Source of the DNA: Allobosea sp. WAO
GTDB taxonomy: Bacteria; Pseudomonadota; Alphaproteobacteria; Rhizobiales; Beijerinckiaceae
Direction: 5' to 3'
NCBI RefSeq assembly: GCF_001509835.1
Contig: NZ_JXTJ01000009.1
Span: forward strand, 62,001-126,000
DNA length: 64,000 bases
Shown: positions 1 through 64,000 of the stretch, one piece after another
Numbering within the stretch: the first letter of the stretch is position 1
How the letters are laid out: each line of letters begins with the position of its first letter
Translations under genes and position numbers: made by a program
Notes under the pieces: model-generated
Database searches by the model: none
Seen by the model: the letters and a program-made list of their open reading frames with translations, nothing else
Told to the model about the DNA's origin: nothing

Positions 1-515
1 CCGGCGGCACCTCGGCGACGCTCGGCCGCTATCTCCGCTACAAGCGCCACGCGACACGGCTCTGCGCCGCCGACGTTGAGCACTCCGCCTTTTTCGACGG
101 CTACCGGACCGCCGATGCCGATTGCCGTTGCGAGCGCGCCTCGCTGATCGAAGGTGTCGGGCGCCCGCGCGTCGAACCTTCCTTCGTGCCCGGGGTCATC
201 GACCGGATGGTCAGGGTTCCCGACGCGGCCTCGATCGCGGCGATGAATGTACTCTCGCGGCGGCTCGGGCGTCGGGTCGGCGGCTCGACCGGCACCAATT
301 TCTTCGCCCTGTGCTGGCTTGCGGCGGAGATGAAGGCGACAGGCCGGAAGGGCTCGCTGGTAACGCTGATCTGCGATTCCGGCGAGCGCTATCTCAAGAC
401 CTATTACGATCCGGCCTGGCTCGCGGAGAAAGGGCTGGACCCTGCGCCCTATGAAACCCTGGTCGAAGCCGTGCTGGCCGGCGGGAGCTTCGATCTTCCG
501 CTCGAAGAGGCCTGA
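1..515 (+). CDS. PLP-dependent cysteine synthase-family protein (3' end only)
   Basis: The first bases lie inside an open frame (reading from base 3) that ends with TGA at 513-515; the 5' end is outside the window. The visible 170 residues begin [14 protein letters not shown], the glycine-rich loop typical of the cysteine synthase/cystathionine beta-synthase fold, and later contain GGSTGTNFF, like the phosphate-binding loop of the PLP cofactor. The C-terminal [12 protein letters not shown] stretch resembles the long cysteine synthase-like proteins (Cds1-type cysteine desulfhydrases). The PLP lysine would be upstream and is not visible. It converges with the TRAP permease, 46 bp away. Substrate is not determinable. 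Confidence 0.8.
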
Positions 516-561
516 GAGCGGCTCCGCGCGCGCTGGGGCCGACTCGCCGGTGAGGTTGGCC

Positions 562-1988
<1,427 letters not shown>

Positions 1989-1992
<4 letters not shown>

Positions 1993-2600
1993 TGCAGCGG
2001 CTTCTCGTAAGCGTATTCGTGTTGATGGAAGCCGCGCAGCGCCGCCGCACGTTTGATCATCTCGGAGAAGCCCTGGAGCAGGATCAGGGCGAAGCCGACC
2101 GGCAGGAGCAGGATGACGGGCCAGCGGATCAGGCCGCCGGCATTGCTGGAGCTCTCGTTCAGCGTCCAGGCCTGCACGAACCAGGGCCAGGTGAACCAGA
2201 TCATCACCAGGCACATTGGCGTCAGGAAGATCGCGCCGCCGAGCAGGTCGATCCAGTGGCGGGCGCGGTCCGAGATCGCGCCATAGATCAGGTCGACGCG
2301 GACATGCTCGTTGACCTTGAGCGTGTAGGCGGCGCCGAGCAGCACCATGCCGGCGAACATGTACCATTGCAGCTCGAGCCAGGCGTTCGAGCTGTACGAG
2401 ATGAGATAGCGCACCGTGGCATTGATCGCGCTGACCAGGCAGGCGAGCAGGACGAGCCAGCTCGCGATCACGCCGAGCCATTCGCCGAGCTTGTCGATGG
2501 CGCGGGAAAGCGGCAGCAGCTGCCGGCAGAACAGCCAGGCGATTGCGACGAGTGAAGCCATGCCGCCGATCGAGGCGAGCGCCAGCCAGATCTTGAACAT
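1989..2600 (-). CDS. TRAP transporter small permease subunit (DctQ family)
   Basis: 203 residues with four predicted membrane spans, as expected for the small TRAP membrane subunit that scaffolds DctM. The segment ELQWYMFAGMVLLGAAYTLKVNEHVRVD matches the DctQ signature (aromatic-rich helix followed by a conserved HVRVD-type loop). An in-frame ATG nine codons upstream exists, but the ATG at 2600 has GGGAG about 8 nt ahead and is preferred. Its stop overlaps the DctM start. It follows the response regulator gene by about 100 bp on the same strand, so co-transcription with the two-component genes is possible. Confidence 0.9.
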
Positions 2601-2698
2601 GAGCGCTCCCTGCCGCAGCCTCGCCATGGCCGTTCGCCATGTGGGCTTCGCCGGGAGCTAGCAGCTATGCGCTTAGCCGTTCCATGGTGCGCAAGGCG

Positions 2699-3445
2699 CT
2701 ACGATATAGCCATCGCATAGCCGGCCGCGTCGAATTGCTCCTGCGTGCGCAGCCGGTAGCCGACGGCCAGCTCGGTCACGACATAGATCGGGCGGGCAGG
2801 GTCGGGCTCGATCCGGTTGCGGAGCTTCTTCATCAGGATGCGGAGATACTGCACGTCCTCGTCGGGATCGTGCGGCCAGAGCTCGCGCATCAATTGGCGA
2901 TGGGTCAGGACCAGGCCGTGATGGGCGGCGAGCGCCCGCAGCAGCGCGAACTGCTTGGGTGAGAGGGTCAGCACGACGCCGTCGCGGCTGACGATCCGCT
3001 GGGCGAGATCGAGCGTCAGCCCGCCGACGCGGAGGACGGGCGCCGGCGCTGCTCGCGTCGCCATCCGGCGCAGCACGACGCCGGCACGGGCGAGGAGTTC
3101 CGCCATGCCGAACGGCTTGACGATGTAGTCGTCCGCCCCGGCTTCGAGCAACGCGACCTTCTCGGCCTCCGAACTGCGCACTGAAAGCACGATCACCGGC
3201 ACCTTCGACCAGGAGCGCAGCTCCGCGAGCACGCTCGCCCCGTCGGCGTCAGGCAGGCCGAGATCGAGCACCACGAGGTCCGGCGCCCGCATGACTGCGA
3301 GCTCGATGGCCTCGCGCGCCGTCTGTGCTTCCACGACCCTGAAGCCCCGCATCTCCAGCCCGGTGCGCAGGAAGCGGCGGATCTCGGGCTCGTCGTCGAC
3401 AACGAGCGCCATCAGGGGCGGGGTCGAGCGCGTGGCTTCACTCAT
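2699..3445 (-). CDS. KdpE-like OmpR-family response regulator
   Basis: 248 residues (or 249 from an adjacent upstream ATG). N-terminal receiver domain with the acidic pair VVDDEPE, phospho-acceptor Asp in VVLDLGLPDADG and conserved Lys in DDYIVKPFG; C-terminal OmpR/PhoB winged helix (LSPKQFALLRALAAHHG, ending with a YRL motif). The sequence is closest in style to KdpE. The gene overlaps the end of its partner kinase by a few bases. No kdpFABC genes are adjacent, and the next genes on the strand are TRAP transporter subunits, so control of that transporter is a reasonable guess but not shown. Confidence 0.88.
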   Translation of the reverse strand: MSEATRSTPPLMALVVDDEPEIRRFLRTGLEMRGFRVVEAQTAREAIELAVMRAPDLVVLDLGLPDADGASVLAELRSWSKVPVIVLSVRSSEAEKVALLEAGADDYIVKPFGMAELLARAGVVLRRMATRAAPAPVLRVGGLTLDLAQRIVSRDGVVLTLSPKQFALLRALAAHHGLVLTHRQLMRELWPHDPDEDVQYLRILMKKLRNRIEPDPARPIYVVTELAVGYRLRTQEQFDAAGYAMAIS

Positions 3446-4967
3446 CATCGTCTCCGGTCGGCTGATCGGCGGCGAGGGGCAGTGCGATCCGCATTGTCGT
3501 GCCCCGGTTCGGACCGTCGCTCAAGGCCTCGATCGTCCCGCCATTGGCTTCGACGAAAACCTTGGCGATCGCGAGGCCGAGTCCGCTGCCGCCCGCGATG
3601 TCGGCATGACGCTCGCCGCGATAGAAGCGCTCGAAGATCTGCTCTCTCTCGCCGGCATCCAGTCCGGGCCCCTGGTCGCGAACCGCGATGACGAGCTTCT
3701 CTGTCTCGACCGACGCCGAAATCGCGATGGCGGCAGCTGCGGGGCCGAATTTGGCGGCATTGTCGAGGAGGTTGATCAGGGCCTGCTCGATCAGGATCGG
3801 GTCGATGCGCAGGAAGGGCAGGTCATCCGCGAAATGCCGTTCGATCCTGCGGCCGCGCAGGTTCGCCGCAGCGCCTTCCATGGCGGCGTTGATGAGATCG
3901 GCGGCGTCGACCGTATCGAGCCGCGGCTGCAGCGCGCCCGAGCGGATGCGGGTGACATCGAGCAGGTTCTGGATGCGCAGATCGAGGCGCCGCGCCTCGC
4001 TGCCGATCGCGCCGGCGAGGCCGGTGAGCTCGGGGGTCGTGGCGATGCCGGGAGCTGCGGCCAGCACGCTCGCAGCCCCCATGATGCTCGCGACCGGCGT
4101 GCGCAGGTCATGCGAGACCGATTCCATCAGGATATCGCGCAACTCGTCCGTCCGTTGCCGCAGATTGCGCTCCTCGATCGCCTTGGACAGGCCGAGCCGC
4201 TCCAGCGAGCGCGAGCCCTCGGCCAGGATCGAGCTCGCCTGCGCGACGAGTTCGTCAGCGGGCTGCGTGCCGAGATCGTCCAGCACTGCCGCGAGCACGG
4301 CATCCGTCCTGCGCTGCCCGCCGAGCCGGCAGAGCAGCCAGTGGCCGCCCCTGGGGAGTTTGACGAGCGTGACCGGGCGGGAGGGCGTCGCCGCTTCCGC
4401 ATCGGCGAAGTCGGCGATGGCGGCCGCGAGCTCTGCTGGAATGCCGTGGCTCGGAGGCGCGCGGACGAGCTCGATCCCGCCATGCGGCGATATCCGGAAC
4501 ACCGTCACCGGCCGGGCCAGGACCTGCGTCATATGGTCGGCGACGATACTATAGATCTTGTCTGCATCTCCCGCTGCCGCCATCGCGCCTCCGAGCTGAT
4601 AGAGCTGCCGGATCTCGCGCTCACGGTTCCGGGCCTGGAGCATCTCCTGGCGGATGCGCCCGGCGAGTTGCCCGATCACCAGGGCGACGACCAGCGAGGT
4701 CGCGAGGTCGATGAGCTGCGGGAGGCGGAAGACTTTGACGTTGAACAGCGGCGGGTAGAACAGCGTCGTCAGTAGCGCGCCCAGGAGGGCAGCCATGATC
4801 GCAGGCCCGGTTCCGTAGCGGACGGCTGCGATGAGGACCGGCAGCATGTAGATCGCCGAGACGCTGTCCAGCGTCGCGAAGGAGACGACCGTGGCGGCGA
4901 GGGCGGTCGCAGCTGCAACGAGCAGCAGCACATTGGCGTAGACGAGAAGCGGCTGCTTCAGGCGCAT
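3438..4967 (-). CDS. KdpD-like membrane sensor histidine kinase lacking the KdpD N-terminal domain
   Basis: 509 residues. Three to four membrane helices lie within the first 105 residues (DUF4118-like, with the SAIYMLPVLIAAVRYGTGPA pattern of KdpD), followed by a GAF-like linker, a HisKA domain with SVSHDLRTP (His286) and an HATPase domain with NLLDNAAKFG, DQGPGL and GSGLGLAI motifs. The roughly 350-residue KdpD/USP-like cytosolic domain of true KdpD is missing, so this is a short KdpD relative and may not sense potassium. It overlaps the regulator gene downstream. The start ATG lacks a clear ribosome site. Confidence 0.88.
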   Translation of the reverse strand: MRLKQPLLVYANVLLLVAAATALAATVVSFATLDSVSAIYMLPVLIAAVRYGTGPAIMAALLGALLTTLFYPPLFNVKVFRLPQLIDLATSLVVALVIGQLAGRIRQEMLQARNREREIRQLYQLGGAMAAAGDADKIYSIVADHMTQVLARPVTVFRISPHGGIELVRAPPSHGIPAELAAAIADFADAEAATPSRPVTLVKLPRGGHWLLCRLGGQRRTDAVLAAVLDDLGTQPADELVAQASSILAEGSRSLERLGLSKAIEERNLRQRTDELRDILMESVSHDLRTPVASIMGAASVLAAAPGIATTPELTGLAGAIGSEARRLDLRIQNLLDVTRIRSGALQPRLDTVDAADLINAAMEGAAANLRGRRIERHFADDLPFLRIDPILIEQALINLLDNAAKFGPAAAAIAISASVETEKLVIAVRDQGPGLDAGEREQIFERFYRGERHADIAGGSGLGLAIAKVFVEANGGTIEALSDGPNRGTTMRIALPLAADQPTGDDDE

Positions 4968-5092
4968 TACGGACGGGGCTCCGGGGCGGGCTCGCCCAGC
5001 ATAGCGGAGGTGGGGAAATCCGCGCCTCTGTTCTGCACCGCCGATCCGAAGCGACGCCCTGCGGTCGCTTCAGCCTCCGCAGGGCGCCGGCC

Positions 5093-5884
5093 TCAGTGAC
5101 CGGCCGTATGCAGGATCTGGCCGAGGAATTTGCGCGTGCGCTCGTTCTCCGGCGCCCGGAAGAACTGCTCGGGCGGCGCGACCTCGACGATCTCGCCGGC
5201 ATCCATGAAAATCACCCGGTCGGCGACCTTGCGGGCAAAGCCCATCTCATGGGTGACGACCAGCATGGTCATGCCGCTCTCGGCGAGTTCGACCATGACG
5301 TCGAGCACCTCGCTGACCATTTCGGGATCGAGCGCCGAGGTCGGCTCGTCGAACAGCATGATCTTCGGGTTCATGCAGAGCGAGCGGGCGATCGCGACGC
5401 GCTGCTGCTGGCCGCCCGAGAGCTGGATCGGGAATTTCATCGCCTGCTCGGGGATATGCACGCGCTCGAGCATGATGCGCGCGGCAGCCTCGGCCTCCGC
5501 CCTCGGGATGCCGCGGACCTTCATCGGCGCCAGCGTGCAGTTCTCCAGCGCGGTCAGGTGCGGGAACAGGTTGAAGCTCTGGAACACCATGCCGATCTCG
5601 CGGCGGACATCCTCGATGCCGCGCAGGCCCGCATGCACCGTGGTGCCGTCGATGACGATCTCGCCGGACTGGTGCTCCTCGAGCTGGTTGAGGCAGCGGA
5701 TCAGCGTCGACTTGCCCGAGCCCGAAGGCCCGCAGATCACGATGCGCTCGCCGCGGGTGACCGAGAGGTCGATGTTCCTGAGCACATGGAAGTCGCCGTA
5801 GAACTTGTCGACCTTGCGCATCTGGATGATCGGGGCTTCGTCCGATCGTGCCACGGGCTTGGTCGCGGTCGCTTCGCTCGCCAT
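5093..5884 (-). CDS. Polar amino acid ABC transporter ATP-binding protein (GlnQ/AapP type)
   Basis: 263 residues; the ATPase of a type I importer. Walker [11 protein letters not shown]-loop [12 protein letters not shown], signature [13 protein letters not shown], Walker [15 protein letters not shown] and the H-loop VVTHEM are all intact. The [24 protein letters not shown] stretch is the hallmark of polar amino acid transporter ATPases. A GTG codon lies directly before the chosen ATG at 5884. Last of four same-strand genes: permease, permease, binding protein, ATPase. Located downstream of the LacI-linked catabolic genes, so its substrate may feed that pathway. Confidence 0.95.
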
Positions 5885-5957
5885 CACTTTTTCTCGTCGC
5901 TTGCGTCTTGTGGCGCTGCGCCCGGCGCTCAGCCGGGCGCAGCGTCGTCGTTCTGGA

Positions 5958-6779
5958 TCAGAACTGCGGCATCGGCGGCAGCTTGGTCAGCTCGACGCCG
6001 AACCAGCGCTTGTTGATGGCCGAGAGCTCACCGTTCTTCTCGATCTCGGCGATGAACTTGTTGGCGAACTCGGCCAGCGCCGTGTCGGCCTTGCGGAAGG
6101 CCATGCCGTTGGCCTGCTCGCGCATCGTCAGCTTCGGCTCGATGTTGAGCTGCGGATAGTCCTTGTTGAGCTGGGCGAGGATGGTGTTGCTCGCGCCCAT
6201 CGCCTGGACCTGGCCGGAGATCAGCGCCTGCAGGGCGGTGGCGTCGTCGTCGAAGCGCTTGATCTGCGTGCCCTGCGGCGCGGCGGCGGTGATCGCGGTG
6301 TCCTGCGTCGAGGCGCGGGCGACGCTGATCGTCACCGGCTTCAGATCGTCGGTCGTCTTGATGTTCAGGCTCTTGGGCGCGAGCACATAGATCGTCAGCG
6401 AGCTGTAGGGGTTCGAGAACAGCACCTGCTTCGAGCGCTCGGCGGTGATGCCGAAGGTCGCGATCAGCACGTCGACCTTGTTGGTCAGGAGATAGGGGAT
6501 GCGGTTCGGGCCGGTGACCGGCACGAGCTCGAGCTTGACCCCGAGCGACTTCGCCATCAGCGCGGCGACGTCGGCGTCGTAGCCGGCCGGCTGCTGCTGC
6601 GCGTCGGTGCCGCCGAAGGGCGGATAGTCGGTCAGGAGGCCGACCATGAGCTTGCCGCGGGCCTTGATCTCTTCGGGCGTGGCGGCCTTGGCCGGGGCGG
6701 CGCCGAGGGTGGCGGCGGCGACGCCGGCGAGAACCAGCGCGCCGAAGCTGCGGCGGACGAGTGACTTGAACATGGACAT
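5958..6779 (-). CDS. Periplasmic amino acid-type substrate-binding protein
   Basis: 273 residues with a typical Sec signal peptide ([27 protein letters not shown], cleavage about residue 33). The mature part has the family 3 solute-binding fold: [38 protein letters not shown] and [34 protein letters not shown]. The family usually has Arg in the TxxR segment that grips the substrate carboxylate; here ITAERSKQV preserves it. The start ATG at 6779 has GAGGAG 9 nt upstream. The ligand is likely an amino acid or similar small carboxylate, but specificity cannot be read. Confidence 0.93.
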
Positions 6780-6829
6780 CAGGCGTTTCTCCTCAGTTTG
6801 CCTTTTGGGTTGGAATTCGGGCCGTCGCG

Positions 6830-7480
6830 CTAGCGCGCGGCGACCAGGAGCTTGCGCTCCATTCGCTTGCTGTAGGCCGAGAGCGGCCAGCAGATCAGGA
6901 AGTAGACCAGCGCGACCAGCGCGAAGATCGTGAACGGCCGGAAGGTGGCGTTGTTGATCACCTGGGCGGCGCGGGTCAGCTCGACGAAGCCGATGATCGA
7001 GGCGAGCGAAGTGCCCTTGATCAGCTGCACGAGGAAGCCGATCGTCGGCGGAATCGCGATGCGGATCGCCTGCGGCACAATGATCAGCGCCATTTTCGGC
7101 GTGTAGCGCAGGCCGAGCGAGGTCGCCGCCTCCCATTGGCCGCGCGGCACGACCTCGATGGCGCCGCGCCAGATCTCGCCGAGGAAGGCGCTGGCATGCA
7201 GCGACAGGCCGAGCGCCGCCGCGGTCCAGGGATCGACGGACCAGCCGAACAGTCCCGGCACGAAGAAGGCGAGGAAGAGCTGCATCAAGAGCGGCGTGCC
7301 CTGGAACAGCTTGATGTAACCGTTCGCGGCGAGCCGGAGCCATTTGAACTCGCTGGTGCGGGCGAGCGCCACCAGCGCGCCACCGAGCGCGCCGCCGAGG
7401 AAGGCGACGAGCGAAAGCAGCAGGGTCCAGCGCACGGCGGCGAGGATGAAGATGATTTCGTTGGGTCCAAGTTCACGCAT
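6830..7480 (-). CDS. Polar amino acid ABC transporter permease
   Basis: 216 residues, five membrane helices, HisM/GlnP family. The cytoplasmic EAA loop is clear (GAIEVVPRGQWEAATSLGLRYTPKMALIIVPQAIRIAIPP), which docks onto the ATPase. It follows the other permease by 11 bp and precedes the binding-protein gene. With the neighbouring permease it should form the heterodimeric membrane channel of the importer. Confidence 0.94.
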   Translation of the reverse strand: MRELGPNEIIFILAAVRWTLLLSLVAFLGGALGGALVALARTSEFKWLRLAANGYIKLFQGTPLLMQLFLAFFVPGLFGWSVDPWTAAALGLSLHASAFLGEIWRGAIEVVPRGQWEAATSLGLRYTPKMALIIVPQAIRIAIPPTIGFLVQLIKGTSLASIIGFVELTRAAQVINNATFRPFTIFALVALVYFLICWPLSAYSKRMERKLLVAAR

Positions 7481-7491
7481 TGTCTCAGACC

Positions 7492-8160
7492 TTACCGGGT
7501 TGGCTTGCGCAGGAAGGTGCGCTCGATCGCCGCGAAAGCGGTCCAGAAGAAGATCGACAGGCCGAGATACATGCAGGTGACGATGAAATAGACCTCGAAA
7601 CTGCGGAAGGTGCGCGACTGGATGTCGCCGGCGATGGCCGTCAGCTCGGTCGCCGCGATCACCGAGCAGACGCTCGAATTCAGCATCAGCAGGATGAACT
7701 GGCTGGTCAGCGAGGGATAAATCGCTTGGATCGCCGGCTTCAGGATGATGTAGCGGAAGATCTGCAGCGGCCGCATGCCGAGCGATTTTCCGGCCTCGAC
7801 CTGGCCCTTCTGGATGCTCTCGATGCCGGCGCGGATGATCTCGATGCCATAGGCGCCGACATTGACCACCAGCGCGATCAGCGCCGCAGTGTTGGACGAG
7901 AACTTCAGTCCGAGCGAGGGCAGGCCGAAATAGATCATGAAGATCTGGATCAGGAATGGCGTGTTGCGGATCAGCTCGATATAGCCGTCGATGATCCAGA
8001 CCAGCCATTTCGGGCCGGAGGTCTTGCCGAGCGCGCCGGCGACGGCGACGATCATGCCGATCGCCATCGCAGCCGCCGAGAGCACGAGCGAATTGATCAG
8101 CCCGTGAAGCAGTTCCGGCCAGGCTTCGAAGACCGAGGCGAAATCGAACTCATAGCTCAT
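7492..8160 (-). CDS. Polar amino acid ABC transporter permease (first gene of transporter operon)
   Basis: 222 residues, HisM/GlnP family, with the EAA loop AGIESIQKGQVEAGKSLGMRPLQIFRYIILKPAIQ. It is the first gene of the four-gene importer on the minus strand, 116 bp after the stop of the SDR gene, so the transporter could be either an extension of the LacI-linked operon or have its own promoter in that gap. Confidence 0.94.
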   Translation of the reverse strand: MSYEFDFASVFEAWPELLHGLINSLVLSAAAMAIGMIVAVAGALGKTSGPKWLVWIIDGYIELIRNTPFLIQIFMIYFGLPSLGLKFSSNTAALIALVVNVGAYGIEIIRAGIESIQKGQVEAGKSLGMRPLQIFRYIILKPAIQAIYPSLTSQFILLMLNSSVCSVIAATELTAIAGDIQSRTFRSFEVYFIVTCMYLGLSIFFWTAFAAIERTFLRKPTR

Positions 8161-8276
8161 TCAGTGTGCCCCCTCCGGGGATGAGCAAGTCTTTGCTGTC
8201 ATCGCGCGCCCTGCTCCTTGTCCATTGGCGGCGGCCGCCACTTTATCTGAATCGAATCTGAAGGCGGCGAACCTAA

Positions 8277-9041
8277 CTACAGGCGCGGAATCATCAACCC
8301 GCCATCGGCATTGATCACAGTTCCCGTCGCATAGGCGAAATCGCCACTGGCCAGGCCGACCACGCAGCGCGCGACGTCTTCTCCCTCACCCCAGCGCCCC
8401 GCCGGGATCAGCCCGTCGGCGATGCGGGCATCGTATTTCGCTGCGACCTTCGCCGTCATGTCGGTGCGGATCACGCCCGGACGGACCTCGAAGACCGGGA
8501 TGCCCTCGGGCGCGAGCCTGACGGCCAGCGCCTTCGCCCACATCGAGAGGCCGATCTTCGAGACGCAATACTGGGCCCGGTCGATCGAGACCAGCTCCGT
8601 GCTGGCCGAGGTGATGAACACGATTGCTTGATGCCGGTCCTTGCCCTGGCCGATCATCGCCTTGGCGACTTCCTGGCTCAGGAAGGCGGCGCCGCGCAGA
8701 TTGACCCCCATGACGAGATCATAGGATTCCGGCGTGATCTCCAGCATGTCGCCGCGCACTGGCGCGCCGATGCCGGCGTTCGAGACGAAGAGGTCGAGCC
8801 GGCCGAATTCGCGCATGACGCTCGCGACGAGATCGGCATGGCTCTCGATCGCGGTGACATCGTGCCGCACGAACAAGGTCCGGGCGCCGGCCTCGGCGAA
8901 GGCCGCCTTGGCCGCGTCGGCAGCCTCGTCCTCGGCGATGTCGGTGAAGGCGATGTCATGGCCGGCCTGGGCGAGGGCGAGGCCGATGGCGCGGCCGATG
9001 CCGCGTCGTCCGCCGGTGATCAGGGCGACGGGACGTGTCAT
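8277..9041 (-). CDS. SDR-family oxidoreductase (3-ketoacyl-ACP reductase-like)
   Basis: 254 residues, classical short-chain dehydrogenase. Cofactor loop TGGRRGIG, NAG motif in FVSNAGIG, catalytic Ser in FITSASTE and YCVSK (Tyr/Lys). The Asp after beta-strand 2 (FTDIAEDE) suggests NAD(H) preference. One base separates its start from the stop of the enoyl-CoA hydratase, so it is in the same operon as the CoA-transferase. In that context it probably oxidises a hydroxyl produced by the hydratase, although a sugar or polyol substrate cannot be excluded. Confidence 0.88.
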   Translation of the reverse strand: MTRPVALITGGRRGIGRAIGLALAQAGHDIAFTDIAEDEAADAAKAAFAEAGARTLFVRHDVTAIESHADLVASVMREFGRLDLFVSNAGIGAPVRGDMLEITPESYDLVMGVNLRGAAFLSQEVAKAMIGQGKDRHQAIVFITSASTELVSIDRAQYCVSKIGLSMWAKALAVRLAPEGIPVFEVRPGVIRTDMTAKVAAKYDARIADGLIPAGRWGEGEDVARCVVGLASGDFAYATGTVINADGGLMIPRL

Positions 9042-9042
9042 C

Positions 9043-9816
9043 TCAGGACCCCCGGTAGTTCGGCGGACGCTTGTCCTTGAAGGCGTCGACGCCTTCCTTG
9101 ACATCGTCCGTATAGGAGACGAGCGAGGTCGCCAGCGTCTCCATGATCGCGGCGCGGTCCTCATCCTCGGCGGCGTTGATCAACTGCTTGACCACCATGT
9201 TCGCCACCGGGCCGCGAGTCAGCACGCGCTCGGCCACGACCTTGGCAGCTGCCAGGGCGCCACCCTTCTCGACGACCTCGTCGACGATTCCGAGCGACAG
9301 CGCCGTCTCGGCGGTGATGATCTCGCCGGTGAGCGCGAGGCGGCGGGCGACGCGCCCGCCGAGGCGCTTGACCAGGCGCTGCGTGCCCGACCAGCCGGGG
9401 ATCATGCCGAGCCCGCTTTCGGGCAGGCCGATCTTGGCCTGGACCTCGCAGATCCGGATGTCGGCGGTGACGGCGAGCTCGAGCCCGCCGCCGAGCGCAT
9501 GGCCGTTCATCGCCGCGATCACCGGCGGCTTCATCCGCGCCAGCTTGTCGAAGACGCGATGACCGGAGCGAACCCAGCCCTGGCCCATCTCCAGCGGCGA
9601 GAGCCCGCCCCAGGCGACGATGTCGCCGCCGGCGCAGAAGGCCTTACCCTCGCCGGTCAGGATCACGGCGCGCACCGAACGGTCGGCATCGATCGTCTCG
9701 GCATGGCGGCCGAGCAGCGCGACCATGACGTCGTCGAGTGCGTTGAGCTTCTCGGGACGGGCGAGGGTGATGATCGCGAGCCCGCCCGCGATTTCGAGGG
9801 TGACGGGATCGCTCAT
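9043..9816 (-). CDS. Enoyl-CoA hydratase/isomerase family protein
   Basis: 257 residues, crotonase fold. Oxyanion-hole residues are in FCAGGDIVAW and NGHALGGGLELAV, and the Glu of GLPESGLGMIPGWSGTQRL corresponds to one of the two catalytic glutamates of enoyl-CoA hydratase; the first catalytic Glu (in GGGxE) is also present. Start ATG overlaps the CoA-transferase stop as ATGA, indicating translational coupling. Expected role is hydration of a 2-enoyl-CoA made by the acyl-CoA dehydrogenase encoded on the other side of the regulator. Confidence 0.9.
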   Translation of the reverse strand: MSDPVTLEIAGGLAIITLARPEKLNALDDVMVALLGRHAETIDADRSVRAVILTGEGKAFCAGGDIVAWGGLSPLEMGQGWVRSGHRVFDKLARMKPPVIAAMNGHALGGGLELAVTADIRICEVQAKIGLPESGLGMIPGWSGTQRLVKRLGGRVARRLALTGEIITAETALSLGIVDEVVEKGGALAAAKVVAERVLTRGPVANMVVKQLINAAEDEDRAAIMETLATSLVSYTDDVKEGVDAFKDKRPPNYRGS

Positions 9817-11405
9817 GCGGCCCTCCGGGGGATGGCGAGGCCGAGCAGGGCCTCCTGGAACAGCGCCGCATCCATCAGCTTCGGCGGCTGCGGCACCAGC
9901 AGCGGGAACTCCGCCTGGGCGAGGATGTCGCGCTCGAGGTCGACGCCGGGCGCGATCTCGCTGACGACGATGCCGTCTGCCGTCAGCTTCATCACGCAGC
10001 GCTCGGTGATGTAGGTGATGTCCTGGCCCTGGGCGATGGCGCGCGGGCCGGAGAAGGAGATGTGCTCGACCGCCTCGACCAGCTTCCTGACCTTGCCTTC
10101 CTTCTCGATGACCAGCTTGCCATCGGCGATGGCGAGCTTGGCGCCGGCGCTGAAATAGCCGGAGAAGACGATGCGCCGGGCGCGGGCCGTGATGTCGATG
10201 AAGCCGCCGGCACCGGCGGTGACATGCGGGCGTACGCCGAGCTTGGAGACGTTGACCGAGCCCTGCCTGTCGATCTGCAGGAAGGAGAGCAGCGACATGT
10301 CGAAGCCGGCGCCCTGGAAATAGGTGAACTGGTAGGGCGAGGGCACGATCGCCTCGGCATTGGAAGCGCAGCCGAACTGGAATTCGAGCAGCGGCACGCC
10401 GCCGACCGCTCCCTGCTCGATCACCCAGGTGACGGCGCCGTGCTGGCCTTCCTCGATCAGGATGCGCGGCACATTGGCGGAGATGCCGAAGCCGATATTG
10501 ACGGCGTCGCCATGGCGCAGCTCCTGTGCGACGCGCCGCGCGATCACCTTGGCGACGTCGAAGGCCGGCGTCTCGAAGCTCGACAGCGGCCGGGCGATCT
10601 CGCCGGAGATCGCGGGGTCGTAGACCGTCTGCGTCGTCTGCATCTGCTCGGGCGCGACGACGATGGCGTCGACCAGGATGCCGGGCACGAAGACCTGCTG
10701 CGGCTTCAGCGAGCCGGCGGCGACGACGCGTTTCACCTGCGCGATGACGATGCCGCCATTGTTGCGGACGGAGAGCGCCTGGTCGAGCGGGCCGAGATAG
10801 CCGCCCTCATGCTCGTAGGAGAGGTTGCCGCGCTCATCGGCCGTGGTGGCGCGGATGATCGCGATCTTCGGCACGATGCTGCGGAAATAGAGCCAGTCCT
10901 CTCCGTCGAACTCGACGCGGCTGACGATCGGCTCGGCGGCGGCGCGCTCGTTCATCGCGCAGCCCTGGTTGCGGGGGTCGACGAAGGTCTCCATGCCGAT
11001 CTTGGTCAGCACCCCCGGGCGCTTCGCAGCCGCCTCGCGATGCATGTCGAACAGGATGCCGCTCGGCACGTTGTAGGCCGGGATCTCGTTGCCGGTGACC
11101 ATCTTCCAGATCGCGGGCGGCTCGGCGCTCGACGGGCCGGACGGGTAGGAGCCGCCGAGGATGCGGGCGAGGAGGCCCGGCCTGGCGAGATGGTCGATGC
11201 CCTTGATGCCCGACATGTCGCCAGCGGCGATCGGGTGCAGCGTCGTCAGCTGCTTCGGATGGCCGCTCGCCTCGAAGCGCCGGCCGATCGCGGCGAGAAC
11301 CGCATCCGGGCAGCCAAGCCCGGAAGACGAGGAGACGGTGACGATCGCCTCGTCCGGGATCAGGGCTGCGGCTTCGTCTGCGGTGAGGATGCGGGGGAAC
11401 GCCAT
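9813..11405 (-). CDS. Acyl-CoA:carboxylate CoA-transferase (YdiF/3-oxoacid CoA-transferase-like, fused alpha and beta)
   Basis: 530 residues, family I CoA-transferase with both domains in one chain, as in YdiF-type enzymes. The N-terminal half has MAFPRILTADEAAALIPDEAIVTVSSSSG and the C-terminal half has the GFGISANVPRIL and EQGAVGGVPL stretches; the latter contains the glutamate expected to form the covalent CoA thioester. The open frame continues upstream of MAFPR but overlaps the LacI gene in another frame; ATG 11405 begins the conserved sequence. It should activate a carboxylate substrate by moving CoA from acetyl- or succinyl-CoA, the first step of the module. Confidence 0.9.
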   Translation of the reverse strand: MAFPRILTADEAAALIPDEAIVTVSSSSGLGCPDAVLAAIGRRFEASGHPKQLTTLHPIAAGDMSGIKGIDHLARPGLLARILGGSYPSGPSSAEPPAIWKMVTGNEIPAYNVPSGILFDMHREAAAKRPGVLTKIGMETFVDPRNQGCAMNERAAAEPIVSRVEFDGEDWLYFRSIVPKIAIIRATTADERGNLSYEHEGGYLGPLDQALSVRNNGGIVIAQVKRVVAAGSLKPQQVFVPGILVDAIVVAPEQMQTTQTVYDPAISGEIARPLSSFETPAFDVAKVIARRVAQELRHGDAVNIGFGISANVPRILIEEGQHGAVTWVIEQGAVGGVPLLEFQFGCASNAEAIVPSPYQFTYFQGAGFDMSLLSFLQIDRQGSVNVSKLGVRPHVTAGAGGFIDITARARRIVFSGYFSAGAKLAIADGKLVIEKEGKVRKLVEAVEHISFSGPRAIAQGQDITYITERCVMKLTADGIVVSEIAPGVDLERDILAQAEFPLLVPQPPKLMDAALFQEALLGLAIPRRAA

Positions 11406-11434
11406 CTTGCTTTCGTCCGGTTGTGATAAAGGGG

Positions 11435-12487
11435 TCAGCCGGCGGCCGTCAGCGCATGCTGATAGGCGCCGCAGGATTCGCGGATGACGAGATCGGCCGG
11501 GCCGACATGGCTGGTCGCCGGCGCCGCACGGTTGGTGATGCGCTCGAGCAGCATCGCCGCGGCACGCTCGCCGAGTCCGACCGCATCGACGGCGATTGTG
11601 GTCAGGGCCGGCGAGACATGGCGCGCCTCGCTGGTGTCGTCGAAGCCGACGATCGCGATGTCGCGGCCGACGACGAGGCCGCGCCTCGCGGCTGCCAGCA
11701 TGGCGCCGATGGCGACGACGTCGTTGTAGCAGACCACGGCCGTCGGCCGGTCCGGCAGCGCCAGGGCCGAGCTCATCGCGCTGAAGCCGCCATCGCGGGT
11801 CGGCATGCATTCGAGGTTGAGGCCGGGATCGGCCGAAAGCCCTGCCTTCGCCATGGCCTCGCTGAAGCCCTGATGGCGGTCCTGCCGGACCACCATCGAG
11901 TTCATGCCGCCGAGATAGGCGATGCGTTTGTGCCCGAGATTGAGGAGATGGCGGGTGATCCGCGCCGAACCGGCGACATTGTCCGGCACCACCGAGCTCG
12001 CCGCGACGCCTGGCAACCGCCGGATCGCGACCAGCAGTGCCGTTTCCGGGCCGCTCGCCTGCGCCAGCTCTTCGGCGGTGGTGTCGAGCGCCGGGCAGAG
12101 GATGATGCCGCCCGCGCCATGCTCGCGCATCATCCGCATCACCTGGCTCTGGCGCACCACGCTTTCGGAGGTGTTAGCCATGAAGGCGACATAGCCGGCC
12201 ATCTGCAGCACGGTTTCGACGCCGATGGCGAACTCGGCGAAGAACGGGTTGGAGAGATCGTTCAGGACGAGCCCCACGATCTTTGAGTGCGTGTTGCGCA
12301 GATTGGCGGCGCCGCGATTGTAGACGTAGCCGAGCTCGTCCATCACGCGCAGGATGCGCTCGCGCGTCTCCGGCTTGACGCTGCCGCGGCCGGTCAGGAC
12401 GAGCGAGACCGTCGATTTCGAGACGCCGGCGGCGTCCGCGATCTCGATGATCGTCACCTTTTCCCTGGCTTCCGCCTCTTGCGGCAT
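11435..12487 (-). CDS. LacI-family transcriptional regulator
   Basis: 350 residues: N-terminal LacI helix-turn-helix (IIEIADAAGVSKSTVSLVLTGRGSVKPETRERILRVMDELGYVYN, residues about 12-56) and a periplasmic-binding-protein-like effector domain (IVGLVLNDLSNPFFAEFAIGVE; IAIVGFDDTSEARHVSPALTTI). Start chosen at MPQEAEAREK because it places the HTH at the usual distance from the N-terminus. It divides two divergent sets of CoA-metabolism genes, and two copies of TGGAACGTTCCA lie between it and the plus-strand set, the form and placement expected of its operators. The inducer is unknown. Confidence 0.93.
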   Translation of the reverse strand: MPQEAEAREKVTIIEIADAAGVSKSTVSLVLTGRGSVKPETRERILRVMDELGYVYNRGAANLRNTHSKIVGLVLNDLSNPFFAEFAIGVETVLQMAGYVAFMANTSESVVRQSQVMRMMREHGAGGIILCPALDTTAEELAQASGPETALLVAIRRLPGVAASSVVPDNVAGSARITRHLLNLGHKRIAYLGGMNSMVVRQDRHQGFSEAMAKAGLSADPGLNLECMPTRDGGFSAMSSALALPDRPTAVVCYNDVVAIGAMLAAARRGLVVGRDIAIVGFDDTSEARHVSPALTTIAVDAVGLGERAAAMLLERITNRAAPATSHVGPADLVIRESCGAYQHALTAAG

Positions 12488-12541
12488 CGTTCCGTCCCGT
12501 TCGCGCCCGAGGCGCCGTGCGTCCCCGGGCAGTTCTAAATT

Positions 12542-12553
12542 TGGAACGTTCCA
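12542..12553. promoter_or_regulatory. Probable LacI-type operator O1, TGGAACGTTCCA
   Basis: Perfect 12-bp palindrome with the central CG found in LacI/GalR-family operators. It lies 55 bp upstream of the lacI start codon and upstream of the plus-strand promoter. An identical copy lies 95 bp away (centre to centre), about nine helical turns, which would suit looping by a tetramer or repression of both directions. Confidence 0.8.
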
Positions 12554-12587
12554 TATCATCGTGAGAGTGGTGTGGCAATATCTCTCT

Positions 12588-12615
12588 TTGAAACCAAAAA
12601 AGAATGAATTATAGC
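12588..12615 (+). promoter_or_regulatory. Candidate sigma70-type promoter for the DUF993-acyl-CoA dehydrogenase genes
   Basis: TTGAAA (12588-12593), 16-bp spacer, TATAGC (12610-12615) on the plus strand, in an AT-rich stretch between the two palindromes. A start site near 12622 would place palindrome O2 just downstream of transcription start, a classic repressor position. Assigned by eye only. Confidence 0.45.
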
Positions 12616-12636
12616 GATGGAAAGGCGTTCAGTAAC

Positions 12637-12648
12637 TGGAACGTTCCA
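12637..12648. promoter_or_regulatory. Probable LacI-type operator O2, TGGAACGTTCCA
   Basis: Second exact copy of the 12-bp palindrome, ending 8 bp before the GGGAGGA ribosome site of the DUF993 gene. Its position argues against the ATG at 12604 as translation start, because the operator would then lie inside the coding region. Confidence 0.8.
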
Positions 12649-12666
12649 TTAAATCGGGAGGAAGCC

Positions 12667-13830
12667 GTGGCCCAGATCACTTTGCCCAAGGCCGATGGCG
12701 GGACTGAACGCTACCTTCTGGCGCCGGCCTCGCGCTTTGCTCCGGTGCATGCTCCCTCACGCACCCGCACGGTCTTCGCGGCGGCCCATGTCGTTGCCGA
12801 TCCCCGCAAGCTGAACGAGCCCTGGCGCGTTCCGGCGCTCGACTGGGACGCGACGCTGGCCTTCCGGCGCCATCTCTGGGGCCTGGGCTTCAAGATCGCC
12901 GAGGCGATGGACACCTCGCAGCGCGGACAGGGGCTCGACTGGAGTAATGCCGCCGAGCTGATCGCCCGCGTGCTCGCCGAAGCGAAGACCGTGCCGGGCG
13001 CCGATCTCGCCTGCGGCGCCGGCACCGACCAGCTCGACGCCAATGCCGCGACCACGCTCGACGACGTCATCCGCGCCTATGAGGAGCAGATCGCTCATGT
13101 CGAGAAGCATGGCGGCAAGATCATCCTGATGGCGAGTCGCGCGCTCTGCCGGGTGGCGAAGGGGCCGGACGACTATCTTGCCGTCTACGGCCGGCTGATC
13201 GGCCAGTGCCGCGGCAAGGTCATCCTGCACTGGCTCGGCGAGATGTTCGATCCGGCGCTCGCAGGCTATTGGGGCAGCCGTGATTTCGAGCCGGCGATGC
13301 AGACCGTGCTGACGCTGATCCGCGAGCATGCCGCCAAGATAGACGGGATCAAGATCTCGCTGCTCGACGCCGGCAAGGAGATCACCATGCGCCGGAGGCT
13401 GCCGGAGGGCGTCGTGATGTATACCGGCGACGACTTCAACTATGCCGAGCTGATCGGCGGCGACGAGCAGGGCTTTTCTCATGGCTTGCTCGGGATCTTC
13501 GATCCTATCGCGCCGGCGGCCGCCGCCGCCTTCGCCTGCCTCGATGCCGGCGACCGGCAGGGCTTCCACGCAATCCTCGATCCGACGGTCACGCTGGCTC
13601 GCCGGCTCTTCGAGGCCCCGACCCAATACTACAAGAGCGGCGTCGTCTTCCTCGTCTGGCTCAATGGCTTCCAGGACCACTTCCGCATGGTCGGCGGCGC
13701 GGAATCGGCCCGCGGCATCCTGCACTATGCCGATCTCTTCCGCCTCGCCGACCAGGCCGGGCTCTTCGCCGATCCCGAGCGCGCCGCAATGCGCATGGGC
13801 CATCTCTGCGCCTTGAACGGCATCGCCTGA
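12667..13830 (+). CDS. DUF993 family protein (dihydrodipicolinate synthase/aldolase-like)
   Basis: 387 residues from GTG 12667, which has GGGAGGA 4 nt upstream; the in-frame ATG at 12604 lies before the operator and is rejected. The protein resembles the DUF993 family, annotated as related to dihydrodipicolinate synthase (class I aldolase TIM barrel). Features seen: GFKIAEAMDTSQRGQGLDW, GKIILMASRALCRVA, KIDGIKISLLDAGKE with a lysine at the end of a strand that could form the Schiff base, and GVVMYTGDDFNYAELIGG. No reaction is established to my knowledge. Operon with the acyl-CoA dehydrogenase (16 bp gap), so a retro-aldol or lyase step in the same catabolic path is the natural inference. Confidence 0.8.
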   Translation: MAQITLPKADGGTERYLLAPASRFAPVHAPSRTRTVFAAAHVVADPRKLNEPWRVPALDWDATLAFRRHLWGLGFKIAEAMDTSQRGQGLDWSNAAELIARVLAEAKTVPGADLACGAGTDQLDANAATTLDDVIRAYEEQIAHVEKHGGKIILMASRALCRVAKGPDDYLAVYGRLIGQCRGKVILHWLGEMFDPALAGYWGSRDFEPAMQTVLTLIREHAAKIDGIKISLLDAGKEITMRRRLPEGVVMYTGDDFNYAELIGGDEQGFSHGLLGIFDPIAPAAAAAFACLDAGDRQGFHAILDPTVTLARRLFEAPTQYYKSGVVFLVWLNGFQDHFRMVGGAESARGILHYADLFRLADQAGLFADPERAAMRMGHLCALNGIA

Positions 13831-13846
13831 GGACGGGAGGAAACCC

Positions 13847-14998
13847 ATGCACGCGTCGCTCCAGGATGCCCCACTCTACCAGCAGATCCGCGACACCGCC
13901 CGCCGCTTCGCCGACGAGTGGGTGCGCCCGGCTGCTGCCGATCTCGACCGCGACTCGACCTTTCCGGCCGAGATCTATCGCCAGATGGGCGAGCTCGGCC
14001 TGTTCGGCATCACTGCCGATCCCGAGCATGGTGGGGCCGGGCTCGACACCTATGCCTATGCGCTGGTGATGGAGGAGTTGTCGCGCGGCTATGCCTCGGT
14101 CGCCGATCAGTGCGGCCTCGTCGAGCTCATCGGCACGCTGCTGACCCGCTATGGCACGGCCGAGCAGCGCGCCCGCCATCTGCCGGGCATCCTGCTGGGC
14201 AAGACCCGCGTCGCCTATTGCCTGACCGAGGCCGAGGCGGGTTCCGATCTTTCCAATGTCCGCACCACTGCGCGCGAGAGCGCCGACGGCCATGTCATCG
14301 ATGGCGGCAAGCTCTGGATCCACAATGCGCCGGTCGCCGATCTCGGCTTCGTGCTGGCTTCGACCGATCCCGCAGCCGGCCATCGGGGCATGAGCATCTT
14401 CATCGTCGACCTCAACGCGCCCGGCGTTTCGCGCGGCGCCAAGGAACACAAGATGGGTCAGCGCGCGAGCCAGGTCGGCGCGCTTAACTTCGACGGCGTG
14501 ACAGTGCCGCGCGAGGCGATGCTCGGGCCGCAGGGGCGCGGTTTCCACATCATGATGAGCGTGCTCGAGAAGGGTCGCGTCGGCATCGGCGCGCTCGCGG
14601 TCGGCATCGCTCAGGCCGGGCTCGAGGCGGCGCTGGCCTATGCCCGCGAGCGGCGCCAGTTCGGCAAGCCGATCCTGGAGAACCAGGGCCTGCAATGGAT
14701 GCTCGCCGACATGGCCAAGGACATCGCCGCCGCCCGGGCGCTGGTCGAGCGCGCGGCGCTGCTGATCGACCATGGTGCGCCGGCGACCTCGGCCGCCTCT
14801 ATCGCCAAATGCTTCGCCAGCGACATGGCGGTGGCACAGACCGCAAACGCCGTCCAGATCTTCGGCGGCTCCGGCTACATCCAGGGCTTCGAGGTCGAGC
14901 GGCTTTATCGCGACGCCAAGATCACCCAGATCTATGAGGGCACCAACCAGATCCAGCGCACCATCATCGCGCGGGAGCTGATCAAGAACGGCGCCTGA
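13847..14998 (+). CDS. Acyl-CoA dehydrogenase
   Basis: 383 residues, full-length flavoprotein. Signatures: YCLTEAEAGSDLSNVRT (FAD/acyl-CoA contact), RRQFGKPILENQGLQWMLADM, FGGSGYIQGFEVERLYRDAKITQIYEGTNQIQ, where the Glu of IYEGT is the usual catalytic base of short/medium-chain enzymes. It would form a 2,3-double bond in an acyl-CoA, passing electrons to ETF. Co-directional with the DUF993 gene 16 bp upstream. Together with the CoA-transferase, hydratase and SDR across the divergent promoter it completes a beta-oxidation-like set. Confidence 0.94.
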   Translation: MHASLQDAPLYQQIRDTARRFADEWVRPAAADLDRDSTFPAEIYRQMGELGLFGITADPEHGGAGLDTYAYALVMEELSRGYASVADQCGLVELIGTLLTRYGTAEQRARHLPGILLGKTRVAYCLTEAEAGSDLSNVRTTARESADGHVIDGGKLWIHNAPVADLGFVLASTDPAAGHRGMSIFIVDLNAPGVSRGAKEHKMGQRASQVGALNFDGVTVPREAMLGPQGRGFHIMMSVLEKGRVGIGALAVGIAQAGLEAALAYARERRQFGKPILENQGLQWMLADMAKDIAAARALVERAALLIDHGAPATSAASIAKCFASDMAVAQTANAVQIFGGSGYIQGFEVERLYRDAKITQIYEGTNQIQRTIIARELIKNGA

Positions 14999-15079
14999 GT
15001 TCCCGTTTGGAAAGGGCGCTGCCAAGACAGGTGCAATCGGAGGCCGAGTTCGGCCGGATGGCTTGTGCCGTGCCTGACC

Positions 15080-15865
15080 TCACAGGTCGTCGCCGAGATC
15101 AACGATCGAAACCTCGGACGTGCCGACAGGTCCGTTGGCCTCGAACGCATCGAGCTCCGCCAACAGCGGTGACTTGACCGTCTGGAGAGTTGCTCGGTCC
15201 CGCAGCCCGAGTGTCAGGCAGCGGAGTTCGTCCATGCCGGGCTCGGCCCATGCGGTGCCGGAGGGTCTGAAACCAAGGCGCGCGAAGAACGGAATGTCTG
15301 TGGGACGGGAAGCGAGCAGCGCCATGCTGGCGCCGGATTCGAGCCCGGCCCTGTAGGCATGCCGGGCGAGGGCCGGAGTAAGAGCCTGCGCGCGAGCTTC
15401 GCGGCGGACCGCGAGGCGCGAGAGAACCAGACAGCTGTGATGGTCCGCCTGCGGCAGCGCGCTGCATCGAAGCATCGCCGCAAGCCGCGGATCGGAGACG
15501 GCATCGGCGCCCTGGGTAAGCCTGATCGCGGCGAGGCAACGCCGCTCCGGCCCCGCCCAGAGATTGAGGCTTACCGCATCGATCGGTTCCAGAAGCCAGC
15601 CTTCGCCATGGTTAGTATAGGCGGAATTCTCGCCGCCGCGTTCTACGAACAGCAGGTAGCGTAGCCGTCCGATGCTGTGGAGTTCCCTTGATTTCGTCGC
15701 CGCGTGGATCGCGGGATGGCAACTTCGGCCGAGCGCCTCGGCGCCCCATAGCTGGCTAAGCGTCACCATCCTGACGGTGTCGCCATCGACGCCCTGGCAG
15801 GTGCACGGTTCCGCATCGCTCCTGTCGCAGGAGCGGCAGCCCCCCCGTGCTTCGGCAGGGCGCAT
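15080..15865 (-). CDS. GNAT-fold acyltransferase resembling FeeM/LuxI-type autoinducer synthases
   Basis: 261 residues from ATG 15865 (AGGAG 10 nt upstream; a GTG at 15883 is in frame). The central part has the layout of N-acyl amino acid synthases of the FeeM type: an Arg/Tyr-rich entry IGRLRYLLFVERGG, then LLEPIDAVSLNLWAG...CLAAIRLTQG, then VLSRLAVRREARAQALTPAL with GLESGASMALLASRP and FFARLGFRPSG. FeeM and LuxI enzymes join a fatty acyl chain from acyl carrier protein to an amino compound. Unusual: four cysteines in the first 25 residues (Cys10, 13, 21, 23), which could bind metal. It is divergent from a LuxR-type regulator, as in signalling pairs. Enzymatic product is unknown. Confidence 0.6.
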   Translation of the reverse strand: MRPAEARGGCRSCDRSDAEPCTCQGVDGDTVRMVTLSQLWGAEALGRSCHPAIHAATKSRELHSIGRLRYLLFVERGGENSAYTNHGEGWLLEPIDAVSLNLWAGPERRCLAAIRLTQGADAVSDPRLAAMLRCSALPQADHHSCLVLSRLAVRREARAQALTPALARHAYRAGLESGASMALLASRPTDIPFFARLGFRPSGTAWAEPGMDELRCLTLGLRDRATLQTVKSPLLAELDAFEANGPVGTSEVSIVDLGDDL

Positions 15866-16098
15866 CACGCATAGACTCCTCACTGCCCATCCCCCCGGTT
15901 CGAGCAGGCAGCCTTGATCGGCCAGTTTCGAAACTACGGCAATTCAAGATCGTGGCCCTCACCCAATTGGGGTAAGACAGTCGTTTCGCGGACCGTTAAG
16001 TTTCGAGCGATCGCAGAGGCGAGCTGGATAACTATTGCTCTTCGGTTCCCGCTGGAGAATGATCGGCCAAAATCAAGAAGGGGGTCGGGGGATCCGGA

Positions 16099-17298
16099 AT
16101 GGCGCTGCGCGGCCTCAGTAGTGCCGAGTTCGTTCGCGCGATTTCGCAGGTCGGCGAAGTCATCGACGCGGCAGCGCTATCTCCTGATCGGTGGCAGGAC
16201 GTCTGTGCTGCTTTCCAGGCACTTCGCCCCGATGCGCGCGTTCTTTTCCAGGGCCATGATAGATTGTCCCCTTACGCCCTACCTCTCGCCGGAGCTGGCT
16301 GGGAGGACGTCAACCTCGAGCCCTACTTCCTGCATTTCGCCTCTCGCAATCCATGGCTGGGAATCTGGAAGGAGATGGCGACAGCGAAGGTCGAGTTGGC
16401 CGATGCGCTCCTGCCGCGTAGCATCCTCGAGAGAACCGAGTTCTTCAACGACTGGCTGAAACCAATGGGCCGGGCCGACATGGCCATGGGTCTCAAGATT
16501 GCCCATGAGCGCGATCGCGTCGCGTTCTTCTGCATCCACTATGACAGCCGCTCGCATGAGCGAACGAACGAAGTGATGGCGCCGGCTATGCAGGCCCTGG
16601 CCTCCCGCATGCGCCGGGCCCTCGACTGCAACCGCGCCGTTCTGCGTAGTCAATGCTCAATTCCCAGTGATGGTCTCATGCAGAACCTGCTCGATCCCGC
16701 CTTCATCGTGAACGCCGACTGCAAACTCGTCGCGGCAAATTCCGCGGCCGAGGCGTTGATCGGCAGCGGCATGCTGATCAATGTGCGGGCCCGCGATATC
16801 GTTTCATTCGGCTTGCCCGAGGTTGATGCCAGGTTCGCAAGATCGGTTCAGGAAACCTGTGAGAGATACCCTGGCGGAGCGGGGGGGCATGCCGAGTTCC
16901 TGGTCGAACTGGCCGGTACCCGCCTCTCGGTGTCGGTCCTTCCGCTCGCGTCAAACCTGCAGCCCTTGGTGATGCGTGGCCCGCTCGCGTATTTCAGCCC
17001 CGCCGTTACGGCGCTGGTGATCCTCAGAGTGCTCCCTCCGAACCGGTCGGATGTAGTGGTTCGCCTTCGGGAGCGCTATCGCCTGACGGAGCAGGAAGCC
17101 CGCATCACCAGCGCCTTACGGCTCGGCGGCTCCCTGGTGGATATCTCGAAGGAACTGGGCATCACCTACGAAACCGCCCGAGGTCACATCAAGAGCGCTT
17201 TCAGCAAGACCGGGACGCATAATCAGCGCGAGCTTCTCGCGCTGCTGCTCGCGGAGAGTGCCCGATCACCTGATCCACGATGTAGAGGCAAGGCGTGA
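16099..17298 (+). CDS. LuxR-type HTH transcriptional regulator with a PAS-like middle domain
   Basis: 399 residues. The C-terminus (about 330-388) is a LuxR/GerE helix-turn-helix: RYRLTEQEARITSALRLGGSLVDISKELGITYETARGHIKSAFSKTGTHNQRELLALLL. Residues about 195-310 contain a PAS-like segment (LDPAFIVNADCKLVAANSAAEALI). The N-terminal 190 residues have no domain I can name, and an acyl-homoserine-lactone-binding domain is not evident. It faces the FeeM/LuxI-like gene across a 233-bp gap and is therefore its likely regulator, but this is inference from position. Confidence 0.82.
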   Translation: MALRGLSSAEFVRAISQVGEVIDAAALSPDRWQDVCAAFQALRPDARVLFQGHDRLSPYALPLAGAGWEDVNLEPYFLHFASRNPWLGIWKEMATAKVELADALLPRSILERTEFFNDWLKPMGRADMAMGLKIAHERDRVAFFCIHYDSRSHERTNEVMAPAMQALASRMRRALDCNRAVLRSQCSIPSDGLMQNLLDPAFIVNADCKLVAANSAAEALIGSGMLINVRARDIVSFGLPEVDARFARSVQETCERYPGGAGGHAEFLVELAGTRLSVSVLPLASNLQPLVMRGPLAYFSPAVTALVILRVLPPNRSDVVVRLRERYRLTEQEARITSALRLGGSLVDISKELGITYETARGHIKSAFSKTGTHNQRELLALLLAESARSPDPRCRGKA

Positions 17299-17308
17299 GA
17301 AGGGCGCT

Positions 17309-17665
17309 CTATGCGTCCGGACGATTGCTTCCGTCCAGCGGGTCGCGGCCTTCCTGCCGGTCCCGGTAAAGCGTCGCCTGGACCAGCAGCAGCAGCGTCA
17401 CCGGGGTGGTTATCGTGATGAACAGGCCGATCAGGATCTCGTGCACCACGGGCCGCGTCTGGCCGATCGAGAAATACAGCATCGAGGCGAGCAGGATGCA
17501 TCCCATCCCCAGCGTCGAGCCGAGCGTCGGCGCGTGCACGCGCTCGTAGAAGCTCTTGAACCGGAGCAGGCCAAGCGCGCCGATGAGGGCGAGTCCCGAC
17601 CCCGTCAGGATGAGCAGCGCGATCAGCAGGGCGGCCCAGCTCGGCAGGGCGTGAAGCGTTATCAT
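17309..17665 (-). CDS. mnhG: Na+/H+ antiporter subunit G (MnhG/PhaG)
   Basis: 118 residues with three membrane helices; [39 protein letters not shown] is the MnhG/PhaG signature. It is the last gene of the Mrp-type antiporter operon; its ATG overlaps the stop of subunit F. The complex exchanges cytoplasmic Na+ or K+ for protons, used in alkaline and salt tolerance. Subunit G is small and required for complex function in the systems studied. Confidence 0.94.
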
Positions 17666-17943
17666 TCGATCACCTCCCCGCGCATCAGGAACTTCGCCAT
17701 TGCCACTGTCGAGACGAAACCGAGCAGGCCGATTGCCAGTGCCGCCTCGAAATACAGCGTCGTGCCGGAGCCGATGCCGAAGACGAGCAGTAGCAGCATC
17801 GCATTGAGATAGAGCGCGTCCATGCCGAGCACGCGATCCTGGGCGCGCGGTCCGCGCAGGATGCGGTAGGCCGCGGCGACCATGGCGAGGGCGAGCATGA
17901 CCTGACCGGCGACGAGGGCGAAGGCAAGGATCGTGGCGCTCAT
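17662..17943 (-). CDS. mnhF: Na+/H+ antiporter subunit F (MnhF/PhaF)
   Basis: 93 residues, three helices, with [24 protein letters not shown], the conserved MnhF motif (GPxxxDRVLAxD). Overlaps subunits E and G at both ends by 4 bp. Part of the membrane sector of the Mrp antiporter. Confidence 0.94.
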
Positions 17944-18425
17944 TCGAAGATCTCCACCAACAAGCCGACATAGCGCCGTTCGATCAGCGCGGACCAGTCG
18001 TCGCCCTCGGTCAGGTCGAGCACATGGATCACCAGCATGCCCGTGGCGGGGTCGTAGCTGACCCAGCTCGTGCCGGGCGTCGCGGTGATGAGGCAGGCCA
18101 GAGCCGCGAGCCCGTAGCGCGAGCGCAGTCGCAACGGGATGCGGACGAAGCCGTTCTTGCGGGCGGGATGGTTTGCAAGGATGACACGTGCGACCGCGAT
18201 ATTGGACCGGATCATGTCGGCGATGAAGATGCCGAGCAGCCGCAGGATCGCGCCGGGCCGGCGCAGCCTCAGCGGCGGCACGTCGAGCCGCTTCAGCAGG
18301 AAAGGTCCGAGCAGGCCGAGGATGCTGCCGAGCAGGATATGGCCCGGCGAAACGCTCTGGTTGAGCAGCAGCCAGAGCGCCAGCAGCCCCAGTGTGGTCG
18401 GCGGAGAAGGCAGCCAGCGGCTCAT
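17940..18425 (-). CDS. mnhE: Na+/H+ antiporter subunit E (MnhE/PhaE)
   Basis: 161 residues; two N-terminal helices and a cytosolic tail with [38 protein letters not shown] and MLVIHVLDL, which are conserved in MnhE proteins. Start ATG 18425 overlaps the MnhD stop. The longer open frame upstream overlaps MnhD in another frame and is rejected. Confidence 0.94.
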
Positions 18426-20053
18426 GGCTTGCCTCCGGCCGAGGGCGTCGTCGGTCCCAGCACGCCATGGATATAGGCTGCCGAGCCGTGCAGCCCGGAC
18501 GCGGTGGCCTGCATGAAGCGCATCGCCGGCCCGGCCTGCAGGGTGAGAGTGAGACACAGCAGGAGCAGGGCGGCGACGGGGGCGAGCTCGATCACCCGGA
18601 CGCGCGGCGCCTCGCGCTCGATCACCGCCCAGAAGGAGCGGATCCCGGCGCGGACCATTGCGATCAACGTGACGAAGCCGGAGAGGAGCAGCAGGACAAG
18701 CAGGACCCAGGCCCCCGGAGCGACCCCGGTCACCGTCGACGGTTCGGTCCGGCCGAGCGCGCCGGCCAGGATCGCGAACTTGGCGACGAAGCCGGACAGC
18801 GGCGGCAGGCCGGAGAGCAGCAGCGCCGAGATGATGAAGGCCGCTCCGAGCACGGCAAGAATCGCGGGCACGGCGACCCCGGCTTCGCCGTCCTCGCCGG
18901 GCTCGTCATCATCCTCGATGCCATAGGCCTCGAGCGTCACGGCTAGGATGTCGTCGGTCGGCGCGCGGCCCCGCTCGATCAATTCGATCAGCAGGAAGAA
19001 GGCGCCGATCGCGAGCGTCGATGACACTAGATAATAGAGGGCGGGCCCGATGATCGTGACATCATTGGTGCCGAGCACGGCGAGCATGGTTCCCGAAGAG
19101 ACGACGACGGAGAAGCTTGCGAGCTTGGCGAGGTCCTGCGAGGCCAGCATGCCGACCATCGCGAAGAGGATGGTGGCGGCGCCTGCAGCGAGCAGCCAGA
19201 CATCGCCGAACTGGGCCGAGCCGGCGGCAGCCTCGGGGCCGGCCAGCAGGAAGCCGATCCGGAGGATCGCGTAGATGCCGACTTTGGTCATCACCGAGAA
19301 CAGCGCCGCCACCGGTGCGCTCGCGGCTGCATAGGTCCCGGGTAGCCAGAAGCCGAGCGGCCAGGCCGCGGCCTTCACCAGGAAGGCAACGCCGAGAATA
19401 CTTGTGCCGGTTTCCAGCAGGGCGCGTTCGCGGGCCGGCAGGCTACCGATGCGTGCGGCGAGATCGGCCATGTTGAGGGTGCCGGCGGCGCCGTAGACCA
19501 TGCTGACGCCGACGAGGAAGACCAGCGCCGCGACGAGGTTGACGGCGATGTAGTGCAGGCCGGCGCGGACGCGCGCATGCCCGGATCCATGCAGTGCCAG
19601 GCCGTAGGAGGCGGCGAGCAGCACTTCGAAGAAGACGAACAGATTGAACAGGTCGCCGGTCAGGAAGGCGCCGTTCAGCCCCATCAGCAGGAACTGGAAG
19701 AGCGGGTGGAAATAGCTGCCGGAGCTGTGCCAGCGCGCCAGCGAGAAGATCAGCGCGGCACAGGCGAGGATCGCCGTGAGCAGCAGCATCATGCTCGACA
19801 GCCGGTCGACGACCAGCACGATGCCGAACTGCGCCGGCCAGTCGCCGAGCCGGTAGACCTTGACCGCGGCGGCCGGATCGGGACCGGCGCTGCCCATCAC
19901 CAGGGCGATCGCGATCGCGAGCAGAGCGAAGGTCGAGACGAGGTTGAACACGGCCGCGACCGTGCGGTCGCGACCGTCGAAGAGCAGCATCGTCGCGCCT
20001 GCGATCAGCGGCAGGATGATCGGCGCGATGACGAGATGGTCGTGCCAGTTCAC
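18422..20053 (-). CDS. mnhD: Na+/H+ antiporter subunit D (MnhD/PhaD)
   Basis: 543 residues, about 14 membrane helices, homologous to complex I NuoN/NuoM-type subunits. The segment [28 protein letters not shown] contains the conserved Glu of the antiporter family, and [39 protein letters not shown] the conserved Lys-containing helices. It starts with GTG, coupled to MnhC by overlap. A proton-antiport-like channel subunit of the Mrp complex. Confidence 0.95.
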
Positions 20054-20394
20054 GAACCGCCCTCCCGGCCGTCGACATGGTCGCTGCGGGTCAAGCCGCG
20101 CGAGGCCAGCAGGACGACGAGGAAGAGGGCGGTCATGGCGAAGCTGATGACGATCGCCGTCAGCACCAGCGCCTGGGGCAGCGGGTCGGCATAGCGCGAG
20201 ATGTCGCCGCCGGCGGCGGGGTCGAGCACTGGCGGGGCGCCGACGCGCAGCCTGCCCATCCCGAAGATGAAGAGGTTGACCGCGTAGGACAGCAGCGAGA
20301 GGCCGATGATCACCTGGAAGGTGCGCGGCCGCAGCAAGAGCCAGATGCCCGAGCCGGCAAGGATGCCGATGGCGAGGGAGACGATCAGTTCCAT
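20050..20394 (-). CDS. mnhC: Na+/H+ antiporter subunit C (MnhC/PhaC)
   Basis: 114 residues, three helices, NuoK-like. GSGIWLLLRPRTFQVIIGLSLLSYAVNLFIFGMGRL and DPLPQALVLTAIVISFAMTALFLV are the MnhC signatures. Its ATG shares a base with the stop of subunit A (TGATG). Confidence 0.95.
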   Translation of the reverse strand: MELIVSLAIGILAGSGIWLLLRPRTFQVIIGLSLLSYAVNLFIFGMGRLRVGAPPVLDPAAGGDISRYADPLPQALVLTAIVISFAMTALFLVVLLASRGLTRSDHVDGREGGS

Positions 20395-23318
20395 CAGTTT
20401 CTCCCGCCGGTCGTTGTGGTGGTGCGAGCGGCAGCCGCAGCGCGGTAGACGCGCAGCGATTGGTGCGCCAGCGCGATCAGCACCAGGACCGTCGCGCCCA
20501 GCACCAGCGCGACGACGCCGAAATCGAAGAGCAGGGCACTGGCCAGAGGCAGCTTGCCGAGGACGGGGACCTCGACATAGGCGAAGGCGGTGGTCAGGAA
20601 GGGGCGGCCGAACAACCATGCGCCGGCGCCGGTGAAGGCGGCGGCGAGCAGGCCGATGCCGATCCACCGGACCGGCAGGATGCGCAGCCGCGCTTCGACC
20701 CAACGGGCGCCGCCCGCCATGTATTGCAGGATGAAGGCGATCGCGAAGGTCAGGCCGGAGACGAAGCCGCCGCCGGGCAGGTCATGCCCGCGCATGAACA
20801 GGAACACCGCCATCATCGCGATCACCGGGAACAGCAGGCGCATGATCAGGCCCGGCACCAGGAGGTAGTGCGCGCTGATCGGGTCCTTGCCGCTACCCTG
20901 GATGTCGGCGTCGTAGAGGTTCTGGAACTTCTTCTGCTCGGGCAGCCCGACGCTGTCGCGGGCAGGGCGGAAGCGGCGTAGCAGCGCATAGACCGTGATC
21001 GCCACCACGCCGAGCACGGCGATCTCGCCGAGCGTGTCGAAGCCGCGGAAGTCGACGAGCAGGACGTTGACGACATTGCGCCCGCCGCCCTCCGTATAAG
21101 CGCGCTCGAGGAAGTTGCTGGAGATGCTGCCGGTGAGCGGCCAGGTCATGACCAGATAGGAGAGCAGAGCCAGCCCGGCGCCGCCGGCGACCGCGACGGT
21201 GAGGTCGCGGAAGCGCCGAAGCCTCGCCGAGAAGATCGTCTCGGAGCTGATGCCCTCGATGCGCTTCGGCAGCCAGCGCAGGCCGAGCAGCAGTAGGACG
21301 GTGGTGACGACCTCGACCAGCAACTGGGTCAAGGCGAGGTCGGGGGCCGAGAACCAGGCGAAGGTCAGGCAGACCGCGAGGCCGGTCCCGCCGGTCAGGA
21401 TCACGGCGGCGAGGCGGTGATACTTGGCCTGGTAGGCCGCGCCGAGCGCGCAAGCGGCACCGACCAGCCAGACCAGCATGAATTCGAGATCCGCTCCCTG
21501 GACATTGCCGGGCGCCAGCGAGACCGGCCGGATGTAGAAGGACCACAGCGCCAGCATGATGGTGACGCCGATCAGCAGGCGCATCTGCGGCTGCAGCCGG
21601 GCCGTGCTGACCACCTGCTCGAGGCCTTTGGCCCAGCGCCAGGACAGGAAGACGATCGCCCGCTCGAACAGGCGCTTGCCCTTCAGTTCGCGCAGCAGCG
21701 GTGCGCCTTCGATGTTGCCGGAGAGATAGCGCAGCATCGAGAGATAGATGACGATGCCACCCGCCGTCGCCACCAAGCTCATAAGCAGGGCCGGGGTGAA
21801 GCCGTGCCAAACGGCGAGGCTGTAGCTCGGCGTCTGCCCCCTCAGCACCGACTCGACCGCGACCGCGAGCACGCCGCCCACCGTCTGCGCCGGCACGATG
21901 CCGACCAGAAGGCAGATCAGCACCAGCAGGCCGACCGGCAACAGCATCCAGATCACCGGGTCATGCGGCTTGTGCGGCAGGTCGGTCGCAGGCGGACCGA
22001 AGAAGACCTGATGGATCAGCCGCAGTGAATAGCCGACGCTGAACATGCCGGCGACGGTCGCGATATAGGGCAGCAAATGGTCGAGCGCCGTGTCGACATG
22101 GTACTCGATGGTCTCGGCGAAGAACATTTCCTTCGAAAGGAAGCCGTTGAGCAGCGGCACGCCGGCCATCGAGGCCGCCGCGACCATGGCGAGCGTCGCC
22201 GTGATCGGCATGGCACGGTAGAGCCCACCGAGCCGGCGGACGTCGCGCGTGCCCGCCTCATGGTCGATGATCCCGGCTGCCATGAACAGCGAGGCCTTGA
22301 AGGTCGCGTGGTTCATGATGTGGAAGATCGCCGCGACCGCGGCGAGCGGGCTGCCGAGGCCGAGCAGCAGGGTGATCAGGCCGAGATGGCTGATCGTCGA
22401 ATAGGCGAGAAGCCCCTTCAGGTCCTGCTGGAACAGCGCCAGGAAGGCGCCGATCACCAAGGTCGCGACGCCGACCGGAGCCAGCACCCAGAACCAGTAT
22501 TCGTGCCCCGCCATGGCCGGCCAGAGCCGGGCCAGCAGGAAGACGCCGGCCTTCACCATGGTGGCGGAGTGGAGATAGGCCGAGACCGGGGTCGGCGCGG
22601 CCATAGCTCGCGGTAGCCAGAAATGGAAGGGGAACTGCGCGCTCTTGGTCAGCGCACCGAGCGCGACCAGGATCAGCGCCGCGAGATAAAGCGGGTGCGC
22701 GACGATCTTCTGGCCCGAGGCCAGGACGACGTCGAGGTCGTAGCTGCCGACGATGTGGCCGAGCAGCAGCATGCCTGCGAGGAGGCTGAGCCCGCCTGCG
22801 CCAGTGACGGTCAGGGCGATGCGCGCGCCGTCGCGGGCACTCTGGCTATGGTGCCAATAGGCGATCAGCAGGAAGGAGAAGAGGCTGGTCAGTTCCCAGA
22901 ACAGCACGATCTGGATCAGGTTCCCGCTAGTGACGACACCCAGCATCGCGCCCATGAAGGCGAGCAGGAACGAGAAGAAGCGCGGCACCGGGTCTTCCGG
23001 CGACATGTAGTAGCGCGCGTAGAGGACGACGAGCAGGCCGATCCCCGCGATCATGACGACGAAGAGCCAGGCCAGCCCGTCGACTCGCAGCACGAAGTTC
23101 AGGCCGTACTCCGGCAGCCATTCGAACTGCGCACGCACCACGGCAGGCTCGGCGACCTTCGGCCACAGGATTGCGGCGATGATCAGGATGCCGACCGTGA
23201 TCAGGCCGGCGAGCCAGGCTTCGGCATTGCGGGCATTGGCCGGCAGGAGCGCGGCTAGCAGGCTGCCGACGAAAGGCAGGGCGATGATCAGACTCAGTAA
23301 TACGGCATCGTCCGCCAT
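20394..23318 (-). CDS. mnhA: Fused Na+/H+ antiporter subunit A/B (MnhA+MnhB; PhaAB)
   Basis: 974 residues, first gene of the operon. The N-terminal two thirds are MnhA (NuoL-like): FFSFLLAFMGAMLGVVTSGNLIQIVLFWELTSLFSFLLI and TKSAQFPFHFWLPRAMAAPTPVSAYLHSATMVKAGVFLLARL carry the conserved Glu and Lys helices. The last 150 residues are an MnhB domain, recognised by FLFMRGHDLPGGGFVSGLTFAIAFILQYMAGG. A/B fusion is the normal state in many alphaproteobacterial Pha systems, which explains the lack of a separate mnhB. A weak ribosome site precedes the ATG. Confidence 0.95.
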   Translation of the reverse strand: MADDAVLLSLIIALPFVGSLLAALLPANARNAEAWLAGLITVGILIIAAILWPKVAEPAVVRAQFEWLPEYGLNFVLRVDGLAWLFVVMIAGIGLLVVLYARYYMSPEDPVPRFFSFLLAFMGAMLGVVTSGNLIQIVLFWELTSLFSFLLIAYWHHSQSARDGARIALTVTGAGGLSLLAGMLLLGHIVGSYDLDVVLASGQKIVAHPLYLAALILVALGALTKSAQFPFHFWLPRAMAAPTPVSAYLHSATMVKAGVFLLARLWPAMAGHEYWFWVLAPVGVATLVIGAFLALFQQDLKGLLAYSTISHLGLITLLLGLGSPLAAVAAIFHIMNHATFKASLFMAAGIIDHEAGTRDVRRLGGLYRAMPITATLAMVAAASMAGVPLLNGFLSKEMFFAETIEYHVDTALDHLLPYIATVAGMFSVGYSLRLIHQVFFGPPATDLPHKPHDPVIWMLLPVGLLVLICLLVGIVPAQTVGGVLAVAVESVLRGQTPSYSLAVWHGFTPALLMSLVATAGGIVIYLSMLRYLSGNIEGAPLLRELKGKRLFERAIVFLSWRWAKGLEQVVSTARLQPQMRLLIGVTIMLALWSFYIRPVSLAPGNVQGADLEFMLVWLVGAACALGAAYQAKYHRLAAVILTGGTGLAVCLTFAWFSAPDLALTQLLVEVVTTVLLLLGLRWLPKRIEGISSETIFSARLRRFRDLTVAVAGGAGLALLSYLVMTWPLTGSISSNFLERAYTEGGGRNVVNVLLVDFRGFDTLGEIAVLGVVAITVYALLRRFRPARDSVGLPEQKKFQNLYDADIQGSGKDPISAHYLLVPGLIMRLLFPVIAMMAVFLFMRGHDLPGGGFVSGLTFAIAFILQYMAGGARWVEARLRILPVRWIGIGLLAAAFTGAGAWLFGRPFLTTAFAYVEVPVLGKLPLASALLFDFGVVALVLGATVLVLIALAHQSLRVYRAAAAARTTTTTGGRN

Positions 23319-23424
23319 GATCGATGAAGGATCCTTTCAGTTGGACTGCCGCAAAAAACTCCAGCCTTGCCCGATTCCGTCCATTATGGTTGACTCAGGC
23401 AGCCGAAGGCAATGGGCCAACGCC

Positions 23425-23670
23425 ATGAATTTACGTCCTGAACTGTGTCGCGCGGCGCGCGGTCTGCTGAACTGGACGCAGGATCAGCTTGCTGTCACTG
23501 CCGGAGTCTCGCGCAGCACGGTCCGCGATTTCGAGCGTGAGCGCCATGAGCTTCAGCGCGCCTCGGAGGCCCTGGTCCTCGCCGCTTTCGAGCGGGCCGG
23601 CGTCCGCTTCCTGCCGGAGAGCCGCGAGGGACCTGGCGTGCGGCTTCGCCGTTCTCAGGGGCGCGGCTGA
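23425..23670 (+). CDS. Small XRE-family helix-turn-helix protein
   Basis: 81 residues, almost entirely a Cro/C1-type HTH: LCRAARGLLNWTQDQLAVTAGVSRSTVRDFERERHELQRASEALVLAAFERAGVRFL. Such short single-domain regulators are common in alphaproteobacteria. The start at MNLRPELCRAARG matches the family; an open frame continues upstream without conserved sequence, and no strong ribosome site is visible. It diverges from the antiporter operon and converges with the Rnk-like gene. Target unknown. Confidence 0.75.
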   Translation: MNLRPELCRAARGLLNWTQDQLAVTAGVSRSTVRDFERERHELQRASEALVLAAFERAGVRFLPESREGPGVRLRRSQGRG

Positions 23671-23766
23671 GGTAGCGCAACCAACATAGGAACAGGGAGA
23701 TCTGCCTGCGCGGCGGCTGGCGGCGACGATCAGCCGCAGCGCCTGTGCCCAGCCTTGCCGCTTTCG

Positions 23767-24195
23767 TCAGGAGCGTGCTTTCGCGTCGTTGGATGGTTTC
23801 GTCGCCCGATGGCGGCGTGTCACCCGCAGCAGGCGCAACATGCGCGGCTCGCCGCGCGGACTCAGCCAGCCTGTGCGCTGCCCCTCGGAAAGCCCGAGCA
23901 GCGCGGTCCCGACCGGGCTCAGCACCGACACCAGTCCCACCGCGGCGCTGCCCCGGCCTGGGACGAGGGTCACCTCGCGTACAGCGCCGCTGCGCTCCTC
24001 CAGATACTGCCCGGGAACGTGCAGGAACAGGCAGTCCTGTGGTGCCTGCCTGGCCTCGATCACATGCGCGCGGTGGAGTTCGGCGGCGAGGCGCGAGGCC
24101 GCGTCGTAACGGCCGGTCGCCATCGCCTGCCTGACGAGAGGCAAGAGGATGGCAAGATCCTCATAGGTGATCGTGATCTGCGGAAGTGGACGCAC
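23767..24195 (-). CDS. Rnk/GreA-GreB C-terminal family protein
   Basis: 142 residues starting at GTG 24195, with AAAGGA just upstream. Residues 1-45 form a short helical region (ITYEDLAILLPLVRQAM), followed by a GreA/B C-terminal-like FKBP fold: REVTLVPGRGSAAVGLVSVLSPVGTALLGLSEGQ. This is the organisation of Rnk, the nucleoside diphosphate kinase regulator that binds RNA polymerase. The C-terminal 30 residues are Arg-rich, ending in RRHRATKPSNDAKARS. Confidence 0.8.
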   Translation of the reverse strand: MRPLPQITITYEDLAILLPLVRQAMATGRYDAASRLAAELHRAHVIEARQAPQDCLFLHVPGQYLEERSGAVREVTLVPGRGSAAVGLVSVLSPVGTALLGLSEGQRTGWLSPRGEPRMLRLLRVTRRHRATKPSNDAKARS

Positions 24196-24243
24196 CTTTT
24201 CCTTTCAACAGGGCCTGTCGCCCCGATTTCGTTGACGAATGAA

Positions 24244-24272
24244 GCGGGCGGGTCACTGTGGTGCCCGCCCGC
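24244..24272 (-). terminator. GC-rich hairpin between two minus-strand genes
   Basis: Perfect 9-bp inverted repeat GCGGGCGGG/CCCGCCCGC with an 11-nt loop, between the stop of the 41-residue gene and the start of the Rnk-like gene. It is a likely transcript end or processing hairpin for the small gene; no U-tract follows. Confidence 0.5.
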
Positions 24273-24307
24273 CAGTCACGCTTGCAGCTATGTTCAGGCT
24301 ACCGGCG

Positions 24308-24433
24308 CTACTTGCCTGGCTTCCTGCCCAATTGCTGCTTGCTCAGATCGGCGATTGAGGAGACGGCCTGTGCCGGCTGCTTTACTTGCTTCGGCTTCTT
24401 CGCTTCGCGATTGCCATTGCGTTTGTTGCTCAT
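24308..24433 (-). CDS. Small basic protein of 41 residues (MSNKRNGNREAKKPKQ...)
   Basis: Very short open frame with AGGA 7 nt before the ATG. The product is highly basic: the first 20 residues hold seven Lys/Arg, followed by VSSIADLSKQQLGRKPGK. Small proteins starting MSNKRNGNREAKKPK are, as far as I recall, widespread in Hyphomicrobiales with no known role. No membrane segment or cysteine. It ends shortly before a GC-rich hairpin. A role in nucleic-acid binding is only a guess from the charge. Confidence 0.65.
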   Translation of the reverse strand: MSNKRNGNREAKKPKQVKQPAQAVSSIADLSKQQLGRKPGK

Positions 24434-24914
24434 CGTCATGTCCTGCGGTCGCGGAACCGCCGGGCCGGTGCATCAGATGCGCGGCCGGAAGCCCGGGCAA
24501 TGTCCGGAGTTGAATGGCCCGATGCAGCCTGTGCCGGCAGGCATGCGGGCGGCGCGGTTCTCCCTGGCTCGGTCGCGCTTGGGGCCGAAAAGGCCGTGCG
24601 CCGAACCAGGGCTACTGCCGTGCGAGGCGAAGCGCCGTAAAGAAAATCCCTGCGGGGGGATGGTTTCCTGTCATGACAAAGGCAGTTTCGGACGAAGTGG
24701 AAAGAAAGTCAAATTTCAATATAGCGGAGTAAAATTTCAGTTAATTTATATTGCAAAGCTAGTTATTTCTGAAATTTTCCAAGGTTTGGCTTCTTGCGAG
24801 GGCGTTGGTCGGATTTCTTGTTCGGATGTCTTGGCTGGTTGCGCAGCTTAGTCCCAGCGTATGGCCGGTGTAGCGTCCTGCCGGGTGCAGGTGTCGCGGA
24901 GACCGCTGTTGAAG
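24434..24914. other. Intergenic region with an AT-rich core
   Basis: No gene was recognised between the small basic gene and the hairpin at 24915. Bases 24690-24790 are notably AT-rich compared with the surroundings and include a TTGACT-like element on the minus strand, so this probably contains the promoter of the 41-residue gene. Confidence 0.4.
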
Positions 24915-24938
24915 GCCCGGCCGCTTACGCGGCCGGGC
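24915..24938 (-). terminator. Strong hairpin after the carboxynorspermidine dehydrogenase gene
   Basis: Perfect 10-bp inverted repeat GCCCGGCCGC-TTAC-GCGGCCGGGC with a 4-nt loop, 68 bp downstream of the minus-strand stop at 25006. Shape and location fit a transcription terminator; the T-run is lacking. Confidence 0.6.
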
Positions 24939-25005
24939 GTGGGCATCGAGGGCAGGCACGCCGGCAACGATCTGCCCTCGAGCCGGTTGTCGACCGCGGA
25001 CGCGA

Positions 25006-26298
25006 TCAGCCGGCGAGGGCCGGTTCGGCCACCCGCGGCGCCGCTGCTGTCGGCTTTTCGTCGAAGCTCAGCGGCCGGTCGCCTTCGGCATCGCGGATCC
25101 GCGCCGGCAGGCCCATCTGGTCGAGCAGGCGCAGGAAGGGCCGCGGTGCCAGCTCCTCGACATTGACCATCCTGCGCACGTCCCAGTCGCCCTTGGCGAC
25201 GAGGATCGCCGCGGCGGCCGCGGGAACGCCGGCAGTATAGGAGATCGCCTGGCTGCCGACCTCGGCATAGGCCTCTTCATGGTCGGCGACGTTGTAGATG
25301 AAGACCTCGCGCTTCTGCCCGTCCTTCATTCCCTTCACGACATCGCCGATGCAGGTCTTGCCGGCATAGTCGGGTGCCAGCGAGGACGGATCGGGCAGGA
25401 CGGCTTTGACCACCTTCAGCGGCACCACTTCGAGCCCCTCCGCCGTCCTGACCGGCTGCTCGGAGAGCAGGCCGAGATTCCTGAGTACGGTGAAGACGTT
25501 GATGTAGCGCTCGCCGAAGCCCATCCAGAACCGGACATTGGGGACGTTGAGATTCTTCGACAGCGAATGGATCTCGTCATGGCCGGTCAGATAGGTGGTG
25601 CGGTTGCCGACCACCGGCAGGTCCCATGTCTTGCTGACCTCGAACATCCTGTTCGAGGTCCACTCGCCCTTCTGCCAGGACCAGACCTGTCCGGTGAACT
25701 CGCGGAAATTGATCTCGGGGTCGAAATTGGTCGCGAAATAGCGGCCATGGTCGCCGGCATTGACGTCGACGATGTCGATCGAGTCGATCTTGTCGAAATA
25801 CGCGTCGCGCGCCAGGGCCGCATAGGCGTTGACGACGCCCGGGTCGAAGCCGGCGCCGAGGATCGCGGTGATGCCCGCGGCGGCACAGTCGGCCTGCCGC
25901 TTCCACTCGTAATTGCCATACCAGGGCGGCGCCTCGCAGATCTTCAGCGGGTCCTCGTGGATCGCCGTGTCGATATAAGCGGCGCCCGCCGCGATGCAGG
26001 CCGACAGCACCGACATGTTGAGGAAAGCCGAGCCGACATTGATGACGATCTCGGCGCCGGTGTCCCGGATCAGCTGGGCGGTTCGTTCGACATCGAGCGC
26101 ATCCAGCGCGTGGCCGGCGAGGCGGCCGCCGGTCTTCAGGCTGCGCTTCTCGCGAACGGAGCGAATGATCGCCTCGCATTTCTCGACATTGCGCGAAGCG
26201 AGGTGGATGTCGCCGAGCACGTCGTTGTGCTCCGCGCATTTATGGGCGACGACCTGGCCGACGCCGCCGGCGCCGATGATCAGAACGTTCCTTCTCAT
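25006..26298 (-). CDS. Carboxynorspermidine/carboxyspermidine dehydrogenase (saccharopine dehydrogenase family)
   Basis: 430 residues. NAD(P)-binding loop VLIIGAGGVGQVVAHKCAEH at the N-terminus, then GSAFLNMSVLSACIAAGAAYIDTAIHEDP and ILGAGFDPGVVNAYA, all typical of the CANSDH branch rather than lysine-pathway saccharopine dehydrogenase. The enzyme condenses a diamine (putrescine or diaminopropane) with aspartate semialdehyde and reduces the imine. The decarboxylase for the next step is encoded 37 bp upstream on the same strand, which supports the assignment and indicates an aspartate-based spermidine or norspermidine route that does not need spermidine synthase. Confidence 0.9.
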   Translation of the reverse strand: MRRNVLIIGAGGVGQVVAHKCAEHNDVLGDIHLASRNVEKCEAIIRSVREKRSLKTGGRLAGHALDALDVERTAQLIRDTGAEIVINVGSAFLNMSVLSACIAAGAAYIDTAIHEDPLKICEAPPWYGNYEWKRQADCAAAGITAILGAGFDPGVVNAYAALARDAYFDKIDSIDIVDVNAGDHGRYFATNFDPEINFREFTGQVWSWQKGEWTSNRMFEVSKTWDLPVVGNRTTYLTGHDEIHSLSKNLNVPNVRFWMGFGERYINVFTVLRNLGLLSEQPVRTAEGLEVVPLKVVKAVLPDPSSLAPDYAGKTCIGDVVKGMKDGQKREVFIYNVADHEEAYAEVGSQAISYTAGVPAAAAAILVAKGDWDVRRMVNVEELAPRPFLRLLDQMGLPARIRDAEGDRPLSFDEKPTAAAPRVAEPALAG

Positions 26299-26335
26299 TC
26301 TGCTGGGATTTCCTTTCTGCAGAGAGGGGGAGAGG

Positions 26336-27433
26336 TCAGGACAGGCTGGAGAGGTAGTCCTGGAAGGAGAATTCGCGGACGACGCGCACGCTGCCGTCGA
26401 GCTCGCGCACGGCGATGGCCGGCATCTGGACGCCGTTGAACCAGTTCTTCTTCACCATGGTGTAGCCGCCCGCGTCCTCGATCGAGATCCGGTCGCCGGG
26501 CTTCAGCTCATGGGCAAAGTCGAACTCGCCGAAGATGTCGCCGGCCAGGCAGGACTTGCCGCAGATCGCATAGCGATGCGGGCCGGGCTCGGCGGCGAGC
26601 TTGGCGCTCTGCCGGTAGATCAGCAGGTCGAGCATATGCGCCTCGATCGAGCTGTCGACGATGGCGAGGTGCTTGCCGTTGAACAGCGTGTCGAGCACCG
26701 TGACCTCGAGGGTCGTGCTCTTCGTCACCGCGGCCTCGCCGGGCTCGAGATAGACCTGGACGCCATAGCGCTGCGAGAAGCGCTTCAGCCGCTCGCAGAA
26801 GGCATCGAGCGGGTAGCTGTCGCCGGTGAAATGGATGCCGCCGCCCAGGCTGACCCAGCTGACCTGCTGCAGCAGCGCGCCGAAGTTCTCCTCGACCTGC
26901 GCCAGCATCGCGTCGAAACGCGCGAAATCGGCGTTCTCGCAGTTGTTGTGGATCATGAAGCCGTCGATCCGGCCGATGATCGCCCCAACCTTCTGCGCAT
27001 CCCATTCGCCGAGGCGGCTGAACGGGCGGGCGGGGTCGGCGAGGTCGAAGCCGGAGGCGCTGATCTGCGGGTTGAGGCGCAGCCCGCGACTCGTCGCGGC
27101 CGTCTTGTCGGCGAAGCGCTCGAACTGGCTGATCGAGTTGAAGATGATCTTGTCGGAATTGGCCAGGACCTCGTCGACCTCGTGATCGGCGAAGGCGACG
27201 CTGTAGGCATGGGTCTCGCCGCCGAATGTCTCGCGGCCGAGCTTGACCTCGTTGAGCGAGGAGGAGGTCGTGCCGTCCATGTATTCGCGCATCAGGTCGA
27301 ACACCGACCAGGTCGCGAAGCACTTCAGCGCCAGCAGAACCTTGGCGCCCGATTGTGTGCGGACACGGTCGATCGTCTGCAGGTTGCGCAGCAACCCGGC
27401 CTTATCGATGAGATAATACGGGGTCTGGATCAT
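26336..27433 (-). CDS. nspC: Carboxynorspermidine/carboxyspermidine decarboxylase
   Basis: 365 residues, PLP-dependent alanine racemase-fold decarboxylase. Starts IQTPYYLIDKAGLLRNL; the PLP Lys is likely in VLLALKCFATW; other markers are WVSLGGGIHFTGDSYP (glycine loop for the phosphate), EPGEAAV, and ICGKSCLAGDIFGEF with the catalytic Cys supplied across the dimer. It removes the carboxyl group from carboxyspermidine or carboxynorspermidine. Operon with the dehydrogenase downstream. Which polyamine is made cannot be told from the sequence. Confidence 0.9.
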   Translation of the reverse strand: MIQTPYYLIDKAGLLRNLQTIDRVRTQSGAKVLLALKCFATWSVFDLMREYMDGTTSSSLNEVKLGRETFGGETHAYSVAFADHEVDEVLANSDKIIFNSISQFERFADKTAATSRGLRLNPQISASGFDLADPARPFSRLGEWDAQKVGAIIGRIDGFMIHNNCENADFARFDAMLAQVEENFGALLQQVSWVSLGGGIHFTGDSYPLDAFCERLKRFSQRYGVQVYLEPGEAAVTKSTTLEVTVLDTLFNGKHLAIVDSSIEAHMLDLLIYRQSAKLAAEPGPHRYAICGKSCLAGDIFGEFDFAHELKPGDRISIEDAGGYTMVKKNWFNGVQMPAIAVRELDGSVRVVREFSFQDYLSSLS

Positions 27434-27599
27434 CGATGCGTCGCACCTGTCGAAAGAGTATCGGACCGCGACCGAGCCGGCCGGCCCGCATCTCGGCGCT
27501 ATGAGGCAGCACGCTCACCGCGTTGCGGTGTCGTGATGGCGTTTTGATCTTGGAATTGGGCCCGCAGCGCCTGGCTGCCGGCGGAGCCTGTGCCTGCGG

Positions 27600-27845
27600 T
27601 TACGGCATCGCCGACGCGGACGCCGTCGACGCGCGCGGGATCAGCGCTTTCGCGCTGTTGCTCCTGCTCTTCTTCTCGGTGCGGAGAATGGCGGCGGCAG
27701 CGGGCGACTGCCTGCTAAGACGGCTGGCAGGACTGATCACCTTGATCGACGCGGCCGAGGCGCACATCGCAAAAGTTTCTTCCTTTTGGGAGGCGTTCAG
27801 TAAAACTGCGCCCATCCCCAATTGGAAGAGGGCGTCGTGAGACAT
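27600..27845 (-). CDS. Small protein of unknown function, 81 residues
   Basis: Begins MSHDALFQLGMGAVLLNASQ with a strong ribosome site (GGGGAGGA, 4 nt before the ATG), which argues for a real gene. The N-terminal 20 residues look conserved-style; the rest is Ala/Ser/Lys/Arg-rich without predicted membrane span. I have a weak impression that alphaproteobacterial AdoMet decarboxylase (SpeD) proteins start with a similar LFQLGM segment, which would fit the polyamine genes downstream, but the SpeD catalytic core is absent. Function unknown. Confidence 0.6.
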   Translation of the reverse strand: MSHDALFQLGMGAVLLNASQKEETFAMCASAASIKVISPASRLSRQSPAAAAILRTEKKSRSNSAKALIPRASTASASAMP

Positions 27846-28092
27846 GCCGTCCTCCCCAACCAGCAGATGTAGCCTGCATCAGGCGATATACGATCCTATA
27901 TCAGCCATTGCGGGAAAATCAACCCGTCCGCGGACGTTGCAAAATCTAGATTGGAATTCAGATATCATCTCAGTGTTTTGGATATTGTGAGGTTGTTTTT
28001 ATTCAGAGTTTAGATTTTTTCTGCGGGGTGGATCAAAATTTCTGTCGGTTTTCTTGCTTCAAGCTAACCGGGTAAGTCCCATGGAACGGGCG

Positions 28093-28632
28093 CTAGCCAG
28101 CCGGTGCAGCGACCTCTTTGTCGAAGGCGCGGAGAATGACGTCCTGCGCCGTCAGGATGAGGGCCTTCAGTTCTGCTTCGTCGACGAGCCCGCTGGCGTC
28201 CTTCGCCGCGAACCAGGACCGCCTGCGCTGGCGCTTCTCGGGCCAGCGGTCGAGTTCGTCGAGGACGTCTAGCGGGAAGACTTCGACCCGGCAGAGGACG
28301 GAGGCGCCGTGGCTTCGGCGCTTGCGATAGTGATAGGCGCCGACGGGAGTGGCCGCGGGGTACCCGATGATCCCGGCCTCTTCATAGGCTTCGCGTGCCG
28401 CCGCCTCGGCGCCGGTCTTGCCGCGCATCGGCCAGCCCTTCGGCAGCACCCAGCGGCCTGTGTCCCGCGAGGTGACCAATATGATGTCGAGGCATCCGGC
28501 ATCGGACAGACGGTACGGGAGCGCGGCGTATTGCAGGCGAACCGGCTCTCCGGAGAGGCGCCCGCTTCCCTCGCTATTCGCTGTCTCCAGGACGATCTTC
28601 CGCTCGCAAGCGGCGCGATCGGTCAACCGCAC
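28093..28632 (-). CDS. Nudix hydrolase (diphosphoinositol-polyphosphate phosphohydrolase-like)
   Basis: 179 residues from GTG 28632, preceded by AAGGAGG at 8 nt. The Nudix box is GKTGAEAAAREAYEEAGIIG with the REAYEEAG core intact. WVLPKGWPMRGKT before the box is characteristic of the branch that includes eukaryotic DIPP enzymes and bacterial Ap4A/(p)ppGpp-type hydrolases. It cleaves nucleoside diphosphate-X type substrates; precise substrate unknown. Confidence 0.88.
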   Translation of the reverse strand: MRLTDRAACERKIVLETANSEGSGRLSGEPVRLQYAALPYRLSDAGCLDIILVTSRDTGRWVLPKGWPMRGKTGAEAAAREAYEEAGIIGYPAATPVGAYHYRKRRSHGASVLCRVEVFPLDVLDELDRWPEKRQRRRSWFAAKDASGLVDEAELKALILTAQDVILRAFDKEVAAPAG

Positions 28633-28754
28633 GTCGCTGTCCTCCTTCGTTTCAGGTGAAGCAAAAACTGTTCGGGGTTGCCGACGAACAGGTGCAGCCC
28701 TCCCGCGAGGAGAGGGCCCTTTATCGCTGACGGTTGGCGGGTGTTTGCCGCGCG

Positions 28755-29255
28755 TCAGGCCCGCGCCGCGCTTTGCGCGGAGGCGGTCTGCTCCGCCGCG
28801 ACCCGGAGGAGTTCGCTCGCAGCCTCGGAATCCGCGGCATCGCGCAACCCCTGCAGCAGGCGCGGCTCGCGCATCATCTTGCAGAACTTCGAGAGCGTGC
28901 TCAGGAAATCGTCCATCGCCTCGGCCGGCCAGACCACAGCCAGCACGAGATCGACCGGGTCGCCATCGGCGGCGCCGAAGTCGACCGGGTGGTCCAGGCG
29001 CATCAGCGTGACCCTGGGCTCGCCCAGAACGTCGGTTCGAGCGTGCGGCAGCGCGACGCCGCGGCCGAGGGCCGTGGAGCCGAGCTGCTCGCGGGCGTTG
29101 AGCGCCTGGAGAACAGCCTTCCTGTCGCCGTCGTCATCGCCGCGGCAGAGCCGGTCGGCGGCGCTCTCGATCGCCGCCTGCTTGCTTGCGGCAGGCAGGT
29201 CGAGCGCGATGTCGTCGGCACCCAGAAATTTCATGATGTTCACTGCAGCTTCCAT
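28755..29255 (-). CDS. ptsN: PTS EIIA-like nitrogen regulatory protein (PtsN family)
   Basis: 166 residues (an alternative start at Met8 would give 159). Single EIIA-Ntr/mannitol-type domain; phospho-acceptor His71 lies in GRGVALPHARTD, and LDHPVDFGAADGDPVDLVLAVVWPAEAMDDFLSTLSKFCKMMREPRLLQGLRDA follows the family pattern. In alphaproteobacteria EIIA-Ntr proteins are phosphorylated via PtsP/NPr and regulate other proteins rather than transport sugar. No npr, rpoN or hpf is adjacent, so this is an orphan or second copy. It is divergent from the cbb3 oxidase operon. Confidence 0.85.
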   Translation of the reverse strand: MEAAVNIMKFLGADDIALDLPAASKQAAIESAADRLCRGDDDGDRKAVLQALNAREQLGSTALGRGVALPHARTDVLGEPRVTLMRLDHPVDFGAADGDPVDLVLAVVWPAEAMDDFLSTLSKFCKMMREPRLLQGLRDAADSEAASELLRVAAEQTASAQSAARA

Positions 29256-29716
29256 GTGGGCCGATCCGCGCCGGTCATGGCGGAGCGGATGGTACGCGCT
29301 CTCGCCGAGTAGGCGTCATGTGCTCGAGTTGTCGTCGGAGATGCCTGACTGCCCGGACGAGGCTGCAATGCGCGCGTCCGGGTTAAACGTCGGTCTTGGG
29401 AAATCCTGCTCTGCGAGGATCGTATAGCCGAAAACTGATCATGGCGCGCTAGGATTAGTATGCTTCGGCGGGAAGTCAAGTGTGGCCCGGTTGCGGGTCA
29501 AAAGCGCTTGTCCTGCCGCGACTTGCAGCCGGATCGCGCTGCGAAGACATGCTGGTCCTGCATCATTTGTGAAGAGCTGTGGCGTGTCGCGCCGTAATGT
29601 TTGGCGCTGGCGGCGCGCGTCTTTGCGCGGCGTCGAGAGGTGGTCGGCGCTGCGGCAGTTCCGCTTTGCTCATACAGGCATGCACGCCGCCCCGCCAGCG
29701 CCTGCGACGCCCTGTC
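29256..29716. other. Intergenic region upstream of ccoN, no gene recognised
   Basis: Divergent gap between ptsN and the oxidase operon. I see no credible coding frame or structured RNA in it; its right end leads into two FNR/FixK-like boxes. Confidence 0.5.
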
Positions 29717-29730
29717 TTGATTTAAAACAA
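29717..29730 (+). promoter_or_regulatory. FNR/FixK-like box 1, TTGATTTAAAACAA
   Basis: Differs from the TTGAT-N4-ATCAA consensus at one base of the second half-site. Upstream of ccoN, where oxygen-responsive FixK/FNR activation is known in related bacteria. A second near-consensus box lies 20 bp further on. Confidence 0.55.
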
Positions 29731-29736
29731 TCATCT

Positions 29737-29750
29737 TTGATGTATATTAA
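29737..29750 (+). promoter_or_regulatory. FNR/FixK-like box 2, TTGATGTATATTAA
   Basis: TTGAT-N4-ATTAA, one mismatch to consensus. If bound at about -41.5, transcription would start near 29785, between the box and the ccoN ATG at 29873; that favours the shorter ccoN start. Confidence 0.6.
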
Positions 29751-29872
29751 ATGGCCTTGACGATTCGACCCTGCCCATGCGGCACTGTCACCGGACCGGC
29801 GCGGATCGGGTTCACGGACTCGATGTCGCAGATTGCATCGACGTGCTTGTAGTGAGCCGAGGACGACTTCCG

Positions 29873-31519
29873 ATGATCGCCCAGTTGACGATTGCAGAAC
29901 GACGGCTGGCATTAGCCATCCTGGTTGCCGTTGCCTTGTGCGGTCTCTTGCTGACGATCGCCGGTCAGGGCGACCCGATCGGCGTGCACGGACTGATGTT
30001 CCTGGTCGCCGGCGCCGTCGGGATCTTCGTGGTGATTGCCGGCTATCTTTCGCCGGAGCCGAGCGCTGAACGGCTGCAGCACTATTACGACGAGCCGACC
30101 AAATTCGGCATCGTCATGGCGATGGCCTGGGCCGTGCTCGGCCTGTTCGTCGGCGACTGGGTCGCCTGGCTCCTGGTCTACCCTGAGCTGACCTTCGATG
30201 CCGGCTGGGCGAGCTTCGGCCGCATCCGGCCGATCCACACCACCGGCGTGATCTTCGGCTTCGGTGGCAACGCCCTGATCGCCACCTCCTTCTATGTCGT
30301 GCAGCGCACCTCACGGGCACGTCTGCCGGACCAGCTCAGCCCCTGGTTCGTGCTGCTCGGCTACAACCTTTTCTGCCTCATCGCCGTCACCGGCTACATG
30401 ATGGGCATCACCCAGTCGAAGGAATATGCCGAGCCGGAATGGTACGCCGATATCTGGCTCGTGGTCGTCTGGGTCACCTATTTCATCCTCTATGTAAGGA
30501 CGCTCGCCCGCCGCAAGGAGCCGCATATCTACGTCTCCAACTGGTACTACATGGCGTTCATCCTGGTCGTGGCGATCCTTCACATCGTCAACAACCTCGC
30601 CATGCCGATCTCGCTTGGCCAGGCGAAGAGCTATTCCGCCTTCTCCGGCGTCCAGGATGCGATGACGCAGTGGTGGTACGGCCACAACGCCGTCGCCTTC
30701 TTCCTGACCGCCGGCTTCCTCGGCATGATGTATTACTACCTGCCGAAGCGCGCCGACCGGCCGATCTACTCCTACCGGATGTCGATCATCAGCTTCTGGG
30801 GCATCACCTTCTTCTACATGTGGGCGGGCTCGCACCACCTGCACTACACGGCCCTGCCGCAATGGGTGCAGAGCCTCGGCGTGACCTTCTCGGTCATGCT
30901 GCTGGTGCCGTCCTGGGCTTCTGCCGGCAACGCGCTCCTGACCCTGAACGGCGCCTGGGACAAGGTGCGCGACGACGCGACTTTGCGCTTCATGATGGTC
31001 GCCGCCGTGTTCTACGGCCTCTCCACCTTCGAGGGGTCGTTCATGGCGATCCGCCAGGTCAACGCGCTATCGCATTACACCGACTGGACGGTCGGCCATG
31101 TCCATGCCGGCGCGCTTGGCTGGGTCGCGATGATCACCTTCGGCGCGATCTACGCCACCGTGCCCTGGCTCTGGAAGCGCAAGGCGATGTACTCGGCCGG
31201 GCTGGTCGAGGTGCACTTCTGGCTCGCACTCGCCGGTACCGTCATCTACGTCTTTTCGATGTGGAATTCCGGCATCATCCAGGGGCTGATGTGGCGGACC
31301 TACAATGAAAGCGGCACGCTGGCCTATTCCTTCCTCGACTCGCTCGTGGCGATGCGGCCCTACTACATCGCCCGCGCGATCGGCGGCCTGCTCTTCCTGA
31401 TCGGCGCGCTGGTCGGCTGCTACAATATCTGGATGACGATCCGGGCAGCCCATCTGCACGATCCGGCCGCGGATAGTTCGGTGCCGGTTCCGGCCCCGGC
31501 CCTTCAGCCCGGGGAGTGA
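29873..31519 (+). CDS. ccoN: cbb3-type cytochrome c oxidase subunit I (CcoN)
   Basis: 548 residues, 12-14 helices; the haem-copper catalytic subunit of the high-affinity terminal oxidase. Expected ligands are present: His122 in RPIHTTGV (low-spin haem b), His271 in WWYGHNAVAFF (CuB), His321/322 in AGSHHLHYT (CuB), His409 and His411 in VGHVHAGALGW (haems). Start at MIAQLTIAER (GAGGA about 9 nt before the ATG); an in-frame ATG 96 bp upstream would add a non-conserved hydrophilic tail lying at the presumed transcription start. First gene of ccoNOQP. Confidence 0.96.
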   Translation: MIAQLTIAERRLALAILVAVALCGLLLTIAGQGDPIGVHGLMFLVAGAVGIFVVIAGYLSPEPSAERLQHYYDEPTKFGIVMAMAWAVLGLFVGDWVAWLLVYPELTFDAGWASFGRIRPIHTTGVIFGFGGNALIATSFYVVQRTSRARLPDQLSPWFVLLGYNLFCLIAVTGYMMGITQSKEYAEPEWYADIWLVVVWVTYFILYVRTLARRKEPHIYVSNWYYMAFILVVAILHIVNNLAMPISLGQAKSYSAFSGVQDAMTQWWYGHNAVAFFLTAGFLGMMYYYLPKRADRPIYSYRMSIISFWGITFFYMWAGSHHLHYTALPQWVQSLGVTFSVMLLVPSWASAGNALLTLNGAWDKVRDDATLRFMMVAAVFYGLSTFEGSFMAIRQVNALSHYTDWTVGHVHAGALGWVAMITFGAIYATVPWLWKRKAMYSAGLVEVHFWLALAGTVIYVFSMWNSGIIQGLMWRTYNESGTLAYSFLDSLVAMRPYYIARAIGGLLFLIGALVGCYNIWMTIRAAHLHDPAADSSVPVPAPALQPGE

Positions 31520-31524
31520 CGCCG

Positions 31525-32322
31525 ATGTTTGGTCTGCACTACCGCCTCGAACGCAAGACGCTCGGTTTCGTGCTGGCGGTGATCGGCGTCGCCAGCATTG
31601 GCGGCCTCGTCGAGATCGCGCCGCTCTTCACCATCAACCAGACGGTGGAGGACGCGCCCGACATGCGCGTCTACACGCCGCTGGAGGTGGCTGGCCGCAA
31701 CATCTACATCCGCGAGGGCTGCTATGCCTGCCATTCGCAGATGATCCGCACCCTGCGCGACGAGGTCGAGCGCTACGGGCCTTACTCGCTCGCGGTCGAG
31801 TCGAAATACGACCACCCGATGCTCTGGGGCTCGAAGCGCACCGGCCCCGACCTCGCCCGCAATGGCGGCAAGTATTCGGATGCCTGGCATGTCGCGCATC
31901 TCAACAATCCGCGCGACGTCGTCCCCGTCTCGATCATGCCGGCCTATTCCTGGTTCCTGCGCACGCCGCTGCGGACCGACGATCTCGGCAAGCATCTGCG
32001 TTCGCTCCGCGCCGTCGGCGTGCCCTATACCGACGAGATGATCGCCAACGCCCCGGCCGACGCTTATGGCCAGGCGGCGCCGGACTCGCCCTTCGCAGAA
32101 GGCGTGAGCAAGCGTTATGGCGAGGCGACGACGGTGCGTGCCTTCGACGGCAAGCCCAATGAACTGACCGAGATGGACGCGATCGTCGCCTATCTCCAGA
32201 TCCTCGGCCGCCTGACCGATGCCGCCCACAAGCCGTCCGTCGCGACGGAAACCGGGCCGGCAGGCACCAAGTCGGCGGAAGCCAAGCCGGCAGAAGCCAC
32301 GCCATCTGGAGGCAAGCCATGA
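31525..32322 (+). CDS. ccoO: cbb3-type cytochrome c oxidase subunit II (CcoO)
   Basis: 265 residues: one N-terminal membrane anchor (LGFVLAVIGVASIGGLVEIAPLF) and a periplasmic mono-haem c domain with CYACH (Cys66-His70). Distal Met is probably in VSIMPAYSWF. Start ATG 31525 has GGGGAG 8 nt upstream; an in-frame GTG three codons earlier is less likely. The C-terminal 35 residues are an Ala/Glu/Lys/Pro-rich tail (TKSAEAKPAEATPSGGKP), longer than typical. Overlaps ccoQ by ATGA. Confidence 0.95.
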   Translation: MFGLHYRLERKTLGFVLAVIGVASIGGLVEIAPLFTINQTVEDAPDMRVYTPLEVAGRNIYIREGCYACHSQMIRTLRDEVERYGPYSLAVESKYDHPMLWGSKRTGPDLARNGGKYSDAWHVAHLNNPRDVVPVSIMPAYSWFLRTPLRTDDLGKHLRSLRAVGVPYTDEMIANAPADAYGQAAPDSPFAEGVSKRYGEATTVRAFDGKPNELTEMDAIVAYLQILGRLTDAAHKPSVATETGPAGTKSAEAKPAEATPSGGKP

Positions 32323-32489
32323 GCCTCGCCCATGACACGGCTGTCTGGTTCTCGAAATCCTACGGGCTGTTCTACCTGATCGGGCTCTCGGTCGCCGTCC
32401 TGGTCTACACTTACTGGCCGTCGAACAAGCAGCACTTCGACAAGGCCGCCGATTCCATCCTGCGCGACGAGGACCGGCCATGGCGGTAG
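32319..32489 (+). CDS. ccoQ: cbb3-type oxidase small subunit CcoQ
   Basis: 56 residues with a single membrane helix (YGLFYLIGLSVAVLVYTYW) and a charged C-terminus (FDKAADSILRDEDRPWR), the usual form of CcoQ/FixQ. It overlaps ccoO by 4 bp and ccoP by 10 bp. CcoQ stabilises the CcoP interaction with the core complex. Confidence 0.9.
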   Translation: MSLAHDTAVWFSKSYGLFYLIGLSVAVLVYTYWPSNKQHFDKAADSILRDEDRPWR

Positions 32490-33352
32490 AAGAGCGGGAC
32501 CCTCACAGCGGCTTCCTGACCACCGGTCATGAATGGAGCGGCATCAAGGAGCTCAACACGCCGGTTCCCCGGGCGGTGTACTTCTTCCTGATCGCGACCT
32601 TCGTCTTCTCGCTCTTCTATTGGCTCTTGATGCCGGCCTGGCCGACAGGCGTGAGCTACACCAAGGGGCTGCTCGGCGCCGACGACCGCAAGAACATCGC
32701 GCGCTCGCTGGAGCAGGCCGAGCAGGCGCGCGCCTGGAGCAAGAAGATCGAGGCCGCCGACTTCGCCGCGATCCAGGCCGATCCCGCTTTGATGGCGATC
32801 GTGCGCCAGAGCGGCCGAACCCTGTTCGGCGACAATTGCGCGGTCTGCCACGGCACCGACGCCAAGGGCAGCAAGGGCTTCCCCGATCTCACCGCCGCGT
32901 CGACGCTCTGGGGTAGCACGCCCGAGGCGCTGATGGAGACGATCCGGGTCGGGATCAATTCCGGCCATGGCGAGAGCCGCACCGCCCAGATGCTCGCCTT
33001 CGGCAGGGACGGCATGATCCCGCGCGCCGATGTCGAGAACGTCACCGCCTTCGTCCAGTCGCTGTCGGCGGCGCCGGGCAGCATCGATAAGGCCAAGGTC
33101 GAGGCTGGCAAGGCCGTCTACGCCGCCAATTGCGCCGCCTGCCATGGCGAAGAGGGCAGGGGCAATGCCGAGCTCGGCGCGCCCGACCTGACCGACAAGG
33201 CCTGGACTTATGGCGGCGACACGCAGTCGATCTTCAACTCGGTCTGGCATGGCCGGCAGGGCCAGATGCCGGCCTGGGAGAACCGGCTGTCGCCGGTCGA
33301 CCGCAAGATCCTGGCGCTCTACCTCGCCGATCTCAGGAAGCCCCGGCCATGA
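32480..33352 (+). CDS. ccoP: cbb3-type cytochrome c oxidase subunit III (CcoP)
   Basis: 290 residues: conserved N-terminal HEWSGIKELNTPVPRAVYFF before a single helix, then two c-type haem domains with CAVCH (Cys120-His124) and CAACH (Cys218-His222), each with a downstream Met ligand candidate (GMIPRA and GQMPAWENRL). It passes electrons from the bc1 complex/cytochrome c to CcoO and CcoN. One N-terminal helix as is usual for alphaproteobacterial CcoP. Confidence 0.96.
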   Translation: MAVEERDPHSGFLTTGHEWSGIKELNTPVPRAVYFFLIATFVFSLFYWLLMPAWPTGVSYTKGLLGADDRKNIARSLEQAEQARAWSKKIEAADFAAIQADPALMAIVRQSGRTLFGDNCAVCHGTDAKGSKGFPDLTAASTLWGSTPEALMETIRVGINSGHGESRTAQMLAFGRDGMIPRADVENVTAFVQSLSAAPGSIDKAKVEAGKAVYAANCAACHGEEGRGNAELGAPDLTDKAWTYGGDTQSIFNSVWHGRQGQMPAWENRLSPVDRKILALYLADLRKPRP

Positions 33353-33561
33353 GCGAGATCGTGTCCAGCCCGCAGGCGCGCCGACGCAAGCTCGTCGTGG
33401 GGCTGGCGGTCGGCGGCGGCTTGCTGCTGCTGGCCGGCGCCAACTGGCATCTGGTCCATGTCGCGATCTCGTCCCAGCCCGATTGCGTTCCCCATCTCCG
33501 GCGGGGCGAAGGCGAGGGCCGGCCGGGTGCCTACAGCGCCGCCCGTTCGGCCTGCCGGTAG
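33349..33561 (+). CDS. Small membrane-anchored protein of the cbb3 cluster, 70 residues
   Basis: Starts by ATGA overlap with ccoP, so it is almost certainly translated. One helix (LVVGLAVGGGLLLLAGANWHLVHVAI) and a short tail SSQPDCVPHLRRGEGEGRPGAYSAARSACR with two cysteines, probably periplasmic. It occupies the place where ccoG or ccoH normally follow. It is too short and unlike FixH in sequence. Function unknown; a role in oxidase assembly is suggested by the location. Confidence 0.75.
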   Translation: MSEIVSSPQARRRKLVVGLAVGGGLLLLAGANWHLVHVAISSQPDCVPHLRRGEGEGRPGAYSAARSACR

Positions 33562-33600
33562 AGGTGACGGAATGAAGCCCACTCCGCAGCGAGGCGAACC

Positions 33601-34383
33601 ATGATCATCCCGGCCGTCGTCCCTCCGCTCCCGCGCGAGAACAAATGGAGCCGCGGCCTGCCCGCCTCCGCCGCCTTCGACTGGCTGCGGGCCGGCTGGC
33701 AGGACATCGTCGACAACCCGATGCCGAGCCTGAGCTATGGGCTCCTTGTCTTCCTGGTCTCGCTCGCGGTGGTCGCCTGTTTCGTCTCCTTCGGCTGGGA
33801 CTACATCCTGTTCCCGGCCTTGGCCGGGTTCATGGTGGTCGGTCCGCTCTTCGCGATCGGGCTCTATGAGAAGAGCCGCCGGCACGCTCTCGGCGAGCGC
33901 ATCGGCCTCGGGCGGATGGTCTTCGTCAAGCCGGCCTCGGGCGGGCAGGTGCTGTTCACCGGCGTACTGCTCTGCCTGCTGATGCTGACCTGGATGCGGG
34001 CGGCGGTTCTGATCTACGCGTTGTTCTTCGGCCTGCGTCCCTTCCCGGGGCTCGACCATATCGTCGGCATGCTGTTCACCACGCCGGTCGGGCTGGCGAT
34101 GCTGTTCGTCGGCAGTGCCGTCGGCGGCCTTTTCGCCGCCTTCTCCTTCGCGATCAGCGTCTTTGCGATCCCGATGCAGCTCGACAAGCGGGTCGACGCG
34201 CTGACGGCGATGGGCAGCAGCACCGCGCTGGTCTGGAACAACCTGCCGGTGATGCTGACCTGGGGCGCGATCGTCCTCGGCCTGTTCCTGCTGAGCCTCG
34301 TCACCGGCCTGCTCGGCCTGATTGTCGTGTTCCCGCTTCTGGGGCACGGCACCTGGTACGCCTATCGCGCGATCGCGGCCTGA
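33601..34383 (+). CDS. DUF2189 family integral membrane protein
   Basis: 260 residues, six predicted helices. The family signature is visible: AAFDWLRAGWQDIVDNPMPSLSYGLLVFLVSL near the N-terminus and SFAISVFAIPMQLDKRVDALTAMGSSTALVWNNLPVMLTWG. Known members are annotated only as DUF2189 and are often close to cbb3 genes in alphaproteobacteria. The gene lies between the cbb3 structural genes and the copper ATPase, so a link with oxidase assembly is plausible. No enzymatic motif seen. Confidence 0.85.
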   Translation: MIIPAVVPPLPRENKWSRGLPASAAFDWLRAGWQDIVDNPMPSLSYGLLVFLVSLAVVACFVSFGWDYILFPALAGFMVVGPLFAIGLYEKSRRHALGERIGLGRMVFVKPASGGQVLFTGVLLCLLMLTWMRAAVLIYALFFGLRPFPGLDHIVGMLFTTPVGLAMLFVGSAVGGLFAAFSFAISVFAIPMQLDKRVDALTAMGSSTALVWNNLPVMLTWGAIVLGLFLLSLVTGLLGLIVVFPLLGHGTWYAYRAIAA

Positions 34384-34413
34384 GCGGGCCGCCTTCGCTC
34401 TCTGGAGCCTTCG

Positions 34414-36690
34414 ATGAGTTGCTGCGCACCCGGCGCCGACTATGCGACGGCGGATCACAGGCTGACCGCCGACGAGATTCTGCTGGCAAGCCGGCCCGTG
34501 GGCGGCGGGGCGCGCCAGACCGATCTCTCCGTGCCCGGCATTCATTGCGGCGGCTGCATCGCGACCATCGAGAAGGCCTTGTCGGCGCTGCCGGGCGTCG
34601 AGCGGGCAAGGGTCAACCTCTCGACCAAGCGTGTCTCGATCCGATGGCGCGACGGAGCGCCGCCGCCCTTCGCCGAGACGCTCGTCGGTGTCGGCTATGA
34701 GGCCCATCTCGACGATAGCGGCGAGTCCGGCACCGACGCGGCGCTCTCCGAACTGATCCGTTCGCTGGCGGTCGCCGGCTTCGCCTCGATGAACATCATG
34801 CTGCTCTCGGTCTCGGTCTGGTCCGGCGCCGAGCCGGCGACGCGCGATCTATTCCACTGGATTTCGGCGCTGATCGCCTTGCCGGCGCTCGCCTATTCCG
34901 GCCGCGTCTTCTTCCGTTCTGCCTGGGGCGCGCTGCGCAAGGGCCGCACCAACATGGATGTGCCGATCTCGATCGGCGTCTCGCTCGCCTTCGCGCTTAG
35001 CCTCTACGAGACGGTGCATGGCGGCCCCCACGCCTATTTCGATGCCGCGATCTCGCTGCTCTTCTTCCTGCTGATCGGCCGAACGCTGGACCATGTCATG
35101 CGCGAGCGGGCGCGGGTTGCGGTGAAGGGCCTCGCCCGGCTCGCGGCGCGTGGCGCGCTCGTGATCGGCCCGGACGGCTCCGGTACCTATCTGCCGGTCG
35201 CCGAGATCGAGCCCGGCATGACCATCCGGCTCGCTGCGGGTGAGCGCGTTCCGGTCGATGCCCGCGTGCTCGAAGGCGCTTCCGAACTCGACTGCTCGCT
35301 GGTCTCGGGTGAGAGCCTGCCGCAACCCGCCATGGCCGGGCAGGTTCTGCAGGCCGGCACGCTCAACCTGACGCGGCCGCTAACGATCACCGCGACCGCA
35401 GCGGCACGCGATTCCTTCCTCGCCGAAATGGTCCGCATGATGGAGGCGGCCGAGGAAGGGCGCTCGCTCTACCGGCGCATCGCCGACCGGGCGGCGCGAC
35501 TTTACGCGCCGGTCATCCACCTCACCGCCTTCTTGACCTTTCTCGGTTGGATAGCGGCGACCGGCGATGCCCACCGCGCGATCACCATCGCCATCGCCGT
35601 GCTGATCGTGACCTGTCCCTGCGCGCTCGGCCTCGCCGTGCCGATGGTCCAGATCATGGCGGCACGCCGGTTGTTCGAGAAGGGCATCATGGTCAAGGAC
35701 GGCGCCGCCATGGAGCGCCTCGCCGAGATTGACAGTGTCGTCTTCGACAAGACGGGAACGCTGACCCACGGCCATCCGCGCCTGCTCGATGCACAGGCCC
35801 ACGACTCGGAAGCTCTGGCGCTGGCTGCGGCACTCGCTGGCCATTCACGCCATCCCTATTCGCGCACCCTGGTCGCGGCGGCGGCCGGGCTGGGCCGCCC
35901 GGATGGCAGGATCGTCTTCTCCGAGGTTTCCGAGCTGCCTGGGGCGGGGCTCGAAGCCCGGGCGGGTGGGGCGCTCTATCGTCTTGGCCGGCCGGAATGG
36001 GCGCTCGGTGCCGGTGCTGCGCCGGACGACATGGCGAGCGAGGCCCGCGTCGTGCTCAGCCGCGACGGGCGCGCTCTGGCGCGCTTCAGCTTCGACGATC
36101 GTCTCAGGGCCGATGCGCGCCAGGCGATCTCGGCGCTGACAGCCGCCGGGCTCGAGGTCGAGATCCTGTCGGGTGATCGCGAGGAACCGGTTCGCCGGCT
36201 AGCCGCGGCGCTCGGCCTGCCGCATGGCGCGCGGGTCTCGCCCGGCGGCAAGCTCGCCCATGTCGAGGCCGCCGCTGCTGCCGGGCACAAGGTGCTGATG
36301 GTCGGCGACGGCCTCAATGACGCGCCGGCGCTGGCGCGTGCCCATGCGTCGATGGCGCCGGCGACCGCGGCCGATGTCGGGCGCAACGCCGCCGATTTCG
36401 TCTTCCTGCGCGAGAGTCTGCTTGCCGTGCCGCAGGCGCTCGCCGTGGCGCGCGAGGCCGGCAAGCTCGTCCGGCAGAACATCTTCCTCGCCGTCGCCTA
36501 CAACGCGATCGCGATTCCGATCGCTGTGCTCGGCTATGTCACGCCGCTGATCGCGGCAGTCACCATGTCGTTGTCCTCGCTGCTGGTCATCGGCAACGCC
36601 TTGCGCCTCGGGCGGCACGCCGCGAGCGGGCTTAACCCGGAGTCGCCTGCACAGGAGCCGGCGGGCGCCCCCGCCATCGCCCTGCGATGA
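34414..36690 (+). CDS. ccoI: Copper-exporting P1B-type ATPase for cbb3 assembly (CcoI/FixI)
   Basis: 758 residues. One heavy-metal-associated domain with Cys45-x-x-Cys48 in GIHCGGCIATIEKAL, extra Cys-Cys at the very N-terminus (MSCCAPGAD), membrane CPC motif (Cys401-Pro-Cys403), phosphorylation site DKTGTLT (Asp445) and hinge motif GDGLNDAPAL. Organisation and linkage to ccoNOQP and ccoS identify it as the FixI/CcoI type, which moves copper to the periplasm for the CuB site. Confidence 0.95.
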   Translation: MSCCAPGADYATADHRLTADEILLASRPVGGGARQTDLSVPGIHCGGCIATIEKALSALPGVERARVNLSTKRVSIRWRDGAPPPFAETLVGVGYEAHLDDSGESGTDAALSELIRSLAVAGFASMNIMLLSVSVWSGAEPATRDLFHWISALIALPALAYSGRVFFRSAWGALRKGRTNMDVPISIGVSLAFALSLYETVHGGPHAYFDAAISLLFFLLIGRTLDHVMRERARVAVKGLARLAARGALVIGPDGSGTYLPVAEIEPGMTIRLAAGERVPVDARVLEGASELDCSLVSGESLPQPAMAGQVLQAGTLNLTRPLTITATAAARDSFLAEMVRMMEAAEEGRSLYRRIADRAARLYAPVIHLTAFLTFLGWIAATGDAHRAITIAIAVLIVTCPCALGLAVPMVQIMAARRLFEKGIMVKDGAAMERLAEIDSVVFDKTGTLTHGHPRLLDAQAHDSEALALAAALAGHSRHPYSRTLVAAAAGLGRPDGRIVFSEVSELPGAGLEARAGGALYRLGRPEWALGAGAAPDDMASEARVVLSRDGRALARFSFDDRLRADARQAISALTAAGLEVEILSGDREEPVRRLAAALGLPHGARVSPGGKLAHVEAAAAAGHKVLMVGDGLNDAPALARAHASMAPATAADVGRNAADFVFLRESLLAVPQALAVAREAGKLVRQNIFLAVAYNAIAIPIAVLGYVTPLIAAVTMSLSSLLVIGNALRLGRHAASGLNPESPAQEPAGAPAIALR

Positions 36691-36941
36691 TGGACTTCTT
36701 CTATCTGATCCCGATCGCCATCGCGCTCGGCGTCATCGGGCTTTGCGCCTTCATGTGGTCGCTGCGCAGCGGCCAGTACGAGGACCTCGACGGCGCGGCG
36801 GCCCGAATTCTTCTCGACGACGAGGCGCTCCCGCCGGCGAACCCGGTCTCCGGCGCGGAAAATAGTGCGGAGGGCCCCACGTCCGAGGCGGCCTCTAGCG
36901 CAGGCTCGCCCCAAGCCGAAGCGCCTCCTCGGCCTCGTTGA
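36687..36941 (+). CDS. ccoS: cbb3 oxidase maturation protein CcoS/FixS
   Basis: 84 residues. The first 50 match CcoS: one helix (FYLIPIAIALGVIGLCAFMWSLRSGQYEDLDGAAARILLDDE), with the conserved GQYEDLDG motif. The Pro/Ser/Ala/Glu-rich tail of about 35 residues is longer than normal. It overlaps ccoI by ATGA, and its 3' end overlaps the 3' end of the convergent globin-like gene by 47 bp. Confidence 0.9.
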   Translation: MMDFFYLIPIAIALGVIGLCAFMWSLRSGQYEDLDGAAARILLDDEALPPANPVSGAENSAEGPTSEAASSAGSPQAEAPPRPR

Positions 36942-37359
36942 GGCGCTGGGCCAGCGGAACAGCTGCGGCGGCAGACGTCGCAGGCTCGAGGGCGCGCAGG
37001 ACGAGCGCGCCGACATGCTCGGAGAGTTCCGACAGGCTGGCCGCGGCGTGGAAGGGCAGCACTTCCAGCGCCGCCTCCATGAAGACCTCGCAGGCATCGC
37101 GGACATGGTCCGGCTCCAGCGCGGGAAAGGCCTCATGCAGCGCGACGATCGCGCCGCCGTGTTCGCCAGTCTGGAACAGCAGCGCGCCGAGAAAGCGGGC
37201 GAAGTCGTCCTCGAATTCCTGCCAGCGATTGCCGATGATCCTGTCGAGCCCGCCGCGCAGCCGCCTGTGCCGGCGCAGGCGCTCGCTCAGTGATTCCGCG
37301 ATATCGCGCAGGATATCGTCATCGACGAAGATCGACGGATCAAGCACCAGTGTCGCCAT
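36895..37359 (-). CDS. Diverged globin-like protein, probably NsrR-controlled
   Basis: 154 residues from MATLVLDPSI (a longer frame starts at 37392). No database label comes to mind, but it aligns without gaps to the group III truncated haemoglobin encoded at 38200: Trp46 to Gly65 and Trp46 to His75 are spaced 19 and 29 residues, exactly as Trp51, Gly70 and His80 there. TGEHGG replaces SGRYGG; HEAFPALEPDHV corresponds to the F-helix region starting with the proximal His. The B10 Tyr of the haemoglobin is Ser25 here. A 23-bp NsrR-like repeat lies 67 bp upstream. I infer a haem-binding or haem-free globin of the NO response; assignment is by eye and not proven. Confidence 0.6.
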   Translation of the reverse strand: MATLVLDPSIFVDDDILRDIAESLSERLRRHRRLRGGLDRIIGNRWQEFEDDFARFLGALLFQTGEHGGAIVALHEAFPALEPDHVRDACEVFMEAALEVLPFHAAASLSELSEHVGALVLRALEPATSAAAAVPLAQRLNEAEEALRLGASLR

Positions 37360-37425
37360 GCTGCGCATCCCTTGCCGGTCGGCCGGCACCATGCCCTGAG
37401 CAGTCGTTGGCCTCGTAGTCTAAAT

Positions 37426-37448
37426 AAGAGGCATATATAATGCATCTT
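37426..37448. promoter_or_regulatory. NsrR-type operator upstream of the globin-like gene
   Basis: 23-bp imperfect inverted repeat of 11-1-11 form: left arm AAGAGGCATAT, right arm TAATGCATCTT. Resembles the AAGATGCAT-type consensus recognised by NsrR in proteobacteria. Located before the minus-strand gene ending at 36895. Confidence 0.7.
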
Positions 37449-37504
37449 ATGGAGCTAGGCCATGCATGGTTCCGCCTACCGGACATGACGAAATGCTCAC
37501 CAGG

Positions 37505-37981
37505 TCAGGTGGCGGCCTGGGAGGCCCTGCGCCGTGCCGGCTTCGGAGCGTCCTGCGTCGGCGCCGTGATGCCGAAATCCTCCGGCCTGAGCACGAGATC
37601 GGCCAGGGTGTAGCGGTCGAGCGTCGTCACGAAGGCGCTGAGCGCCTCGTTGAGCACGCCGCGCAGGCGGCAGCGGGGCGTGACCAGGCAGCGATTGCCG
37701 GCCTCGAAGCACTCGACCAGCGCGAAATCCGGCTCGGTCGCGCGCAGCACCGCCCCGACGCCGATTTCGCCGGGGGGCCGCGCCAGCACGAGGCCGCCGG
37801 AGCGCCCGCGTATGGATTTGAGGAAGCCGGCACGTACCAAGAGGTTCGCGACTTTCATCAGATGGGCCCGGGAAATGCCGTAGACCGCGGCGGTTTCCTC
37901 GATTGTGATCAGCTGGCCGTCCCGCGTCGCCGCATACATCAGCAGGCGCAGGGAATAGTCGGAGAAGTTCGTCAAACGCAT
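37505..37981 (-). CDS. nsrR: Rrf2-family nitric oxide-sensing repressor NsrR
   Basis: 158 residues from MRLTNFSDYSLRLLMYAA. Winged helix with HTH (YGISRAHLMKVANLLVRAGFLKSIRGRSGGLVLARPP) and three cysteines, Cys91, Cys98 and Cys104 (ECFEAGNRCLVTPRCRL), that bind the [4Fe-4S] cluster in NsrR; Asp8, the fourth ligand known from Streptomyces NsrR, is also in place. That distinguishes it from IscR and RirA. It should repress NO-defence genes until NO destroys the cluster. An 11-1-11 repeat lies 48 bp upstream of its start, suggesting autoregulation. Confidence 0.9.
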   Translation of the reverse strand: MRLTNFSDYSLRLLMYAATRDGQLITIEETAAVYGISRAHLMKVANLLVRAGFLKSIRGRSGGLVLARPPGEIGVGAVLRATEPDFALVECFEAGNRCLVTPRCRLRGVLNEALSAFVTTLDRYTLADLVLRPEDFGITAPTQDAPKPARRRASQAAT

Positions 37982-38028
37982 TGCGGCTTCCGGCGCTGTC
38001 GTCCCGGGCTGCAGTCGGGTCACGGTGA

Positions 38029-38051
38029 AAGATGTGGCCCTGTAGCATCTT
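38029..38051. promoter_or_regulatory. NsrR-type operator upstream of nsrR
   Basis: 11-1-11 repeat: left arm AAGATGTGGCC, right arm TGTAGCATCTT; outer six bases AAGATG/CATCTT are perfectly symmetric. Just upstream of the nsrR start, in the position for autoregulation. Confidence 0.65.
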
Positions 38052-38199
38052 TCGCAACCGCCCGAGCGGAATTCCGCTCTGAAGCGGTCGGCAGGCGCTC
38101 TGTAGTCCCGCCGGCTCGCGCCAGCTCAGCCCGCCAAAAGGGCGCCGCCGCGAGCCGCAAGCTGCGATCGGAGCCGCCTCCGCATTGGCGACGGCAATC

Positions 38200-38646
38200 C
38201 TAAGCGACGCTGACGGCAACCGCCGCCCGGCCCGGCAGGTGCAGCGCCTTGTCGCCGATGTTGAGCCCGATCTGCAGGCTGTCGGCGACGCGCCGGGCCC
38301 GCCCGATGAAGAGGGCGGCAGCAGGACCCGCGCAATGCGCGTTGACGACCCCCTCGAACAGCACGAGCCAGTGCTCGAAATGCTCCATCGTCAGCCCGAG
38401 TCCGAAATGGGCGACGTGCGGCTTGCCTCCATAGCGGCCGCTCATCAGCGTCAGCGACGACCAGAAATCGACCATGGTGGCGAGATGCGCATCCCAGCCA
38501 TCGCCGATCCGCTCCTCGAATATCGGTCCGAGCACGGCGTCCTGGCGGATCAGGGCATAGAAGTCGTGCACGATCCGCTCGACCAGCGGCTCGGAGACGT
38601 CCTGGGGAAGGGGTGGGATCAAGGTGATGATCCTTTTAAGATGCAT
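38200..38646 (-). CDS. Group III truncated haemoglobin
   Basis: 148 residues from MHLKRIITLI. Two-over-two globin with VERIVHDFYALIRQDAVLGPIF (Tyr30 at B10), GDGWDAHLATMVDFWSSLTLMSGRYGG and proximal His80 in HVAHFGLGLTMEHFEHWLVLF, all characteristic of the trHb III group. Such proteins act in NO or oxygen chemistry, e.g. NO dioxygenation. The NsrR-type repeat covers the presumed ATG, so translation may really start at TTG 38622, which has AAAAGGA about 8 nt upstream and would remove eight residues without touching the globin core. Confidence 0.88.
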   Translation of the reverse strand: MHLKRIITLIPPLPQDVSEPLVERIVHDFYALIRQDAVLGPIFEERIGDGWDAHLATMVDFWSSLTLMSGRYGGKPHVAHFGLGLTMEHFEHWLVLFEGVVNAHCAGPAAALFIGRARRVADSLQIGLNIGDKALHLPGRAAVAVSVA

Positions 38647-38660
38647 GTCTAATGTCACTT
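38638..38660. promoter_or_regulatory. NsrR-type operator at the haemoglobin gene start
   Basis: 11-1-11 repeat: left arm AAGATGCATGT, right arm TAATGTCACTT. The left arm is a perfect half-site; the right arm is degenerate. It overlaps the ATG of the truncated haemoglobin frame. Confidence 0.6.
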
Positions 38661-38843
38661 TTATATGCACGTAGTCGCCGGCTGTAAATCGCCGGCGCTG
38701 TGACGAGCGACTGCGGCCCGCCCGGGAGTCCGCCCGGCTTTTCTTCGCTGCGACCTTAAGGCGTGATGACAGGAAGTGCGTGCAACAATATACAGTCAAT
38801 CCTGTGAGCCGCCTTCCCCCTGTCCCGAGCGAGTGTGAAGCCG

Positions 38844-40214
38844 ATGGTTGACTGGACGCCCGACCTGACGCGCAGCGACAAGCCGCGCTATCTGGCGATC
38901 GCCGAAGCCATTGCCGAGGATATCGTCAGTGGCCGGCTCTCTGCCGGCGACCGGCTGCCGCCCCAGCGCCAGCTTGCTGCCAGGCTGGCGGTGGATTTCA
39001 CCACGGTAGCGCGCGGCTATGTCGAGGCCCAGCGCCGCGGGCTGGTTGCTTCGCGCGTCGGCCAGGGCACCTTCGTCAAGGCGCCGGTCCGGCAGCGCGC
39101 GGTCGCGCCGGAGCTCGTCGATCTCTCGATGAATCTGCCGCCCGAGCCCGACGATCCGGCGCTGATCGCGCGAATGCGCGAGGGTGTTGCCGAGGTCAGC
39201 GCCGATCTGATTTCGCTGCTGCGCTATCAGGGTTTTGGCGGCGCGCGTTCCGACAAGGTAGCGGCGGCCGAGTGGCTCGGCCGGCGCGGGCTTGCGCCGG
39301 CATTCGAGCGCCTGTTCGTCGTGCCCGGTGCCCATGCGGCGCTGCTCGGCATCCTCAACGTGCTGGCGCGTCCGGGCGATGTCGTGCTGGCCGAAGCGCT
39401 GACCTATCCCGGCATCCGCTCGATCGCGGCCCAGCTCGGGATCCGGGTGGCCGGGCTTGCCATGGATGGCGACGGCATCGTGCCTGCCGCCTTTGCCGAA
39501 GCCTGCGAGAGATTGAAGCCGAAGGCGCTCTATCTCAATCCGGTGCTGCACAACCCGACGACATTGACTGTACCGGAGGCGCGCCGCGTCGAACTTGCGG
39601 AGATCGCCAGGCGCCATCGCGTCGCGATCATCGAGGACGACGCCTATGGCTTCGTGCCCGCGGTCTCGCCGCTACCTTTTGCCGTGATCGCACCAGAGCT
39701 GACCTGGCATGTCGCCGGCCTGTCGAAATGCATTGGGGCGGGCCTGCGCATCGCCTATGTCGTGACGCCCGATGCGCGTTCGGGCTGGCCCTTCGCGGCG
39801 GCGCTGCGCGCCGCCAGCGTCATGGCTTCGCCTTTGACGGCGGCGATTGCGACCCGCTGGATCGAGGACGGCACGGCAGATGCTATTCTGCGCTTCGTCC
39901 GGGCGGATGCGAATGCCCGCCAGCGACTGGCTGCCGAGGTGCTGGCGCCGGGCAGCTACCGGGCCGATCCGCTGAGCTTCAATCTCTGGCTCGAGCTTCC
40001 CGCGCCCTGGACGCGGTCGGCCTTTGCCGGCCACATGCAGGCGACTGGCATCGGCGTCGCTGCCAGCGACGTCTTCGCTGCCGACGGCAATCCGCCCGAA
40101 GCCGTGCGGGTCTGTCTCGGCGGGCCGCAGAGCCGCGATGCCGTCCGCAACGCGCTGGAATTCATGGCGCATGCGCTCGGGCACCCGCCCGAGATCAGCT
40201 CGACCGTGCTGTGA
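38844..40214 (+). CDS. MocR/PdxR-type regulator (GntR HTH fused to aminotransferase-like domain)
   Basis: 456 residues. N-terminal GntR winged helix (YLAIAEAIAEDIVSGRLSAGDRLPPQRQLAARLAVDFTTVARGYVEAQRRGLVASRVGQGTFVK), then a fold-type I aminotransferase domain: YLNPVLHNPTTLTVP, IIEDDAYGFV, and HVAGLSKCIGAGLRIAYVV with the PLP-binding Lys in SLSK-like context. MocR proteins sense PLP or amino compounds. Start ATG 38844; a GTG 9 bp upstream is also in frame. It is divergent from the haemoglobin gene. Target unknown; PdxR-like or taurine/GABA-type regulators would be possible. Confidence 0.88.
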   Translation: MVDWTPDLTRSDKPRYLAIAEAIAEDIVSGRLSAGDRLPPQRQLAARLAVDFTTVARGYVEAQRRGLVASRVGQGTFVKAPVRQRAVAPELVDLSMNLPPEPDDPALIARMREGVAEVSADLISLLRYQGFGGARSDKVAAAEWLGRRGLAPAFERLFVVPGAHAALLGILNVLARPGDVVLAEALTYPGIRSIAAQLGIRVAGLAMDGDGIVPAAFAEACERLKPKALYLNPVLHNPTTLTVPEARRVELAEIARRHRVAIIEDDAYGFVPAVSPLPFAVIAPELTWHVAGLSKCIGAGLRIAYVVTPDARSGWPFAAALRAASVMASPLTAAIATRWIEDGTADAILRFVRADANARQRLAAEVLAPGSYRADPLSFNLWLELPAPWTRSAFAGHMQATGIGVAASDVFAADGNPPEAVRVCLGGPQSRDAVRNALEFMAHALGHPPEISSTVL

Positions 40215-40336
40215 TCGGCTGAGGCATACGGTCGCAATCCCGGCTGTGTCGAGAATTGAGTGCATACAATGTTGCCAATGACTGCTATAGTACGGCCATG
40301 ATCGATAAAGACGGTACGCGCGCCCCGGAGGGCAAG

Positions 40337-40741
40337 ATGGAATCTCGTACTTGGCCCAAGCTGTCGCCGTTCAAGACCGGCATGCGGGGGCGCTGCCCAC
40401 GCTGTGGCGAAGGCAAGCTGTTCGACGGCTTCCTGACGCTGAAGCCGCGCTGCGAGGCCTGTGGGCTCGACTACGGCTTCGCCGATCCCGCCGACGGTCC
40501 GGCCTTCTTCGTCATGATGTTCGTCTGTATTCCCGCGCTGTCTTTCGCGCTCTGGCTGGAACTCGCCTATGAGCCGTCCGCCTGGGTCCATCTGGTGACG
40601 ACGCTACCGATCGTGCTCCTGACCTGCATCCCGCCCTTGCGCCCGCTCAAGGGCTGGCTCGTGGCCTCGCAGTACTTCTTCAAGGCCGAGGAAGGCCGCC
40701 TCGCCAAGCCGCGCCCCGCCCAGGCGCCGGTGCAGCGCTGA
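40337..40741 (+). CDS. DUF983 zinc-ribbon membrane protein
   Basis: 134 residues from ATG 40337, preceded by GGAGGG 4 nt upstream; upstream in-frame ATGs lack such a site. A four-cysteine zinc ribbon CPRCGEGKLFDGFLTLKPRCEACG is followed by two membrane helices, the DUF983 pattern. Members lie near cytochrome oxidase genes in some alphaproteobacteria, but no function is known to me. A 6-bp hairpin overlaps the stop codon. Confidence 0.9.
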   Translation: MESRTWPKLSPFKTGMRGRCPRCGEGKLFDGFLTLKPRCEACGLDYGFADPADGPAFFVMMFVCIPALSFALWLELAYEPSAWVHLVTTLPIVLLTCIPPLRPLKGWLVASQYFFKAEEGRLAKPRPAQAPVQR

Positions 40742-40781
40742 GGCGTCACGCCTCCGCAGCGAGCTAGGGGGGCCGGTGCGC

Positions 40782-42731
40782 CTAGCTGGCCTGCCGGAGC
40801 GCCGGCTGCGGCAGCATAATGCGATCGAAGAAGGCGCCGAGCGGGTCATGTGCGTCCAGCGGCAGCAGTTGCGCGACGTACTGGTCCGGCCGGACGATGA
40901 CCAGGCAACCCACCTGCCGGTCGATACCGCGCAGCGCGAAGATGTCCTGGCCGTTGGCAAGGTCGGGACAGAAGACCTTCTCATAGTCGCGCAGGCCGTG
41001 GCGGCCCTTTCCGGGCAGCAGCAGCGGGTGAACGCTTCCGATGTCTACCTCGCGATGGCCACGCTGAAGCACGGCGCGCAGGTCGAACACGGCATCGATG
41101 TCCTCGTCGTTGCGCGTGTAGCGGCGGACCGGCGAGCGCTCCGATCCCGCGAGGAATTCGCAGAGTGCGCCGATCGGGCCTTCGGGATGCCCCCGGTCTT
41201 CGGCTCCTCCGAAGGCGAAAAGCCGCCAGCGGCCGTCGGCCTTGCCAGTGTGCCCGATATGGACCGGCTTGGCGTCGGCAAGGCGAATGACCGGCGCCGA
41301 GTGGAAGCGTGTACCGACCAGGAAACCCCTCGCGAGATGCTGGAACGAGGCATTGCCGGTAAGGAGCGAGGGCGCATAGCGTGTCGCCGTGCCGGCGGTG
41401 TAGCGCCCATGCCGCACGAAATAATCTTGCACTTCGGCGGGGTCGACGCCCGCGCCCTGCGGATCGCTGGCGGCCTTCACCGGCGCACTGAGCAGGGCCG
41501 CCCATTCCCGGTCGAAGGCGATCAATTCGCCGGCGATCGCCTGGCGCTCGGCCGAGTAACTGTGCAGCAGTTCCGGAGCGCAGCGCCCGCGCAGCACGGC
41601 GGCCAGCTTCCAGCCCAGGTTAAAGCTGTCCTGCATCGAGACATTCATACCTTGCCCGGCCTTGGGGCTGTGGGTGTGGCAGGCATCCCCGGCGATGAAG
41701 ATCCGGGGCAGCCGCTCGCCTGCCTCCGCATCCGGCACGTCGTCGAACCTGTCGCAGAGCCGCTGGCCGATCTCGTAGACCGACCACCAGGCGACCTCCT
41801 TCACCTCGATCTCATAGGGCTGCAGGATGCGCCGCACGGCCGCGATCAGATAGTCGACGGTGATGTTGCGACTGCCGACGCGCTCGTCCTGTCTGAGCTT
41901 GTCGAGCTCGACATAGATGCGCACGAGATAGCCGCCCTCGCGCGGGATGAGCACGATCGTGCCTTCGCTCGCCGACTGGATCAGGGCTTTCAGGCGGATG
42001 TCCGGGAAATCGGTCACCGCCAGCACGTCCATCACGCCCCAGGCCTGATTGGCGGCGTCGCCCTCCAGGGCGCGCGCGATCGATCTGCGCACGACGCTCC
42101 GGGCTCCGTCGCAGCCGACGACATAGCGCGCTTTGATCGTCTCGATCTGGCCGGCATGGGCGGGGTCGAGCCGCTCCAGCCGCGCCGTGACGGGATGGGA
42201 CGAGCCAGTATCCGGCTCTGTCGCCAGGTCGAGCAGGCGTCGGGAATAATGAGGCTCGAGCCGGCCCGGTGCATTGCGCATGGTTTCGAGGTAGAAATCA
42301 TGCACCCGCGCCTGGCTCAGGATGACATGCGGAAATTCCGACAGCCCGTCCTCGACGTCCTGGACCCGGCCGTGCCGGGCGATGTTCTCCCGCTTAGTCC
42401 CGTCCGGCTTCCAGAACACCGTTTCGTTGACCCAGTAGGCCTCCTTCAGCACGCGCTCGGCAAAGCCGAAGGCGTGGAACATCTCGATCGTCCTGCAGGC
42501 GATGCCGTCGGCCTGGCCCATCTGCAGCGGACCGTCCTTCTGCTCGACGATGCAGGTCCGGATCTCGGGAAAGGCGGCGAGCTGAGCGGCGAGGGTGAGT
42601 CCGGCGGGGCCGCAGCCGACGATCAGGACGTCGACTTCCTTCGGCAGGGCTTCCGTATGAGGGGAGGCATGCTCGAAGGTCTGGGCGATCGCCGGGTCTC
42701 CCGGGCTGAATCCGTCGAGATGGAACTGCAT
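40782..42731 (-). CDS. mobA: FAD-dependent 3-hydroxybenzoate 4-monooxygenase-like hydroxylase (MobA type)
   Basis: 649 residues, phenol-hydroxylase-type flavoprotein. FAD motif VDVLIVGCGPAGLTLAAQLA, DG motif in YVVGCDGARSVVRR and GDACHTHSPKAGQGMNVSMQDSFNLGWKLA; a C-terminal thioredoxin-like domain with ADGRWRLFAFGG. The start MQFHLDGFSPGDPAIA and the run QADGIACRTIEMFHAFGFA closely follow Comamonas MobA as I recall it. Expected reaction is NADPH- and O2-dependent hydroxylation of 3-hydroxybenzoate to protocatechuate. No ring-cleavage genes are adjacent. Confidence 0.82.
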   Translation of the reverse strand: MQFHLDGFSPGDPAIAQTFEHASPHTEALPKEVDVLIVGCGPAGLTLAAQLAAFPEIRTCIVEQKDGPLQMGQADGIACRTIEMFHAFGFAERVLKEAYWVNETVFWKPDGTKRENIARHGRVQDVEDGLSEFPHVILSQARVHDFYLETMRNAPGRLEPHYSRRLLDLATEPDTGSSHPVTARLERLDPAHAGQIETIKARYVVGCDGARSVVRRSIARALEGDAANQAWGVMDVLAVTDFPDIRLKALIQSASEGTIVLIPREGGYLVRIYVELDKLRQDERVGSRNITVDYLIAAVRRILQPYEIEVKEVAWWSVYEIGQRLCDRFDDVPDAEAGERLPRIFIAGDACHTHSPKAGQGMNVSMQDSFNLGWKLAAVLRGRCAPELLHSYSAERQAIAGELIAFDREWAALLSAPVKAASDPQGAGVDPAEVQDYFVRHGRYTAGTATRYAPSLLTGNASFQHLARGFLVGTRFHSAPVIRLADAKPVHIGHTGKADGRWRLFAFGGAEDRGHPEGPIGALCEFLAGSERSPVRRYTRNDEDIDAVFDLRAVLQRGHREVDIGSVHPLLLPGKGRHGLRDYEKVFCPDLANGQDIFALRGIDRQVGCLVIVRPDQYVAQLLPLDAHDPLGAFFDRIMLPQPALRQAS

Positions 42732-42808
42732 GCTGCTCTCGCGGGATCGAGACGAAGGATCGGGAAGGCGGCCCGCCTTGGCCGCCGAAGCGTCGCGTTT
42801 CCCGGCGC

Positions 42809-44191
42809 TCAGCGCCGGTTGAACAGGATCATCTTCTCCTGCGTCATGTCGCGCATGGTGTAGGGGATACCGCCGGTGCCGTAGCCGGATTCGCGGCGCC
42901 CGGCGAAAGGCATCCAGTCGGTGCGGAAGGTGGTGGGATCGTTGACCATCACCGCCGAAGCGTCGAGCCGCTCGGCAGCGCGCAGGGCTATGTCGATATC
43001 TCCGGCGAAGATGCTGGCCTGGAAGGCGACGGGCAGCGCGTTCGCCCGGGCGATGGCCTCGTCGAGCTTCTCATAGGGATAGATGCCGACCACCGGCCCG
43101 AAGATCTCGAGTTGCGAGACCTTGGCGTCGGCAGCGGGGTCGAGCAGCACGGTCGGTTCCAGCGTCGTCTCCGAGAGCCGCTTGCCGCCGGTCGCGAGCT
43201 TCGCGCCGCCATTGACCGCCTCGTCGATCCAGGCGGCGACGCGGTCCGCTTCGCGCGGCTGGATCAGCGGCCCGACCTCGGTCTCCTTCAGCACGGGGTC
43301 GCCGGTGCGCAACGCCTTGACGCGTGCAACCAGCCGCTCGGTGAAAGCATCGACGATCTCGCGATGGACGAAGATGCGCTGCGTCGACACGCAGACCTGG
43401 CCGGCATGGTAATAGCCGCCCTTCACCATCGGCTCGATGATCTTGTCGAGATCGGCGCTGCGGTCGACGATCGCCGGCGCCGCTCCGCCATGCTCCAGCG
43501 CCGAGCGGGCGCCGTGGGCGAGCTTGGAATGCAGATACCAGCCGACCTTGGCCGAGCCGATGAAGCTGAGGAAGGCGATGCGCCTGTCGGTGGCGAGCTT
43601 TTCCGCCAGTTCGGTGCTTTCTGGAATGAAGGTCTGGCACCAGGCCTCGGGGAGCCCCGCCTCATGCACCAGGGCGACGAAGTCGCGGCAGGAGAGCGGC
43701 GTCGTGCCGGCCGGCTTGACGATCACCGGGCAGCCGGTCGCGATCGCCGGCGCGACCTGGTGAACGATCAGGTTGAGCGGGTGGTTGAAGGCCGAGATCG
43801 CCGCGACGATGCCGATCGGCTCCTTGGTGGTGAAGGCCCAGCGATTGGCCGCGGCCGGCGACAACCCCATAGGGATCTCGCGGCCGCCAAAATTCCTGAG
43901 CTCGTCAGCGGCATTATGAATGCCGTCGATGGCGCGTGTCGTCTCGACGATGGCGTCCGGCAGCGGCTTACCGCCTTCGCGCGCGATCTGGCGGGCGAAA
44001 TGCTCGCGCTTGCCGTCCAGCAGGCCGGCCAGCCGGCGCAGGATCGCCATTCGCTCATGCGGCTTCAGCCAGCTGTCGCGATCCCGAAACACCTTCTCGG
44101 CGGCCTGAAGCTTGGCTTCGAGCGCCGCCGCGTCGTCGGTGGCGATTTCCGCGATGGGTGCGCGATCATAGGCCTGAACCACCTGCAACAT
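42809..44191 (-). CDS. Aldehyde dehydrogenase family protein
   Basis: 460 residues, NAD(P)-dependent ALDH fold. Catalytic Cys in YYHAGQVCVSTQRIFVH and general-base Glu in ALEHGGAAP; NPLNL and FIGSAKVG segments form the cofactor site; EIFGPVVGIYPY and GRRESGYGTGGI are conserved C-terminal motifs. EHGG in place of the usual ELGG is a minor deviation. It has a good AAGGAG ribosome site. It precedes mobA on the same strand and follows the acetolactate synthase-like gene, with a repeat-like gap of about 180 bp between. Substrate not determinable. Confidence 0.9.
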   Translation of the reverse strand: MLQVVQAYDRAPIAEIATDDAAALEAKLQAAEKVFRDRDSWLKPHERMAILRRLAGLLDGKREHFARQIAREGGKPLPDAIVETTRAIDGIHNAADELRNFGGREIPMGLSPAAANRWAFTTKEPIGIVAAISAFNHPLNLIVHQVAPAIATGCPVIVKPAGTTPLSCRDFVALVHEAGLPEAWCQTFIPESTELAEKLATDRRIAFLSFIGSAKVGWYLHSKLAHGARSALEHGGAAPAIVDRSADLDKIIEPMVKGGYYHAGQVCVSTQRIFVHREIVDAFTERLVARVKALRTGDPVLKETEVGPLIQPREADRVAAWIDEAVNGGAKLATGGKRLSETTLEPTVLLDPAADAKVSQLEIFGPVVGIYPYEKLDEAIARANALPVAFQASIFAGDIDIALRAAERLDASAVMVNDPTTFRTDWMPFAGRRESGYGTGGIPYTMRDMTQEKMILFNRR

Positions 44192-44240
44192 CTCGGTCTC
44201 CTTCGCGGCTCGGGAATTGTGCGTTGCCGCTCCGTACGTC

Positions 44241-44338
44241 CCGTCATTCCGGACAAGCTGCGAAGCAGCGCAGCTCCGGAATCCATCGTAGAGATCAGTC
44301 CTCTATGATCGATTTCGGCGCTCCGGCCGGAGTGACGG
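44241..44338. repeat. Intergenic inverted repeat element
   Basis: Outer arms CCGTCATTCCGG (44241-44252) and CCGGAGTGACGG (44327-44338) are inverted copies with one mismatch, and the interior has a second hairpin (AGCTGCG...CGCAGCT). The sequence style with CGTCATTCCGGA and GGAATCCAT is like the short palindromic repeats scattered between genes in Hyphomicrobiales. Only one copy is in this window. Confidence 0.6.
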
Positions 44339-44369
44339 CCAGATCTCAGCGGAGCATGGTGGCGTACCT

Positions 44370-46025
44370 TCAAGCCAACTCCACATCCGGCGAACGGTTG
44401 CGCAGTTCCTCGACCAGCACGCGGGTGTTCTCGGAATAGTCGATCGGAACCTCGACGAGATGGACGCCGCCGCCGGCGAAGGCATCCTCCAGCACCGGCA
44501 CGAGGTCTTCGACCGCGCCGACACGCGAGCCCCTGGCGCCATAGGCCTGCGCATAGCGGACGAAGTCGGGGTTACCGAAGCTCATGCCGTAATCAGGGAA
44601 GCCGTCGACCGCCTGCTTCCAGCGGATCATGCCATAGGCGCTGTCGTTCAGGATCACCACGACGAGGTTGAGACCGAGCCTGACGGCGGTCTCCATCTCC
44701 TGCGAGTTCATCATGAAGCCGCCATCGCCGCAGACCGCCATCACCCGGCGGCCGGGATTGAGCATCGCCGCCATCATCGCCGAGGGCAGGCCGGCGCCCA
44801 TCGTCGCCAGCGCATTGTCGAGCAGCAGCGTGTTCGCGACATGGGTGCGGTAGTTCCGCGCGAACCAGATCTTGTACATGCCGTTGTCGAGGCAGACGAT
44901 GCCGTCTTCCGGCATCACCTTGCGGATGTCATGCACGATGCGCTGCGGCGTCGGCGGGAAACGGTCCTCCTCTGCGCGGTCGTTGATCCGTGCCAGGATC
45001 TTCTGGCGCAGTTCCAGCAGGTGCGGATCGGCGTCGAGCTTGCCGCCCAGCCTGTCGGCCAGCGCGGTGACGCTCGCGCCGATATCGCCGATGACCTCGG
45101 CGTCGGGATGGTAGACCTGCTCGACCGTGGCAGACTGGTAGCCAATATGGATCACCTTCGAGCCGCCGGCGCTCTTCATCAGGAAGGGGGGCTTCTCGAC
45201 CGTGTCGTGGCCGATCGAGATGATCAGGTCGGCCTGCTCGACGGCGCGGTGGACATAATCGCCCTCCGAGAGGGCCGCCGTGCCCATATAGAGATTGGAG
45301 CCGCCGGTGACGGCGCCCTTGCCCATCTGGGTGTTGAAGAAGGGAAGCCGCGCCCGGCGCACGAAGGCCGAGAGCGCCTCGACCAGGCGCGGGCGGTTGC
45401 CGGCGGCGCCGATCATCACGAGCGGGCGCTTGGCGGCGAGGATCATCTGGGCAGCACGGTCGAGCGCGGCGGGATCGGCGATCGGCCGCTCCAGCGGGTG
45501 CACCGGGATCAGCGGAACGTCGTCGATCTCCTCGGCAGCGATATCCTCGGGCAGTTCGAGATGCACCGGTCCCGGCCGCTCCTCCATCGCGACGCGGAAG
45601 GCATCGCGCACCACGGAGGGGATGCTGGCGGCGCTGACGATCTGCCGGGTCATCTTGGTCAGCGGCTTCATCGAGGCGATGACGTCGACGATCTGGAAGC
45701 GCGCCTGCTTGGCGGTCATGATCGCCTTCTGGCCGGTGATCAGGATCATCGGCATGGCGCCGAGATGGGCATAGGCCGCGCCGGTCGAGAAGTTCAGCGC
45801 GCCGGGGCCGAGCGTCGCGATGCAGACCCCAGGCTTGCCCGTCAGCCTGCCATGCGTCGCGGCCATGAAGGCTGCGGCCTGCTCATGACGCGTCAGCACC
45901 AGCTCGATCTTCGAGGTCCGCAAGGATTCGACGACGTCGAGGTTCTCCTCGCCCGGCACCCCGAAAATGCGGTCGACGCCCTCGTTCTCGAGCGCCGCAA
46001 CCAGAAGATCCGAGCCCTTCTTCAT
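44370..46025 (-). CDS. Acetolactate synthase large subunit-like ThDP enzyme
   Basis: 551 residues, three-domain thiamine diphosphate enzyme. The N-terminal Pyr domain has FGVPGEENLDVVESLRTSKIELVLTRHEQAAAFMAATHGRLTGKPGVCIATLGPGALN with the catalytic Glu; the PP domain has GDGGFMMNSQEMETAVRLGLNLVVVILNDSAYGM (GDG...N motif binding Mg-ThDP). It looks like the stand-alone AlsS/catabolic-type acetolactate synthase; no small regulatory subunit is adjacent. Linkage with an ALDH and two oxidoreductases could mean another decarboxylase or ligase reaction. A hairpin lies directly before its ribosome site. Confidence 0.85.
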   Translation of the reverse strand: MKKGSDLLVAALENEGVDRIFGVPGEENLDVVESLRTSKIELVLTRHEQAAAFMAATHGRLTGKPGVCIATLGPGALNFSTGAAYAHLGAMPMILITGQKAIMTAKQARFQIVDVIASMKPLTKMTRQIVSAASIPSVVRDAFRVAMEERPGPVHLELPEDIAAEEIDDVPLIPVHPLERPIADPAALDRAAQMILAAKRPLVMIGAAGNRPRLVEALSAFVRRARLPFFNTQMGKGAVTGGSNLYMGTAALSEGDYVHRAVEQADLIISIGHDTVEKPPFLMKSAGGSKVIHIGYQSATVEQVYHPDAEVIGDIGASVTALADRLGGKLDADPHLLELRQKILARINDRAEEDRFPPTPQRIVHDIRKVMPEDGIVCLDNGMYKIWFARNYRTHVANTLLLDNALATMGAGLPSAMMAAMLNPGRRVMAVCGDGGFMMNSQEMETAVRLGLNLVVVILNDSAYGMIRWKQAVDGFPDYGMSFGNPDFVRYAQAYGARGSRVGAVEDLVPVLEDAFAGGGVHLVEVPIDYSENTRVLVEELRNRSPDVELA

Positions 46026-46040
46026 CGTCCGTCGCCTTTC

Positions 46041-46070
46041 CGCCTAGCCTCGTTATCGGGAGGCTAGGCG
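46041..46070 (-). promoter_or_regulatory. Strong 11-bp hairpin in the leader of the acetolactate synthase-like gene
   Basis: CGCCTAGCCTC (46041-46051) and GAGGCTAGGCG (46060-46070) are exact inverted copies with an 8-nt loop. On the transcript the hairpin ends immediately before GGAAAGG, the ribosome site for the ATG at 46025. It could end or attenuate transcripts from the upstream SDR gene or influence translation. Confidence 0.6.
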
Positions 46071-46210
46071 CTTGCGCGGCACAGGGGAAGCGCAATGCGC
46101 TCGGGGCTGCGTAGAGTGCGCAGCGGTGTTCGGTACCGGGGGCTCCGCCAAGGCTCGGGCCGTAAGGGCCCTGCGAAGGCGGCGCCATCCGCTTGGTAAC
46201 CTGCGAGCCG

Positions 46211-46978
46211 CTACTGTGCCAGGAAGCCGCCATCGACCGGCAGGACATGGCCGGTGATCATCGCGGCCGCCGGGCTGGCGAGGAAGAGGATCGCATTCGC
46301 CACCTCCTCGGGCTGGGCCAGCCGTCCCATCGGCGTCAGGCGCTCGACGGCCGACACGAATTCCGGGTTGTCCTTCAGCGCCGCGATGAAGTCGGTCTCG
46401 ACCCAGGTCGGCGCGACCGCGTTGACGCGCACGCCGCTGCTCGCCCATTCGACGGCGAGCGCGCGGGTCATGTTCACCACCGCGCCCTTGGTCGTCTGGT
46501 AGGAGATGTTGGGATAGAGCCCGCCGCCCGATAGACCCATGATCGAGGCAACGTTGACGACGGCGCCTGCGCCCTGTGCCGTCATCACGCGGCCGGCGGC
46601 CCGCGCGCACAGGAAGACGCCGGTCATGTTGACATCGACGACGCGTTGCCAGTCGGCGAGCGAAAGCTCGGTGGTCGGCCGCCGGATCGCAACCCCTGCA
46701 TTGTTGACGAGGATGTCGATGCGGCCATGTTCTCTCGCGATCGCCTCGAAGACCGCATCGACATCCGCTTCCTGGGTGACGTCGAGCTGGCGTGCCGAGG
46801 CGCCGGCTCCGAGCGCCTCTGCCGCTTGGTCTGCGGCATCGCCCTCGCGGTCGAGCAAGATCGGTCGTGCTCCAGCGCTGGCGAGCGCTTCGGCCGTGGC
46901 CAGACCGATTCCGCGCGCGCCGCCGGTGATCACGGCGACGGCGCCGTCGATGCGAAAAGAACCCAAGGATCTGCTCAT
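46211..46978 (-). CDS. SDR-family oxidoreductase
   Basis: 255 residues, classical SDR: cofactor loop TGGARGIGLA, NNAGVAIRRP, catalytic Ser in VNVASIMGLSGG and YQTTK, and the C-terminal GHVLPVDGGFLAQ. LLDREGD after the second strand favours NAD(H). Similar in size to sorbitol/gluconate-type dehydrogenases. It precedes the acetolactate synthase-like gene by about 185 bp on the same strand. The substrate is unknown. Confidence 0.88.
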   Translation of the reverse strand: MSRSLGSFRIDGAVAVITGGARGIGLATAEALASAGARPILLDREGDAADQAAEALGAGASARQLDVTQEADVDAVFEAIAREHGRIDILVNNAGVAIRRPTTELSLADWQRVVDVNMTGVFLCARAAGRVMTAQGAGAVVNVASIMGLSGGGLYPNISYQTTKGAVVNMTRALAVEWASSGVRVNAVAPTWVETDFIAALKDNPEFVSAVERLTPMGRLAQPEEVANAILFLASPAAAMITGHVLPVDGGFLAQ

Positions 46979-47956
46979 GCGATCTACTGCCCTTCATTAC
47001 TAAGATACTTGGTTAATGGTCGCGCTTCTTGCGCGGTCAATGCAACATGGCGAGTTGGAATTTCAAGGGATTGCGCAGCAGGGCCGCGGTGGTCCGGAGC
47101 GTCCAGGTCGCCGTAGCGCATAAGCTTCTTCGAGGCGAGATCTGCCGTCCTCGCCTTCAAATCGGGGCACTATGGCGGTAACATTGATCACCTAGGGCTC
47201 GAAATGGCCTCGGCGGCACTGGAGCGCCTGCCGAGGCGATCTGCAAGTTCCGGGTCGGTCCGGGATCTTCGGATATGCCGGGACCGAGCGGGCGGCTGAT
47301 GATCTGGACGGACGGTGCGGCAACGGCAAGGTAAAGCGCTCGCGGGGCATGCGATCGGAGCGTCGACAGGGTGTGCAACTACCCCAAAAGTCCTCGTGAA
47401 CGGGGCAGGTAGAGGGGGTGGTGCATTTTTTTCTGGGCTGGAAATTCAGAAGATATTGATATCACATTGATTTTTTGATTGCGATGACCCTGGGCTCCCG
47501 GGTGGTTGCCAAGCTCCTAAGGGGTACCCCGTTCGAGGTGGGGTATGGGGCGTTGATGAAATTCCTCGGTAACACATGTCGATTGTTCGGAATCTGAAAT
47601 ATATGTCAAATCGCATACGAAGAATGTCAGATTCTTACCATTTCATTGCAGCATGCAAATGAAGATTCGGATTTTTAATTAGAATTAAGTTGGTACTTAT
47701 TTTTAGTTCGATTTGGGACTTTGGTCCTGCCTGCTTGCATCTGTAGTTTGTATTTGACTGCAGTTCCAATGTTGTTCCTTCGAGGTGGTTTAATCAATGC
47801 AAATTAAACGTTAATGTTTTAATCAAATTTTCGTGTGCAGACTACGATTTGCTTGTCATGTTCATCCAATTTGAGTATCCTGATATAGTTATGAGGTAGG
47901 ATAACAGACTATGAATACTTCTTAATAATAAGATGCGGTAGATAAGGGGACTTTCT
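46979..47956. other. Long, partly AT-rich non-coding region
   Basis: No credible gene in almost 1 kb. The left part (to about 47380) has normal GC content; from about 47400 to 47956 it is strongly AT-rich, quite unlike the rest of the window, with long A/T runs. It includes nested palindromes at 47521-47545: GGGGTACCCC overlapping a TACCCC...GGGGTA hairpin. It is the upstream region of the LuxR-type regulator at 47957. Confidence 0.7.
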
Positions 47957-48691
47957 ATGAGTGGGGTGAGTACTGCATTTATCGATCGGTGTGCTCTCTT
48001 TTCTGAGGGTGTGCGTGAGATACTTGGCAATCGTGGCTTCGACATCGTGGCTTCGGCGATCGATTTCGAAGATTTTTCTGATAAATGGAAGGGATCTAAG
48101 AGCATAGCGCTTATCATAATTTGCATAAACGACGATTACGAAGCGATGGAGCGAAATATTGTAAGCTTCAAACAGGCTATGCCTGGCGCTAAAATTGTAA
48201 TGCTCTCCGACAATTATAATATAAAGCAAGTTCAGCTTGCGTTCAGGTTGTCTGTTTCTGGATATCTGCTGAAGCGCATCAATTTCGTGACGCTTGTTAA
48301 ATCGCTTGAACTCGTCATGCTTGGAGAAAGTTTGTTTCCAGCCGATGTCCTGACAGAAATCGGCAAAGAGCATGGCGTCGATATTCAGGTCGAGAAGGAA
48401 GTGATTGCGTATTCGCCGCCGTCCGCAGACTCCGGCCGTGGTTTGTCTGCGCGTGAAATGCAAATCCTGAAATGCCTGATCCAGGGCGATTCCAACAAGG
48501 TGATCGCGCGGCGCCTGGCGATCGGCGAGGCGACGGTCAAGGTCCATATCAAGGCAATCCTGCGCAAGATCCGCGTGCAGAACCGGACCCAGGCGGCGAT
48601 CTGGGCGGTCAACCACCTCGAAGCGGTACCGCCGGCCGAGTTGCACGGCATGCCGCATGGCGGTGGCACGATCATTGCGGCAGCTTCGTGA
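47957..48691 (+). CDS. LuxR/NarL-type regulator with a degenerate receiver domain
   Basis: 244 residues. Residues 1-120 resemble a receiver fold (FIDRCALFSEGVREILGNRG; KIVMLSDN; GYLLKR with the conserved Lys106), but the phospho-acceptor position is Cys56 (ALIIICIND) and the acidic pocket is incomplete. The C-terminus (about 155-220) is a LuxR HTH: LSAREMQILKCLIQGDSNKVIARRLAIGEATVKVHIKAILRKIRVQNRTQAAIWA. Codon use is AT-rich in the first 150 codons and GC-rich thereafter. It abuts and converges with the exopolysaccharide genes and probably controls them. Confidence 0.85.
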   Translation: MSGVSTAFIDRCALFSEGVREILGNRGFDIVASAIDFEDFSDKWKGSKSIALIIICINDDYEAMERNIVSFKQAMPGAKIVMLSDNYNIKQVQLAFRLSVSGYLLKRINFVTLVKSLELVMLGESLFPADVLTEIGKEHGVDIQVEKEVIAYSPPSADSGRGLSAREMQILKCLIQGDSNKVIARRLAIGEATVKVHIKAILRKIRVQNRTQAAIWAVNHLEAVPPAELHGMPHGGGTIIAAAS

Positions 48692-48719
48692 GGTGTCGGG
48701 CTGACGCCACACCTCCGGC

Positions 48720-49946
48720 TCACCTCGCGAGATAGAGTTTTCGCAGCTGCGCGGAGATCGGGGTCCAGTCTCCGATCTGGGTCGCCATTGCGTGAGCTCC
48801 GAGCATCATGCTCTGCCAGGTCTCCGGCGAGAGCAGTGCGGCCTTGTGGAAGGCTTCCGCGACCGCGCTCGCCGTCAGATCGCGCATGACGAGCCCGGCA
48901 TTCGCGCTGGCGACCTGTTCCGCGAGCCCGGTTTCCTGCGAAACCACCAGGGGAAGGCCGGCGAGGGCGGCTTCCAGGGCCGCGATCGGCACGCCATCGA
49001 AGCGTGACGGCTGCACGAAGAAGTGCCAGCCGGACATCTTGCTGTGCTTGGCTTCGCCGAAGCATGGCCCTTGGATCTCGATCGCGTCGGTGAGGTCGAG
49101 TGTAGCCGCCATTGCGGCGAGAACGTCCCGTGCGGGTCCGGTGCCGATCAGGACAAGACGCCCGCGCCCGCCCTGCCGGCGATAGATGGCAAATCCTTCC
49201 ACCAGCAGGTCGAGTCCCTTATGCAGGATCTCGTACCGGCCGCAGAAGCCGAAGACCGGGAAGTCGGCGAAGCCGACATTGCGCGTCGGCCGCCGCGGAA
49301 TACCATCGAACACGCTGGAATAGGCGGCGTTCGGCACGACGTGGACGCGCGCAGCCGGCGCCAGCCTGGCGATGAGCTTGGCTTCTGCGGGCGAGACGGC
49401 CTGGACAAAGCGCGCCAGCTCGAGCGCCTGGCGTTCGAACAGCCGCAGATAGGCGGCGGTTCGCCAGTTCGCGATAGCGCCGCTTGGCGCGAAGACATGC
49501 GAATAGCGGCCATGGACCGTGATGCCGAATGGCAAGCCCCGCTGGTGGAGCGCCCGGGCCAGGGATGGCAGCAGCAATTGCCGGGCGGTATGGATGTGGA
49601 ACACCGTCGTCGGGCCGGCGCCTCCGGCCATTGCCGCGATGATCGGTTCCTCCAACCCGTAGACCCGCCCCACCAGGCGCGGCCCGTCGAGCGGAAGGAT
49701 CAGTGTCGGCAGATCGACGGCCTCTCCGCCGCCATCCTGGTCGTGGCTGCGCAGGAATAGGATCTTCGCATTGTCGCCGGCAGCGAGTTGCTCGCGCGCC
49801 ATCCGGCGCACGACATGGTGCACCCCGTTGGCCGCCGACGGGTGCGGACCAGCGTCGTCGATCACGACATGTCTGATGTCGAGGCTCTCGCGCGGAGCGG
49901 CGCGCGGCACCGGGCTCGCGGCCTCAGGCAGCAGAAGGTCGGCCAT
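48720..49946 (-). CDS. Glycosyltransferase family 4 protein
   Basis: 408 residues with the GT-B fold. N-terminal acceptor half has VFHIHTARQLLLPSLARAL and ITVHGRYSHVF; C-terminal donor half has FPVFGFCGRYEILHKGLDLLVEGF and HFFVQPSRFDGVPIAALEAALAGLPLVVS, where the EX7E-like motif contacts the nucleotide sugar. It overlaps the flippase gene by 23 bp and is the last gene of the leftward exopolysaccharide block. Sugar specificity unknown. Confidence 0.88.
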   Translation of the reverse strand: MADLLLPEAASPVPRAAPRESLDIRHVVIDDAGPHPSAANGVHHVVRRMAREQLAAGDNAKILFLRSHDQDGGGEAVDLPTLILPLDGPRLVGRVYGLEEPIIAAMAGGAGPTTVFHIHTARQLLLPSLARALHQRGLPFGITVHGRYSHVFAPSGAIANWRTAAYLRLFERQALELARFVQAVSPAEAKLIARLAPAARVHVVPNAAYSSVFDGIPRRPTRNVGFADFPVFGFCGRYEILHKGLDLLVEGFAIYRRQGGRGRLVLIGTGPARDVLAAMAATLDLTDAIEIQGPCFGEAKHSKMSGWHFFVQPSRFDGVPIAALEAALAGLPLVVSQETGLAEQVASANAGLVMRDLTASAVAEAFHKAALLSPETWQSMMLGAHAMATQIGDWTPISAQLRKLYLAR

Positions 49947-51150
49947 GGGCGATCATCCTCGTCAGGAACCAGTGCGCGGTCAAAAGGCGGACCAGATTGG
50001 AGCCGCCGAGCGCAAAGCAAGCGCCGGCCAGCCCGTATTGCTGGGTCAGCGGCAAGAACAGGGCGGCGGCAGCGAGCGTGCCGGCGGCGCTGACGAGCAA
50101 CGCCAGCCGGGCCGCGTCGACGCCATGCATGAAGGAGCAGACCATGTCGGCCGAGTAGCCGAGCAGCCAGCTGATCGCGAGGATGCGGATCGGTAAAGCA
50201 AGGCCGAGATAGCTTGAATCCGCGCCATAGAGCAGCAGCAGGACGAGGTCCGGGGCAGCCAGCAGCACGGCATAGCAGGGCACGAGCGGCAGCGTGCCGA
50301 TCAGCGCATAGTCCCGTGCGGCCTTCCAGGCGGCCCGGTAGCCTTCGCGGGACTTTCGGGCGGCCGCCTGCGGGATGACGTTGCACAGGCCGAGCAGGAT
50401 CGGGTTGGCGAGGTTTACGACGTTCAGCGCGGCCTGGAAGGCTGCGGTCGAGGCCGCGCCGAACATCGCGGTCAGCCCCCAGAGGAAGAGCTGGATTCGC
50501 AGCGCGCCGACGAAGTTGTTGGCGAGCGACCAGCGCCCGAGCGACCAGAACTCGCTGAAGGTCGGGCGCAGCGTACCCGCCGCCGGCCGTTCGGCGCGCA
50601 CGAGGCGAGACGAGACCAGGAGCGCCACGCCTGATGCTGCCGCCATGCAGAAAAAGACGCTCGGCAGCGTCAGCGTGCCTTGCTGAAGCAGGAGCAGCAC
50701 GGCGAGCGGCGCGCCGAGATAGGCGATGCTGTCGCCGGCAAGGGCGTCGCGATGCCGGAACTCGGCGAACAGGATGCGGCGCAGCGCTTCCTGCCCCTGC
50801 CATATCACGAGGTGGAGAGAGACCGGCAGGGCGAGGTCGGGGCGCCCCATGACGACGAGGCCGAAGGCGAGCAGCAGCGCTGCCGGCAGCAACAGCATGG
50901 GCAGCAAGGCGAGACTGCACCCGGCCAGGGCCGCGCGCTCCTCCTCGGGCAGTCGCGCGATCCGGATCGACATCGGATAGAAGATCACCGAGCTGATCGA
51001 GAGCTGGATCATCAGCAGGATGCCGAAGATCAGCGCGAAGACGCCGTACTCGACCGGCGCGATATGGCGCGCCAGCACGATATTGAGCAGGAAGGCGCCG
51101 AGGCTTACGACGCCCTGATCGATCAACGTCCAGGAAGCATGGCGTAGCAA
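49924..51150 (-). CDS. Polysaccharide flippase/export membrane protein (Wzx-like, MOP superfamily)
   Basis: 408 residues with about 12 helices. SWTLIDQGVVSLGAFLLNIVLARHIAPVEYGVFALIFGI is the typical start of oligosaccharide flippases. No ATG exists at the right position: the frame runs on upstream across the previous gene; TTG 51150, 5 bp after the upstream stop, is my choice. It moves lipid-linked repeat units across the inner membrane. Neighbours are glycosyltransferases and Wzc-like genes. Confidence 0.82.
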   Translation of the reverse strand: MLRHASWTLIDQGVVSLGAFLLNIVLARHIAPVEYGVFALIFGILLMIQLSISSVIFYPMSIRIARLPEEERAALAGCSLALLPMLLLPAALLLAFGLVVMGRPDLALPVSLHLVIWQGQEALRRILFAEFRHRDALAGDSIAYLGAPLAVLLLLQQGTLTLPSVFFCMAAASGVALLVSSRLVRAERPAAGTLRPTFSEFWSLGRWSLANNFVGALRIQLFLWGLTAMFGAASTAAFQAALNVVNLANPILLGLCNVIPQAAARKSREGYRAAWKAARDYALIGTLPLVPCYAVLLAAPDLVLLLLYGADSSYLGLALPIRILAISWLLGYSADMVCSFMHGVDAARLALLVSAAGTLAAAALFLPLTQQYGLAGACFALGGSNLVRLLTAHWFLTRMIAHGRPSAA

Positions 51151-51154
51151 GGAT

Positions 51155-53398
51155 TTAGCTCGCTTTGGCCAGGGCTGCGGGAGGTTCGGGCACAGCGGGG
51201 GCTGAGGCCCGGGCCGCCTCGCCTGCGCGGCAGAGGTCGCCATAGGCCCAGCGCAGATAGGCACCGGTGACGGCCATGCCCTCAGTGAAGCCATGGTGCG
51301 GCCGGTAGCCGAGCAGGCGCGCCGCCTTGTCGTTGCTCGCATAGGCCTGCGATTCATAGAGGGCGAGCGCACGCGGGTCGGGCAAGTGGCGCAGGCCGAA
51401 ACGCCGGCCGCCGCCGCCGCCGAAATAGGCCTTGGTCACGAGCTTGTGGAGGCCGGGTGGCAAGGCGTCATAGCCGGCCTGCAGCGCCTGGCGGGCCGGC
51501 GGCCAGCGGACGATGATCTGGACCAGGCGCTTCGGGTTGGCGAGCACCGCCTTGATGTCCCGCACCACGCCGCTGTTCTCGCCCCGGATCCGGGCGCTCG
51601 GCCAGTAGACCGGCGGCGGAACCTGGATCGCCTGCGCGATCGCGCCGAAGAACTTGCCCCAGCTCACCGGCTCCGGACCGGAGATGATGAAGCGTTCGCC
51701 GACCGCCTCGGGTCGCTGCGCGGCGAGCAGCATCGCGTCGATCAGGTCCTCGATGTAGACCGCGTTGCAGATGCCTTCCCCGGCATCGGGCAGGATGACG
51801 TCGCCGGTGATCAGCATCTGGGCCGGCGCGTCCGCCCAGGGCTTGGAGAACGGGCCATAGACCACGGCCGGCTGGATGATCGAGGCCGGAACGCCCTCCT
51901 CGCGCGCGGCTTTCAGCGTGCGCGCCTCGAGGTCGAGCTTGTTGCGGGCATAGGGCCAGGAGACATCGCCGTCGCGGGTCTCCTCGGTCAGCTTGCCGTC
52001 CGGAAACGGCTCATAGACCGAGAAACTGCTGAGATAGACGAAGCCCTTGACCTTCTGCTTCACGGCACCGGCGAGCAACTGCTCGAGCCCCTCGAGATTG
52101 GCCTTGCGGGAGCGATGATCATAGGCGCAGTGGAAGACGTAATCGACGCCGTCGAAGGCCTGGGCCGCAGGCCCGGCTTCGCCGAGCTTGCCGTTGACGA
52201 TCTCGACAGGCAGCCGGGCGAGGCGCGTCGCCTGGCCGTAGCTGCGCACGAGGCAGCGTACCTTGACGCCCTGCTCGACCAGACGCTCGGCGAGCCTGCC
52301 GCCGATGAAGCCCGCCGCGCCGGTGAGCAGCGCCGTGCTGCCGGCCGGCAGGCGGGGCAGCTCGTCCTTGTCCGCGACTTTGGCTTCGGTACGCCAGCCG
52401 AGCGTCAACGGCTCACGTTTGGCATAGCAGCGCTCGATCAGTGCGACGGAGCGCGCGCCCTCGCTGCCGGGAATGCCGGCAGAGGCCTCGCCGGACACGC
52501 TCCGGGCGAAATCGCGAAGCTCGGAGTCGAACAGCTCCGGGAACAGCTGCAGCGGCAGCTCGGCCGCGGCCCGCCCCTCGTGGCGGAACGCGAGGGCGTT
52601 GGGGGAGCCGTCGAGCACGATGTTCTTGGAGAGGTGGACCTCGACGAAGCCGGCGCTGCCCTGGATCTGGATCGTGTCGCGCAGATCGCGCGTGCGGCTG
52701 AGCTCGACCGTTCCGGTTGCGCCCGAGGCCATCCGGCACTCGATCAGGCAATCCGCCTCGACGCCCTGGTCGGCATCGTCGCGATAGCTCAGCGAGGCGA
52801 CGTCACCCAGCCACCAGAGCAGGAGATCGAGTGTGTGCGCGCCGGTGTCCATCAGTACGCCGCCGGCAGCGAGCTCGCGCCGCAGCAGCGCGTCGGAACT
52901 GGTCGCCCAGTTGAAGACGAAGCCTTCGCGAATGCTGAAACTGCGGATCGTGCCGAGCGTGCCGGAGTCGATCAGCGCCTTGAGCCAGCGCGCGCCGAGC
53001 AGGTAGCGCCGCAGCAGCCCGACCCTGAGGGTGAGCCTGCGGGCATCGGCCTCGCGGATCATCGTCTCGCACTGCTCCGAGGTCACGGCCAGCGGCTTCT
53101 CCATGAAAAGATGCTTGCCGGCCTTGAGCAGCTCGATCCCCATCGGGCCGTGGAACACATGCGGCACGGCGACGATCGCCGCATCGAACTTGTCGGCGGC
53201 CTCGCGCCAGTCGGCGACGCGGACGACATCGCGGCCGTGCCGGCCGAGTTTGCCGGCGAGCAGAGCGAGCCGTTCCGGCGAACGGTCGACCAGCACCGAG
53301 GGCTGCCAGCCGGCGCGGCGCAGCGCCGGCTGGATGTGATGGTCGACGACCGCGCCGCAGCCGATGATGGCCAGGCGCTGGGGGATGCCAGAGCTCAT
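51155..53398 (-). CDS. Fusion of Gfo/Idh/MocA oxidoreductase with NAD-dependent sugar epimerase/dehydratase
   Basis: 747 residues, two complete enzymes in one chain. Residues 1-335: Gfo/Idh/MocA type, with GCGAVVDHH in the nucleotide fold and MEKPLAVT (the EKP motif, residues 100-102). Residues 352-745: extended SDR, with LLTGAAGFIGGRLAERL, YLSSFSVYEP, and PYARNKLDLE (Tyr-x3-Lys). The start ATG 53398 overlaps the upstream glycosyltransferase stop and has GAGGAA 7 nt before it. A longer upstream frame is out of context. It probably performs successive oxidation/reduction steps on a nucleotide sugar. The product is unknown. Confidence 0.88.
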   Translation of the reverse strand: MSSGIPQRLAIIGCGAVVDHHIQPALRRAGWQPSVLVDRSPERLALLAGKLGRHGRDVVRVADWREAADKFDAAIVAVPHVFHGPMGIELLKAGKHLFMEKPLAVTSEQCETMIREADARRLTLRVGLLRRYLLGARWLKALIDSGTLGTIRSFSIREGFVFNWATSSDALLRRELAAGGVLMDTGAHTLDLLLWWLGDVASLSYRDDADQGVEADCLIECRMASGATGTVELSRTRDLRDTIQIQGSAGFVEVHLSKNIVLDGSPNALAFRHEGRAAAELPLQLFPELFDSELRDFARSVSGEASAGIPGSEGARSVALIERCYAKREPLTLGWRTEAKVADKDELPRLPAGSTALLTGAAGFIGGRLAERLVEQGVKVRCLVRSYGQATRLARLPVEIVNGKLGEAGPAAQAFDGVDYVFHCAYDHRSRKANLEGLEQLLAGAVKQKVKGFVYLSSFSVYEPFPDGKLTEETRDGDVSWPYARNKLDLEARTLKAAREEGVPASIIQPAVVYGPFSKPWADAPAQMLITGDVILPDAGEGICNAVYIEDLIDAMLLAAQRPEAVGERFIISGPEPVSWGKFFGAIAQAIQVPPPVYWPSARIRGENSGVVRDIKAVLANPKRLVQIIVRWPPARQALQAGYDALPPGLHKLVTKAYFGGGGGRRFGLRHLPDPRALALYESQAYASNDKAARLLGYRPHHGFTEGMAVTGAYLRWAYGDLCRAGEAARASAPAVPEPPAALAKAS

Positions 53399-54660
53399 GC
53401 TCGCGTTCCTCGCTGAAGCGGATGGAGATTGGAGACGTTGGACCAGTCGGCGGTGCGCGCCTGCGCGGGCGCCTCGAGTGCCTTTTCGTATTCGGCGAAG
53501 GCCCGCTTGGCCGCGTTCTCCCAGGTGAAATACCGGGCGACCCGCGCCCTGGCGTGCCGTCCCATTTTCGGGAGCATGTCGGATCGGGCGGCCAGCGCGG
53601 CGACCGCGTCGCGCAGCTGGCGTGCATCGCCGGGCTCGACCAGCTGGCCGCTGGCCTGATCGATCTGGTGCGGAATTCCGCCGACCCGCGAGGCCAGCAC
53701 CGGCACGCCATGCGACATCGCTTCCAGCACGACCAGCGGGAAGGTGTCGGCGAGCGTCGGGAAGACGAAGAGGTCGGAACGACGGAACAGGGCCTGGACC
53801 TCTGCGTCCGACAGGCGCCCGGTCACGACGATCCGCTGGTCGGGCCGGCGCGTCGCCGAAGCGATTCCGTAGTCGATCTCGGCGCGCTTCTCGCCGCCGA
53901 CTATCAGCGTATACGGGCAGTTCAGGCCGTCGAACGCTTCCAGCAGGACCGGCAGGCCCTTGTTCGGCGTATGGTTCGCCAGGAACATGCAGGTCAGTTC
54001 GCCGTTCCGCCGCGCCGGTACGCCGAGCCGGGTGCAGATGGCGGCGTCCTCGCCCGCATCGGACGCGCCGGGCATCGACACTCCGTTCGGGACCACGGCG
54101 AAGCTCCCGGAAAAGCCCATCGCCTCGACGATCTCGCGATCCGCGGGCGACAGGCCGAGGATGGCTGCCGCCCCGCGCACGGCCTGGTGGACCGGTCGCG
54201 TCACCAGCATCTGCCAGGCGAGGCGACGCAGCGGGCCGAAGCCGTAGATCCGGTTGCCATTGGCGATCTCGTTGAAGCCATGGGTGGAGACGACATAGGG
54301 AACGCCGACCTCGCGGCAGGCCCGGGCGATCCTGGCCATTTCCAGCGCCGGCATCGGATTGTGCAGGTGCACGAGGTCGAATTGCCCGGAGCGGACCATC
54401 GCCGGGATGTCGGAGGCGTAGAACAGGGTGCGGTAGCGGTTCGGGATCCGGCTCCAGGGCAGTGCCGGCGGCAGTCCCACCTTGACCGGCGCACGGCGGA
54501 TTCGCGATGCCTCCGCCTCGTGCAGCTGCGCGCCCATCATGCTGGCGATGGTGATCTCGCAATGCTCGGCGAGCGCGGCGCTGAGCTGCTCGGCGGCTCG
54601 GCCGGCACCGCTGACGCTGAGATGCGGCGGGGCGACGATCGCCGCCAGGACCTTGATCAT
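53395..54660 (-). CDS. Glycosyltransferase family 4 protein
   Basis: 421 residues, GT-B. N-terminal AIVAPPHLSVSGAGRAAEQLSAALAEH, then DLVHLHNPMPALEMARIARACREVGVPYVVSTHG, VVPNGVSMPG, and the donor half CMFLANHTPNKGLPVLLEAFDGL with LFVFPTLADTFPLVVLEAMSHGVPVLASRVGGIP (family 4 EX7E). ATG 54660 overlaps the stop of the upstream epimerase. It adds a sugar to the lipid-linked intermediate; specificity unknown. Confidence 0.92.
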   Translation of the reverse strand: MIKVLAAIVAPPHLSVSGAGRAAEQLSAALAEHCEITIASMMGAQLHEAEASRIRRAPVKVGLPPALPWSRIPNRYRTLFYASDIPAMVRSGQFDLVHLHNPMPALEMARIARACREVGVPYVVSTHGFNEIANGNRIYGFGPLRRLAWQMLVTRPVHQAVRGAAAILGLSPADREIVEAMGFSGSFAVVPNGVSMPGASDAGEDAAICTRLGVPARRNGELTCMFLANHTPNKGLPVLLEAFDGLNCPYTLIVGGEKRAEIDYGIASATRRPDQRIVVTGRLSDAEVQALFRRSDLFVFPTLADTFPLVVLEAMSHGVPVLASRVGGIPHQIDQASGQLVEPGDARQLRDAVAALAARSDMLPKMGRHARARVARYFTWENAAKRAFAEYEKALEAPAQARTADWSNVSNLHPLQRGTRA

Positions 54661-55622
54661 TGGTACTTCTCCACCAGCGCGCTGGCGAGGTCCGGTGCAC
54701 GCCAGAGGTCGCGCACCGCATCGTCGATGGTGAAGGCGGGGACCCAGCCGAAGCGCTGGCGGATCTGCGTGGTGTCGGCGGCGAGGAACGGGCGGTCGAC
54801 CGGCCGCACCCGGCTGCCATCCTGCTCCAGCTCGAACTCGACATCGGCGACGGCACGCAGCTTCTGCAGCACTTCCTCGACCGAATAGGGCTGCGACGTG
54901 CCGAGGTTGACGGTGATCGTGCTTTCCGACTGCTGGCGCCTGGCGGTCGCGATCGTGGCGAAGCCCCGTGCCGCATCCTCGACATGGATGTAGTCGCGCT
55001 TCGGCCAGAGATTGCCGAGCCGGACCACCCTTCTGCCGGCCTTCAGCTGGGCGACGATCTCGGGCAGGAGATGCGGATTGGTCTCGCCGGGGCCGACCAC
55101 GTTGAACAGCCGGACGATGACGGCGGAGAGCGAGCGCTGCTGCGCGAGATAGCGCACATATTGCTCGCCATGCAGCTTGTTCATCCCGTAGATGTCGTTC
55201 GGCTCGAGCGCCGCCGAGCCTTCGCAATGCGGCGCGAGGTCGGGCTTGTAGACGGCGCCGCTGCTCGCGAACACGAAGCGCGTGCCCGGCTGGGCGGCGA
55301 GCAGGACGCTGACCAGGCCGAGCAGATTGGCCCGCAGAGCCAGCGCCGGGTCGTTTTCGCATTCCGGGATGTAGTGGACCGCCGCCAGATGGACGATGAC
55401 GTCCGGGCGGAAGTCACGGACGAGCCGCGCCATCGCCAGCTCGTCGGTGATGTCCAGCCGTTCGAAGCGGATGCGTTCGAGATCGGCCGGCGTGAAGCGG
55501 AGCTCGCCATAGCGGAGATTGTCGACGACGCAGACATCGTGCTTGTCGTAGAGCTGGCGGGTCAGCTGGCGGCCGACATAGCCGTTGCCGCCGGTAATGA
55601 TGATACGATCGCGCAGGCCCAA
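54657..55622 (-). CDS. NAD-dependent nucleotide-sugar epimerase/dehydratase
   Basis: 321 residues, extended SDR. IIITGGNGYVGRQLTRQLY binds NAD; VFASSGAVYKP carries the catalytic Ser, and YGMNKLHGE the Tyr-x3-Lys pair; VRLFNVVGPGETNPHLLPEIV fits UDP-glucose 4-epimerase-like and GDP-sugar enzymes. It lies 16 bp downstream of the Wzc-like gene. Substrate not assignable. Confidence 0.9.
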   Translation of the reverse strand: MGLRDRIIITGGNGYVGRQLTRQLYDKHDVCVVDNLRYGELRFTPADLERIRFERLDITDELAMARLVRDFRPDVIVHLAAVHYIPECENDPALALRANLLGLVSVLLAAQPGTRFVFASSGAVYKPDLAPHCEGSAALEPNDIYGMNKLHGEQYVRYLAQQRSLSAVIVRLFNVVGPGETNPHLLPEIVAQLKAGRRVVRLGNLWPKRDYIHVEDAARGFATIATARRQQSESTITVNLGTSQPYSVEEVLQKLRAVADVEFELEQDGSRVRPVDRPFLAADTTQIRQRFGWVPAFTIDDAVRDLWRAPDLASALVEKYQ

Positions 55623-55638
55623 GGTTGCCTCCCGGTAT

Positions 55639-57873
55639 TCAGTCGAAATCGGCGTAGTATTTGCGGATCCTGCGCGCGGCTGGCGGGGCGCGGAAACTTC
55701 GGAAGCTCTCGTATCGCTCCGCGTCGACCTGGGTCAGTATGACCCCGTGCACTCTGACCGCCCCGTCGTAGAGCCGCCTGACGGCTGCAGCGACGGTAGC
55801 CTTCGGCGTGTCGTGCCAGCGCGCCGCGTGCAGGACGATGTCGGCAAACTGGGCGAGGATCAGCGCGTCCGCAGCGAGCAGCACCGGCGGTGCTTCGACC
55901 AGCACCACGTCGAAGGAAGAGCGCGCCTCGGTCACCAGGTCTGCGAGAGTCGCCGGCGAGAAGGCGGGACCGCTATCCGACAGGCCGCCGCGCCGCTGCA
56001 GGATCGACAGGTGGCGCGACTCTCCGACGGCAGGGGGCGCGCGCCGGCGCAGCAGCGGGTTGCGTGCTGTCACCTCGGCCGGCGTCCACTGCCGGCCGCC
56101 TTCGAGCACCCGCTTTCGCGCCGCGCTGCCGGCGATGACGTCTTCCAGCGCCACCTTGCCGGTGCTGTCGATCTCGCTGCGCGGCGAGGCATCGACGATC
56201 AGCACGCGCCGCCCCATCTCGACTAGGCAGTGGGCCATGTCGTGGAGCACTTGCGACTTGCCCTGTTCCGGAAGGGCCGATGTCATCAGCACGACCTTGG
56301 CACTGCCGGATTCGGCCAGGCGCTGGGAAGCGATGATCGCCCGCAAGGTTTCGCGTTGCGTCGCGGCGTTGACGCGAGCATCGCCCGGCTGCAGCGCCGG
56401 CAGCAGGCCGATGCAGGGGCTGCCGGTCGTCGGCAGCACTTCCTCTTCCTTTCGGAAGCCGAGATCGCGGCGCTCGAGCAGGAAGGTCAGCAGCCCGCCG
56501 AGTGCGGCGGCTCCGATCCCCGCGAGGGCGAGGGTCAGCCCTTTCTTCGGGCCTGTGGGAACCTGGTTCGGCTCGGCGGCCGCCATGACCTGGGCCGCGA
56601 CCGGCTTCAGCTCGGAGAGCGCGCGCGCCTGCATATGGCCTTCGTTCAAGGTCTTCAGGCGCTCGCGGAGAGCATCGGCCCGGCCCTGCAGGGTCCGCAG
56701 CTCGGATTCCTTCCCCCGTGTATCGATCAACGTCGACTTGGCCTTGCCGGCACCGGCTTCGATCTCCTCCTCGACGCGGCGCGCGCTCCTGACGTCTTCG
56801 GCGATCGTCGCCAGGGCGTTGGTCACTTCGTTCTGCAGACGTGCTTCCGCCTCCTGCTCCAGCGTGCGCGCCTGGATCACGGAAGGGTGGCGCTCGCCGG
56901 TGGCTGCGGCCAGCGCGCTGACCTGCCTGCGGGCCGCCTCGCGGCTTTCGATCAGGCGCTGGATCTGCGGCAGGGCCGCGATGTCCGGCGGGATATTGCC
57001 TTCGGCGACGGCCTGTTTGGCGCGTTGCAGCCGCGACTCCTCGTTCACCCGGGCGAGTGTCGCCGCGCTTGCCTGGCTCGATATCTCGCGCATCCGCTGC
57101 TGGAGCAGCGCGGCGCCTTCCGTGCCGGTCTCGACGATGCCGGAGCTGCGTCGATACTCCGCGGCGGACCATTCGGCCTGTTCGAGACTCTTCCTGGTGA
57201 CCTCGATCTGGTCGGCATACCATTCGGCGGCCCGGCGCGACGAGGCCGAGCTCGTTTCACCGCGATTGGCGAGATAGGTGTCGGCGAAACGGTTGGCGAT
57301 CTCAGCCGCCCTGTCCGGCGTACCCGCTGAGTAGCCGATCTCGATCAGATAGGAGCGGCTATCGTTTCGGACCGTGAGATCGCGCATCAGCTCCTGGATC
57401 TGGGCTTCCCGCTGCGCCGGGCTGGGAGCGATCTCGCTGGGCCGGGCGTCCGGCTTCGCGGCGTCCTCGGCCGACAGCTGCTCGGCGACCTGACGCGCGA
57501 TCGTCCGCGAGCGGACGAACCGCGCTTCCGTTTCGACGAGAGCGCTTGCGTCGAGCGGCAGGCCGGCGCTGCGACGACCTCCTGCCGGGTCGTCCCGGCT
57601 GAAATCGATCTGGACCAAGGCGGTTCCGGTGTAGCGCTTCGCGCTCAACAGTACGAAAGCCGCCGCGCCGAGCAGCGCCAGCGCAACCAGGCCCGCAATC
57701 ATGCTCCGGCGGCGCCACAGGGCCAGAGCTGCCTCATATCCGACATGTTCGAAATGCCGGGGCGCACCGTCTTCCAGCCTGATCGGATTCTGGAATGCCC
57801 AGTTCATGACCTTCACGCGGCCTTCTGCGGGGGAAGCGGTGCGCTTGCCTGGGTTGATCGGAACGGGTTGCAT
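55639..57873 (-). CDS. Exopolysaccharide chain-length/export protein, Wzz domain fused to BY-kinase-like domain (ExoP/Wzc family)
   Basis: 744 residues. Wzz domain between a helix near residue 60-80 (SMIAGLVALALLGAAAFVLL) and one near 440 (GLTLALAGIGAAALGGLLTFL), with a long coiled-coil periplasmic region. The cytosolic part is a tyrosine-kinase/MinD-like ATPase: degenerate Walker A SALPEQGKSQ, Walker A' RRVLIVDASPR. The usual GEGKST is altered and the C-terminus has few tyrosines (RKYYADFD), so kinase activity may be weak or lost. Controls polymer length and export together with the outer-membrane protein and flippase. Confidence 0.88.
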   Translation of the reverse strand: MQPVPINPGKRTASPAEGRVKVMNWAFQNPIRLEDGAPRHFEHVGYEAALALWRRRSMIAGLVALALLGAAAFVLLSAKRYTGTALVQIDFSRDDPAGGRRSAGLPLDASALVETEARFVRSRTIARQVAEQLSAEDAAKPDARPSEIAPSPAQREAQIQELMRDLTVRNDSRSYLIEIGYSAGTPDRAAEIANRFADTYLANRGETSSASSRRAAEWYADQIEVTRKSLEQAEWSAAEYRRSSGIVETGTEGAALLQQRMREISSQASAATLARVNEESRLQRAKQAVAEGNIPPDIAALPQIQRLIESREAARRQVSALAAATGERHPSVIQARTLEQEAEARLQNEVTNALATIAEDVRSARRVEEEIEAGAGKAKSTLIDTRGKESELRTLQGRADALRERLKTLNEGHMQARALSELKPVAAQVMAAAEPNQVPTGPKKGLTLALAGIGAAALGGLLTFLLERRDLGFRKEEEVLPTTGSPCIGLLPALQPGDARVNAATQRETLRAIIASQRLAESGSAKVVLMTSALPEQGKSQVLHDMAHCLVEMGRRVLIVDASPRSEIDSTGKVALEDVIAGSAARKRVLEGGRQWTPAEVTARNPLLRRRAPPAVGESRHLSILQRRGGLSDSGPAFSPATLADLVTEARSSFDVVLVEAPPVLLAADALILAQFADIVLHAARWHDTPKATVAAAVRRLYDGAVRVHGVILTQVDAERYESFRSFRAPPAARRIRKYYADFD

Positions 57874-57975
57874 TGCCTTCGTCTTGTTTCGCCGCGGGTG
57901 GTGTGGTTCTGGCTGGGCTGCGGTTGCTCACACCACCTCGGGGCAGGTCGGCCGATGGCCGTGGGGCGCCGGTGT

Positions 57976-59385
57976 TCAGGCGCGCTGGTAGATGTCCTCG
58001 AGGCGGACGATGTCGTCCTCGCCGAGGTAGTCGCCGCATTGCACCTCGACGAGCTCGACCGGCGTATTGCCGGGGTTCTCAAGGCGGTGGACGGCCCCGA
58101 GCGGGATGTGCGCGTGCTCATTCGGCGTCAGCAGGCTGACCTTGTCACCGACGGTTACCTGCGCTGTGCCGCGGACCACCACCCAGTGCTCGGCGCGGTG
58201 CCCGTGCTTCTGCAGCGACAGCCGGCCCTTCGGATTGACGACGATACGCTTGACCTGGAAGTCGTCGCCGAAATCGGTGACCTGGTACCAGCCCCAGGGG
58301 CGATAGACCTTGCAATGGGTGTCGGCCTCCTGTCGCCCGGTCCGGCGCAGGCCCTCGACGATCTGCTTGACTTCGCCGCTGCGGTTGCGGTCGGTCACGA
58401 GGATCGCATCCTTGTTGACGATGACGATCAGGTCCTCGACGCCGTGCACCGAAGTCAGCGGCCCGTCGCTGGAAACATAGCAGCGCTGGGCGTCCGAGAG
58501 GACGACTTCACCCCGGCTGACATTGCCGGAGCCGTCCTGGTCGCTGACCGACCAAAGCAGGTCCCAGCTACCGACATCCGACCAGCCGCAGGCGAGCGGC
58601 ACAACGGCCGCCCTTACGGTCCGTTCCATGATCGCGTAGTCGATCGAGAGTTGCTCGGCCCCGGCATAGGACGCCGCGTCGAGTGCTACGACGCCGGGCG
58701 ATGTCTTCGCGTTCTCTGCGGCCAATGTGATGGCCGCAGAGCTGGCCGGCTGATGCAGCGCGTATTCCTCGAGCAGCGTCCGGGCGCTGGCCATGAAGTT
58801 GCCGGAGTTCCACAGCAACCCGTCCATCACATAGTTCCGCGCTCGCTCGGCATCGGGCTTTTCGACGAAGCGCCGGACGGCGCGCGCGCCGTTCGCCAGC
58901 ACTTCGCCCGCCTCGATATAGCCATAGCCCGTCGCCGGGTCGGTCGGTCTGATGCCGAAGGTCACCAGCCATCCGCCCGACACGGCGGGTAGTCCGGACA
59001 GTACGGCGGCGCGGAACGCCTCGTTGTCGCGGATCTGGTGGTCCGACGCCAGGATCAACAGGGGCACGTCGGGGTCGAGCCTTCCGGCCACGGTCGCGGC
59101 AGCGACGATCGCTGGCGCCGTGTCGCGCCGTGACGGCTCGAGGATGAAGTCGGCCAGGACGTCGATCTCGGCGAGCTGCTGTTCGGCGATGAAGCGATAG
59201 GCCTGGTTGGTGATGATGATCGGCCTGCCGAATTCCGGTCCGGCGACTCGAAGCAGTGTCTGCTGGAAGATGGAGTAGCCGCCGACCCGCAGGGCAAACT
59301 GCTTGGGATAGGATTCGCGCGACATCGGCCAGAGGCGCGTCCCCGCGCCGCCACACAGGATCAAGGGCCGGATTGGACAGCTCAT
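57976..59385 (-). CDS. manC: Mannose-1-phosphate guanylyltransferase/mannose-6-phosphate isomerase
   Basis: 469 residues, bifunctional type II enzyme. N-terminal nucleotidyltransferase with LILCGGAGTRLWPMSRESYPKQF (pyrophosphorylase signature) and FVEKPDAERA; the C-terminal cupin isomerase has RPWGWYQVTDFGDDFQVKRIVVNPKGRLSLQKHGHRAEHWVVVRGTAQVT with metal-binding His/Glu. It makes GDP-mannose from fructose-6-phosphate via mannose phosphates. Ribosome site GGAGC before ATG 59385. Supplies mannose or derived sugars for the polymer. Confidence 0.96.
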   Translation of the reverse strand: MSCPIRPLILCGGAGTRLWPMSRESYPKQFALRVGGYSIFQQTLLRVAGPEFGRPIIITNQAYRFIAEQQLAEIDVLADFILEPSRRDTAPAIVAAATVAGRLDPDVPLLILASDHQIRDNEAFRAAVLSGLPAVSGGWLVTFGIRPTDPATGYGYIEAGEVLANGARAVRRFVEKPDAERARNYVMDGLLWNSGNFMASARTLLEEYALHQPASSAAITLAAENAKTSPGVVALDAASYAGAEQLSIDYAIMERTVRAAVVPLACGWSDVGSWDLLWSVSDQDGSGNVSRGEVVLSDAQRCYVSSDGPLTSVHGVEDLIVIVNKDAILVTDRNRSGEVKQIVEGLRRTGRQEADTHCKVYRPWGWYQVTDFGDDFQVKRIVVNPKGRLSLQKHGHRAEHWVVVRGTAQVTVGDKVSLLTPNEHAHIPLGAVHRLENPGNTPVELVEVQCGDYLGEDDIVRLEDIYQRA

Positions 59386-59422
59386 GTTTTGCTCCAGGTT
59401 CGGTGGCGGCGGAAAGGGTTCG

Positions 59423-60730
59423 TCAGCGCATCGCGGCGGCCGTCGGCGGCTGGCCGGATTCGGCCTCGCGCTGCCTCTCGACCCGCAATATGTCGCCGGG
59501 CTCGAGCAGGGCGCCCTCGGCGATCGGGGAGGTCTCGCTGCCCTGCTCGGTCTGGCGCGTCACGAACAGCGAGCGCCGCGGGGGCCCGCTGGTTCCTTCG
59601 GCGAAGCCGACCTGGCGCAGCCTGAGCTCGCGGGTGAGGCGCGCCGCCGGCAGCGCCGCATCCAGCTCGGCGAGGCGCTGCACGGCGTCCTGCATCTCGG
59701 TCCAGACGCGGCGCTGGAAGGCTTCGCGCGCTTCGCGGACACGCAGGCTAAGCTCGCCCTGCGCCAGCGCGATGTTCGACATCTCGGCGTTGAAACGCGC
59801 GATGTTGCCGCGATTGCGCGCTTCCTCGCGCTGCAGCTCGATGCCGGTATAGCGCCGCGCCAATCCCGAGCTGAGCAAGGCGTTGTAGTCGACGAGATGT
59901 TGCTGGATCAGCTCGAGTTGACGCTTCTCCGCGTTGAGCTGCTCCTGCACGAAGCGCTTGTTTTCGAGAAGCCTCGGCTCCTGCTGCTGCAGCATCTCGA
60001 CCTGCTGTTGCAGGGCCGAGGTCTGGAAGGCGTGCAGCTGCGCCTCGCCGGCCTTCAGTTGCGCGACGAATTCATCCGAGCCGCGGCCGCTTTCCAGGCT
60101 GTCGAAGTCAGGGTTGCGCCCGTCGCGCTGGGCCTCGAGGCGAATGCGCCGCGCCGCCAGGGTCAGCCGCGTGGCCTCGAGGCTTTTCACGCGCTCGTCC
60201 GCCTGGACGAAATCGGTCCGCAAGGCGGCTCGGGCCTGCTCTTCGGGCACGGCGAACCCCCCGGCCAGGGCCACGGCGCCGAGCACCGAAACCCCGTAGC
60301 GATAGGGATAGACGCCGGCGGTGCGGACATCGCCGACGATGTAGATCGGGCGCGGCTCGGTCAGCCGGACCGAGACGACAGGCTTTTGCAGGTAGCCGTC
60401 GGCGAGGTTCTTGGTGAGTCGCTGCTCGATCTCCTTGAGGGTGAGGCCGCGGACCGAAACCGCGCCGAGCAGGGGCACCGCGATGCTGTAGCTGGCGTCG
60501 ATCATCGTCTCGCCGGACATGTCGGCCTGGCCGAAGACGGTGATGCCGATCCTGTCTCCCGGCGCCACGCGATAGGCAGTGGGCTCTGCCGCTTTGAGGG
60601 GGGAGGCCTGGAGTGCGATCACGCAGAACGCCGCCAGCCAGGTGCGCTGCCCCATCCCGCGATGGGTCCGAGGATCGCGTCCGGGCGCTCCCGGCACGAC
60701 TGGCGGTGCGATCTGCTGGCAAACGGACAT
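59423..60730 (-). CDS. Polysaccharide export outer-membrane protein with extended coiled coil (ExoF/Wza-like)
   Basis: 435 residues from ATG 60730, preceded by AGGAAGG at 8 nt; a later ATG (60655, MGQRTWLAAF) would start directly at the signal peptide WLAAFCVIALQASPLKA. Mature protein begins with a Poly_export domain (YRVAPGDRIGITVFGQADMSGETMI...VPLLGAVSVRGLTLKEIE), SLBB-like segment (PIYIVGDVRTAGVYPYRYGVSVLGAVALAGG), then a coiled coil of about 200 residues rich in Gln/Glu/Arg, and SIAEGALLEPGDILRV. No lipobox cysteine. Similar to rhizobial ExoF. First gene of the leftward block. Confidence 0.88.
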   Translation of the reverse strand: MSVCQQIAPPVVPGAPGRDPRTHRGMGQRTWLAAFCVIALQASPLKAAEPTAYRVAPGDRIGITVFGQADMSGETMIDASYSIAVPLLGAVSVRGLTLKEIEQRLTKNLADGYLQKPVVSVRLTEPRPIYIVGDVRTAGVYPYRYGVSVLGAVALAGGFAVPEEQARAALRTDFVQADERVKSLEATRLTLAARRIRLEAQRDGRNPDFDSLESGRGSDEFVAQLKAGEAQLHAFQTSALQQQVEMLQQQEPRLLENKRFVQEQLNAEKRQLELIQQHLVDYNALLSSGLARRYTGIELQREEARNRGNIARFNAEMSNIALAQGELSLRVREAREAFQRRVWTEMQDAVQRLAELDAALPAARLTRELRLRQVGFAEGTSGPPRRSLFVTRQTEQGSETSPIAEGALLEPGDILRVERQREAESGQPPTAAAMR

Positions 60731-61283
60731 CGCTCCAACCTTCCTGCTCGGCCTCTTCCTGGATGCCTTTGAGACCGGCGGGCGCGGGTATTGTCCCGGG
60801 CCGGAAACAGCGGGCATGGCAGACAGGCTAGAGCACCCCGCCGCTTTCCAGCGGGCGCATTCGGGCGAAGGCGAGGGCGCGAAAGGGCTACCCCGTGGCT
60901 GTCAATGTTTAACGCATTGAATTTGTTTGATAAAACTTGAAGTTTCTCGGCGAAAACATGCCTTGCCGCCGGCGGGGGCAGCTGTCTTCGGCGAGGATTT
61001 CGACGGCGATTAATCGCCATGCCTCCCCCCAATGGGCTGCCACTTTTCAAGCGGTGCGATGAGGTACCTCCCAAGATGAGAGTGACCTGTCGAGGATGCT
61101 CCAAAATAGCAATTGTGGCGGGGCGCAATTATAAATACTTAGCAATCTGATAATATAAGTAAAAATTCAAAATCGGTGCGGGGCTAAAAGAAATCGTTCC
61201 TGCGAAATGAAAATACAAGATCAGGAATGACTGTTCTCTTAAATGCGGCTGATCTAACCAGCGTATGCAATCCGGAGAGTAGA
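60731..61283. other. Divergent AT-rich promoter region of the exopolysaccharide locus
   Basis: No gene was found in about 550 bp. The half nearer the rightward genes (61110-61240) is AT-rich, with TATAAATACTT- and TAATATAAG-like stretches, fitting promoter elements. It contains the 14-bp palindrome at 61005-61018. Confidence 0.6.
61005..61018. promoter_or_regulatory. Perfect 14-bp palindrome GGCGATTAATCGCC
   Basis: Exact inverted repeat between the export-protein gene and the UDP-xylose synthase gene. Possible operator serving both directions; which regulator would use it is unknown. Confidence 0.4.
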
Positions 61284-62264
61284 ATGAAACGGGTTATGGT
61301 TTCCGGCGGTGCCGGCTTTCTCGGATCTCATCTTTGCAGGAAATTGCTGGCCCAGGGGAATGAGGTCGTATGCGTAGACAATTATTTCACTGGAACGCGT
61401 GCGAACATATCCGAGTTGCTTGAAGACAAGAACTTCGACGTTCTTCGGCATGACGTAACTTTCCCGCTCTATGTCGAAGTCGATGAGATCTATAATCTCG
61501 CCTGCCCGGCCTCGCCGATCCACTATCAGCACGATCCGGTCCAGACGACCAAGACGAGCGTCATGGGCGCGATCAACATGCTCGGCCTCGCCAAGCGTCT
61601 GCGCAGCCGCATCCTTCAAGCTTCGACGAGCGAAGTCTATGGCGATCCGGAGGTTCATCCGCAGCGCGAAGACTATCGCGGGCTGGTGAACATCAATGGG
61701 CCGCGGGCCTGCTACGACGAAGGCAAGCGCTGCGCCGAGACCCTGTTCTACGATTACCAGCGCCAGCACGGCATCGGCATCAGGGTCGCCCGGATCTTCA
61801 ACACCTACGGCCCGCGCATGCACCCGCAGGACGGCCGGGTGGTCTCCAACTTCATTATCCAGGCGCTGCGCAACGAACCGATCACGCTCTATGGCGATGG
61901 CAGCCAGACACGCTCCTTCTGCTATGTCGACGATCTCGTCGAAGGACTGGTCAGGTTGATGAACGTCGACGGCGACGTGATCGGGCCGGTCAATCTCGGC
62001 AACCCGCACGAAATCAGCGTGCGCGAGCTCGCCGAGACCATCGTCGAGCTGACCGGCTCGCGCTCGGTGCTCGATTTCCGCCCGCTTCCCGCCGACGATC
62101 CAAGGCAGCGCTGCCCCGACATCGGCCGTGCCGCCGAACTCCTGCACTGGAAACCTCGGGTCGAGCTGCGGGAGGGCTTGTCGCGCACGATCGCCTATTT
62201 CGACGAGCTTCTGGCCCAGGCCCCGGCTCCCCCGCAATCGCTGGAGCTGAAGGTGGTGGCATGA
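61284..62264 (+). CDS. UDP-glucuronate decarboxylase (UDP-xylose synthase)
   Basis: 326 residues, extended [21 protein letters not shown] binds [37 protein letters not shown] and [14 protein letters not shown] are hallmarks of [19 protein letters not shown] holds Tyr-x3-Lys. Start ATG 61284 with GGAGAG upstream (CCGGAGAGTAGA before ATG); the longer frame from 61227 is less convincing. It converts UDP-glucuronate to UDP-xylose with NAD recycling. Overlaps the next gene by ATGA. Confidence 0.94.
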
Positions 62265-63088
62265 ACGCGCCGATATCCCGCCCCGCGCTCCCCCGCGTCG
62301 ATATCCTCGGCGTCCGCGTCGCAGCCATCGATCTGCCCAAGGCGCTCGACGCCATCGAGACCTGGATCGCCGCGGGCAAGCATCACTATGTCTGCATCAC
62401 CGGCGCCCACGGCGTCATGGAAAGCCGGCGCGACCCTGTCCTGCGGGCGATCCATAACCAGGCCGGCATGGCGACGCCGGACGGCATGCCGCTGGTCTGG
62501 GTCTCGCGCCTTCTCGGCCACGCCGGCACCAAGCGGGTCTATGGGCCCGATCTGATGCGAGCGCTCAGTGCTCTTTCGGCGAAGCGCGGCTACCGGCAGT
62601 TCTACTATGGCGGCGACAAGGGCGTCGCCGACCAACTGGCGGCGGCCCTGAAACGGGACTGCCCCGGCCTGGTGGTGGCCGGGACCCTGTGCCCGCCCTT
62701 CCGCCCGCTGACCAGCGAAGAGGATGACGATGTCGTCGCCCAGATCAATGCAGCCAAGCCGGATATCGTCTGGGTCGGGCTCAGCACGCCGAAGCAGGAA
62801 TACTGGATGGCGAGCCATGGCGCGCGCCTCGACGCGCCGGTTCTGATCGGCGTCGGCGCGGCCTTCGATTTTCTCGCCGGCCGCAAGGCCCAGGCCCCGC
62901 TCTGGATGCAGCGCAACGGCCTGGAATGGCTGTTCCGGCTCTGCCAGGAGCCACGCCGTCTCGGCAGCCGCTACCTGCGGATCGTGCCGGGCTTCCTGAC
63001 GGCCGTCGCCGGCGATCTCGCCAGGCGCTCGGCGACCAGCTTCTGGCTGGGCACGAGGCGCCGCCTGCGCCGCCTCATGACCGGCTGA
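62261..63088 (+). CDS. WecG/TagA/CpsF family glycosyltransferase
   Basis: 275 residues, GT26 family. Motifs: [45 protein letters not shown] near the start, [48 protein letters not shown] and [34 protein letters not shown]. It transfers a sugar (ManNAc-like or glucuronic-type in known members) to a lipid carrier intermediate. Coupled to the UDP-xylose synthase start. Confidence 0.93.
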
Positions 63089-63128
63089 ACCTCGCAATCC
63101 ATCCACTCATCCAGACCTGGAGATCGAC

Positions 63129-64000
63129 ATGCCTGACAAGATCGTACTGGTCACCGGCGCCGGCGGCTTCATCGGCCATCATCTCGTCTCGTACCTTGTC
63201 GCTCACGGCCACAAGGTTCGCGGCGTCGATATCAAGGCGCCGGAGTACGCGGCGAGTAGGGCGCATGAATTCGAGCTGCTCGATCTGCGCGTACCCGGCA
63301 ATTGCGAGAAGGCGGTCGCCGGCGTCGACGAGGTCTATCATCTCGCCGCCGATATGGGCGGGATCGGCTACATCACATCGTCCCATGCGGCGATCACTCT
63401 CCACAACACGCTGATCAACGTGAACATGATCAAGTCGGCGCGGGAGGCCGGCGTGAAGCGCTTCCTGTTCTCCTCCTCGGCCTGCATCTATCCGCAGTAT
63501 CTGCAGCACAAGCCCGATGTGACGCCGCTGCGCGAGGACGATGCCTTTCCGGCCGATCCGGAGGAGGGCTACGGGCTCGAGAAGCTCTACATGGAGAAGA
63601 TGTGTCAGTACTTTTCGGAGGACTGGGGCTTTCCGACCCGCACCGTGCGCTTCCACAATGTCTACGGACCGCTCGGTACCTATGATGGCGGCCGCGAGAA
63701 GGCGCCGGCGGCGATCTGCCGGAAGGTTGCCCTGGCGGCCGACGGCTCCTCGATCGAGATCTGGGGCGACGGCCAGCAGACGCGCTCCTTCATGCATGTC
63801 GACGACTGCGTCGAGGGCATCTTCCGCATCATGCGGTCCGATTACGACCGGCCGCTGAACCTCGGCACCGACGAGCTCGTCTCTGTCGACCAGCTCGTCG
63901 ACATGGTCTCCGAGATCGCCGGCAAGCGGCTCGTCAAGCGCCATGACCGCTCGCGCCCGCAGGGTGTCCGCGGACGCAACAGCGACAACTCACGGCTACG
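63129..64000 (+). CDS. GDP-mannose 3,5-epimerase-like NAD-dependent epimerase (5' part; continues beyond the window)
   Basis: 290 residues visible from ATG 63129 (GGAG about 7 nt upstream); no stop before the window end. IVLVTGAGGFIGHHLVSYLVAHG for NAD; DEVYHLAADMGGIGYI and SSSACIYPQYLQ are hallmarks of GDP-mannose 3,5-epimerases, and YGLEKLYMEKM holds Tyr-x3-Lys; FHNVYGPLGTYDGGREKAPAAICRK matches too. Likely makes GDP-L-galactose or a related sugar from GDP-mannose supplied by ManC. Confidence 0.88.
   Translation, partial: MPDKIVLVTGAGGFIGHHLVSYLVAHGHKVRGVDIKAPEYAASRAHEFELLDLRVPGNCEKAVAGVDEVYHLAADMGGIGYITSSHAAITLHNTLINVNMIKSAREAGVKRFLFSSSACIYPQYLQHKPDVTPLREDDAFPADPEEGYGLEKLYMEKMCQYFSEDWGFPTRTVRFHNVYGPLGTYDGGREKAPAAICRKVALAADGSSIEIWGDGQQTRSFMHVDDCVEGIFRIMRSDYDRPLNLGTDELVSVDQLVDMVSEIAGKRLVKRHDRSRPQGVRGRNSDNSRL

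Follow-up and report, generated by a model that had tools for sequence, protein, structure and literature searches.

A globin-like fold used without haem is found in the N-terminal domain of RsbR and in the sporulation-inhibitory sensor domains of Bacillus. To our knowledge, these haem-free globin-fold regulators, and likewise the N-terminal domain of MabR/PucR, are not derived from group III truncated globins. A globin-like fold also characterises the MabR/PucR domain (PMC11617747). For the truncated haemoglobins (trHbs), PMC4720485 describes the proximal His F8 as strictly conserved, His E7 and Trp E15 as hallmarks of group P (= III), and the GG motif as highly variable in that group. The NsrR core is given as gATGyAT-N5-ATrCATc and the NnrR consensus as TTGCG-N4-CGCAA in PMC1274295.

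The gene under study, designated X, is located at 36895..37359 on the minus strand of the window (the whole 64-kb stretch of DNA that was analysed) and encodes a 154-aa relative of the group III trHbs that is predicted to be without the usual means of holding haem. Compared with group III proteins such as Ctb of Campylobacter jejuni (2ig3), X is alike in profile, predicted fold, Trp E4 and Phe E14, but 24 of 24 sequences lack Tyr B10, Phe CD1, His E7 and Trp G8, 22 of 24 lack Trp E15, and likewise 22 of 24 lack His F8, and its predicted models carry an extra C-terminal helix. It shares a predicted globin-like fold with the haem-free regulators, but is a free-standing domain encoded in nitric oxide (NO) gene clusters. 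Its setting and promoter-like boxes are similar to those of the NsrR- or NnrR-controlled NO accessory genes nnrS and nnrU, whereas none of the Pfam or NCBIfam families, those of nnrS and nnrU among them, is matched by it. No comparable protein was found among the literature matches listed, in a search that left most subscription papers outside.

The start of X was placed at the ATG at 37359; the longer open reading frame (36895-37392) has a gene-like GC content of 0.78/0.45/0.83 at the three codon positions. In Pfam and NCBIfam searches no match was obtained up to an E-value limit of 10, in agreement with the preliminary description, in which the protein had no recognisable name. The 23 homologues showed identities of 25-82% and a conserved length, and dN/dS was 0.13-0.25 in five Bosea pairs (dS being near saturation, 1.67, in the pair of the window and G006). 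X is under purifying selection, and a pseudogene was ruled out by these dN/dS values and the conserved length.

Upstream of X and on the same strand are an NsrR-like Rrf2 regulator (37505..37981, minus strand; Pfam Rrf2, 2.1e-32) and a group III truncated haemoglobin (38200..38646, minus strand; 2ig3 at E 4.5e-13). The regulator probably starts at the ATG at 37981, the listed open reading frame beginning at the GTG at 38023. Its NCBIfam scores were 125.8 bits for NsrR (cutoff 182) and 121.5 bits for RirA (cutoff 193), and the name NsrR is likely but not certain because RirA scores close and both are below cutoff. The trHb III reached 18 bits against PF01152 (cutoff 21), so that an automatic annotator could miss it. 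A cbb3 oxidase cluster (29777..36941, plus strand) is convergent with X and includes ccoN, ccoO, ccoP, a DUF2189 gene, a ccoI-type ATPase gene (named by its ATPase/HMA domains and place) and a ccoS-like open reading frame (named by size and place only). The final 47 bases of this last frame (36687-36941, plus strand) are shared with the 3' end of X (36895-36941), the two meeting tail to tail. The DUF2189 membrane protein (33601-34383) is encoded between ccoP and the ATPase gene, and the order ccoP-DUF2189-ccoI recurs in loci of Bosea and of a second genus of the same order (g6); in other gene orders ccoG/ccoH occupy this place.

Sequences with 110 bits or more with profiles A2/A3 (A3 built without the copies of G1217, G1198 and G1219) were called X. 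On this basis X was present in 10/67 genomes of the window's genus, and in 13 of the 75 genomes of genus g6 (15 copies). It also occurs in G323, which belongs to the family of the window genome, and in the MAG locus L002. A clear score gap was seen in the Bosea, genus g6 and phylum samples, with X at 110 bits or above and all other sequences at most at 59.1 bits. Counted among the matches listed (at most 30 per search) for the best 9 or 10 candidates per genome, where weak X relatives were possibly missed, profile A1 reached 62 bits or more in at least 4 of 397 genomes of the order sample (the window genome, G323, G404 and G215) and at least 1 of 385 of the class sample (the window genome), and X was found in at least 2 of 398 of the phylum sample (the window genome and G323), the next best match at 59.1 bits being a trHb III by reading. 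A plasmid search with the window X gave two records only, both at E 0.2 and annotated as group III truncated hemoglobin, and a search with a genus g6 X gave none.

An alignment without gaps between X and the trHb III of the window had been proposed in the preliminary description. This register was recovered around helices E and F, W46, G65 (W+19), G68-G69 and H75 (W+29) of X having their counterparts at matching offsets in W51, G70, G73-G74 and H80. The Gly-Gly pair of the window X is not common to the X family, and it is weak evidence of kinship because the GG motif is so variable in group P (PMC4720485). BLASTP of X against the window trHb III gave E 0.002 over 60 columns. A first profile, made from an alignment of eight X proteins, reached trHb III at E 9.5e-12 in one genome and matched at least 89 of 397 order genomes and at least 33 of 385 class genomes; among the matches listed, those other than X looked like trHb III over helices B to H, with the exception of the altered L023. 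With a profile of 24 X proteins only, 2ig3 was the sole significant match in the PDB (E 5.7e-5; next E 0.7; 177,635 sequences). In the reverse direction, a profile of 28 trHb III pieces, cut to the span aligned by the X profile, retrieved the window X with an E value of 4.2e-10, calculated for a nominal 177,635 sequences, and over the 24 X rows the trHb III profile ranged from 1.2e-13 (L002) to 0.1 (L093). X is homologous by profile to the group III truncated haemoglobins, and chance or composition as the source of the likeness was ruled out by the BLASTP and reciprocal profile matches. In a tree of 59 rows, X formed one side of a single branch with support 100/99; 32 trHb III rows were used, many others being left out together with L125 and L137 (<90 residues), and L001 duplicates L004.

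Two AlphaFold models, one based on all 24 X rows (pLDDT 84.6) and the other on just the 15 of genus g6 (pLDDT 87.7), were all-helical, with helices assigned as B, C, E, F, G and H and one further C-terminal helix. Foldseek placed 2ig3 as the first PDB match of both models, with TM up to 0.83 by target, 0.69 by query and probability 1.00, while no match reached E 0.001 (top E 3.1e-3 and 1.7e-3). A 2/2 globin fold is predicted for X on these models. Structure prediction had been suggested beforehand as a check, and the models were globin-like with 2ig3 as the best fold match, a non-globin outcome not being seen. The globin ancestry and the group III affinity first proposed are borne out by the sequence profiles and the predicted fold, by which the descent of X as a divergent group III truncated globin is supported.

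The residues of the haem pocket were counted in 24 X rows and 45 trHb III rows, the pocket-altered L023 (the Y protein of locus L164, see below) being kept outside the 45. Positions were numbered by counting on alignments with 2ig3 (Y19 = B10, H46 = E7, H72 = F8, W86 = G8), the chain of which, when compared with X, contains three inserted residues ahead of Trp E4. All 45 trHb III rows have Tyr B10, Phe CD1, His E7, Trp E15, His F8 and Trp G8. In X the first three and Trp G8 were found in none of the 24 rows: B10 is always Ser, CD1 is Leu (16), Met (7) or Cys (1), E7 is Ala (15) or Phe (9) and G8 is Leu (16), Ala (7) or Phe (1). Trp E15 is present in two rows (L002 and L078). The replacement of Tyr B10 by Ser, already noted for the window protein, was correct and is invariant across the family. 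Position F8 is Ala in 12 rows, Phe in 6, His in 2 and Tyr, Glu, Val and Asp in one each. His is restricted to the window and its sister G017, each of which uses CAT. The residue is Tyr (TAC) in G006 and Phe in G030 (TTC), in three more Bosea rows, in L002 and in L078, and the 15 genus g6 rows have Ala (12), Glu, Val or Asp. The proximal His described at the outset as kept is therefore present in the window protein but is not a family trait, and His75 may be secondary as easily as a relic, because F8 varies so across the relatives. X as a family lacks the set of residues typical of group III truncated haemoglobins (His F8 and Trp E15 in 2/24 each; His E7, Tyr B10, Phe CD1 and Trp G8 in none), and a haem pocket kept across the X family was ruled out by the residue counts.

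These counts bear on whether X may still be a haem protein, in which another residue (His75 of the window, or His104) would bind haem or NO and make it a carrier or scavenger. His75 occupies F8 in the window protein and in that of G017, 20/24 rows have His104 and the gene lies beside NO genes, but 22/24 rows have another residue at F8 (Ala, Phe, Tyr, Glu, Val or Asp), none of the 24 keeps Tyr B10, His E7, Trp G8 or Phe CD1, and His104 is at the start of the model helix 103-124 and missing in 4 rows; this possibility is considered improbable. Among the roles first offered for the protein (sensor, NO carrier or haem-independent relative), the loss of pocket residues favours, at the sequence level, the haem-independent one.

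The positions invariant in X are Ser25, Arg29, Leu34, Gly43, Asn44, Trp46, Glu50, Pro102, Ala106 and Gly150, those of the pocket region being Ser B10, Asn 44 and Glu E8 together with Arg B14 and Trp E4. Trp46 (Trp E4) is present in 24/24 X and 45/45 trHb III rows and Phe E14 in 20/24 X rows; Glu E8 is not unique to X, since it occurs in 5/45 trHb III rows. With the predicted fold kept and the cofactor residues gone, the emptied pocket might bind another small apolar ligand, e.g. a lipid, by analogy with some haem-less sensor globins that bind such a ligand, although this is regarded as distinctly improbable. As the haem-holding positions are nearly all lost while fold and selection are kept, we infer the absence of haem and argue for a haem-free task.

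In 9/10 Bosea copies X is immediately preceded by an nsrR gene of like orientation, and the tenth (G006) adjoins a cbb3 cluster. Genes for cbb3 oxidase are near X in the window, G017, G006 and G1217, norCBQ-type genes in G022 and an NnrS-like gene in G1198, while NnrS adjoins X in G323. Within genus g6, 12 of the 15 X copies are within about 6.5 kb of nnrU, nnrS, nirK/nirV or cbb3 genes (nnrU near 9/15, cbb3 8/15, nnrS 3/15; nirK-nirV-nnrR-nnrS in two). No clear NO or cbb3 gene was found in the 13-14 kb covered at the other three (the second copy of G853, G830 and G215), one of which (L150) has only copper oxidases with 32-37% identity to nirK. The neighbours of X vary between loci. Pfam identifies NnrS and NnrU by name. 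For nirK, nirV, nnrR and norB it shows Cu-oxidase, FGE-sulfatase, Crp-type and COX1 domains, and these four names were assigned here, as were norC and norQ, which were recognised by eye. A NorB-type gene was detected in 9/10 Bosea X genomes (G1217 had no NorB-type match) vs 13/57 others (Fisher p 9.3e-5) and NnrU in 13/13 genus g6 X genomes vs 16/62 others (Fisher p 5.4e-7), values that overstate the evidence because related genomes are not independent.

The trHb III was not linked to X in this way, being present in 9/10 X genomes vs 45/57 others (p 0.67). That X partners the trHb III protein, or is a pseudo-subunit of it, could be read from the window, G017 and L002, where both genes are neighbours with NsrR-like sites, but besides the lack of linkage G006 has X and no trHb III match, and in six other Bosea X genomes the trHb III is on another contig or 760 kb off; such a role is judged very improbable. 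In G1219 X and trHb III are both at contig ends and may be adjacent. X as an obligate partner of trHb III was not supported by the co-occurrence.

Candidate NsrR sites were scored against a consensus, a 23-base palindrome, with a threshold of 16/23. Within the window, sites at or above this threshold were found only at 37426, 38627 and 38638, i.e. at X and at the trHb III, and none was found in each of three mononucleotide-shuffled windows. The palindrome at 37426..37448 matches 20/23 in its better orientation and starts at -89 of X. Two overlapping palindromes at 38627..38660 match 17/23 each, and they overlap the assumed start codon of the trHb III. X has, as judged from the sequence, a putative NsrR-type operator upstream, as a member of an NsrR regulon would. 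The NsrR control proposed in the preliminary description gains from this operator-like palindrome, with the reserve that the regulator is below the NsrR cutoff and RirA is close.

NsrR-like sites of at least 16/23 precede X or the nsrR-X pair in 9/10 Bosea copies. Those ahead of nsrR are about 20 to 380 bases away, and some Bosea sites also face, and could serve, a divergent gene. L077 has one more such site away from X, G323 has a site of 16/23 at -82, and L002 has sites of 18/23 and 19/23 ahead of nsrR and trHb III with only 14/23 ahead of X. In G006, where nsrR is not adjacent, TTG-N8-CAA at -64 takes the place of such a site. This FNR/NnrR-type box starts at -60 to -90 in 14 of the 15 X copies of genus g6, two of these boxes matching the NnrR consensus, and at 26 of 226 control starts of open reading frames, which may include other low-oxygen genes and mis-called starts. 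Given the NsrR-like sites of Bosea and the FNR/NnrR-type boxes of genus g6, X seems to be under different NO/low-oxygen regulators in the two lineages.

X could also modulate a transcription factor, above all NsrR, as a regulator or sensor without haem, for which haem-less sensor globins elsewhere are a precedent. The nsrR-X pairs of 9/10 Bosea copies fit this possibility, as do the NsrR-like matches of at least 120 bits in 4/13 X genomes of genus g6 vs 10/62 others, the match lying within about 15 kb of an X copy in two of the four (G853 and G404). However, 9/13 genus g6 X genomes have only weaker Rrf2 matches, as in nearly all 75 genomes, and X is there mostly beside nnrU, nnrS and cbb3 genes, so a regulatory role of this kind is taken as unlikely. 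X as a factor for NsrR only is disfavoured by the genus g6 genomes without an NsrR-like match of at least 120 bits. The co-occurrence with nsrR that had been suggested as a check stood in Bosea by adjacency, but not in the 9/13 X genomes of genus g6 just mentioned.

The steady company of X is NO/low-oxygen respiration, not trHb III or NsrR as such, and a protein-binding accessory is therefore preferred. X would have descended from a group III truncated haemoglobin, keeping the predicted 2/2 globin fold and losing the residues that hold haem and its ligand. Its synthesis would accompany the induction of denitrification-type genes by nitric oxide or low oxygen, through NsrR derepression in Bosea-type genomes and through an FNR/NnrR-type activator in genus g6. 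As a soluble, haem-free accessory that binds proteins it may help to protect or mature NO-exposed respiratory machinery, with cbb3 oxidase, NnrS/NnrU and nitrite/NO reductase as candidate targets. While ancestry, predicted fold, residue loss, linkage and promoter-like boxes are computed results, we infer the regulation itself, the binding of a partner and the choice of that partner, and hold this identification of X, a former haemoglobin acting as an NO/low-oxygen-induced protein-binding accessory without haem, to be evenly balanced between belief and doubt. A fuller reading, in which a trHb lineage shed its haem under selection and became a dedicated haem-free component of NO respiration, with Arg B14 and Trp E4 retained from its past, with Ser B10, Asn 44 and Glu E8 as an invariant set next to them and with separate recruitment by NsrR and by FNR/NnrR-type control, is put forward tentatively, with doubt slightly ahead of belief.

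A second kind of pocket-altered trHb III paralogue, designated Y, was observed in genus g129 at L164 (6397-6828, minus strand), L165 (5351-5764, plus strand) and L166 (7179-7592, minus strand). The Y genes adjoin a Crp/Fnr-type regulator, and a normal trHb III is near in L165 and L166. By reading, Y of L165 has Ser B10, Tyr E7 and Tyr F8, with Trp E15 and Trp G8 kept; the trHb III profile scored 62.3 bits with Y of L165 and 52.5 bits with that of L164. Separately, L078 encodes a 160-aa protein (5034-5513, minus strand) that matches nothing in Pfam and is preceded, at 5542, by an NsrR-like site (15/23). A search among three sequences (E 7e-4) showed it to be faintly like X around Gly-Trp-x3-Glu, while the trHb III profile gave no match; it is a possible relative of X.

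X is thereby a testable candidate for an accessory role in denitrification and cbb3 respiration. On the proposed reading, a haemoglobin of bacteria would be able to give up its haem and yet stay in its pathway. If the fuller reading is true, the 2/2 globin would be a scaffold for protein binding that bacteria can use again, and the Y proteins (L164-L166, a third lineage) would be another event of this kind.
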